Positions 1-64,000 of a stretch of DNA of 64,000 nucleotides are shown one piece after another. The notes below the pieces were generated by a model. It saw only the letters and a list, made by a program, of their open reading frames with translations, was not told the origin of the DNA and made no database searches. Made by a program: the position numbers and the translations under genes. The DNA comes from Hyperoplus lanceolatus. Its lineage: Eukaryota; Chordata; Actinopteri; Uranoscopiformes; Ammodytidae. The stretch is from positions 21,763,501 to 21,827,500 of the forward strand of contig CM049417.1 of NCBI GenBank assembly GCA_026929865.2. The letters run 5' to 3'. Positions within the stretch are counted from its first letter, which is position 1. Each line of letters starts with the position of its first letter.

Positions 1-599
1 AGTTGGATGTGGATGTCCTTCACGCTGTAATATAATAATATTATTATTATAATTATATTAATGAAATAAATATTAATGAATCATGAAAAAATTTCCACCT
101 TATCGATGTCTACAAAACGTTTAAAAAAGAAATTGCATAAAACCAACCGACGTAGACGGTTATGACGTAGCAGTTGGATGTGGATGTCCATGTCCTACAG
201 GCTGCAGCCAGCCTAATGTCTGGCTGCAGAGACATTATAGTAAATTTCCGCTGTGGCGCCAAACGGTGGGTCCCAAACTAACGGGTTCTAAAGGAACGGG
301 TGCCAAACGTGCAGGTCTCCGGCGCTGCAGCCAGGTAGGATTGGGCCCCACTGCCGAAACTAAAGTGTGCGCTGTGCACGCGCATGCTTGCGCAACATCT
401 CCCCTGTCCTCTACTACACAGCAGCAGGGCCATCACGGCTGGGCCCCACCGAGCGGAACAGACGAGACGGAGCAACAAACTTTTTCACACACACAACTAC
501 TACACTACAAAAAGACAATTGCGTTCATCAAATTAAAACTGCGGACATGTAATTAATAATTAATCTATTGAAAATTTTTGACAAAATAAATAAATAAAT

Positions 600-685
600 A
601 AAATTAAGTTTATAATCCTGCCCTGCACGGCAGCGCCCTCTGGTGGGGCCGTGCCCCACTGGCCCCTAATGCAAAGACGCCACTG
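600..685. mobile_element. hAT-like terminal end (partial element)
   Basis: Read on the minus strand from 685, the sequence begins CAGTGGCGTCTTTGC and continues into GGGGCC-rich DNA, a typical hAT terminal inverted repeat start. I could not find the partner end to the left, so this is scored as one end of a degraded element. The flanking 241-600 segment (GC-rich, several short open frames) may be its interior but shows no recognisable protein. Confidence 0.4.
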
Positions 686-870
686 GTAATGGTAACCACA
701 TTGGTGAAATATATTTCGTGAAACATTGAAACCTGATTTAAATGTTGCTTTTCCCCTCCAGATTTGCCTGTATATTGTATCGACATCTTACCACAGCACG
801 CACACTGCACCACGACATTGCACCACATAACACACACATTACAACACCAACAGTTCTTTTAAGAACTCCT

Positions 871-903
871 TTCTGTCTGTCTGTCTGTCTGACTGACTGT
901 CTA

Positions 904-937
<34 letters not shown>

Positions 938-960
938 AGTCTGACTGACTGACTGACTGT
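871..960. repeat. (CTGT)n microsatellite
   Basis: Interrupted CTGT tetranucleotide repeat with CTGA variants towards the right end. The open frame across it is a low-complexity artefact. Confidence 0.9.
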
Positions 961-2085
961 CAGTGTCCTGATTTTCTCTGGTCAGGTAGGTTCACTGCAA
1001 TGCTTAAAAAAAAATCATATTTCATATCCAGATTTATAAAAACAGTAACTAATGCGCTATATTTGTGTGTGTTTCTACTGTAGTATTTCGTTATGACACA
1101 TTTTAAGATTACTGTAGTGTATTATGATACTATACATTTTATATTAAGGCTTATACTGCTACAGAGCAGGACAAAGACAATGCCTCATCTGGCATGGGGC
1201 AAAGTCAGGGATGTCAGCAGCCTGAGTGAGGAAACCCTCAAGGCTGACCTGTAGATCATTCAAATTTCACACAAAGGTGACTGTCTTGTGAGTTAATCAA
1301 AGACAGTCTGGCTAAGAGTTAACAGTAGTTTATTGACCCTGGCCATCATCATCATCATCATCATCAGCATTGTCTTAAAAGTTACTGAATCAGACTTCTT
1401 GGCCAACGTGACATATCGCCTCCAGGTGATGATTAGACTCAGATGTCCTCTAGGGGCCAGAGGACAACCTCTGTCTCAGTAGGGTGGAGTTAGTTAGGCT
1501 ACACTAATTAGGTGTTAGGAGGAGCAGGGCGTACTGTCCTAAGAACCAATCAGATCACTTAGTTAAAACCAGCCACAATGCGGGAAAAGTTAGGTCTCAA
1601 ACTAAGGAACTCTTCATAGCTTTTTGTTGCATTAACCTCTATTCGTTTTTGGCTACCAACACTTTAACTTCTCATTGGCTTCGTTTTGACTGCAGGATGA
1701 GTTTTGTTGTTTTAATAAAGAATTGTTCCAGAGACCTCCTCATCTGCCTCAAACTGCGTCTTCTTTCATCAACCCACCACCAACGCCGTTTTTCTGAGTA
1801 AAAGCCGAAAATATACGGCACCACCCTAGAGTATGTCAGAGAAATAAAGAAGGTAATCAATAAATCATTCACTGGAATTAGAGTATGATAAGGCATAATA
1901 ACAGGATTCCAATATCAACATCTAATGCATGGCCTTACTCTTTGCATAGTGCATTACATTTTGAAATTGGAATTCTGCGTTGACAATGGTCAAAATAAAT
2001 GTAATGAAATACATTCCTTTACTCATTATGTGTGTCCATTTGTTACCCACAGCTACTTTGATTGACCTTGTGTTGCCTTCATATA

Positions 2086-2123
<38 letters not shown>

Positions 2124-2129
2124 TGACAG
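961..2129. other. intergenic, no gene recognised
   Basis: AT-rich intergenic sequence containing a short (TCA)n tract near 1347-1370 and a (GT)n tract at about 2091-2115. I saw no convincing exon here, although earlier exons of the peptidase-like remnant that starts at 2130 would be expected in this stretch. Confidence 0.5.
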
Positions 2130-2663
2130 GTGTCCCACTGCCTCTCTTCTGGCCCCTGGAGAGAGCTTGGTGTGGATGATGTCCAGGTGAGACATTACAT
2201 AATAGCATTTGCTAACTTTTTACTATTTTCTTGCTATACTTTTATTAAAATACATTGTTCACACATCAGGGCCTAACAAAGCAAGGGTTCTCCAACAACT
2301 GCAGCGTGTTTGTTTTGATGGTAAGACCTAATCAGTATGTTATAGCATTGCTGTTGTCTGTAAAAAAAATTGCTTGCTACATTAAAACCACATTAATTTG
2401 TATTGAAAAAAATGTATCATAGGGAATACGCCTGACATTATATTAACCAGTACCTCTTGACTTACAGTACACTCTGTACATTGTAATGGGGGCCAAGTGT
2501 GATTTCAGCGAGGTATGTGTAAATCGTGACACATTAGTGTACAAGGTGTTGTTGTTTTTTTACAACATATTAACATCTTCCTGCATTTCCTTCTTCAAAG
2601 GAAAACATGCTGCAAATTAGGAGGTGGTGGTGTCTCACTTCTCCTGCAGAACTTCCCCATGCC
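2130..2663 (+). pseudogene. Ulp1/SENP-like (peptidase C48) C-terminal fragment, four small exons, frameshifted
   Basis: Four short exon-like blocks, each flanked by AG and GT and each in phase 0, read as one protein: 2130-2186 (ends WRELGVDDVQ), 2270-2320 (GLTKQGFSNNCSVFVLM), 2468-2512 (YTLYIVMGAKCDFSE) and 2601-2663 (ENMLQIRRWWC). The order (N/D)C-x-VF, then an alphabetic helix with DFSE, then the M-x-x-IRRWWC block, is what C48 cysteine peptidases show after the catalytic cysteine; here the Cys codon is at 2300-2302, and the usual Asp before it is Asn. In the last block the expected leucine-rich NFPMP ending is found only in another frame, as if one base had been inserted after the WWC codons. 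No upstream catalytic His/Asp exons were found. It is probably a decayed gene or transposon-borne peptidase; a degenerate host gene is also possible. Confidence 0.6.
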
Positions 2664-3508
2664 GTAAGTGCCCTGAATATCACACTTTTGAATCAAATCA
2701 CAAAAAAAAACAGTTTTACTCACTGTCAACAGACCAACATGAATGTTTTCATGGTGAATGTATGTTGTCATTAAATCACTAATGTCTGAGGAAGACCGAT
2801 TGCAGGACAGGAAACGGCAACTAGTGCAAGGAGGGCTACAGGTGAGAGAGGTCATGTGATTAATTAGTCTTGTAGTCAACTATTGCTAGACTAAAGCGTA
2901 ATCCCTCCACTTATTTCAATTATCTGTTTTACATCTTGCATTGTTATTGTGCCTATAAGAACTGCAATCTGTTTCCTTTATAGACGCTGGGAAATTGACC
3001 AACTGGAAACCGGGAACAGGGTTGGAAGCTTAAGGAATGTATTTGGCTAGACTAAAACATATTTTATTATATTTATTTATTTTTCATGGTAAAAAAAGAC
3101 ATTTGACTAGTTAAAAGTATGAATGTCGCTGTGCTGTAATGTATTGACGTTTGAGAATGTGTTGCCGGATCTGCGCCACCAGATGGCGCCCCGAGCTCGA
3201 GCGAAACGTTTAGACCAGCCCACATTTAGCTCCTCCTCGATCTGCGAGCTGCAGTCAGGGGCACTTGGCTACATCCGCTGCCAGTGCCGTTCTGCTATTC
3301 ATTCTCCATGATATGACCCGCTAGTAGTACGCTGCTTCCCAGCATAATTTTCCATCTTAAAACGTATTAAAACATGCAAATAATGTTTGTTTTTCTTAGC
3401 TGCTGAGCTGTCCACCGCTCTAAAAATGTAAACTAAAATGATAGACAGAAGATCTGACAGGTAGTTGTCATCCTGGCGCAGTGTCTGTGATTAAGCTGGG
3501 ATCTCTGT
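2664..3508. other. intergenic, no gene recognised
   Basis: Mostly AT-rich. A block at about 2790-2840 could be a further exon of the peptidase remnant (open frame rich in Arg, Lys and Gln before a GT), but its acceptor is ambiguous. A GC-richer segment at 3160-3310 gives a short open frame with no recognised similarity. Confidence 0.4.
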
Positions 3509-4480
3509 AGCTGTATCCCATTACAGAGACCACGCACTTGGTAGGACGCGGTCTATTAAGGCTATAGCCTATGAAGGCCGATTTTAAGGCCGGTTTTAAG
3601 GCCAACGAGCCTTGTTAAACGGGACGGTTTCCGCAGGTCTCCGTTTATGAGCCTTTCCGGTTTGCGTAACAAGCCCTTGCTTTGCGTGACGACTTGCCGC
3701 TCCTGTGCTGCCTAGCAACCCTGATTGCTGCCAACGGAGACAGCCTTGTCAACGGAGGAAAAAAGAAAAATAAGTTTCCTACCAGACGAAAAGAAAAAAA
3801 AGTACAAGAAAAAAAGAAAGGAAGATAAAAGTTAAGAAGATGGAGCAACACGTTGCTGTTTTGTTATTTTTTATTTTATTTTATGCCATCTCTGAAAAAA
3901 ACGCAATGAATCATGGGATATGTTGGGCTGCGAAGGATCCATCTGATGCATGGACATATAAAGAAATGGACACCGTATTGAAACATGGCGCCCATTCATT
4001 CCTATGAAAGCTGCTCATAGGCGCAGAGAAGCAACAAGGAAGTATGGAGGCGGGTGTCTCGTTCTGTAGCATCTAGCCTGGCGAAAACCAACTGAAAGCC
4101 GTTAAAAGCCGTTGGGCTAATAAAACGCTTGAGGTGGCGTTTTGAAATGAGAAAACTTACATTTTAATAGTATATGGTCTAAAGATAAGTATGAGCCTAT
4201 GATTGATATCCAGAAAAAATGTGCAGAGACACAATCTTGTTCGCCGCTTGTACTGTGTGGACAGGGACATCTGCCTTCGGGCCGCATGAAAATAAGCTCC
4301 ACCCCTTACCATGCAATACCAATGGGTTGGCCACATGTCCATGCTGGCTGCTCGGAGAAGGCAGCATCCTGGGGGCCTGATCTGATGCAGCCTTCAAAAC
4401 CATGAAACGAAGGCTGCATTTCTCGGCCGCATATGAGGAGCCTTGGAGGAGCCTTGCAAACGGGACAGCCTAGCTTAGGC
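3509..4480 (+). repeat. interspersed repeat 'B', copy 1
   Basis: This stretch matches, in reverse complement, the segment 44700-47163. Shared landmarks include the GCTATAGCC motif near the 5' end, a purine-rich block at 3758-3842, the ATGGAGCAACACGTTGCTG segment and the GGCCGCATATGA segment near the 3' end. The two copies are interrupted at different places by different insertions. The family is not identified and no open frame is conserved in both copies. Confidence 0.75.
3951..4379. mobile_element. 429-bp insertion in repeat B with 10-bp target duplication
   Basis: Repeat B copy 2 is uninterrupted here, whereas copy 1 carries 429 extra bases bounded by direct repeats ATCTGATGCA at 3941-3950 and 4380-4389. 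No terminal inverted repeats are obvious. Part of the insert (about 4170-4270) resembles 40650-40745, so this is itself a dispersed repeat. A long target duplication without inverted ends fits a retroposon or Mutator-like derivative, but the class is undecided. Confidence 0.65.
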
Positions 4481-4499
4481 TATCCTATTTCCAAAGGAA

Positions 4500-4996
4500 C
4501 AATCCAGTGAATGTATTGCAGTTTATACATATTTATTATACATATTTATACATATTATACATATACATATTATACAATTAGGACTATTTAAAACAAATGT
4601 TTTTGGTTGAAACTAACATAAATAAGAAAATATGTTGGAGCAAACAATTTACATGTGTAAGTAACATTATCTTGATAATCTGAGTTACCGTGTCGAAATT
4701 CAATGTTTGTTATGTTATGGAAATGGCTTTCTGCAATATAGACTACCTAAGCAGAATGTTATAATTCTGTATTATTTGCATTCAGAACTACAACCACCTA
4801 TGTAACTGACGGTCCATTGCGACTACAAGGGCAAGTGAGCAAGTGGGTTCCATTTAAATCCCCCGCTCCTCCCCGGCCCAGTCTCCCTCCGCACTCCAAG
4901 TTCCCTCCGTGCAACGTATGCTGTTACGTCATACCAAGGGCTGAGGGTAAATGAACGAGGGGAAGTGCAACTACTAATGGAACGCAGGGCCAGCCT

Positions 4997-5031
<35 letters not shown>

Positions 5032-5379
5032 ACATTTGCCTTGACCGGTATATTGCTAGTGACTTGTGGCTGTTTTGAATTTGTTCTTGATTATTTGTGA
5101 TGCGGCATCTTGTCAAGCTGTGTAGTGTGTAATATTAGTTGGCCTATATGCTCTTGATGGTTTAGTCAACATGTTGAGTGTCATTAATGTAATTTTTTTA
5201 CACTCGTCAAAGGTTACTGCAACTGCTGCAATCGGGTGGTTAATCCAATGACAATAGCCGTGACGTCATCATGAAGTTATTCATTTATTTATTAAGCGGT
5301 TTGATTTTCGGGATGATGGCCCTGAAGGCCTAGGTGTAAAAGGCACGGCCCGCCACACACACACACACTAACACACACA

Positions 5380-5472
<93 letters not shown>

Positions 5473-6842
5473 TAAATAGCCATGCATTGTATGGCATTAT
5501 GATATACTGTGTTAGAAAAAAAGAAAATAAAACTGAATAGTAAAAACAAATCTGATAAACTGATCAAATATCTTCAGATGCCCATCTGAAGTTATTTTAT
5601 CCTGAGCCTGACGGCTCAATGGGCCCATTAAAATATCAAAACTTCAATTAAACAAGAATAATTATATTTTACACTTTCTCTTTTGGTGCACACTCATGCA
5701 AGTAAACAATTCTAAAATTAAAAAGGGTGTGGGAAGGTGTGTTGACGCAAGAATTTTTCAGGCAGATGAGGTGAGTGTAGAAATAAGACCACACCCAATC
5801 TCTGAGGTTTATAAGCATGCATGTGTCGGTCTTATATTTAGTCTATTGTTTTGTGTTGTCTCGGCTTTGCCATGTCACTGCGTTGATTAAAAATCTTCCA
5901 CGTCCACCAGTATAATCAGGACATTTTCTCACCTCTAATCCGCACTGCCTGGTGACTGCACGTCTGTGTATAGAAGATAAAAACAATGAAAAATAGAATA
6001 TATATATATATATACAATAGAGGAAAGTCAAACATTACAGGTATATTTCCAAATTGAACTTGCAAACAGAAGTGTCAGTGTACCGACAGGTTTCTCAACA
6101 TTCCAGGTAAAGCAATTAAAGAGAAAAATACGAGATACGTGGCGTGACAAAAGGTATGAGTAGGGCCATGACTTTTCTTTGCACAGTATGTCAGATTGTT
6201 TCCACACTTCACAAAACAATGTCTACCACACTGACCTGATCAGGATTCACAATACATTTGTATTTATATTTTTTACTCAATTCACTGATGTATCAATTCA
6301 CAAAACAATCTTTTTTTTTTTTCAATAAAAAAAACAGCTTTTTCAAATTCTTGCTATATTAGTCATCTAAATTATATTATAATACTCCGTGAATTAAGTT
6401 TAAGTAAAAATACAGGATTTTTATGACATTGAGATCAGATTATTTAAATACAGCATACACTGATGGGTTTATACACCTTGGGGCATTTATTTTCTGACAC
6501 TAAGATAAAGTCTGTTAGGAAATAATAACAACATTTTTTATTTATTGAACACAAAAACAGTGACATCTGTTCAGTAAGCAGAAAAGGTAAAACCACAGTT
6601 AAAATAAATAATATTTTACTATTATTGTTTTGGTACACAATACTACACAGGTGTGTTCATGAGGAACTATTAGGTGACAGAAGATGAGGCGAATACCTGA
6701 ATGACAATGCTGCCTAAATGGGATCACACCCATGCATTTTGCATATTTATTCAACACCTGTACAGTATATGAAGTGCAGATGCAATGATACAGTCTAGTA
6801 TAATCATCCAGGGAATACTAATTTAGAGTACTAATGTTCACT
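4500..6842. other. intergenic region upstream of the Ly6-mucin gene
   Basis: AT-rich, with (GT)n at about 5001-5028 and (AC)n at 5353-5466. I see no exon. The promoter of the gene starting at 6843 must lie at the right end or further upstream if there is a 5' untranslated exon; an A/T-rich CATATTTATT at about 6739 is a possible but weak core element. Confidence 0.5.
5353..5466. repeat. (AC)n microsatellite
   Basis: About 114 bases of nearly pure AC dinucleotide repeat, with a few interruptions at the left edge. Confidence 0.95.
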
Positions 6843-6891
6843 ATGAAGTTAATCATTTCTCTGGCTCTGGTCTGGGCATTCTCCAGCACAA
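6843..6891 (+). CDS. exon 1: start codon and signal peptide
   Basis: ATG at 6843 opens a 16-codon exon with a charged N-terminus and a hydrophobic core (LIISLALVWAF), followed by a GTAAGT donor at 6892. It ends in phase 1, matching the next exon, whose first codon completes Thr and runs directly into the L-Q-C-Q-T-C start of the first LU domain. No other nearby ATG gives a signal peptide in phase. Confidence 0.8.
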
Positions 6892-9800
6892 GTAAGTCCA
6901 TGTTTATATTATTAGATTTTAAGAAGACACACGCTGTTTACAAGGACAGTATAGAATAATAAATAGAAAATAAATAACATCAAAATATTTTGATATGCAA
7001 GCTATGCAAACTCCTGCTAATTAATTTCTTATGATGTTTTATACATAGCTTGGTTTTTGTTTGCTATATCTTTGAAATACATTAATCTTTACAAATAAGG
7101 TTCTACATTTTCATAAAAAATCATTATTTCAATATTCCTTTATTACATTATGAACAAAACCCGTTTTGTATTACTGCATCAAGTTTATACAAAAATTACA
7201 ATTATAACATAGGGAGGAATAGGAAATTATTGCAGGTCATTTTTGACACATGTTGTGCATTAGAAGGTTAGAGTAGCAAAAATGAATTTTATTCTAAAGA
7301 TTTGAAAAGATAATGAAGATCACTCTTAAAGGTCTCATATTATGCACTTTCCTGTCAATTTTATATGGCCTTAGAGGTCCCTAATACTTATTTCTTTAGA
7401 TGTTTGCTGAAAAACCCGTTCAGATCATTTATTGTAGCAAGCCTGTATACTACCCTGATTTTCAGCTCATCTCAGGATGGCCCATTTTGGTGTGTGTCTC
7501 TTTAAAAAAATGTGTTGCTTTTTAGGCATTAGTAGACTGCTGTGGGTAATATAAATAGGTGATTATGAGCTAAAGCTGGATGCCCGAACTGGATGCTACA
7601 CAACACTGTCAGGCAAATAACCATTGAGAAAATTCATTTTAGAGTAACTACACAAGTAGCTTCCTATCCTTTGTCTTGTTATAAATGTGGCCTTATTAGA
7701 CTGCTGTGGGTAATATAAATTAGTGGGTTTATGAGCAAAAGGCTTCTGTGTTGGTTTATGCAACACTCAGCATACCTCTCTGTACTACAGTCATCTTGTC
7801 ACTTAGAGGGAAAAACAATATGGCTGTCGCTCGAAAGAAAAATCCTGAGGATCTGGGGGGCCGTGGACCAATAAGAAATAGGGGTGGGCTTATCATAGAA
7901 TTTTGCATGGTGGAATTTCCTGGTTATTCATATGAGGGGAGGTGGCTTGGCCGTTTGTGATGTCAAAAACATCCAGAATTCTGACCGGAGTATACTGGGT
8001 AGGTTTTCAGAAAGGAGGAGGGTGAGAAAAGGAGAGGGTTTTTTTGATACTTTGGCAGTAAGTAAGTAGAGTAGTACATTGTAAACCATTACAGTCTAAT
8101 GGTATTAATAATTATTTCAGTCAAGGAGAAGAATATAAGTATAAACTATTTTTCTCCCCTTACAGCTGGAGCACTACAGTGTCAAACTTGCATCGATCCA
8201 CAGGACAAGAAATGTAAAATAACAGCACCAGTTCCATGTCCCTCAGAGACAATGTGTGTAACAGCTTCCATTCGAGGTAATTGTTTCTTTATTTAATCGA
8301 CATTCAGTGAAATGCATGTACCGGAAAGCTACATTTGTTCAGACATTAACAAGCTTCACCGATTTTGTAGCTTTTGAAGGGTTTATTCAAACAACCCAAA
8401 TCTTCAAGGCATGTGCATCACCTTCCCTGTGTCCAGTCACAGGCACTTTTTCAGCCAACTTGGTTACAGGTGCAGTTTCCTCTAAGTGCTGCAACACAGA
8501 TAACTGCAACTCAGAAACTCTAGCTTGTGAGTACCTGCTGGATAACTAGCTGATTTAAGGGCATAGTGCCCACTATGCAACATTTTTATGAAAATATAAA
8601 TTATTGTCAAACATTAATAACCCCTCTCGATGATCACTTCTGCCCCACTAGAATATGTGGTGGTATGTTTATTTGCACAGCCCCCCTCCCTTTGGCTGTA
8701 TTATACTGTACATAGGAACATTTGTTGGTTTTGTTTTGTAAACACAAGATTCAGACATAGCTGAATTATGTGCACTGTGACTGCTCAATTGATTGACACC
8801 TAGAAACGTCCCGACAGAGCAAAGGAAACCATGACAAAGCAATATACAGCCGCAGGTAAACACACCACCACACATTCTAATGAGGCAGAAGTGATCATTG
8901 AGTCGGATTACCTTTGTGCGACTCTATACTTTTTAAGATAAGAACTGATTAAATACTGTAGAAAATGTTTTACTTTTGTCTTTTGGCACTTGAATGTTCT
9001 CTTTTGGTCAACTAAAATATTCTCAATTTTTTCAGTTCCTGAGGAACAGCCAGAAAATGGCTTAGAGTGTTTCACTTGTTCCACCTCTCAATGCACCTCT
9101 ACTGTAAAATGTAAGGGAGAGGAGGACAGATGTGTAAGATCAAGTGGTGAGTCTTTTGTGATACATTGTTAAATTAAATTGTCTCCAAAAATGATTTACC
9201 GCCTCAAAGTATTTCAAATAAATGACTGTGTGGGATGTCGAAAATTAAATAGTGGAGCCAAGTAATGTACAAACATATACAATTTTGGCTCTCTTTTACA
9301 TGAATACTTTGATCATAAGTTACATTACATTTATTGTCTACTGCCTCTCAGAGGTAAATTCAGTATGTTTACTGCCATAAGTTTATATGAGTGAATTAAA
9401 CAATGTAAAAATTACTCCACTGTAATCCACCTGTAATGAAATCTAATAACAAAAATTATTTATAATAATATAAGTCTTAAAGGGACCACTTCGCACAATA
9501 TGTACTTTTACTTTTAAATCTTTTCTTGCTCATTATACTTTTACTTATTTTACATTTTTAATGACAGCTCACTTGTAATACAGTATATTTATATATCAGT
9601 GATTCTTGAGAAGTCGGACAAAACAGGGTGCAATGTTGAAAAAATACAAACCCCATGTTTCGGCAAATTAAATTGCATGTACTGTATGTATCCAACATAT
9701 ACTAAGCTACTGAGCTAAGCTTTGACACAACCTCCCAGCTTTTGTTTTTTTCTACCGTCATTGGCCTATCACCACCGTCAGGTCCACTGTCAGATTTCCT

Positions 9801-12800
9801 GTCTGGCGGTGTTGACATATTTAACGTTTCTTAAACATAACAAATGGAATTTAGAAGCAATTTGGTTTTTCTGTTGATGTCAGGTGCTAGTATGAACTAC
9901 TTCAGGAAAATAAAATTATCAAAAAATTTCAAATAACTTCTTCAGAAGTTGTAAGTCGGTGTTGACATATCATGGTTGTGACGCATGACTTTCAAGATTC
10001 GGAATGTAAAATATTCTAAAACTACAACACTTATCAGAGCCTGCTGACTCTAATGTATCCTGCAGAGGTAGAATTTGACAAGAGGTCCTTCAAAGTGACA
10101 GCTGCCCCTCATTTCGCCTGATTTTATTACATTTTAATGAAATGTCTGACGGTGTTGACCTCAAGTGGTCCCACCACTTAGAAACCGTATAAAACATGAA
10201 TGTGTTGAAGAAAAACAGTTTTTATTGATATGAGATATTATTTAGTGTTGCTTTTGATGAAAAAAAACTTTAATGATCTTTTAAATCATTAAAGTACATT
10301 TTTAATTTTTATTGCATATGAAAGATTCAAACCTTCTCTGAGGACACACTGTTTTGGACGCTGTGAGAGGATAATATGTGTCATATATTTGACATAATAA
10401 TGATAAAATTAAATTTAAGGGGATAATTGTGCTCCAGACATTCTATTCTTAATCCCTAATAACATCTACAATTTTAAATGTTTTTAGTTTTAAACATAAC
10501 AGCAGTTAAATATGCAAGACGGCCTTTTGGCCCGGTTCTCAAGAATCACTGATATAGTAAATATATATTTGTATTCTATAGTTTAGTGACATTTATCCCA
10601 AATTCTGAATAAATATAAAATATTGGTATAAAAATATTGATTTTTTAAACATTTCCATTCATGTAAATATAATGCCAATTTCTGACAAAATAGCATTAGT
10701 CTGTTACATTTTTTTCAGAGCTCTATATTCCAATCGGGGTGAAGATTGATGAAATTTGTCCAGGAATATGCTGATTGATCTCAATATAACATATTTAACC
10801 CGTTTTTCATGAACAGTGATGATTGGGACGAACACATATCAATCCTTTGGCTGCACATCTCAAAACCTGTGTGCAGTTGCTCCACTTCTAGGTACACTAA
10901 ATATCACACCGAGTGTCAGTATCATCATAAGTGGACCAGAGTGTTGTGAAGGAAGTTTTTGTAATGCTGTTCCAACAACTACCCCTATGACAACAACCAT
11001 CCCCCCCACAACTAAAACAACAACAACAACAACAACAACTTCTGCCCCACCAACATCAACCGCTCCCCCACCACCACCAACAACAACAACAACAACTGTT
11101 GCCCCAACAATGACTTCTGCCCCAACTACAACAACGGCTCCAACAACAACAACAACAACAACAACAAAAACAACAACAACAACCGCTACCCCATCAACAA
11201 CTCCTGGAGCACTTCAATGTCAAACTTGCATCAATCCACAGGACAAGAAATGTAAAGAAACAGCACTAGTTTCATGTTCCTCAGAGATGATGTGTATAAC
11301 AGCTTCCATTCGAGGTAGTCTTTTCTTTATTTAATCCACAAATGTTCAGTAAAATGCTTTCACTGCAAAGCTACATTTTTCTGAAATTAACAAACTCCAC
11401 TGGTGTTGTAGTTTTTAAAGGGCCAATTGAATCAACGCAAATCTGGAAGTCATGTGCATCGCCTTCCCTGTGTCCAGCCACAGGCACTCAGAATAATTCA
11501 GCACACTTTAGTGCTTCAGGTGCAGTTTCAACTACTAAGTGCTGCAACACAGATGACTGCAACTCAGAAACTCTACCTTGTGAGTACAGATGGATATCTA
11601 CCTTATAAAAGATAAGAAATTATCATTTAGGTAAAATTGTTCTACAGCTGTTTTTAGATACTTAAATGTTCTCTTATGATCAACTAAAATGTTCTCTACT
11701 TTTTCAGTTCCTGAGGATCAGCCAGAAAATGGCTTAGAGTGTTTCACTTGTTCTCAATGCACCTCTACGGTAAAATGTAAGGGAGAGGAGGACAGATGTG
11801 TACGAGCAAGTGGTGAGTTTTTTGTGCTACCTAGTTGAAGGAAAATGTCTCCAGGCTTTACATTTCTTATCCACTGTATCTCAGTGGTAAATACAGTATT
11901 TTTCCTGCCATATGATGAGTGAACTGAGAGATTAACATTTTTGTTTTATTCTATTGACTACTGACCACTTACTTTACTGACCACTACCATTTATTTTAAA
12001 TTCTGAATAAATATATTGTGTTAATAGCATTTTCATTATTTGATGTAAAGTTGACAAAACAAAACTTTTTGTTGTTTTCTACACATTCTTTCCCAGAGCT
12101 GAATGTTTGAGTGAGATTAAGATTGACAAACATTTTCCAGGAAATTTGCTAATTGATATCAATATAATGCAGTAAAACTGTTTTTCATAAACAGTGATGA
12201 TTGGGACGAACACATCTCCGGCCTTTGGCTGCACATCTAAAAGCCTCTGCGAAGTTGCTCCCCTTCTAAGTACACTAAATATCACACAGGATGTGCGTAC
12301 CATCATTAGTGGACCACACTGTTGTGAGGGAAGTTTTTGTAATGCTGTTCCAACAACTGCTGCTGCTGCAACAACAACAACAACTGTTGCCCAAACAACA
12401 ACCCCTGACCCAAAAACCTCAACCGCTACCCCCACAACAACAACCGCTGGCCCTACAACAACAACTGTTTCCCAAACAACAACAACCGCTGGCCCTACAA
12501 CAACAACTGTTGCCCAGACAACATCAACCGCTGCCCCAGCGACTACAACCACTACCCCAACAACAACAACTGGTACTCCCACAACAACAACCACTGCCCC
12601 GACTACAACAACCGCTGCCCCAACAACAACAACAACTACTCCAACAACAACTACTGCCCCCACAACAACAACTACTGCAACAACAACAACAACTACTGCC
12701 CCAACAACAACAACAACAACTACTCCAACAACAACAACAACAACAACTACTGCCCCAACAACAACAACAACTACTGCCCCAACAACAACAACTGCTGCCC

Positions 12801-15800
12801 CCACAACAACAACTGTTGCCCAAACAACAACAACAACAACCCCTGCCCCCACAACAACAACTGTTGCCCAAACAACAACAACCGCTACCCCATCAACAAC
12901 TCCTGGAGAACTTCAATGTCAAACTTGCATCAATCCACAGGACAAGAAATGTAAAGAAACAGCACTAGTTCCATGTACCTCAGAGATGATGTGTATAACA
13001 GCTTCCATTCGAGGTAGTCTTTTCTTTATTTAATCCACACATTTTCAGTGAAATGCATTAACTGCAAAGCTAAAATTGTTCTGAAATTAACAAACTCCAC
13101 CGATTTTGTAGCTTTTGAAGGGCCAACTGAATCAACGCAAATCTGGAAGTCATGTGCATCGCCTTCCCTGTGTCCAGCCACAGGCACTCAGATTAATTCA
13201 GCCAACTTTAGTGCTTCAGGTGCAGTTTCAACTACTAAGTGCTGCAACACAGATGACTGCAACTCAGAAACTCTACCTTGTGAGTACAGATGAATATCTA
13301 GATTATTTAAAATAAGAAATCATAGTTTAGGTAATAGTGTTCTACAGCTGTTTTTAGGTAGGCTACTTAAATGTTCTCTTTTGGTCAACTAAAATGTTCT
13401 CTATTTTTCAGTTCCTGAGGCTCAGCCAGAGAATGGCTTAAAGTGTTTCACTTGTTCAAACTCTCAATGCACCTCTATGGTAAAATGTAAGGGAAAGGAG
13501 GACAGATGTGTACGAGCAAGTGGTGAGTTTTTTGTGCTACCTAGTTGAAGGAAAATGTCTCCAGGCTTTACATTTCTTATCCACTGTATCTCAGTGGTAA
13601 ATACAGTAATTTTCCTACCACATGATGAGTGAACTAAAAGATACATTTTTTTCCTTTATTCTATTGACTGCTGACAACATTTATTTTAAATTCTGAATAA
13701 ATATATTGCTTTTAATATCATTTTCATTATTTGATGTAAAATTGACAATACAAAAAAATGTGTTGTTTTCAATCATGTTTTTTCCCAGGGATCTATATTT
13801 TGAGTGAGATTAAGATTGACATGCCTTTTCCAGGAAATTTGCTAAATGATATCAATATAATGCAGTAAAACTGTTTTTCATAAACAGTGATGATTGGGAC
13901 GAACACATCTCCGGCCTTTGGCTGCACATCTAAAAGCCTGTGCGAAGTTGCTCCCCTTCTAAGTACACTAAATATCACACAGGATGTGAGTACCATCATT
14001 AGTGGACCACACTGTTGTGAGGGAAGTTTTTGTAATGCTGTTCCAACAACTACTGCCCCAACAACAACCGCTGCCCCGACAACAACAACTAATGCCAACA
14101 AACACAACAACTGCCCCCTGCCCCCCAAAACCAACAACCGCTGCCCCCACAACAACAACCGCTGGCCCTACAACAACAACTGTTGCCCAAACAACAACAA
14201 CCGCTGCCCCAACAACAACTGCTGCCCCAACGACAACAACTGCTGCCCCAGCAACTACAACCACTACCCCAACAACACACAACAACAACTACTGCCCCAA
14301 CAACAACAACTACTGCCCCGACTACAACAACCGCTGCCCCAACAACAACAACTACTGCCCCAACAACAACAACTCCAACAACAACAACTACTCCAACAAC
14401 AACAACTACTCCAACAACAACTGTTGCCCAAACAACAACAACTACTCCAACAACAACTGTTGCCCAAACAACAACAACTGCCCCCACAACAACAACTGTT
14501 CCCCCAACAACAACAACAACAACAACAACCCCTGCCCCCACAACAACAACTGTTGCCCAAACAACAACAACCGCTACCCCATCAACAACTCCTGGAGAAC
14601 TTCAATGTCAAACTTGCATCAATCCACAGGACAAGAAATGTAAAGAAACAGCACTAGTTCCATGTACCTCAGAGATGATGTGTATAACAGCTTCCATTCG
14701 AGGTAGTCTTTTCTTTATTTAATCCACACATTTTCAGTGAAATGCATTTCCTGCAAAGCTAAAATTGTTCTGAAATTAACAAACTCCACCGATTTTGTAG
14801 TTTTTGAAGGGCCAACTGAATCAACGCAAATCTGGAAGTCATGTGCATCGCCTTCCCTGTGTCCAGCCACAGGCACTCAGATTAATTCAGCCAACTTTAG
14901 TGCTTCAGGTGCAGTTTCAACTACTAAGTGCTGCAACACAGATGACTGCAACTCAGAAACTCTACCTTGTGAGTACAGATGGATATCTAGATTATTTAAG
15001 ATAAGAAATTATAGTTTAGGTAATATTGTTCTACAGCTGTTTTTAGGTAGGCTACTTAAATGTTCTCTTTTGGTCAACTAAAATGTTCTCCATTTTTTCA
15101 GTTCCTGAGGCTCAGCCAGAGAATGGCTTAAAGTGTTTCACTTGTTCAAACTCTCAATGCACCTCTACGGTAAAATGTAAGGGAAAGGAGGACAGATGTG
15201 TACGAGCAAGTGGTGAGTTTTTTGTGCTACCTAGTTGAAGGAAAATGTCTCCAGGCTTTACATTTCTTATCCACTGTATCTCAGTGGTAAATACAGTAAT
15301 TTTCCTACCACATGATGAGTGAACTAAGAGATACATTTTTTTCCTTTATTCTATTGACTACTGACAACATTTATTTTAAATTCTGAATAAATATATTGCT
15401 TTTAATATCATTTTCATTATTTGATGTAAAGTTGACAATACAAAAAAATGTGTTGTTTTCAATCATGTTTTTTCCCAGGGCTCTATATTTTGAGTGAGAT
15501 TAAGATTGACATACCTTTTCCAGGAAATTTGCTAAATGATATCAATATAATGCAGTAAAACTGTTTTTCATAAACAGTGATGATTGGGACGAACACATCT
15601 CCGGCCTTTGGCTGCACATCTAAAAGCCTGTGCGAAGTTGCTCCCCTTCTAAGTACACTAAATATCACACAGGATGTGCGTACCATCATTAGTGGACCAC
15701 ACTGTTGTGAGGGAAGTTTTTGTAATGCTGTTCCAACAACTACTGCCCCAACAACAACCGCTGCCCCCACAGCAACAACCGCAGCCCATAAAACAACAAC

Positions 15801-18800
15801 TGTAGCTCCGACAACAACAACTTCTGCCCCGACAACAACAACTGCTGCCCCCACAACAACCGCTGCCCGAACGACTACAACCGATGCTCCAACAACAACA
15901 ACCGCTGCCCCAACAACAACAACTGCTGCCCCCACAACAACAACCACTGCCCCAACGACTACAACCGATGCTCCAACAACATCAACCGCTACCCCCACAA
16001 CAACAACTGCAGCCCCCACAACAACAACTGCTGCCCCAACAACAACTGCTGCCCCAACGACAACAACTGCTGCCCCAACAACTACAACCGCTACCCCAAC
16101 AACAACAACTGCTGCCCCAACTACAATCGCTGCGACAACATCAACTGCTGCCCCAACGACAACAACTGCTGCCCCAACAACGACAATCGCCTCCACAACA
16201 ACTGCTGCCCCGACAATAACAGCTGTTGCCCCGACAATAACAGCTGTTGCCCCAACGACTACAACCGGTTTCCCAACAACAACAACCCCTGCCTCTACAA
16301 CAACTGCTGCCCTTACAACAACAACCCCTGCCTCTACAACAACTCCTGCCCCCACAACAACAACCGCTACCCCAACAACAACTGCTGGCCCTACAACAAC
16401 AACTGTTGCCCAAACAACAACAACTGATGCTCCAACAACGACAACTGCTGCCCCCACAACAACAACCGCTACCCCAACAACAAGTGCTGGCCCTACAACA
16501 ACAACTGTTGCCCTAACGACAACAACTGCAGCCACAACAACGACAACCATTGCCCCAACTATAACAACTGCTGCCACAACTACAACTACAATCGCTGCCA
16601 CAACATCAACTACTGCCCCAACGACAACATCTGCTGCCCCAACAACGACAATCGCCTCCACAACAACAACTGCTGGCCCTACAACAACAACCGCTACCCC
16701 ATCAACAACTCCTGGAGCACTTCAATGTCAAACTTGCATCAATCCACAGGACAAGAAATGTAAAGAAACAGCACTAGTTCCATGTTCCTCAGAGATGATG
16801 TGTATAACAGCTTCCATTCGAGGTAGTCTTTTCTTTATTTAATCCACACATATTCAGTGAAATACATTTCCTACAAAGCTAAAATTGTTCTGACATTAAT
16901 AAACCCCCCCAATTTTGTAGCTTTTGAAGGGATAACTCAAACAACCCAAATCTGGAAGTCATGTGCATCGCCTTCCCTGTGTCCAGCCACAGGCACTCAG
17001 ATTAATTCAGCCAACTTGGGTGCTTTAAGAACAGTTTCAACTACTAAGTGCTGCAACACAGATGACTGCAACTCAGAAACTCTACGTTGTGAGTATAGAT
17101 GGATATCTAGCTTATTAAAGATAAGAAATTATCTAATATTGTTGTACTTCTGTTTTTAGGTACTTAAATATTCTCTTTTGGTCAACTAAAATGTTCTCTA
17201 TTTTTTCAGTTCCTGAGGATCAGCAAGAAAATGACTTAGAGTGTTTCACTTGTTCCAAATCTCAATGCACCTCTACAGTAAAATGTAAGGGAGAGGAGGA
17301 CAGATGTCTTCAATCAACTGGTGAGTCTTTTGTGCTACATAGTAGAAGAATATTGTCTCCAAAGAGGTCTCATAAGTATTTCAAATAAATGACTACGTGT
17401 GGGAAGTAGAAAATGAAATGTTTGAGCCAAATAATATACTTTTAGTCAAGCACGACATATATATATATACCATTTTGAGTTTCTTTTACCTGAATATCTA
17501 GGCCTTATGTTTCTTATCCACTGCATCTCAGTGGTAACTACAGTATTTTTCATGCCATATGATGAGTGAACTAACAGATTAACGTTTTTCTTTCATTCTA
17601 TTGACTACTGACAACAATTATGTTAAATTCTGAATAAATATATTGCTTTTAATAGCATTTTCAATATTTGATGTAAAGTTGACAATACAAAAAAATATGG
17701 TGTTGTCTGTTAATTTTTTCCCAGAGCTCTATATTTTGAGTTGGGTTAAGATTGACAAACATTTTCCAGGAAATTTGCTAGTTGATATGAATATAATGCA
17801 GTAAAACATTTTTTTCATTAACAGTGATGATTGGGAGAAACACATTTCCGGCGTTTGGCTGCTCATCTAAAAGCCTGTGCAAAGTTGCTCCTCTTTTAAG
17901 TACACTAAATATCACACAGGATGTAAGTACCATTAGTGGACCACACTGTTGTGAGGGAAGTTTATGTAATGCTGTTCCAACAACTACTGCCGCGACGACA
18001 ACAACAACCCCTACCCCCACAACAACAACCGCAGTCCCCACTACTACAAACACCTCCCCAACAACAACAACAACTACTGCACCCACATCAACAACCGCTG
18101 CCCCAACGACTACAACCGATGCTCCAACAACATCAACCGCTACCCCCACAACAACAACTGCAGCCCCCACAACAACAACTGCTGCCCCAACAACAACTGC
18201 AGCCCTAATGACAACAACTGCAGCCCCAACAACGAAAACCGCTGCCCCAACAACGACAACTGCTGCCCCAACTACAATCGCTGCGACAACGACAACTGCT
18301 GCCCCAACGACAACAACTGCTGCCCCAACAACGACAATCGCCTCCACAACAACTGCTGCCCCGACAATAACAGCTGTTGCCCCAACGACTACAACCGGTT
18401 TCCCAACAACAACAACCCCTGCCTCTACAACAACTGCTGCCCTTACAACAACAACCCCTGCCTCTACAACAACTCCTGCCCCCACAACAACAACCGCTAC
18501 CCCAACAACAACTGCTGGCCCTACAACAACAACTGTTGCCCAAACAACAACAACTGATGCTCCAACAACGACAACTGCTGCCCCCACAACAACAACCGCT
18601 ACCCCAACAACAAGTGCTGGCCCTACAACAACAACTGTTGCCCTAACGACAACAACTGCAGCCACAACAACGACAACCATTGCCCCAACTATAACAACTG
18701 CTGCCACAACTACAACTACAATCGCTGCCACAACATCAACTACTGCCCCAACGACAACATCTGCTGCCCCAACAACGACAATCGCCTCCACAACAACAAC

Positions 18801-20760
18801 TGCTGGCCCTACAACAACAAATGTTGCCCAAACAACAACAACTGCTGCCCCAATGACAACAACCGCTGCCCCAACAACAACAATTGGTCCCCCCACTACA
18901 ACAACCATTGCACCAACTACAACTACTGCGGCCCCCACAACAACTGCAGCCCTAACGACAACAACTGCAGCCACAACAACGACAACCATTGCCCCAACTA
19001 CAACAACTGCTGCCCCAACATCAACTGCTGCCCCAACGTTGACATCCACCGCCCCAACAACGACAATCGCCTCCACAACAACAGCTGTTGCCACTACATC
19101 AACTGCTGCCCCAACGACAACAACTGTTGCCCCCCTAACAATAACCGATGCTCCCACAACTGCCACCCCTTCAACCACCACACCTGCTGTTCCCAAAACA
19201 ATAACCGCTACCCTAATATCAACTTCTATGACTGCTGCACCTACAACTGCAGCTCCTAGAACTGTCACACCTACAGCTGTAGCAATATTCACACAAAAGG
19301 TGTCTTTCAGATCTCTTCTGGCCACATTTACAAGTGACTTGCTGAATTCATCATCCATAGCTTTTGAAAATCGAGCCTCAATGATAGAAACACAGGTAAG
19401 TCTCTCCCTCAAAAGTAAGTCTGCTGGGAATTCGCAGTATCATAGCTTTGATTGAATAAAGCACCAATAACATACCAGTTTGTACTGCTGCTTTAATGCA
19501 GGTACAGAGAAAGAAAATAAGGGAGTATCATTGTGCCATTAGTTGAGGAAATATGAAATAAATTTCACAGTATTTATTGTTTATTTTTTATTGGTAAATG
19601 AAACTGTTACATATCTTTACCCCACAATTTTATTGTTATAACTGTAGCTTGTAGTTATAAATTACAATATTTTTTTTTACATTTAATACTCCATTGTTCC
19701 ACATAGTCTTGTTTGTGAGTACTAACAAGTACTTTATTCTAAACAATAGAATTTTAACTGTATATACTGTGTGTGCAGCTGCCAGGATCAGCACAAGTAC
19801 CAGGCACTAAGGAGAATAGTCATTAGGGCATGTTAAACTTGCACATACATTTTATAACAAACAATGTAGTAATTCAAACATAGTGAGCTACACTTAGGAA
19901 ATGAATGTTAAACAGCTCATGTATTGTTTTAAACACAGTTTTGGTGCAAATCAATTATTGTCTTCCTGCCTTTCTGTCTCCTGGCCTCAGTTTTTTTTTC
20001 CGCACTACTACGGAAAGAACAGAAAAACTTTTTTTTAAACAAGAAAATGTACATCTAGCAGGTGTACATACATATAAAAAAGTCAAACATTTCCTGAAAA
20101 AGATTTATGACAGAGAGATCATGTTGAATATATCAAGACAAATGCTGCACAGACAGTACAAACTACATAACTGTATCACTACACAACTTATTTCATATAC
20201 ACACAGTTCAGTTTTACATGAAAAAATATATAGAATTCGAAAGAAAAAACATTAAATTTTCTCTTTCTGCAGCTGGGACTTTTGTTCCAATCGGAATTCA
20301 TTTCTTTCAAGTTCTTGAAAGTCACTGCATTCAGGTAATATTTTAAGACTTATCTTATCACAATTTTAGAATATTTGCCTAGATCTGATATTTCTATTAT
20401 TTTTTGTTTCTCCTAATGCAGAAGTGGATCGGTTGTCAATGTAATGAACGCTGGCTTTGAAGGCACAAATGTTCCTAATACCACTCAGATTACAAATGTT
20501 TTGATCAGTGCATCTTCAAATGTCATTGGATTTGATATTGAAGGCAGCTCCATTCTTGTCAATGGCAGATGTAAGCATTATGGAGTGCTACTTGATCAAA
20601 CATTTCAAAAGTTGCTCCCGCAAAATTACAATTTGTTGAACTAATGAGTTGTTTCCTTTTCTCCTCATTTACAGCTTCAAGTGGAGTGAGCCACAAGATC
20701 AGTCTTGTCACTGCATCTTGCCTTGGACTGCTGTCATGGCTGCTGTCAAGCCAGTCATAG
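6843..20760 (+). CDS. Ly6/uPAR-repeat, mucin-like, SEA-domain, predicted GPI-anchored protein (20 exons)
   Basis: Predicted coding exons: 6843-6891, 8166-8276, 8371-8526, 9036-9146, 10817-11314, 11412-11579, 11708-11812, 12195-13013, 13112-13279, 13412-13522, 13888-14702, 14801-14968, 15102-15212, 15578-16822, 16921-17088, 17210-17320, 17825-19395, 20273-20334, 20422-20570, 20675-20760. The product has a signal peptide (MKLIISLALVWAFSS), ten Ly6/uPAR (LU) domains in five pairs, five Thr/Pro/Ala linkers inserted after each pair, a SEA domain and a hydrophobic C-terminus. Each LU domain has 10 cysteines, starts L-x-C-x-x-C and ends CC-x-x-x-x-CN. All introns up to the SEA region are phase 1. 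The linkers contain almost no serine, so O-glycosylation would be on threonine; N-I-T and N-F-S sequons recur in the LU domains. The likely role is as a glycosylated epithelial or mucosal surface protein, an inference from domains only. Exon 13888-14702 is two bases out of frame (see findings). I do not recognise a named orthologue. Confidence 0.85.
8166..11190 (+). CDS. unit 1 of the Ly6-mucin gene (exons 2-4 and 5' part of exon 5)
   Basis: Exons 8166-8276 and 8371-8526 together form LU domain A (L-Q-C-Q-T-C to CCNTDNCN). Exon 9036-9146 and the first part of exon 10817-11314 form LU domain B (L-E-C-F-T-C to CCEGSFCN). The rest of exon 5 is a linker of about 80 Thr/Pro residues, the shortest of the five. 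This unit is the most diverged from the others, and its B-domain intron has grown by a DNA transposon at 9596-10552. Confidence 0.8.
9596..10552. mobile_element. 957-bp DNA transposon/MITE with TA target duplication, in intron 4
   Basis: The termini are inverted repeats TCAGTGATTCTTGAGAA (left, from 9596) and its reverse complement ending at 10552, flanked by TA at 9594-9595 and 10553-10554, as in Tc1/mariner-type elements. The interior has no long open frame, so it is non-autonomous. It sits between the two exons encoding the halves of LU domain 1B. Confidence 0.75.
11191..12880 (+). CDS. unit 2 of the Ly6-mucin gene (3' part of exon 5 to linker of exon 8)
   Basis: LU domain A is built from the end of exon 10817-11314 (LQCQTCINPQDKKC) and exon 11412-11579. 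LU domain B is built from exon 11708-11812 and the start of exon 12195-13013. Exon 11708-11812 is two codons shorter than its paralogues (one Ser/Ser-like spacing lost between the second and third Cys), but all cysteines remain. The following linker of roughly 185 residues is Thr with Pro, Ala and occasional Val-Ala-Gln-Thr spacers. Confidence 0.8.
12881..14575 (+). CDS. unit 3 of the Ly6-mucin gene (3' part of exon 8 to linker of exon 11)
   Basis: Same plan as unit 2, with exons 13112-13279 and 13412-13522 between the shared exons. Its coding and intron sequences are nearly identical to those of units 2 and 4, which points to recent tandem duplication or gene conversion. The linker in exon 13888-14702 changes reading frame twice, near 14085-14100 and near 14268-14285, so the exon has 815 bases rather than a multiple of three. 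Confidence 0.75.
14576..16710 (+). CDS. unit 4 of the Ly6-mucin gene (3' part of exon 11 to linker of exon 14)
   Basis: Exons 14801-14968 and 15102-15212 complete LU domain A and start LU domain B. Exon 15578-16822 (1,245 bases, in frame) carries the end of domain B, a linker of about 325 residues and the start of the next LU domain. The linker is more complex than that of units 2-3, with Ala-Ala-Pro, Asp-Ala-Pro and Ile-Ala-Ser variants. Confidence 0.8.
16711..19260 (+). CDS. unit 5 of the Ly6-mucin gene (3' part of exon 14 to linker of exon 17)
   Basis: Exons 16921-17088 and 17210-17320 and the start of exon 17825-19395 form the last LU pair. The linker is the longest, about 430 residues, and shares a block of about 540 bases (18283-18822) with exon 14 (16151-16692). 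It ends in less repetitive Thr/Ala/Pro sequence before the SEA domain. Confidence 0.8.
19285..20570 (+). CDS. SEA domain of the Ly6-mucin gene (end of exon 17, exons 18-19)
   Basis: The sequence VSFRSLLATFTSDLLNSSS at the end of exon 17825-19395, then exon 20273-20334 (ends FLKVTAF), then exon 20422-20570 (R-SGSVVNVMNAGFEG, later VIGFDIEGSSILVNG) form a SEA domain in the expected order. The FRSGSVVN junction holds the G-S-V-V motif at which mucin SEA domains self-cleave between Gly and Ser. Intron phases here change to 0, 2 and 1, unlike the uniform phase 1 of the LU region, consistent with a separately acquired module. Confidence 0.8.
20675..20760 (+). CDS. last exon: C-terminal GPI-type signal
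   Basis: The exon encodes SSSGVSHK, then ISLVTASCLGLLSWLLSS, then Gln-Ser and a TAG stop at 20758-20760. A cluster of small residues (possible omega site), a short polar spacer and a terminal hydrophobic stretch with no cytoplasmic tail is the layout of a GPI attachment signal. A single-pass membrane segment with no tail is the alternative. No AATAAA was seen close downstream. Confidence 0.7.
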
Positions 20761-21819
20761 TATCAGCAATGATTTCCATTTGAAAAACCATCAACCCAAG
20801 ATCCATCGTGATAGTCTTCATGTTGAACAGCTTCCGTTTAACTATCAAATTCAACTTTGCACTAATGACAGTTTGTCCAACTCAACATGTCACTGTCCAG
20901 GACCTTTAGCCAAACAGAATAACACACAAAATAGTGAAGGAGGTTCAAAATTGACTATAGCTCACAGCCAGAAAACATTGCATCACAATTCACTGGATGT
21001 GCTGAAAAAAGTTCAAGCTCTGTAAAATGCACATGCAATTTTATGTGATTTTTCAAAGATGGGAAGGTTGAATTTTTAATTTTTTAATTGTAAGCAATGC
21101 TTAGGGCGCACTTACACTAGGCCATCTGTAACGTTCCCAAGTGTTTGCCCCCTAATATCTAGTACGTTTCAGCAGTGTGAGGCCACCCATACTCAAGCAT
21201 GGTACACTTCCTTGGCCATAGCAAACTTAGGAGAGGTGTACTCAGGCCAAAGTACAGATGCTAATGAAGCCGACTTGTGCACAAGCACGCGCATTGATGG
21301 CGATCCTTACGTAAATTTATTGAGGATGGATGCACATAGTTGGTGAGACATTTAAATTTCCGCTGCCTTAAGGAGGGTTCACACCAAAAGTGATGCTCGC
21401 GATGGCTATCGCTCTTAACACCCCTAACACGCCGCTTGGTCATATTTTGGTTCATCGCGTCCTTCGCCTCTCTTGCGCCTAGATTCTTTCCCTCTATTTT
21501 ATTTCCCCTAATCAACCATGGCTGAGATCAGACCCGGCACAACAGTGTGCATGTCGGCACAGAAACAACAATAACAACAACTGTTCCAAAAGACAAAGCA
21601 AAAGTCATTGGTGAGCTTTATTGCTTAGTGATCTAGTGTTGATCAAGGCCCTTTTCAGTTGATGTTATTTTGGGATTGGTTGCGAGGACTGGGGGAGTGG
21701 AGGGAGGTTGGACAGATTTACGTATGAGTTGTGATAACAAATTTACTGCTTTGGAAATCCCATGGACCTGATGATATTCTCTTAGCGATATAGACTTAGA
21801 TTCTCACTGAGGGAAGTCG
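20761..21819. other. 3' flank of the Ly6-mucin gene, no further gene
   Basis: 20761-21080 is probably 3' untranslated sequence. From about 21100 a GC-richer block (starting GGGCGCACTTACACTAGGCC) looks like a dispersed MITE-type repeat, but I could not define both ends. Open frames here are short and unrecognised. Confidence 0.4.
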
Positions 21820-22119
21820 TCATCAGAATCAGCTTTATTGGCCAGGTTTGAGTAAACAAACAAGGAATTTGACTTCGGCAACCATTTGCTCTCCAAGTAC
21901 AACATACACTAAAAACAATTAAAAATACTATTAAGTAAACAGTATTACGGGGGCGCCTTTAGCTCAGTCGGTAAGGCGTCCCCCTCCCGGGCCGGGCCCA
22001 GCAGCAGACCCGGGTTCGATTCCCGCCCGCGGTCGTTCTCTGCATGTCACTCCCCTCTCTTTCCCATTTCACCTCTGTCTCTCTGCACTATCAATAAAGC
22101 ATAAAAATGCCAAAAAAAT

Positions 22120-22150
<31 letters not shown>

Positions 22151-22640
22151 AGTATAACAAATACACAACAACAGTTCAAGAGATGGTAAAAATGGTGCAA
22201 TATCAGTCGGTTAGTGATTAAGATTTAAATAAAATATAAATATCTCTATATATACGGTCAGATTCAAGATAACAATATAAATATAGTGCAAGGCAGATCA
22301 GTGCAGAGGCAGTGTAACAATATTTGAATAGTAAGTTTGAGATAGTAAGTTTCTCCTAAAATCCACTGACATCTCTAGAGTCTTCTTGTTATTTAACTCC
22401 AGGTGGTTCTGACTGCACCACTCGACCAGCTGGTCCACCTCCTGTCTGTAGGCAGACTCATCACCATCCTGGATCAAACCAATGACGGTGGTGTCATATG
22501 CGCACTTGATGAGTTTTACGAACGGGTTCTTTGAGGTGCTGTCATTGTTGTAGAGGGAGAAGAGCAGCGGGGAGAGGACACACCCCTGTGGCGCGCCAGT
22601 GCTGATGGACCGGGTTTTGGATGTCTCATATCAGCAAACT
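21820..22640 (-). mobile_element. 5'-truncated L2/Rex1-type LINE fragment, interrupted by a SINE
   Basis: On the minus strand, 22640-22330 reads as part of a reverse transcriptase: APQGCVLSPLLFSLYNND, then a catalytic-box region reading CAYDTT where YADDTT is expected, then TVIGLI and WCSQNHLELN. The AATCAGCTTTATTGGCC segment at 21828 on the plus strand is a typical fish LINE 3' end. The first catalytic Asp is changed to Tyr, so this copy is dead. The SINE at 21946-22146 splits its 3' part. Confidence 0.75.
21946..22146 (+). mobile_element. tRNA-derived SINE with 9-bp target duplication
   Basis: It has a tRNA-like head with an A box (TAGCTCAGTCGGTAAGG, about 21960) and a B box (GGGTTCGATTC, about 22013), a pyrimidine-rich body, CAATAAAGC and a poly(A) tail. 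It is flanked by AAACAGTAT at 21937-21945 and 22147-22155. The insertion lies within the LINE fragment. It is not a functional tRNA gene. Confidence 0.9.
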
Positions 22641-22659
22641 TGTTGATCTGTATGTTCAT

Positions 22660-25634
22660 GAACGGATTGAAGAAGTGAAATTACAGCAGAGTGAACTGTA
22701 ACATTGCGCTGAGGCTTTTTGCCAGATTAAGTTAATGATGCAGAAAATATTAAATACTGTAGCGCTATTCATGAAGTTGTTCTTGCTTTAACTGAATTAC
22801 TCTTACCTGGCCATTAAGACACACTGATATTTACAGAAGCCCTTTATTAAATCACAGGTTGCAATATTAGTTCACTATGGGCAGTTAATAATAGGCTATG
22901 TATGACGTCAAGGCTACAGATATTATTAAATCCTTCAGATTCTCTTTAAAGGTGCAGTATCTCACAGGTGTCTCATGGGAACTTGAGATGAGATCAATGT
23001 TAAGGTTAATTCAGGACTCAATCCTGTCTGATGAGGTAACACATACTGTAAGTACATTGCTCCTGGTTCAAAAAGCTGCTGCACAGTACACTTCACATTT
23101 GTCAGAAATATGTTCAGACAGCACATGCTTTGTAATTAACTAAGTTGATTGGTATCAGAATCAGTTTCACTATGATGGGGCCCAAAACTAAAATGATTCC
23201 TAATCTTCCCACAACAGATCAAGCCCTATGTGGCCCATGCAGCAAGAAATGGCCATCAGAAAATCATGATCCGAACTGATGATACAAATGTTGGCTTTGG
23301 AAGTGGTTTAGGGTGTACAGCCAGACGATGAGATTTGGTTGTCCTTTGGAGCTGGAAAGACTTTTCGATAGCAGCCCATGAAAATCGCGGCAGGGTTAGG
23401 GTCTGAGAAGCCATGTGAACTTCCAGTGTTCCATGTATTGATGGTGTTGACACTATCAACCTTTACAAGCCTCCTATCCTGGCTAACTACTGATATAGAC
23501 AACAAGGTTTCGCCAAACTCCTCCCCTTCCTCTACCTATTCCCCACTGTAGCCTATCGTTTATGCTCTGCCTAGAACGAGAAACAACAGAAAGTTTGCTT
23601 GTGTGTTTGATACAGTTTTATAGTATCCAGCTCACAATGTTGCTGCACACATACATGCGTGCACACACACACAATGTTTATAAACATTCCCAGTTGAATT
23701 TACATTATGACCTGGATGGCATAATACATAAGGTAAAGAGGTCAAGAGGTTTGTTATCCTGCCCTATGACCAAACAAGCACATTCACTAGACCCAGAGGT
23801 GGTGGGATTAGTTTTTGTTATCACTTATTTTAAGTCTTGAATTGTAGCTTCCAAGCAATTCGTCAAGTTTATAATGTGCATTAAGAAACATAATAAATCT
23901 ATGATTTGACATCGAGATAATCAGAAATCACACTAGTCTACGCAACTCTATTGCAATTACAATTTTCAGTCATGGATAATGTATTATCCAAATAGAAATT
24001 CCCAAGTTGTTTGTTTTCTAGTATCTAGGTGTGGTTTGTTTACGAGGAGTTAACTGAGTTCATTTAGTTAAAGATCAGGAGCGTAGCATGACAAGAGGGA
24101 CTGGTTTACAATCAACAGCAGAATGGAATCTTTAATAGCTACGTTTGTTGGCACAATTTCACATGGAAGAATGTACGTGGGAAGCAGTACATTGCTGTAT
24201 GTAAAAATAGATACATGAATACTTTCTGCCTGATCAGAATAAATAGCACATTTGTCTTATTTGTTTAAATGTGTTTTGTTTGACGTTTTCCTTTGATGAA
24301 TGTGTCTTTGTTATACCTGACATACTGGTTTACTTGTTGACTAGTGTGGTGTTGATTTTGTCCGAGGAACATTCTTGGCTTAACAATAGAGAGTACAGTG
24401 ATTCAGAAATAGAAAGCAGTGGCAATTCAAAAGAAGGTGTGGCAATGGCAATTATCATAATCTTGAAACAACACAAAGCAAAAGGGTGGGTCTTGACTTC
24501 CTGGAACACAAACTAAGAAGAATAAGTATTATCAGGAATGTTTTTAAGACTCGGTTTTATCTTTCCATGCACTTTCAGATGCAGATGTACATTGAATTCC
24601 GAAAGGTGTGGAGATCTGCAGCAAGGCCCCCGAAGGTTCAGAGCAGAACAAGCGTCAATGACAACAGTAATGACATTGATAGACAAATACAGTAAACAAG
24701 GAGGTGGTGGGTTGGAGGTGGGTGGCAAAGGGTAGCAGAGGAAGCAGCACCAGTAGGCAGGCTAGAGCAGCTTAAATAAGGCGCCACTTGAGTGGATGGC
24801 CAATGGGATGCTAGAAGCGGAAACTGGCTGTCAGCTGACGTGCATAGTTTGACAGCCGGCTTGACTCCGTAGTCCGTACCCTGCCTGAACTAACGCTACG
24901 CTCCATTAAAGTAAAAGTATCTATGTATTAGCAGAAAAATGTAGTTATACTTTCAAAAGTAAAAGTACACACTTTTTATAAAAATAGTCAGCTAGTGTGT
25001 CACTGTTATACTGTATTTGTATATAAAACTCCTATACTGTATAACTGTTAATGTTGCATTTTCCTGCTTAGATGATTAAGGTGTATTTAATTTTAACTTC
25101 TTTATACTGTTGGGAAGTTAGGAAAGATTTGATCAACATAATCTGCAAAGTAACTAGTTGGTGTCAAACAAATGAAGTGCAGCAAAAAGAGCAGTATTTC
25201 AGAGATGTAGTGGAGAGGTATACATGGAAATATTCAAGTAAAATACAAATTTCTAAAAAGTAGTTATGAAGTGGATTTAAATGGCCTGGATACACCAGAG
25301 TTTGCTGAGCGTGTATGTCTTAAAGGTTGGGGTCACTGGGTGAGAGACGAAAACAATCTATGTAAGGACATGTGTTTGACTTGTTGTGATGAAACGATCT
25401 GTCTATTAGAAGATTAAGACACATGATCCCCCCACACATGAGATATAAGACACTGTTCTGTAAATATCAAGAGGTGCCATGCGGCTCTCAGCCTGCTGCT
25501 TCAATGCTACTACCAAGTCCTCTGTATTGTCTGATGGATGCTCCTGAAATAAACCTTTCTGAAACACAATGATGATAGCCAGCCTCGCCTTTGTCTTTGT
25601 CAAGCCATGGGGAACTTTCGACTACTACAGTTAC
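22660..25634. other. intergenic, no gene recognised
   Basis: AT-rich unique-looking DNA. Several short open frames on both strands lack recognisable motifs, splice continuity or compositional support. A short AC tract lies near 23660. Confidence 0.5.
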
Positions 25635-25638
25635 TTAA

Positions 25639-26102
25639 AGGTGAAGTAAGCGATTATTTATGTTAATAAAAGTGTTAAATTGCTCTTTATTCATACAGTG
25701 ATCACATACATAGTGTGTGTGTTTCATAAAGCCGATCTCTCAGTCACCCGCTCTGCATGTAATCGGCAAATAAACGTTTCGGGGATCCCGAAACTGATAT
25801 CCAATCACAAGAGGGAACGCTACAAACCGGCAACCGTATCACTGTCGGTGCACGCACAGAGAGACAGATGGGTGAATGTGTATGTGCCTACAATGGCGGA
25901 GCAGGTAAAAATCCTTCCCAATGTCTGTTTTGATGGTTTTTGTCAAGTTTCATCACACTTACTTATCTGAGATGATGCTAGATAACTCGCTGTTTGAAGA
26001 CCGCAGTGCATTAATGTGGTGACGTAGGGACGAGCGAGGGGACTGCTAACTGCAGTCACTGACAGGAAGTTAGCTAAACTGACCATTCCACTCACTGAAC
26101 CT
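25639..26102. mobile_element. 464-bp piggyBac-like MITE (TTAA)
   Basis: TTAA at 25635-25638 and 26103-26106 flank inverted ends AGGTGAAGTAAGCG and, reading inward from the right, AGGTTCAGTGAGTG. The interior has ATGGCGGAGCAG followed by a GT at about 25893, which mimics a first exon, but nothing follows it. Confidence 0.7.
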
Positions 26103-26129
26103 TTAAGTAGTGACTTAATAAATAGAAAT

Positions 26130-26608
26130 TTAAATAAAATGTGAATTTTGTGTGAACAAATAATTTGGAGACAGTGGATTAGAAGCTATTGAAGAAAGAC
26201 ACATTGGATTTTTTACAAAAATATTAACTTAAGATAAAATAGTATGCAGGGTCCTCTGGGTTGGGCTTGGAGCTCTTTTTCTTTTACGGGACATATTTGT
26301 CCTGCTCATCAATGCAAGTTTTGGTCGCAGCAGCCAATCAAATCAGAGGGAGGCGGGGTTTAGTCAGAGATTACTTCATGCTCCGTGCTCACTGTGGTCT
26401 TCAGTATGCGCACATATTCGCCGCCAGCATGATATGAATATGATAACTTCTACATATTTGATCCAAAAAATAGCTAAATGCTAGATGCACACCTTTGTGC
26501 CGTGCACAAGCCATATCTGGAAGTTCAGGCCAATCTGACTAAAAGTCAGAGAGATATGCGAGCCATAGACCACCACAAAGACACAGACGTGTCTTGCTTT
26601 ATAGATAG
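26130..26608. repeat. dispersed repeat pieces: hAT core fragment and repeat 'A' copy 1
   Basis: 26130-26300 resembles the core shared by the hAT-like elements at 33168 and 42212 (GAAGCTATTG, ATTTTATTTTAAG-like and CTTTTACGGGACATATTT landmarks). 26305-26608 is repeat A: it matches 44225-44285 joined to 47166-47395, where a second copy is split by nested insertions. Confidence 0.6.
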
Positions 26609-26708
26609 ATCGATAGGCAATGTATAAACAATAATTTATTTGTTGGGCCAAAAAAGTGATTTACAAACAAATAAATGTAGTGTATGTCATCTTACAGAGT
26701 GATGTAAC

Positions 26709-26799
26709 TAATATCTCCTTGGGTAACTTAGAGCCAAGAGAGGTCTTCCTATTTACGTACGGGACGACCTCTGTGGGCTCTAAATTACCCAAGATATTA
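26709..26799. repeat. 91-bp imperfect hairpin
   Basis: The left arm TAATATCTCCTTGGGTAACT.. pairs with the right arm ..AAATTACCCAAGATATTA, and the inner GAGGTC pairs with GACCTC, around a TACGTA centre. It may be a tiny MITE or a structured element; nothing else identifies it. Confidence 0.6.
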
Positions 26800-26809
26800 A
26801 TGGACATAT

Positions 26810-27648
26810 CTTTAATTTAGTAAATTCTAACATTTGGAATGATCTGTTGGTTCGGCAACCTCAGCATTGGTAATAAGAAAAGGCTCGGGAAAATGATCTT
26901 GCTTGCCAGGGGACCATTGGCTTTGACCTGGATGATCTCGGATACATTTACTTTAAGTGAGAGCCACTCAGAAGGCAAAGGCCATCCTGTTGGACCCTTG
27001 ACATCCTCTCCATGCAGTTTTGACATATACATTTTCAAAGAGGTCTAGATCAAACAGATACCTAATCACTTGTTAGCCAGTCCAATTGTTTTAACATTAC
27101 ATCTCCTGTAGGCTTTGTATAGTTGTTTATGTAAACCTATTTATTACCCCTGGGGGACAATAATTATTATCAAATCAAATCAATGTTATTACTTAAAAGT
27201 ATCTACCAATTGTAGCATACTGCAATCAAAGTACAAACTGGTATGGACAGCTGCAGTTTTTAGCATAGTAAAAAGAAATTAGAGTTTTGGACTGTAGATG
27301 TAGGACTTTTGAGTCAAATAATTTTTAGTCAACAAAGAAAAAAGTACAGATCTCATCACAGTAAAAGTTTATTTCCACAAAATCAAATATAAAATAAACA
27401 TGATCCATGTGACAAACAAATAGGGAAACAGAAGCTCTTGGCTTAAAGCTGCAGTTTCAGATGACACACACCTGATATAAACTTAACATTGAATTTATTA
27501 ACATAGTGGTGTTTCATCAGTGCTTTCACAAAGCAACAATTATTCTAACAAAGTCAGATCGTACAAGCAACAAACATGTGTTCACTTCATCCCTTTGGGT
27601 CATGTACCTGTACATTTAAATCTCATACTGCACAACACTGACAGGAGG
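26810..27648. other. GPX7 3' untranslated region and downstream flank
   Basis: The 3' UTR of GPX7 lies leftward of 27649. A minus-strand AATAAA (plus-strand TTTATT at 27368-27373) is a plausible polyadenylation signal about 275 bases after the stop; another TTTATT occurs near 27495. No other gene was seen. Confidence 0.45.
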
Positions 27649-30600
27649 TCATAGCTCCTCTTTCTTCTTTAAGATTATGTTTCGTACCATTTCAGCTATT
27701 TTGGGTCGGATTTCTCTGACGGAAACTTTTGGTCCCCAAGCATCCACCACTTTGCCGTTTACACCGATTAGATACTTCCAGAAATTCCAGTCAGGCTCCT
27801 TTCCTGAAGATTCTGCAGAGAGGGAAAACAATAAAAAAGAAAGTTAAAGGCCCTTCAACCTGAAACACACTGCAGCCGGACCTGAAGCTGTCCAGCTTGA
27901 TTCCACAAAGGGATTTTAAACTCATTGTAAGGGCGATGGAAAAAGCACACTTGGAAACTTGTTCTTATTTTTTAGTTTTCCTGCACTTTCATTTAAATAT
28001 TGTATGTATGCACTATTGTTAAATCTGTCTGTCTGTAACTGATTGTTGTTGTATTGTCCAAAACAGGTCTCTCTTGAGAATGAAACCCCGTGTCTCAATA
28101 AGACTACCTGTGTAAATACAATTTGGAGTAAAACATTTTTTTAAAACAATGTTCAACCTATGTTCTCACATCCAAAACACTTCCACCTCTCTTTTTTCTC
28201 TTCTTCCAAACTTGTTGTAGTAAAGAGGAATATTAGACGCTCCCGTGATCATCTTTTTGAATCCACACAATACAAACATATTCCTTTAACAAACCTCTGC
28301 CCAGCCGCAAACTATGGCTGACCCTGTGCTCTGACCTCCTCCAAAGTGTGGTAACTTGAGAGAGGTGAGAGATATGCAAAAAACTTGTGTACATTGTGTA
28401 AATGTACTAATAAAGTAACTTAACAACATAAAAACTCTGGCAAAGCCACATCTCACTCACCGACAAGGTACTTGTACACATTGTTGGTTCCTATTCCAAC
28501 AACAGCGATTTTACTGAACAGAGGAAAAGAGGCTCCGTAGACCCGCCGCACAAAGCTGTCGATCTCCTTGTCGCTGCCGGGCTCCTGCTGGCCGAACTGG
28601 TTGCAGGGGAAGGCCAGCACGTTGAAGTGATACGGTCCCAAGTCCCGCTGGAGCTGCTGCAGGTCTTTGTAGTGCTCCTCAGTGAAGCCACATTCACTGG
28701 CCACATTCACCACCAGGGACACCTGCAGCCACAGAAAGGCACTACAGTAAATCATCACAGTCGTGACAGCAGTTGTGCTACCTTGCGTTTATCTCACATA
28801 TGAATTTTTCTGCTTGGTTGGGTTTTGGGGCTCTTGACTTTAACGCTCATCCTCACAGACGAGGTAAACTTTTCGCCATATCTAACACAGGTGCTTTATT
28901 TTATTATTCAGATTTTCGTGGCTTTTTCGGTCAATATATTCACAATAATCCCATGGATAATGAATTTTAATTATTTTTGATTTAGTCTATGTATGTTAAA
29001 TATGTTGGTAGGTTAAGGGTTAACGTCTACATTTTATCACTTCTCCATAAAAAAATGTCTGTGTGTACATATAGTAATATTTAAACGTTTGCAAGTGCTT
29101 ATTTTATCTGTGACTTGACAGGCAAATACAATTTATTATTGGTATCATATCCTTTAAGAGCAACTAATATCAATTTGGAAAGTGATTTACTGCCTGTCAT
29201 GAAGGCATGTCTTGAGGCTTTTTTAGCCAGGTGTGGTCGGCTGTAATGAGGAGTGTGCTTTGCTGATCGTGTGCTCAGAAATTTTATTGGCGTCACACCT
29301 TATACTTGACGCACACTCTTAAGTCACAGCAGCAATGTGACAAGTTAATAAAACACAGTGGTGGAAGGCATAAGTACATTTACTATTATTTAATTGTAAC
29401 ATTAAATAATAGTAAATGTTTACTTTTGACCAGCAGCTCCTGCTTCTTTTACAGTTTCAGAATTTACACAAAGAATGTGATACACTTATGTTATAAAACA
29501 TAAGCTTGGTTAAATAATAAACCCCAACTTCATGGGCTTGTAAACTCTCACAAAAAAAAGCAGTTATCTGGTCACAATACACTAGACTCAGGGAAAGTTT
29601 CTTCCCAAAGGCGTCCATTATGTTTCAGTTTATTGCATCTGTTCACACACTGTATCTACATGTATAGGCTACACCCACATCTATATTCAACTAGTTTAAA
29701 TATTTAGTTAAATGTGTCCATAATAATATGTACACATAAAGCCACAGATTTAAGATTTTCATTGCCAACAGCTGCTCCTCTTCTGTATTTGCTGTGCGTC
29801 TAATAAAGAAAAGAAAATGTAAGGCTCTCACTTGTATGTTTCACATATGATCTATGAGCCGGTAGTAGCTCTAACAAGTGACTTTCCCTTAAACAGAGTT
29901 TTTTTGTTTGTTGAATAACCGTTATATTACTAAAGAGGTAAATACTGTATGAACCAATATTTCACAAAGTAAACAAAAATCATATGAAAAAACCAACATA
30001 TATATAACAAATACAGTATCTCACAAAAGTGAGTACACCCCTCACATTTCTTCAAATATTTCATTATATCTTTCCATGCGACAACACTGAATAAATGACA
30101 CTTTGATACAATGTCAAGTAGTCAGTGTACAGCTTGTATAACAGTGTAAATTTACTGTCCCCTCAAAATAACTCGACACACAGCCATTAATGTCTAAACT
30201 GCTGGCAACAAAAGTGAGTACACCCCTAAGAAGAAATGTCCAAATTGGGCCCAAAGTGTCAATATTTTGTTTTGCCATCATTATTTTCCAGCACTGCCTT
30301 AACCCTCTTGGGCATGTAGTTCACTAGAGCTTCACAGGTTGCAACTGGAACCCTCTTCTACCCATTCATGACGACATCAAGGAGCTGGTGGATATTAGAG
30401 TCCTTGGCTCCTCTATCTCCCGTTTTAGGATGCCCCAAAGATGCTCAATAGGGTTTAAGACTGGAGACATGCTTGGCCAGTCCATAACCTTTACCCTCAG
30501 CTTCTTTAGCAAGCCAGTGGACGTTCGGAGGGTGTTTGGGGTCGTTATCATGTTGCAGTACTGCCCTGTGGCCCAGTTTATGAAGGGAGGGGATCATGCT

Positions 30601-33600
30601 CTGCTTCAGTATGTCACAGTACATGTTAGAATTCAATGAACTGTAGATCCCCAGTGCCTGCAGCACTCATGCAGCCCCAGACCATGACACTCCAACCACC
30701 ATGCTTGACTCTAGGCAAGACACACTTGTCTTTGTACTCCTCACCTGGTTGCCGGTCCACACTCTTAACACCATCTGAACCAAATAAATGTATTTTGGTC
30801 TCATCAGACCACAGGACATGGTTGCAGTAATCCATGTCCGTAGTCTGTTTGTCTTCAGCAAACTTTTGTGGGGTTTCTTGTGCATCATCTTTAGAATAGG
30901 CTTCCTTCTGGGACGACAGCCATGCAGACCAGTATGATGCAGAGTGGGCGTATGGTCTGAGCACTGACAGGTTGACCCCCACCCCTTCAAGCCCTTCAGC
31001 AATGCTGGCAGCACTCATACGTCTATTTTCCAAAGCCAACCTCTGTGTACGACGCTGACCATGTGCACTCAACCTTCGTAAACTGGGCCGCAGGGTGGTA
31101 TTGCAACATGATAACGACCCCAAACACGCCTCCAAGACGACAAGTGGCTTGCTAAAAAGCTGAGGGTAAAGGTTATGGCCTGGCCAAGCATGTCTCCAGA
31201 CCTAAACCCTATTGAGCATCGTTGGGGCATCCTCAAACGGAAGGTGGAGGAGCGCAAGGTCTTTAATATCCACCAGCTCCGAGATGTCGCATGAATGGGT
31301 GGAAGAGGGTTCCAGTTGCAACCTGTGAAGCTCTAGTGAACTACATGCCCAAGAGGGTTAAGGCAGTGCTGGAAAATAATGATGGCAAAACAAAATATTG
31401 ACACTTTGGGCCCAATTTGGACATTTCTTCTAAGGGGTGTACTCACTTTTGTTGCCAGCAGTTTAGACATTAATGGCTGTGTGTCGAGTTATTTTGAGGG
31501 GACAGTAAATTTACACTGTTATACAAGCTGTACACTGACTGCTTTACATTGTATCAAAGTGTCATTTATTCAGTGTTGTCCCATGGAAAGATATAAAGAA
31601 AAATGTGAAGAAATGTGAGGGGTGTACTCACTTTTGTGAGATACTGTATACAAGTTTGTGTATTTGATAACATAGTTCAAAATAGTTCCATCTCCATGAG
31701 CTAAAGCAGTAATTAACAATTTAATAATAAAATAAAATAGTCACGGAGGCTAAACAAACTCTTTTACTTACACTCATGTGCTTTTACCTATTGTCTATGG
31801 TGTATCAGAGTATATTACTTGGCCCTATTGGTACTTTGACTTAAGTTAAGGAACTGAATTCTCATCCTACCACTGGTTATACATCTGTAGATGAGCAAAA
31901 ACAGGATTTTAAACTGCTCTGCCACTGACAAAGTGTTAAGTGGTTCAAATTAAAAGCCATAAAAATTAAATCTAAAATAATGTGAAACAGTTAAAGGAAG
32001 AAAATCCTCAAAATAATAACAATAATTACCCTAATAAATGTTATACTGTTTGACAGATTAATTCAACGTTTCACTCTTATTCTCCTCATAGCTCTTAGTA
32101 AATATATTTTTTGAAAAAGTCAATGATAAATATCTGATCAGATCAATGCCTTTTAGTCCTTCACCTTTTCATCTTTTAAGGTGCTACGAGGAACTTTGTA
32201 AACTAGCGGCCCTTTTGGACAAAAGCGGTAGATATTTTAAAGAAGCCAGCTGTCATAAAGCTCTTTTCCAGCGCGTGCCGGCCGGTGCCAGTGTCTCGCC
32301 ATTAGGTCCATGTCCATGTTGAAAGCGAATGAACGAGAGCTGGCAGGATGGATCAGGATGGACAAATGCGTAAATTAAAACTATATAAAAACAGCATTGT
32401 TTGCAGTGATGGTCTCGTTCGCTGTTACAGGTAATAATAACGGTATAATCATCAAAGGAAAAATGAGACTGCATACTGAAACGTTCCTCGTTGGGACTTT
32501 AAGTGTAAGTGAAGATGTCAGGCATGGAGCTGTAGGCTACAATAACAAGGCACAGTCAGACACAGTTGAGTAGTAGTCGTGCAGGTTAATGTTACATAGT
32601 CCCTGCTTAAGAAGAGAGCAGGGGCCTATGTCAGGTAGCTGGTTTTACATACTCTGGGTTTAATCCTGCGCTCTGAGTTGGTCAACTCAGAGCGCAGGGT
32701 TGACGAGAAACTCTGGGATTTCGGTTTCAGAACAGTGGATCAGCGTTGGGTTAATCAACTCTGAGCGTGATCACTCTGGGTGGAGCGTGTGCATAAAAGC
32801 CATCGTCAATGGATCGCTGAAAACATGATTCACCATGGAAACAGAAGAAACAAATGCTTGATCCTCCCACTTCTCAAAAAAGAAAAAAAAAATTCTCCGC
32901 TCCTCCCACTAGAGTAAGAAATATTAACTTATGAGCTTATGGAGAAGAATGAACGGGGATAGTCTCATAACTGATCTAATCACTTCGGCAATTCAGAAAA
33001 AACGGTGCAAACGTTTTTTGTCAAGAGCATCATTGCTTCCGTATGAGAAGCAAGTCTATTTTAAGAATTAAGTTACGCATATCAGCAGCAACAAAATTAT
33101 CAAGCTGCCGCTGCACAGCACTGCTGACAGTGTTTAATATTCGCTGTAGCCTATTATGTAGGCAAGCCAGAGCCGGCCCGAGGCATAAGCGAACTAAGCG
33201 GCCGCTTAGGGCCCCCGACTGCCTGGGGGGCCCCCTAAAAAAAAAAAAAAAAAAAACTTTTTTTTTTTTTTTTTTAGTTTGTGTGTTTGATATTATCATC
33301 ATATTATGCAAATGTGGGTGATCATACAAAAAAAGGAATAAAATGTTTTGGTCTAGATAATTAATAGCCTAAAAATGTAATCAGTTCATCTGGGAGGAAA
33401 TCCGAGATTATCTGATCATGTCACGTTCACATCCATGCACAGTGTGTATTGAGTTTAATTAAAAACAATTGGAAATGGGGCTGCCCTCAGTTGCCCATGC
33501 ACTGTGTATAGTCTACAGCCTATTTCAGCCTTGTCTGTGGAAAAAAAGATACAGTAGCTGGACAACAGAGTTCTTCTGCTTCGTTCCTCACACTGCATTT

Positions 33601-35984
33601 AAATGCATTCACTAAATTACAGAGAAATATGTCCCGTGAAAGAAAAAGAGCTCCAAGGCCAACCCAGAGGACCCTCCATAATATTTTATTTTATATTAAT
33701 ATTTTTATGGAAAATCCATGTGTCCTTCTTCAATAGCTTCTAATTCATTTGACCCAGTGTCTCCAAATTATTTGTTCACACAAAATTTCTCAGATTTAGC
33801 CTCTAAATTTTCCTCTCAAAGTGCACCAGATTCATGCATTTCACTTTAAAAAGGTTAAAAAATCTCACGGGGGGGCATACCCCCGAACCCCCCTAGTAGG
33901 GTCTGAATCTCGGCTGTCTAATATTTTCGCACAGCTGCACAGTGAAGGCACTAGCGGAAAACACTGTGTGTGTGAATGATATTTAACACAGATCTATAGT
34001 ATCAGCAGCACTAACATTGGTGTGGGGCCCCCCGAATCATTTTTCGCTTAGGGCCCCCTGAAGGCTTGGGCCGGCTCTGAGGCAAGCTATAATAGGCCTA
34101 CTGTGCAGTAAACAGACTGTCGCTTCTTTTAAATGGGGAGTGAAAGATATTAACGTTTGACACATAAGGTGACAGTTTCCATTGTAGATCCTGATTGTTT
34201 TATTACCAGATCCGTTGTCCTCTAGTGCTAACAGTTTAAATTATTATATTATTTCTATATTCATATTGGGCTATTTAACGAGGCTTGTCTGTGACTTTGG
34301 GATGACACAAGTGAACAGTAACGATCGCGTGCAGCCGCAGAATTACATTTCAACCTGACATAAATAGCCTATGTTCAGTGGCACAGATGTTAAAAAACTA
34401 CTGATAATGATAAAAAATAAATAACGAGATACATACAATACAATAGGTTTATTAATCTGAATGTAAAGCATGTTCACGATGTGTAAGGTGGCCGCATATG
34501 AACGAACGAGGTCTGAGAACAAGGCTACTGATCAAATGATCGATCAAACGTAAAATCATCAGGAAATGATAAAAACATCCCGATGGAGATTTCTATGGAG
34601 TGATTTTGCTTTAAACTGTACAGGGTTGCGTTGTGACAGTGACTCTTTCTTCAGTCGGAGCTGCAGCGTAAAGTGAAAACAAACTCAGGGTAGGTCTAAC
34701 CACCTATCCAGCAGGTTAGACCCACGGCGTATGTTGCCGCAGTAACTGACTCTCGGTTGCGGTGAACCTGCTTCTTGAAACGGAAAACCGAGAGTTTCCA
34801 CTAACTCAGAGCGAACAAACTCTGGGTTGCCTCAAAACCAGCTACCTGAAATAGGCCCCAGTTGGACTACAGACTGGTGATCGCATTATCTAGTGCTGAC
34901 ATCTAGTGTCACAGTGCAGCAAATGCAAGTGTGCTGTGTCCCTGAAAAGCTACACGAGATATCCAAAAGCAAACCTTTCACAACCACAATTGCACCTCTT
35001 CTACCAGAATAGTAAACTAGCTATGAAATACTTGTAACACTGTGAGTAAACATAGGTAGGCTACTGCAATGATGAGATCATCTTCTTCTTTTTTTTAGGG
35101 AGCAATTTTTTGGAGTTGTTTTAAAGGAAAGATTATGGGATACCAAACAAGGTCTGGACTATTTAAATGTCCATTCCAAAACAGTTTAATTTTCATTTTA
35201 AACTATTATAAGATGTGTAGCCTATTTTTAATGTTGGATAGAAAATATTACGAACAACATAGCCTAATTTTTATAACATAAGAGTAGGTTGTGAGTAGGC
35301 TACGTTTATCCAGTAATACAATTAGCCTACTGTGCAGTAGGCTAGCCTATTTTTTTTCTTTATTCTGTTCTAATTTACTGTAATTTGACAATTTGATTTT
35401 AAATCTGCGTCACAAATCAAATTGGAATTGAGAACACAGTCCTGCATGTCTCACTAGATGGCTCGGCACTCTTCAGTGTAGTTACAGGGAGTGTGCAATG
35501 TACCAGTCCTTTGTTAGTAGATTAAGGCTAATCTGGTCAACTAATGCGTACCTTGTTGGTTTGAATGAAAACTCTATTGCAGCTGCACAGGGCTCTGCTG
35601 CAGGCCTCTTGCCACGTAGGCTAGCGGGGCAACATGATGGGACATCCCGAGTGCCTGCAGTTAACTGATCTGCGGAAGGATTGTGTTAGTAAAAGCCCAA
35701 AAGGCTATCTATAATTAAAAATGTATAGCCTATCAACAAAAAAAACTTCCCATGCATCATTCCCTCATGCAAACCGTCGGACATGCACAGAAGGCGGCTT
35801 AGTACCTATAAAGTAACATCTCATATTCTGTGACAGACCCAGAACTTACCGAGCCCCGGTATTTTTCCAGGGACACTAACTTCCCCCTGCTGTTCACCAC
35901 TTTAAAGGTGTAAAAGTCTTTGTCTTTGCTCACGGTGAAGCTGAACAGCGTCAGTAAATACACGGTGAGCGCTGCAGGAAGCAT
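27649..35984 (-). CDS. gpx7: glutathione peroxidase 7 (ER thiol peroxidase), complete
   Basis: Three coding exons on the minus strand: 35984-35850, 28722-28461 and 27812-27649. Together they give 561 bases (186 aa plus stop), very close to the usual GPX7 length of about 187. Residues 1-19 form a signal peptide ([19 protein letters not shown]). The peroxidatic residue is Cys56 in ASECGFT, not selenocysteine, and Cys85 in FPCNQFG matches the second conserved cysteine; WNFWKYL follows in exon 3. There is no GPX1-type tetramer loop. The C-terminus is KEEL, a KDEL-like ER retrieval signal. GPX7 uses peroxide to oxidise protein disulfide isomerase in the ER lumen. GPX8 is the close alternative but has an N-terminal membrane anchor, whereas the short cleavable-looking leader here favours GPX7. 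Intron phases are 0 and 1. The first intron is 7.1 kb and full of transposons. Confidence 0.93.
28840..30011. other. GPX7 intron 1, left part
   Basis: AT-rich intronic sequence with short meaningless open frames and no recognised exon or well-defined element. Confidence 0.5.
30014..31646 (-). mobile_element. Tc1-like element rearranged into a long-arm hairpin; broken transposase
   Basis: The element begins CAGTATCTCACAAAAGTGAG and ends with the inverse, flanked by TA at 30012-30013 and 31647-31648. Minus-strand frames carry Tc1 transposase motifs ([25 protein letters not shown]: the three DDE positions) in different frames, so the gene is broken. The ordinary Tc1 N-terminal DNA-binding region is missing. 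Instead, 31073-31646 is an inverted copy of the 3' portion 30014-30588, including the plus-strand NDPKH and IEH motifs, giving about 575-base arms. Confidence 0.85.
32180..32498. mobile_element. 319-bp deleted copy of a TTAA MITE family
   Basis: TTAA at 32176-32179 and 32499-32502 flank diverged inverted ends (GGTGCTACGAGGAACTTTG on the left; AGTCCCAACGAGGAACG from the right). The left 110 bases match the copy at 39369 and, in reverse complement, the right end of the full copy 54607-55540. Confidence 0.6.
32621..34859. mobile_element. 2.2-kb inverted-repeat DNA element containing a nested hAT
   Basis: The ends are GGGGCCTATGTCAGGTAGCT at 32621 and, from the right at 34859, GGGGCCTATTTCAGGTAGCT, followed inward by related CTCTGGGTT/CTCTGAGTT motifs. 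No clean target duplication or transposase frame is visible, so the superfamily is undecided. The 912-bp hAT at 33168-34079 lies inside. Confidence 0.65.
33168..34079. mobile_element. 912-bp hAT-like element, 8-bp target duplication
   Basis: It starts CAGAGCCGGCC and ends GGCCGGCTCTG, flanked by AGGCAAGC at 33160-33167 and 34080-34087. There is a poly(A)/poly(T) junction at 33237-33277. The interior has no transposase frame. The segment 33605-33915 is shared with the hAT-like elements at 42212 and 45107 despite different ends. Confidence 0.88.
34860..35849. other. GPX7 intron 1, right part
   Basis: AT-rich intron sequence up to the exon 1 donor at 35849. No exon or complete element was identified. 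Confidence 0.5.
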
Positions 35985-36110
35985 CTTTGCAGTTTATAAA
36001 CTGCCAACGCAACAGCAGCGGAGCAACTCCCCTAACTCTTGCGGACGACCCCCCCTCCCCTCCCCCCGGCGTCAAGTTACAGAGAGGTGGGACAAAGTTG
36101 TGACCCATCA
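35985..36110 (-). promoter_or_regulatory. GC-rich GPX7 promoter/5' UTR region
   Basis: Directly upstream of the GPX7 start codon is a GC-rich block (C-run CCCCTCCCC at about 36050-36070) in an otherwise AT-rich area, as expected for a TATA-less housekeeping promoter with possible Sp1-type sites. No transcription start can be fixed by eye. Confidence 0.4.
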
Positions 36111-36441
36111 GAATGTGTGACCCTAGAGGGCGCTGTTCTTATTGATCAAGCCAGTCTCATAGTGAAATATAGGCAATCTATGTAAAAACGTTGGTTCATT
36201 GCGTAAATCGTGGTAGTTTCACAACATCGGCTCTGAAATTGTAAGATTGTTTAAAAAAAATTAAAGGTCAATAAACAGCTTAGTCTCACAGTGAAATGTG
36301 TTGGCTAATTAATACGTTTTCCACTGCACAATCATTTAAATTGTAAGCAAAAACGTAATAATGCTCTTCAGTGAACTCTGAAAGGTTTAACCTTCTGCCT
36401 TAACAGCCTGCGCCCATTTTACACACACTGTTGACACATTA

Positions 36442-36500
<59 letters not shown>
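36442..36500. repeat. (CTAT)n microsatellite
   Basis: About 59 bases of pure CTAT tetranucleotide repeat. Confidence 0.95.
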
Positions 36501-36604
36501 AATATTTTGTGGGCGCTTCTTGAGCTCCTGCATCAGTGGAACACCAGCTTGTAAACGCTGCCATACTGAGAATTACAGAGTTTTGTGGAGCTGATAGGCT
36601 TAAT

Positions 36605-38335
36605 GGGTCATTCTATAGAATCGGTGCCCTTTGTGTTTGATTGTAAGAAAAAAAAGTACATTCAAATTCTAAACTTTTTTTGATGTGATGTGACATATTG
36701 ATATTAACATGTAATAGAAACAATATTTTCCCATCTCAACATCAACGTTAAAATGATTATTTTGAGAAATTTTCAGAAACATGTCACACTTTAATTCAAC
36801 CCCGTCACGGTCATTTTGTTATTCAGGTGCTAATATTTAGAATGGGTTTCTGATAATATTCTGACATGATCTCTCAGTTTACATGTCCCTTGTTAATAAT
36901 CACATAATGTTATTCAATTAAAAAAAAAAAAGCCTCAAGCACCATCCAAGACCGGTTATGATGAAAATATTTGTCTTCCCACTCTGCATTTTCACTGCTC
37001 ATATGCAGTAATGTCATGTAATTAAAAAATATATTCATCTACTTGTTTTTCCAGTTACAACACACACAAGTAAACACATGTTGATGTTATATGTTGTATA
37101 TTTAATACAAAAATGCAAAGAAATGCTGAACAACGGAATTGAAAATCATGTAACAGGGTTGAATGATGATGTCACTTTTTTAAATTCTTTGTATAAAACC
37201 CACATTTTTGTGAATTAATGTAATGAAGGAGGTTTTTCTTCCCTTTGCCCAGCTGTCCTGTTAATCCTAACCCTACATTTGACCATGTGTGATGTCACAC
37301 ATGGTAAAAATAGGGTTAGATAGTGAGACCATAAACACTCTTTCTGCCTTTTCTCAGGCTAGGATGAACCGATTTCTTAAATGTTTGCATATTTATATTA
37401 CATAGGATCTCAGAGTTCAATACACCTTCATATTCCCACCAATTGTAGGTCTTTAATGTCATATTTAATAAGAAAAGTACCTAAAATATTACAAAGATGT
37501 ACCAGGGATTCAACCCCGTAACATGCATTCAACCCTGTTACAACCCTGTTACAATAAGAAGTGTGACGGGGCTGAATGTGATGGGGTTGAAAGTTTAATG
37601 CTAATCTTTTGTTAATGTGTTCATGCTAGCAGCTAGTAGTGCACCACATGGCATTATACAATGTAGATATTTATGCACTTTTCCAGTTGCAAACTTTATT
37701 TTTTGACACACCTGGTTTACTATGAGTTTTCCTCCTAACAGTGTTGAAACCCTAAGCTTGACGAAGCCCATTTGTACATAAAAATCATCAAATATTCATA
37801 GAAAGTCAATGAGAAGCCTACCACTTGCTTCACCATGATGTTCAAAAGACTTTGCTGATGTCACTTGCTCATGAAGAATGTCAAAAGGGTCGTACCATTA
37901 TTTTATGATAGGAGGAGAGTGGTTGCGTTACGGGGTTGAATGAAATGCAGGGACAGGGATAAACGCTTAAATTACTTAAAAAATAAAAAATTATACTTTA
38001 TATTAAATGTGTTATTCTTTAAGATTACCCATTTCAATTCAATTAAACCAAAAAGTGCAGTGTTATTTAACATTGAGTACTCAAAATGGATATTATTCTT
38101 TTCATGGTGATGAATGGGGACAGGCGGAATTCCCAATAATCAAAGAGAGAAAACATGTAAATGTTGAAATAAAATAGTATTTTCATTTTTTATTTCCTAC
38201 AGCATATTAAAAACATGCAGAACTTTTAAAAAATCTGGTTGTAATTTTCTTAAATACATGTTCTGTAAAGTTGTATTAGTAGACATGCTTGGGACATTGA
38301 AAGATTATAAAGGGCACCGAATCTGTAGAATGACC
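36605..38335. mobile_element. 1.73-kb inverted-repeat DNA element, non-autonomous
   Basis: The left end GGGTCATTCTATAGAATCGG and the right end (read inward) GGGTCATTCTACAGATTCGG form inverted repeats that both continue into TGCCCTTT. TAAT occurs next to both ends (36601-36604 and 38336-38339) and may be the target duplication. The interior repeats phrases such as GGGGTTGAAT and CAACCCTGTTAC but has no transposase frame. Confidence 0.7.
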
Positions 38336-38841
38336 CTAATACATTTTTGTGTCAACTCGTTTTGCAATGGCTTGAATGTAACAAACATTAATTTATATGA
38401 AAAAGTTGCACTGTGGGAACTCTGTCAACAAGTTTATGCTCATGGGAAAACTGAAGGAGAGGACTCTAGTGGTGCTGCTTTCACACTGTGTAATTCTGGT
38501 TCTAGCTCTGGTTGCATTCTGGAATCTTAGAACCATGGAGCTTTCTGGCGAACCAGCCTGTGTACATACCAGTTTAGGCAGAACTTAATGTCAGCTCCAT
38601 ATATAATTTGGGGCCTATAGGATCACGATGCATGGATTCCTCCATAATGTACAATGTACAAAATGTAATAATATTTGTAATTCTCCACAGGAGGATAATT
38701 CAGATTATTGGCGATAGGTGATTTTACACCAAGGAGGACATATTTATGAATGAGGATATTGATTTTAGCTAATAAATTACTTAAAATGTTACACAATGTT
38801 AATACTTTAATGTTTTGATTGGCAAAATCTATAGCTATCTT

Positions 38842-39208
38842 CCATCCATCCATCTTCTACCGCTTGTCCCGTTAGGGGTCGCGGGGGGGCTGGAGCCAAT
38901 CCCAGCTGCATTGGGCGAGGGCAGGGTACACCCTGGACAGTTCGCCAGTCCATCGCAGGGCCACATATAGGGACAGACAACCATTCACACTCACATTCAC
39001 ACCTATGGTCAATTTATAGAATCCAATCAACCTATCCCCATTGCATGTTTTTGGAGGTGGGAGGAAGCCGGAGTACCCGGAGAGAACCCACGCGTACACG
39101 GGGAGAACATGCAAACTCCACACAGAAAGGCCCCGGGCAACCCGGGATTTGAACCCAGAACCTTCTTGCTGTGAGGCGACTGTGCTAACCACTGCACCAC
39201 CGTGCCGC
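38842..39208 (-). mobile_element. tRNA-derived SINE, minus strand, 13-bp target duplication
   Basis: On the minus strand it starts GCGGCACGGTGGTGCAGTGG with A-box-like and B-box-like (GGGTTCAAATCCC) motifs, and ends in a GGATGG tail. It is flanked by CTATAGCTATCTT at 38829-38841 and 39209-39221. This is one of the commonest teleost SINE/LINE-tail repeats. Confidence 0.88.
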
Positions 39209-39368
39209 CTATAGCTATCTTTTGCAATTTAAATACATTTTTATTGAGTTAATTTATTTCTCATTTTAAACATCATTATTTACAGGAAATAATCGTTTTG
39301 AAAGGTTGAGCTAAATAAAATGGATCCTCATTTGTTTATATATAATTGTTTTAGCTCTACAATGTTAA

Positions 39369-39985
39369 AGCCACTACGAGTAACTTTGTACGTTGGCGGC
39401 CCCTTTGGACAAAAGCGGTAGTATTTTTACGACACCAGCTGTCGTAAAGCTGTTTTCTAGCGTGTGCCGGCTGTGCGAGTCTCAAATAATTAGGACGCAA
39501 TAAACTGCATGTCCGTGTGTTGAAGGTGTGAGGGCACGGACTCTTTTCGGCTCTGTGAGAGTGGTTAGTGACACTGCATCAACTAATGATAGTCAGTGCC
39601 ACACACACCTGATTGCAATGAGTTGATGCGGTGTCACTAACAACTCGCACGAGCTGAAAGATTCCTTGTCCTCACAGAAAGCGAATTAACGAGAGATGGT
39701 AGTTTGTATGGATCACGATGAGGTAATGTGTTTATGTTGTTGTAAATAATGACTATTTCAGATGAATAACGGTCATCTGATGATGCTGGTGAGGCAAAGT
39801 AAACACTGCAGTGTAGTTTGCTCCCGTAAAATTGCTTGGCAACGCCCTCCCGCCCGTCTATCACTCTCCGCTTTTCTTCATTGCATTTTCTTTTTTTCTT
39901 TGATGGTTCAGCCCCGTTATCAGTCATTATGACGACAAATAACTGTCTCAAACAAGGCACAGACAAGAAGGTGCAAATATTTACC
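39369..39985. mobile_element. partial copy of the TTAA MITE family
   Basis: TTAA (39365-39368) is followed by AGCCACTACGAGTAACTTTG. The copy then follows, in reverse complement, the element at 54607-55540, including the GATGCGGTGTCACTAA and GTCATTATGACGACAAATA segments. The right terminus is missing. Confidence 0.65.
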
Positions 39986-39999
39986 AATGTTTAAGGTAC

Positions 40000-40988
40000 A
40001 GTGTTGTAGCCTGCTAAGGTACCACTGGGGGGACAAATCAGTAAATTAGACATTCAAGAAGGTTCTTCCAACGTTGTCTTGCCAATGAGGATATCGCCTG
40101 TGATCTGTTTTCTTTATTTTTTTATTTTATCTATTTCTGTAATTTGTAACCTGTACTGGATACAGTATTTTGTGTGTGTTATTGTTTGCTGGGATAACAG
40201 TGTTATGCAGACTACTGCAGACATGTTTTGTTGTGATTTTCCATGTTGACTGATTTGGGTGTATGGAGAGAAATAAATGATATTTTCCTCAGTCTGCAGC
40301 ATTGGTCTGGTCAAGTGTTTGGTGAACTTATTGTATATTTGCACGTGTCTGTGTACTTTTTATACATTACTCAAATCACTGAGAAGTAGAATTACTAAAA
40401 GTGTTTAAGGTTAGCAACAACAGTGTGTAACTGGTTCAGACTGAATTAAGTTATATGAAAAGTGTGTGTTTTATATGATGACAAAATATGTTTTTTATAA
40501 AATAATGTATAGTTTTGAAAAGAGTGTTTCATTTTGCAAAGGGTCTGAGGTGTTTTGATAATTGTGTGTTTGGTGTGCTAATTGTGTCTTTTGAGAAATC
40601 GGGCCCTGTTTTCAAAATCGTGCTTAAGCAATAAAAAGAAACTGTAATTGAACATGGTAAGTACGATAAGTATAAGCCTTTGATGGATATCCAGAAAATG
40701 TTTGCGGAGACACATTCCTGTTTGACGCTCGTATTGGAGGGGTCGTATGAATTTACCACCCGTCCACAGGCAGCCAAAACAATTCCAACAATTCCTAACC
40801 CTTTTCAAATGTTTAAAAAACAAATGTTTTAAATAATATATTTTAAAGACTTAATGACTAATCATTTCATAATTATAGTTAGTTGAAGCTTTAGATATTT
40901 ACAGTTTTTTGTTAAAATGAGTATTATTTCCTTGCAGAAAACTTTTTTCTGAAGATTTTTTTTAAAAATGTAGCTGCAGAGATATACC
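40000..40988. other. intergenic, no gene recognised
   Basis: AT-rich DNA. 40650-40745 resembles part of the 429-bp insert at 3951-4379 and is therefore a dispersed repeat. No exon is visible. Confidence 0.5.
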
Positions 40989-43249
40989 CAGTGACGTGCG
41001 GTCAGGGTAGGCAAGGTAGGCAGTGCCTACCCTGGCGCCGTGTGCAAGAAAATAAAAATAAAATAAAATAAAATATTTTTTTTATTTAATAAACTTATAT
41101 TTGTATTATTACTGTTAATTATTTCGATCTTTACATGTAATCCGCGATTACTTTAAAAAAGTGTAGACGTTTTGATTAGAAAGGTGGCAGTTGGTAAGTT
41201 ACGCCAAAGAAATATTGTGCTTTTGCTGTTTCCCATTCATTGTGTACGGCAAAGAATCAGTGCTTTTGCGCCTATTCATTGTGGACGGCAAGAAAAAAAA
41301 AGTTTCCGCGCATGCGCACTTGATTCTGTATTATTTAACATGTACGCAAATAAGCAGAATTCTTTGTGCTTTTTTTACGTAAATGGTATGCCACATAAGC
41401 CTTTACGTTACATATCATTCATCATGTACCAATTAAAATCGAGATATTACTAGACATTTACGCAGCTTAGGCCAACGTCATTACGTTGGCTATGCTCATT
41501 CACGTCGCGTTACCCCCGCGGATTTTTACGTCAACATTGCAGCTGCCGTGTCCGTGCCCGCAGATATTTCAGACTGGAGGAATTTTAACAAATTGGATTA
41601 TAATCTAAAAAGGAACAGAATGAATAGCAAGAGAAAGGCCTGCGCCAGCCTTGGACGGTGTACAGCAGCAACAGGGACCAACAATGTTCGAGCATTTCAA
41701 ACGGACAGGTAGCCTACATGAACGGAAGGATGCTAGCTAGCTGTGCTGTCAGTCAGACTGTCACTGGATTACTATCGTCTTGCTTATTTCTACAGCCAGG
41801 GAGTCAGATTGGTGAGTCAGAAACTTTTTTGGGGTTTATTTAATAATAAAGTTGGATGAATCCATTCTGCATTTTATATTCAATTGAGCAGTTGTGTTTT
41901 CATTGTTACTGACGGACAAACCTAAGCTCTGCAATGTGGATAAATGGTTACATTCTGATGCTGGACAGGTCCATGGAGCATATGCTACTGGTACTTTATC
42001 TATTAAGATAAAGTTTATGGAGTGGAGTCGCCATCAGTTATGCTGTAGTCCTACATAATGATGAAAGCTGTCTTTTATTTTTAAGTTGAATAGAAGTAGT
42101 ACCGCTAGTTTGAATCGGCGAATTTTTGACTTGTTGCCTTACGTTTTTTCGGCCCTCGGTGTGAGGGACGGGTCCGTTAAGTCGATGGATGCGATGTTTA
42201 ATCATTTAGACCAGGGGTCCCCAAACTTTTTTCACTGAGGGCCACATACAGAAAAATCTACGAAGGGCCAGGCCACTTTGCAAAAATAACACATTTATCA
42301 GGACATGTAGCTGCTCTGATGTTTAGTTTCATAGTGTCTTCGTAAGTTGTAATCCTTCTTCACGGCAACACTTTACTTGCACATTAAACAGACACATTTC
42401 CCCTCTTGTTAAATGCCATTGATACACCCAGTGTTTTCTGCCTTTGCCTCCAATGTCCAGCAGGGTGAAAATAGTATCCAGCCGAGATCCCGACCCTCCT
42501 AGGGGGTCCGGGGGTATGCCCCCCCGGGAGATTTTTTAAAGTTTTTAAAGCGAAATGCATGAATCTGGTGCACTTTGAGAGGGAAATTAAGAGGCTAAAT
42601 CTGAAGAATGTTGTATGAAAAAAAAATGGAGACACTGTGTCAGATGAATCAGAAGCTATTGGAGAAGGACACATAGATTTTCCATAATAATATTAATTTA
42701 AAATAAAATATTATGCAGGGTTCTCTGGGATGGGCTTGTTGCTCATTTTCTTTTATGGGACATATTTCTCTGTAATATAATGAGTGCATTTAAATTATTT
42801 AAAAATTAAAAGCGCCATATTACATTATATTTTTTAAATGTGCCACGGGCCAATCAATCAGTGTTTGACACCCCTGCACTAGTGGGTTAACTAAGAAATG
42901 CAAAAAAATAAAAAATAAAAAAATTTACATATTACATTATCTTTTTAAAATCGGCCGCGGGCCAATAAACTACGGGCCGTAGTTTGGGGACCCCTGATTT
43001 AGACCAAACTACAGTAGACTACGGGCAAACCTGAAGTCACCGTCGTGACATTTCATATACGTCCCGAGTGAGTGAGTGAGTGAGAGAGAAAGAAAGAAAG
43101 AAAGAAAGAAAGGGAGGAACTTATTTGAAATCGGCCGTGCGTGCCTGTTTGTTGTTTATTGTTTTTGATTTAACAATATATAGGTTTAGAGAAATCTGGC
43201 TTTCAGAACTCAGTGCCTACCCACTCACTGACCTCACCGCACGTCACTG
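40989..43249. mobile_element. 2.26-kb hAT-like element, 8-bp target duplication, with nested hAT
   Basis: It starts CAGTGACGTGCGGT and ends ACCGCACGTCACTG, flanked by GATATACC at 40981-40988 and 43250-43257. A second hAT (42212-42996) sits inside. No transposase frame of useful length remains, so the outer element is non-autonomous or decayed. A purine (GAAA)n tract lies at 43084-43111. Confidence 0.9.
42212..42996. mobile_element. 785-bp hAT-like element nested in the hAT at 40989-43249
   Basis: It starts CAGGGGTCCCCAAACTT and ends AGTTTGGGGACCCCTG, flanked by ATTTAGAC at 42204-42211 and 42997-43004. The middle (about 42480-42790) is the reverse complement of the core of the element at 33168-34079. 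Another hAT-like end (TTTGACACCCCTGC) appears internally at about 42870, so the copy is itself a mosaic. Confidence 0.9.
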
Positions 43250-43404
43250 GATATACCTGGACTTCAAGTCAACATCGTACATTTCCCACAATGAAACTTG
43301 ATAGCATTTTTTAATCCTTAACTGGCCACACCTACAGTTTTGTTTGTAAATATGTTAATTCAAAGGCTGGGCTGAGATAACCCCGATGACATCATCATGT
43401 CTGT

Positions 43405-43565
43405 TGTTTTTTTCTTCTTACTTTATTAGACAGATTTGGAGAGACGGAGATGAAATTGGGCGAAGAGGGGAAGACATGTTGATAACTGACCCGGATCGAA
43501 CCCGGGTCCGCTGTGAGGCCTGAGCCTCTAGTGGACGCTCTAACCGCTACACCACGTGCGCCCCT
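43405..43565 (-). mobile_element. tRNA-derived SINE, minus strand
   Basis: On the minus strand from 43565: AGGGGCGCACGTGGTGTAGC (A-box region), GGGTTCGATCC (B box, about 43500), a pyrimidine-rich body and a TCTAATAAAGTAAG tail. Target duplications are not clear. The head family resembles the SINE at 21946 but the tail is different. Confidence 0.8.
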
Positions 43566-44224
43566 GGAAAGAAAAAAAGCAAATTTATCCACTTGTTTTA
43601 TTAGTACTAGTGCAATGCCCGTAGGAAGCAGTAGCTTATGCATGCTTAAATGTAACCCGTCTATCAAAGTGGGACACAGAGATGTAGCCTACACATAGGC
43701 AGTGTCACACAGTCATTGAAATGGCTGTCACATCGCTCATCAATGTGACTTATGTTCTTTCTTTAATATTTGTTGCGCCATATAATCCTCTATTCTTTAT
43801 GGGCACATTTTTTTTATTGGTAATTGCAGTAGCATTTATCTTTGCAAACAAAATGAAGGCCATTTTTTGCATCTTACATAGTCTCTTGCTCGTTTAGGTT
43901 TTAGTTTCTAACGAATTTAAAACATTCTGTGTAAGTGATCATGTTTACATTCACTGGTGCTGAGACTGTGCTAGTTTAAATGGAAACTGCTATTGACACG
44001 CTAACTGAAATTAGCGTCACTGTCGTGGAATTGTTTAACTATACATTAACTCTATAACAGTGAAAAATAGCATAACGTGCGATCTTTAACACTAAAGCAG
44101 ACAGGTTTGAGGAGTTGGTGATGTCTGTGGAATTTTTAAGAACGTTTTGTTTGGAAAGTTGGGTGCATTGAATGAGGAAGTAACACCAGGCTGTGTCGGT
44201 CTGCTGTGTGTGTCCCGTTCGTAA
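43566..44224. other. intergenic, no gene recognised
   Basis: AT-rich DNA with no exon-like block or definable element. Confidence 0.5.
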
Positions 44225-44287
44225 ATTCATGCTTTGGTCGCAGCGGCCAATCAAATCAGAGGGAGGCGGAGTTTAGCCAGAGACTAC

Positions 44288-44694
44288 GGTTGCGTTCCGA
44301 ATCGCATACTCTTTCTTTTTTCTATTCTACATACTACATCCGACGATAAAAATAATCTAGTTCGGATGCAGTATGCATACTATTGGGACATACTTTACTC
44401 TCTTATTTCATCATAACATTGCGCCTTAATCTTGCCTCTTGCTTTTATATCCGTCGCATCCCCGTTTGTTTTCATATGGAGGCTTCGTCGATGTGACGTC
44501 ACTTCACGTGCGCACTGGATTGTGGGTCAGAATCGCCCAAATAGGATGCAGTTTTCAACACTAACAATCTTGGCCGCATGAAGTAGGACATCCGGGTACT
44601 TCTAACCATCCTAAATCTGGCCACAAGAATCGGGACATCCTAAATCTTTTTTCTACATACTATATAATAGAAAGTATGCGATTCGGAACGCAAC
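44288..44694. mobile_element. 407-bp MITE with TAC flanks
   Basis: Near-perfect inverted ends GGTTGCGTTCCGAATCGCAT lie at both termini, with TAC on both sides (44285-44287 and 44695-44697). A 3-bp target duplication suggests a PIF/Harbinger-type MITE, but TAC is not the usual TWA, so the assignment is tentative. Confidence 0.75.
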
Positions 44695-45106
44695 CTACAA
44701 CTGGATCTCGATTCAGGGGTTGCAGCCTACGAAGACTGCATTTGAAGACTGATTGCGTCATACCGGCGCGCAAAGGCTTGTTCCATTTGCAACGATTTGC
44801 AAGGCTCCTTCATATGCGGCCGAGAAATGCAGCCTTCGTTTCACGGTTTTGAAGGCTGCATCAGATGTATCCTTCGCAGCCCAACATATCCCAAGATTCA
44901 TTGCGTTTTTTTCAGAGATGTCATAAAATAAAATAAAAAATAACAAAACAGCAACGTGTTGCTCCATCTTCTTAACTTTTATCTTCCTTTCTTTTACTTT
45001 TTTTTCTTTTCGTCTGGTAGGCAATTTCTTTTTCTTTTCTCCTCCGTTGACAGGGCTGTCTCCGTTGGCAGCAATCAGGGTTGCTAGGCAGCACAGGAGC
45101 GGCGAG

Positions 45107-46983
45107 CATAGACGGATTATGAGATAATGGGCCCCTGGGCACAAATTCTTAAAGGGCCCCCCAATCGTCCCTGTCCAGTCAGTACACTGACTTTTCCACA
45201 CAGATATATACAATTAATGGCAAAAACATATCAAGGAAGTCAGTGTTTCCCACAGGATTTTGGGATACTGTTGGAGGGACCCTGTACCTTGTTGGGGGGT
45301 CCGGGGGCATGCCCCCCGGAATTTTTTTTACCATTTTAAAGTAAAATGCATCAATCTGGTGCACTTTGAGAGGAGATTTTAGAGGCTATATCAAATCCTG
45401 AGATGCAGAAGGAACATTATTTTTCAGATTTGTCTTAAACAGGCAGCACTCTTCACTCTGCAACTGTAAAAACAGTACAGTCCCATGCAGACCCATGTTC
45501 TATGATGGAGGCCCATTTCAACAGATTAAGGGTGGATAGCTACTTTTTATGAACAATTTAGAATTCACACATAGAAAGCTTATTTCTGTATGTGTCAGGG
45601 GGGCCTTCAAGGCCCCTCATGGAGCCCCTTACACAGAGCTACTAATGCTGTTGTTTTTAACTTGCTTTTGTATTTCTCTCCTACTAGTTGAGGGGCCCAT
45701 GATGATTTCTAGCTTGTTACATTTTAATGAGTAGGGGAAGGTGGGGTGATTTGTGCATTTTGGAAGTTGCAAAACCCCTTGTTTCTAGAAAACCGTGGAA
45801 GAAATTGGAAATGTGACCACATATTTAAGAAGAGCCATCCATTTGACTCATCCTGTAAAGAAGGGAGACACAAGGAATAAGATATAAGCACATTTAAGCT
45901 CAAAAAACTGTGTTTTGCCTTTCAAAGTAAAATTTCCATGATCAAGGTTTTTTGATTATTGTGTCTGAACAATTATAGACACGTTTGAAAACATTTGACA
46001 CATGTTTTAGTGCTTTGGTATGCTACACTTTGAGTCTATATAGTTAGCACAATGTCAACCCTAAATTGCTGCATCATGCCTATTATCCAAAATTCTGGGG
46101 ATGGGGTGATTTGTGCGCAAGGGCCTGGGTGAGTTATAAGTAAGTAAGTAAGTAAGTAAAATGTATTTATAAAAGCACATTTATGACAGTTTGCACTGTC
46201 CAAAGTGCTGTACATAGTGCATTCAGTAGGTAAACAATGAAGGTAAAATAACAATAACCAAAATAAAAGACGTAAAGCCCATACATCCACATAAACACAG
46301 ATAGTAGTGCAGAGGTAAGTAAGTAGTGCAGAGGTTAATGGGGAGGAAACACCAGGGTGTACATATGGGTTTTGAGCCTTGATTTAAAGGCAGAAATGTA
46401 GGGGGAATCACATTTGTCAGGTGGCAGTTGGTTCCACAAGCACGGAGCAACTAGTGCAAAGTACATTTCTGAGAGTTGTGCCAGTGGCATGGCTCTATAC
46501 GCTGGTCACCAAAAGAAAGTGATAGTCTACAGTAGCTCAGGAGAGAGTGACATCTCAATTCCACTTAACGACACCACTGATGAGAGTTCAGATGGCCAGA
46601 AAGATGATGATGGTGACTTTGTCATTGTGACACAATGTGACAAGACAACTTTTTTTCCGAAAGCTATATTTCTTAAACAGTTTATTCCAGATCCAAAGTT
46701 TTTATTGCCAGGGATGCACAACATCCTGAAATATATGTACATATTTGAGTTGGAGACATAACTGTCAAGGCCTCACTTTAAAATCACTTTGAGTAAAAAG
46801 TTGCACAAATCACCCCACCTTCCCCTATACTTATATTTAGGCTATTCCTTTTTGGACCCTGTTATTGACATCTTTGACTATGCAACATGAAAAGTTACTA
46901 TCAGTATCTCTGGCTAAGGGCCCCCCTGAGTCCTTGGGCCCCTGGGCCTGTGCCCGGTGTGCCCGTGCAGTAATCCACCCCTG
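45107..46983. mobile_element. 1,877-bp hAT-like element, 8-bp target duplication, in repeat B
   Basis: Its ends are CATAGACGGATTA and, read from the right, CAGGGGTGGATTA, flanked by GCGGCGAG at 45099-45106 and 46984-46991. Comparison with repeat B copy 1 confirms the empty site. It contains the hAT core segment (about 45283-45395), a (GTAA)n tract at 46137-46158 and a nested TA-flanked element at 45734-46826. Confidence 0.88.
45734..46826 (+). mobile_element. TA-flanked, probably pogo-like element with a transposase-tail ORF
   Basis: Inverted ends GGGGAAGGTGGGGTGATTTG and its reverse complement (about 46803-46826), with TA at each boundary, fit a Tc1/mariner-pogo-type element. A 115-codon plus-strand frame (46414-46761) reads KKVIVYSSSGESD, then an acidic Asp/Glu/Ser run and FPKAIFLKQF. 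Its composition resembles the acidic C-terminal tails of pogo-like transposases, but that link is inference. A minus-strand open frame overlaps it. Confidence 0.55.
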
Positions 46984-47399
46984 GCGGCGAGTCGTCACGC
47001 AAGGTAACGGCTTGTTACGTAAACCGGAAATGCTCGTAAACGGAGACCTGCGGAGACCGTCTCGTTTAACAACACTCGTTCGTCCCTGGTTCGGCCTTCG
47101 AATCGGCCTTCACAGGCTATAGCCTTCATAGACCGCGTAGACCGTCTCTGTATTGGGATATAGCTTACTTCATTTCCGTCGTTTCTGTGGCCTTCAGTGC
47201 GCACATGTATTCGCCGCCAGCTTGATATAAATATGATAACTTCTACATATTTGGTCCAAAGAACCTCACAATCAATCAAGGATGCACACCTTTGTGCCGT
47301 GCGCAAGCCATATCCGGAAGCGCAGGCCGATCTGACTAACAATCCGAGAGATATGCGAGCCACAGACAGACAGACGTTTCTTGCTTTATAGATAGAAGA

Positions 47400-48700
<1,301 letters not shown>

Positions 48701-50530
48701 GGGGCCATATTCACAAAACATCTTAAAGAGGACCTATGATACTTTGTGACTTTTATGACCTATAAACGTTGTTATAATGATTTATAGTCATGTTTAACCA
48801 CACTAGCTTATCAAATAATGACGTACATGCATTTAGACGTATTCCCTGCTGACTGTCTGGGGTGGCTGTGCAGAGCACTAAACACTAGGGCAGCCGGTCG
48901 AGAATTCACTTGTTCAAATCGGTTCAGAATTTCCGGATATTCTTGTCGTCACGAAAGCGGATGTTTCCATGTATGGTAATGCTGCTCAGGCAAGCTCCGG
49001 CCATGCCCCCACCTTCCTGCTCTCAAATCTCCCTGCGCACTGCTGAAAGTGTTCCGGAAGGAAGGTAACCAATCACAACGGAGTGGGGTTTGCAGGAGGA
49101 GGGGGGGAGGGGGCGGAGAAGCACAAAGCCGAGTGTGGACCAGACTGCTGTGCTCGCTCAGGTGAGAGGAAGAGTTTCCCGAAAATCTACATGGTTTTTT
49201 GTGATGTGATTCGTGTCAGGTTGCTCTATAGCAGTTTTTAACAAGAAATTAAGACCAGAAAAGTAGTATAATAGGAGATCTTTAAGGCTAAGAGTAGCTC
49301 TTAAAAATTAGGGGCGTTTCACTCCTAATTTTAGGACTCCTAACTTTTATAAGATAAGTTTCATTCACAAAGCATATTAGCGCTAAAACTAGCTCCTACA
49401 TCTATGAAAAGCTAGGAGCCCTCAAGAAGAACCCTAAGTCACTAAGTGTAAATCACAGACAACCATTTGATGGCATTATAGAGAGATGTAATGATAGTGA
49501 GCTTTCTAAAAGGTACCTTAATAACTGTAAGGGTTTAATGATCTTAGTAAAGCTATATTTAGAAAGAAGCCTATAGATACATTTGTGTTTATGTTTTAAG
49601 CACATTTCTGTTCATCTTTGGCTCAATACATTGAGTGGTAATGAATAAAAACTTGTATAATAATCTCTCATCCATATATTTTAAATATCGTTTTTAAATA
49701 AACAAGTGTATAAATAATTAATCTAATGCACACGACGTGACCTTAGAAAATTGGTATCAGTAAAATGAAAGAGAATGTTGAAGCTCCTTTTCCTGCAGTT
49801 GCTGTCGGTTTACGATGCACAGAAAGTTAACTGTTTGTGTCACGTTTGGGTTTCATTTCCTAACTAAAAAATAAACCTACAGGTAAGTCAGAGTATATAT
49901 TTAACGTGAAGCTTCGCAGCATCTCCTCCGTTCCACAGGTCCATTACTGTATAATCGAGTGTCTCACCTTTTCCTTCTGCATGCAGTTTACCGATTTCGC
50001 CAGCTGTTCTAAATGGTGAATTTACCGGTTCATCGCTGTCTGGCTATTGCTCGCTGTCTGGTTATTGCATTGTCCGCCGTTGAGAGAAATACAGTGAGAC
50101 ATCATGGCGTGCAGCTCTTCAATCAGGATATTTTATCCAACTCAAATCCTTAAAACATTTAAATTGCAGGCTAAAAGTGAACAAATGTGTGGGAAACCCT
50201 GAAGTATATTCTTGGTTTCATGTTAAATCAGTGTCACTTGTTATTAACCCTTTACTTTATTTAAGCGACACAATATGGATATCTCCCACAGTGTTTATAA
50301 ATTCACTCCTAAAGACTCATTCTCTCTCAGCTAATCACTGTGTGACATCATCCATAGCAACAGGGTCAACCCCGCCCTCTTTTCTTAGTTTAAGAGTCAC
50401 TCCCATTCCTTACTAAAAGTTGGTCTCAGCAGCTTTGGGAATGGGTTTTAAAATATCACACTTAATTAAGAACTTTTAGTGCTCCTTAGGAGTACTCTTA
50501 GCACTAAGATAAAATGTTTTGTGAATACGG
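48701..50530 (-). mobile_element. inverted-repeat element 'GGGGCCGTATTCAC', copy 1, inverted orientation
   Basis: Starts GGGGCCATATTCACAAAACA and ends TGTTTTGTGAATACGG. Its interior is the reverse complement of copies 2 and 3. GACCA occurs at both sides (48696-48700 and 50531-50535). It carries a 555-bp piggyBac-like MITE at 48727-49281. Confidence 0.75.
48727..49281. mobile_element. 555-bp piggyBac-like MITE (TTAA) inside copy 1
   Basis: TTAA at 48723-48726 and 49282-49285; inverted ends AGAGGACCTATGATACT and (from the right) AGATCTCCTATTATACT. Copies 2 and 3 of the host element have the uninterrupted site. The interior holds a CpG-rich segment around 48940-49150. Confidence 0.8.
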
Positions 50531-50535
50531 GACCA

Positions 50536-51677
50536 GGGGCCGTATTCACAAAACATTTTATCTTAGTGCTAAGAGTACTCCTAAGGAGCACTAAAAGTTC
50601 TTAGTAAGGAGTAATTTCTTAAAACCTATTCACAAAGCTGACAAGACCAACTAAGGAATGGGAGGGACTCCTTAGCTAAGACTAGAGGGTGGTGTTGACC
50701 CTGTTGCTATGGATGATGTCATGTTCATACCTTCTATGCCCACAGTAATTGGCTGAGAGGGAATGAGAGCTAAGAGTGAATTTATGATGGAAACACTGTG
50801 GGAGATATCCATATTGTGTCGCTGTATTAAAGTAAAGAGTTTTTATATACAATTAATGACAAGTGACACTGATTTAACATGAAACCAAGATACTGCAGGG
50901 TTTCCCACACATTTGTTCACAATTAACCTACAATAGCGCCACATAGGTCTATTCATTTTAAATTTTACAATGATTTGAATCAGAAAAATATCATCATTGA
51001 ACAGCTGCACGCCATGCACTCTCACTGGATTTCCCTCAACGGCGGACTATGCAGCAATAGTCAGACAGGGACAAACCAGGAAATTCACAATTTAGAAACA
51101 ACAGCCGGCGAATCGTAAAGTACATGCGGAAGGAAAAAGGCGAGATGCGCAACTATACAGTAGCAGACCAGTGGAACGGAGGAGATGGTCCAAAGCGCCA
51201 CATATAGGCCTACTCTAGTAGGAAATTAAACCCAAACGTGACACCAACAGTAACTTTCAGTGCATCATAAACCCAAAGCAACTGGAAGAAAATTAACTTA
51301 ATAAATATTTTTTTATAACAATATAATAAATATAAATGTGTCTATACTTTCTAAATATAGCTTTACTAAGATCATTAAACCCTTACAGCTATTAGGTACC
51401 TTTTATAAAGCTCACAAGCATTAAATCTCTCCAAAACACCATCAAATGGTTGTCTGTGATTTACTCTTAGTGACTTAGGAGTCCTCTCGAGGACTCCTAG
51501 CTTTTTATAGATTTAGGAGCTAGTTTTAGCGCTAAAATGCTTTGTGAATTACACTTATCTTAAAAAGTTTGGAGTTCTTAAATTAGGAGTGAAACGCCCC
51601 TTATTTTTGAGAGTTACACCTAAATCAGCACGTTAGGACCTACTCTTAGCCTTAAAATGTTTTGTGAATACGGCCCC
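50536..51677 (+). mobile_element. inverted-repeat element 'GGGGCCGTATTCAC', copy 2
   Basis: 1,142 bases with near-perfect ends GGGGCCGTATTCACAAAACA. It lies tail-to-tail with copy 1, separated by only five bases, and is collinear with copy 3. No transposase frame. Confidence 0.85.
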
Positions 51678-52255
51678 AGGACAGCAGTAGTGCAAGATAC
51701 TTTTAGCAGGATTGTTTATGTCGCCAAAGGAAATCAATTAAATAAACTAGTTAAGGACTCTAAGACTTTCGCCGGATGCAAACCATAATCCACATCGGCC
51801 GATGCATTCAGGACATTTTAAGAAGGAATTGTCAAAATGGTGTTTAAGGATTTTTTTTTACTTTTCTTTATGGACTGCACCTTTAGACCCTTATGCATTG
51901 TGGCTATTTGGTTAAAAAACAAACCAAATGAAATGTGTGTGTTTTGGCTGTCTGGATGACAGCTGTCATGACCTTCGAACTTCCGCTGACATTGTTTGCT
52001 CCTTGACCCTTTGCAGGTTTTCCCTGTGAGGCTATGAGTGAACTAAATAAAGAGGCATTATTGAAGAATAAGGCTACCAGTCTGAGGCGAATAAAGGCAC
52101 CCAGACCGAGCTACATTCCATCTCGGACCACAAAAGAAAGAAGAAAAGAAGGAAATTAAATGTTTTAGCTTACAGTTATGTCCTTGTGTGTAGTATTACG
52201 GCTAAAACAACTCTTTATATTTGATTTCTCTCTCTTTCTCTTTCTCATTTTATTT
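51678..52255. other. stim2 3' flank / 3' UTR
   Basis: No other gene. The TTTATT at 52249-52254 (minus-strand AATAAA) is too close to the stop to be the polyadenylation signal; no other clear one was found before 51678. Confidence 0.4.
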
Positions 52256-63901
<11,646 letters not shown>

Positions 63902-64000
63902 CTAGGTAACAAAGAGAGACAGAATTGATTGTTTTCAAGGCTGCAGGAAACTTATAGTTTTGTTGGTATACAAAATTTTATAATTAATTTTGGTTAGAAA
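63902..64000. other. stim2 intron running off the window
   Basis: Intron upstream of the first visible stim2 exon. The signal peptide and EF-hand exons must lie further right. Confidence 0.7.

What the first reader, a model, noticed from the sequence alone, without database searches (positions are those of the whole stretch)
6843..20760. A giant Ly6/uPAR - mucin - SEA - GPI protein gene with five double-Ly6 units
Sequence shows ten 10-Cys Ly6 domains in pairs, each pair followed by a Thr/Pro/Ala linker, then a SEA domain and a GPI-type tail. Ly6/uPAR proteins are normally small (one to three domains) and SEA domains normally belong to membrane mucins or proteoglycans. The combination would make a lollipop-like array of three-finger domains on mucin stalks at the cell surface. 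I know of no named protein with this plan; a role in mucosal or epithelial protection is inference.
Basis: partly seen in the sequence, partly recalled or inferred. Interest (0 to 1): 0.85.

Follow-up and report, generated by a model that had tools for sequence, protein, structure and literature searches.

The report
Fish cell-surface mucin with Ly6 pairs
A large fish gene, one of a small family, strings pairs of three-finger Ly6 domains on sugar-ready threonine-rich stalks and ends in a SEA domain and a lipid anchor, a domain plan for which we found no published description, although this copy's reading frame is broken in one stalk as sequenced.

Summary
Twenty GT-AG exons (6843-20760, +) encode a signal peptide, five Ly6/uPAR (LU) pairs keeping all 100 cysteines, Thr-rich linkers, one SEA domain and a GPI-type tail. 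Linker exons fuse neighbouring units, so this is one gene. As sequenced, however, linker 3 (exon 11) has two frame breaks; the literal product stops at 14655-14657 (1021 aa, three pairs), without SEA or tail.

The same genome holds three paralogous array genes. Two have closed frames: D (12 LU, 2952 aa, no SEA) and A (4 LU, 2 SEA, 1390 aa). Gene A shows LU-mucin-SEA-GPI in an intact frame. The window gene's last ~1.7 kb is collinear, introns included, with an SEA mucin gene on another contig and carries that family's tail: apparently a fusion made inside a Thr-rich linker.

Best reading: a GPI-anchored, LU-bearing glycocalyx mucin; a mucosal role is inference and expression is untested. No paper with this plan was listed in nine searches. 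Class: new variant of a known kind.

The parts
6843..6891 (+). exon 1: signal-peptide exon (MKLIISLALVWAFSST), phase 1 at its end
   Evidence: a like exon found at the head of paralogs D, A and B
8166..8276 (+). exon 2: LU domain 1, first half (5 Cys)
8371..8526 (+). exon 3: LU domain 1, second half
9036..9146 (+). exon 4: LU domain 2, first half
10817..11314 (+). exon 5: LU domain 2 second half + Thr-rich linker 1 (79 aa) + LU domain 3 first half, one exon, open
11412..11579 (+). exon 6: LU domain 3, second half
11708..11812 (+). exon 7: LU domain 4, first half
12195..13013 (+). exon 8: LU domain 4 second half + linker 2 (186 aa) + LU domain 5 first half, open
13112..13279 (+). exon 9: LU domain 5, second half
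13412..13522 (+). exon 10: LU domain 6, first half
13888..14702 (+). exon 11: LU domain 6 second half + linker 3 + LU domain 7 first half; BROKEN frame (two shifts)
14090..14290 (+). stretch of linker 3 that holds both frame breaks (near 14095 and near 14275)
14655..14657 (+). TAA that ends the literal reading of exons 1-11 (1021 aa)
14801..14968 (+). exon 12: LU domain 7, second half
15102..15212 (+). exon 13: LU domain 8, first half
15578..16822 (+). exon 14: LU domain 8 second half + linker 4 + LU domain 9 first half, open
16921..17088 (+). exon 15: LU domain 9, second half
17210..17320 (+). exon 16: LU domain 10, first half
17825..19395 (+). exon 17: LU domain 10 second half + linker 5 + first part of SEA, open
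   Evidence: the same exon make-up in gene A
19223..20907 (+). 3' segment collinear (exons, introns, 3' flank) with the SEA mucin gene at C20:1858.5-1860.3 kb; its start marks the likely fusion point
20273..20334 (+). exon 18: SEA, middle part
20422..20570 (+). exon 19: SEA, FR-S-GSVV motif and last part
20675..20760 (+). exon 20: GPI-type tail SSSGVSHKISLVTASCLGLLSWLLSSQS and stop
6045..7300 (+). 5' flank, exon 1 and start of intron 1, alignable in blocks to the 5' ends of A and B (77-83%); 6649-6930 alignable to D (88%; only 274 nt upstream of D's ATG had been fetched)

Best explanation
The window holds one member (gene W) of a small family of GPI-anchored 'LU-mucin' genes. Shown in sequence: a signal peptide; tandem units of two complete 10-Cys three-finger domains; Thr-rich linkers joined to them in single exons; in W and A a SEA domain; a hydrophobic GPI-type tail. 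W's 3' end (SEA and tail) comes from a second kind of gene, the SEA mucins, probably by recombination inside a Thr-rich linker. Inferred: the linkers are densely O-glycosylated and stiff, so that pairs of three-finger heads are held at intervals above the membrane as part of the glycocalyx. The SEA domain cleaves itself at its FRSG|SVV motif and stays as a non-covalent joint that can let the outer part go under strain. The heads bind a ligand, as LYPD8 binds flagellated bacteria or uPAR binds urokinase. The likeliest site is an epithelial surface, where many identical heads give avidity against microbes or their products. As sequenced, this copy is interrupted in linker 3. Either the assembly has errors in a CAA-type repeat, or this allele makes a shorter product; skipping exons 9-11, 10-12 or 11-13 would still give an in-frame protein with four LU pairs.
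For: Gene model, splice sites and phases. LU matches over cut-off in 3 of 3 units scanned; uPAR domains are the nearest solved relatives, E=8.7e-6, 3.8e-4 with a family profile. SEA: plus relatives over cut-off; nearest solved SEA is that of ADGRF1, E=4.3e-4 single sequence, 3.3e-7 with a profile; FR.GSV invariant in the 3 SEA sequences aligned. Family: 79 exon matches in the genome (a lower bound, since only best candidates are scored); those with E of 1.4e-9 or better lie only in four array loci and one single-pair locus on C9. Paralogs D (20 exons, 2952 aa, 6 pairs) and A (12 exons, 1390 aa, 2 pairs, 2 SEA) have one closed frame each with all boundaries GT-AG; for A the start of the third SEA exon was chosen among two GT-AG-compatible offsets as the one that keeps the frame. 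320 of 320 Cys kept in 16 units. 16 of 18 linkers in frame: W 4 of 5, D 6 of 6, A 4 of 4, B 2 of 3. Fusion: from 19223 on the 3' segment matches the C20 SEA gene at 77% and 90% in two long blocks, introns included. W's tail exon recurs at 10 other places, none of them in the LU match list, while the tail of A, B and D was found at just those three genes. LYPD8, a GPI-anchored LU protein of colon epithelium, binds flagellated bacteria and inhibits their motility (PMC5725809, abstract read).
Against: The window gene itself is not open. No RNA or protein evidence was available, so expression, tissue, glycosylation, cleavage and anchoring are untested. The window SEA is under Pfam's cut-off on its own. 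dN/dS between units is high (0.70-0.82 against unit 1, 0.78-1.28 in the other pairs that could be scored), so constraint outside the cysteines is weak or the heads evolve fast. Between W and the C20 SEA gene the SEA and tail exons (87-93% identical) are no better kept than the short introns 18 and 19 and the 3' flank (94-95%); only intron 17 is lower (79%), so this pair shows no clear constraint on SEA. No other species could be searched for the architecture. The GPI signal was judged by eye and hydropathy only.
Confidence: 0.6

Rival explanations
1. Gamete or egg-coat recognition: the LU array acts as a repeated binding surface in fertilisation, in the manner of Bouncer/SPACA4, and the tandem units are homogenised within a species.
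For: LU proteins do serve in fish fertilisation (Bouncer, PMC6600238 section 8). dN/dS between units is 0.70-1.28 and units 3 and 4 are 96-100% identical, introns included, as in fast, concerted evolution.
Against: Bouncer is a single-LU protein. The long Thr-rich stalks and the SEA end resemble epithelial mucins. No expression data.
Confidence: 0.2
2. W is a dying or null copy: the frame breaks in linker 3 are real and fixed, and only D and A (and perhaps B) work.
For: Two frame breaks and a premature stop as sequenced; high dN/dS; no clear constraint on the SEA exons against the C20 gene.
Against: The 19 other exons, 38 splice sites and 100 Cys are intact. For example, between units 2 and 4 exons differ less than introns (exons 96-99% identical, introns 89-92%). 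Single breaks of the same kind also occur in the last linker of B and in a linker of the C20 SEA gene, and the breaks seen sit in low-complexity linkers, where assembly errors are likeliest.
Confidence: 0.25
3. The region is two genes: an LU-array gene ending in the linker and a separate SEA-GPI gene.
For: Both kinds exist separately: D and B have LU without SEA, and SEA genes elsewhere have no LU match. W's 3' end derives from the second kind.
Against: Exon 17 carries LU half, linker 5 and SEA start in one open frame of 1571 nt. Gene A has the same kind of exon in a closed 1390-aa frame.
Confidence: 0.05
4. A neural or general cell-surface regulator, like the zebrafish double-LU proteins expressed in developing brain.
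For: [quoted passage not shown]
Against: Those are described as having two LU domains; none is described there with mucin stalks or SEA.
Confidence: 0.1

Closest known systems
Teleost double-LU GPI-anchored proteins (zebrafish chromosome 21 cluster)
   Same: Two consecutive LU domains, both with 10 Cys, GPI anchor, standard LU exon structure (PMC6600238 section 8)
   Different: One pair only as described; no Thr-rich linkers, no array and no SEA mentioned in that section
uPAR (PLAUR), C4.4A (LYPD3), CD177, PINLYP
   Same: Multi-LU proteins with the LU exon structure kept for each added domain (PMC6600238 passages); uPAR domains are the nearest solved structures
   Different: 2-4 LU domains (PMC6337849 passages); mammalian multi-LU proteins lack the 7-8 disulfide in the first LU (PMC6600238 section 8), whereas here every LU has 10 Cys; no SEA (recalled)
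Drosophila multi-LU proteins
   Same: Very long LU arrays occur, 2 to 44 LU domains (PMC6600238 section 7)
   Different: No mucin linkers or SEA mentioned in that section; distant lineage
Membrane mucins with SEA (MUC1, MUC3, MUC12, MUC13, MUC16, MUC17; recalled)
   Same: Thr/Ser/Pro-rich stalk followed by a SEA domain, in some with a G-S cleavage site (recalled)
   Different: Those have a transmembrane helix and cytoplasmic tail and no LU domains (recalled); here a GPI-type tail
SEA-mucin genes with a GPI-type tail in the same genome (C23:13.20-13.31 Mb, C23:21.66-21.71 Mb, C20:1.86 Mb, C2:34.63 Mb)
   Same: SEA exons and tail exon; the C20 copy is collinear with W's 3' end
   Different: No LU exon there in the match list; these genes were not read from end to end

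Membership tests
Ly6/uPAR (LU) domain superfamily | profile match to UPAR_LY6 over the curated cut-off | tested here: met
   3 of 5 window units scanned, 3 of 3 over cut-off
Ly6/uPAR (LU) domain superfamily | 10-Cys signature with a CC and a final CN | tested here: met
   20 of 20 Cys in each of 5 window pairs and each of 16 family pairs
Ly6/uPAR (LU) domain superfamily | three-finger fold and disulfide pairing | not testable with these tools
uPAR orthologue (PLAUR) | three LU domains, the first with 8 Cys (PMC6337849 passages) | tested here: not met
   LU in pairs, each with 10 Cys; urokinase binding not testable
SEA domain proteins | profile match to SEA over the curated cut-off | tested here: inconclusive
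   window copy 23.4 bits against 26.4; aligned relatives 37.6 and 38.7 bits
SEA domain proteins | self-cleavage motif (G-S; motif recalled) | tested here: met
   FRSGSVV in exon 19; FR.GSV invariant in the 3 aligned SEA sequences; cleavage itself untested
Membrane mucin | long Thr/Pro/Ser-rich O-glycosylation domain | tested here: met
   Thr 52-61% in 11 of 12 complete linkers of D, A and B, 39% in A's last segment; 46 of 79 and 118 of 186 Thr in W linkers 1 and 2; glycosylation untested
Membrane mucin | transmembrane helix with cytoplasmic tail | tested here: not met
   the reading ends within a few residues of the hydrophobic stretch in W, D and A, and in B's tail frame
GPI-anchored protein | C-terminal hydrophobic tail after small residues and a polar spacer, with no cytoplasmic part | tested here: met
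   W: hydropathy 1.98 over the best 14 residues, no charge in it; no trained predictor was available

The most novel reading that the evidence does not exclude
A modular surface-protein system in fish: LU-pair cassettes (phase 1-1 exons) and SEA/GPI cassettes are swapped and multiplied between gene loci through recombination in shared Thr-codon repeats, giving a combinatorial family of GPI-anchored mucins whose heads, stalk lengths and anchors vary from gene to gene, perhaps between individuals (unit number, open or broken linker 3), as an innate surface-recognition repertoire.
Probability: 0.3. Interest if true: 0.75.

Novelty: new variant of a known kind. Interest (0 to 1): 0.6.

Why it matters
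It joins two kinds of surface protein that are kept apart in the families known to us: three-finger LU receptors and SEA mucins. It also shows the joining in progress, with relatives in the same genome that have only LU, only SEA, or both. If expressed, these genes would give fish epithelia (or eggs) a tethered array of many near-identical three-finger heads, a natural avidity device comparable in idea to LYPD8. The family also gives a system for studying how Thr-repeat mucin domains promote exon shuffling. The broken linker in W is a warning that gene models in such repeats need read-level checks.

Tried and rejected
Rejected: two or more separate genes (linker exons fuse neighbouring units; gene A has a closed LU-SEA frame). 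Rejected: a uPAR orthologue (all LU domains have 10 Cys). Rejected: chance ORFs (splice sites, Cys, four genes). The Pfam family search of the genome rang nowhere, not even in its controls, and was taken as uninformative because LU domains are split by introns; the protein search was used instead. The bacterial, viral, phage, plasmid and metagenome collections were not searched, since the sequence is from an animal. Nine paper searches (9 of 10 allowed) listed no paper whose title or abstract start describes LU plus mucin plus SEA. Searches held 0 papers; some searches listed all they held (12, 2, 11); some searches listed 20 of 163, 12 of 58 and 12 of 49, so unlisted papers were not seen. The library is open-licence PMC text only, and no annotated fish protein database could be searched, so the protein may well carry an automatic name such as 'mucin-like' elsewhere. 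The species was not identified; 'fish' is inference from the LU type, the genes seen and the genome size.

Mistakes of mine: the second protein was typed with a middle stretch that I had guessed, not read; its score is not used, and searches replaced it with sequence read from the loci. The third protein of that call (C9) was typed with small errors (one residue at an exon joint and the first residue); one search gives the reading used. The query (and the E2 query) is window unit 4 with one residue near its start taken from other units.
Full report
What is there. The gene model was rebuilt from the raw sequence. Exon 1 (6843-6891) carries the start and a signal peptide. Then come five units; each unit has two LU domains, and each LU domain is split over two exons with phase-1 joints, the usual LU gene plan. 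The second exon of the second LU of a unit runs on, without a splice site, through a Thr-rich linker and into the first exon of the next unit. The last such exon (17825-19395) runs from LU through linker 5 into the SEA domain, which is finished by exons 18 and 19; exon 20 holds the tail. All 38 internal splice sites are GT-AG. Within the window, LU and SEA queries found only these copies (other rows had E-values of 0.39 or worse, apart from cross-matches inside the array and the gene's own short tail exon at 0.024).

Domain tests. Pfam UPAR_LY6 matched the three LU pairs scanned (units 1, 4 and 5 of 5) at 3e-13 to 3e-10, over the cut-off. The nearest solved relatives of unit 1 are uPAR domains (8.7e-6); a profile of seven pairs gave the same answer at 3.8e-4. 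SEA was matched at 6.9e-5 but under the Pfam cut-off. Two related SEA domains read from the same genome are over the cut-off (2.7e-9 and 1.2e-9) and align with the window copy at 67% and 45% identity. ADGRF1's SEA is the nearest solved structure (4.3e-4 alone, 3.3e-7 as a profile).

The correction. Exon 11 is 815 nt, not a multiple of three. The Thr frame is left near 14095, resumes one frame over, and is left again near 14275. Read literally, the product stops at 14655-14657 with 1021 residues: three LU pairs and an Asn/Gln-rich off-frame tail. The other four linker exons of W have no stop in the Thr frame, against 4-23 in each of the two other forward frames. Single breaks of the same kind occur in the last linker of paralog B and in a linker of the SEA gene on C20. 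Over the four LU genes, 16 of 18 linkers are in frame. Sequence error or slippage in these repeats is the simplest reading, but a broken allele is not excluded. Since the lengths of exons 9, 10, 12 and 13 are multiples of three, skipping exons 9-11, 10-12 or 11-13 would remove one unit together with exon 11 and leave an in-frame product (worked out).

A family, not a single oddity. The assembly of the window is held (806.7 Mb, 527 contigs). A search with one LU pair gave 79 exon matches, a lower bound. Those with E of 1.4e-9 or better lie in four array loci (W; A at C23:15537-15549 kb; B at C23:15560-15568 kb; D at C20:1715-1742 kb) and a single-pair locus on C9. D is a closed frame of 20 exons and 2952 aa with six pairs and no SEA. 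A is a closed frame of 12 exons and 1390 aa with two pairs, then linker-SEA-linker-SEA-linker-tail. B has three pairs and a long last linker whose tail lies in another frame. All 16 pairs keep all 20 Cys; the chance of that, given 82 invariant among 175 ungapped columns, is 6e-8 by a simple hypergeometric count that ignores relatedness. In the tree, units of all four genes fall in one well-supported group of 11 (100/98), with W1 and D1, D3, D4, D5 outside it (the root is only a midpoint, and the C9 row is long). So at least two unit types probably existed before W and D split, and later copies were added locally: units 3 and 4 of W are 96-100% alike, introns included.

A fusion. The 5' ends of W, A and B are alignable in blocks from about 800 nt before the ATG (77-83%), and D from about 190 nt before (88%; only 274 nt upstream of D's ATG had been fetched). 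The 3' end of W is not like theirs, save that A's SEA exons match at 72%. From 19223, inside linker 5, to 20907 it is collinear with an SEA gene on C20 (1858.5-1860.3 kb, minus strand) at 77% and 90% in two long blocks, introns and 3' flank included; only matches starting after 19100 were printed at this end, because Thr-codon repeats match everywhere. W's tail exon recurs at 10 other places (C23:13.20-13.31 Mb, 5; C23:21.66-21.71 Mb, 3; C20, 1; C2, 1; E from 1.1e-6 to 0.018), none of them in the LU match list. The tail of A, B and D was found at just those three genes. The simplest history is an LU-array gene whose last linker recombined with the linker of an SEA mucin gene. Gene A shows that an LU-SEA union also exists with the other tail, so either there were two unions or D and B lost SEA; this was not resolved.

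Selection. dN/dS between units is 0.70-0.82 against unit 1 and 0.78-1.28 in the other scorable pairs (3 v 4 has no synonymous change). Cysteines, splice sites and, but for exon 11, the frame are kept while other residues change. Between W and the C20 SEA gene, SEA and tail exons (87-93%) are no more alike than introns 18 and 19 and the 3' flank (94-95%), and only intron 17 is lower (79%), so constraint on SEA is not shown by this pair. Whether loops are under positive selection was not tested.

What it probably does. Shown: a secreted, multi-headed, Thr-rich, tail-bearing design in two open genes of the family (A, D). From knowledge of the families (recalled): Thr/Pro-rich stretches of this kind are O-glycosylated in mucins; SEA domains with a G-S site cleave themselves; LU domains bind proteins. 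Inferred: the protein is a glycocalyx component with spaced LU heads at an epithelial surface. LYPD8, a GPI-anchored LU protein, acts against flagellated bacteria in the colon (PMC5725809, abstract). The gamete and neural rivals cannot be excluded without expression data.

Known or new. A review (PMC6600238, sections 7 and 8 read; other passages found by term) reports Drosophila proteins with 2 to 44 LU domains and a zebrafish cluster of seven GPI-anchored double-LU proteins with 10-Cys domains. A study of the plasminogen system (PMC6337849, passages) found no three-LU gene from cartilaginous fishes to coelacanths, two-LU proteins being the closest, but for one three-LU gene in Lates calcarifer. 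Neither describes LU with mucin linkers or SEA in the parts I saw. Nine paper searches listed no paper on such a union, as far as titles and abstract starts show. The arrangement is thus, as far as I could look, a new variant built from known kinds, not a new kind.

Noticed in passing
G000 C23:13.20-13.31 Mb, C23:21.66-21.71 Mb, C20:1.86-1.89 Mb, C10:13.08-13.10 Mb, C2:34.63 Mb: A multigene family of SEA mucins in the same genome (57 exon matches at E up to 5, W and A included), some with what looks by eye like a second kind of SEA domain and with Thr- or Ser-Ala-Gly-Thr-rich linkers of hundreds to over a thousand residues.
   Followed up: partly
about C23:15567 kb (gene B) and about C20:1865 kb (SEA gene): Single frame breaks in other Thr-rich linkers of the same assembly, like those in window exon 11: suggests repeat-related sequence errors or slippage.
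   Followed up: partly
window 28456-28788 (-): Exon of a GPX7-like glutathione peroxidase (Pfam 9.5e-31; PDB GPX7 1.4e-42).
   Followed up: partly
window 59673-60089 (-) and 53961-54434 (-): Exons matching the STIM SOAR domain (2.1e-12 and 1.9e-8), so a STIM-family gene lies on the minus strand there; the ORF at 52259-52888 (-) resembles a STIM2 C-terminus by recall only (no Pfam match).
   Followed up: partly
window 21952-22137: Short repeat next to the gene; its best copies (87-92% identical) lie in introns of D and near B. It looks like a tRNA-derived SINE by recall, though ARAGORN found no tRNA.
   Followed up: partly
window 22301-22630 (-): Reverse transcriptase fragment (RVT_1 1.4e-7), probably a LINE remnant.
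   Followed up: no
C9:27006672-27008166 (-): A single LU pair with 20 Cys, 63% identical to unit 1, without a Thr-rich linker in view: a candidate for the ancestral one-pair gene.
   Followed up: partly
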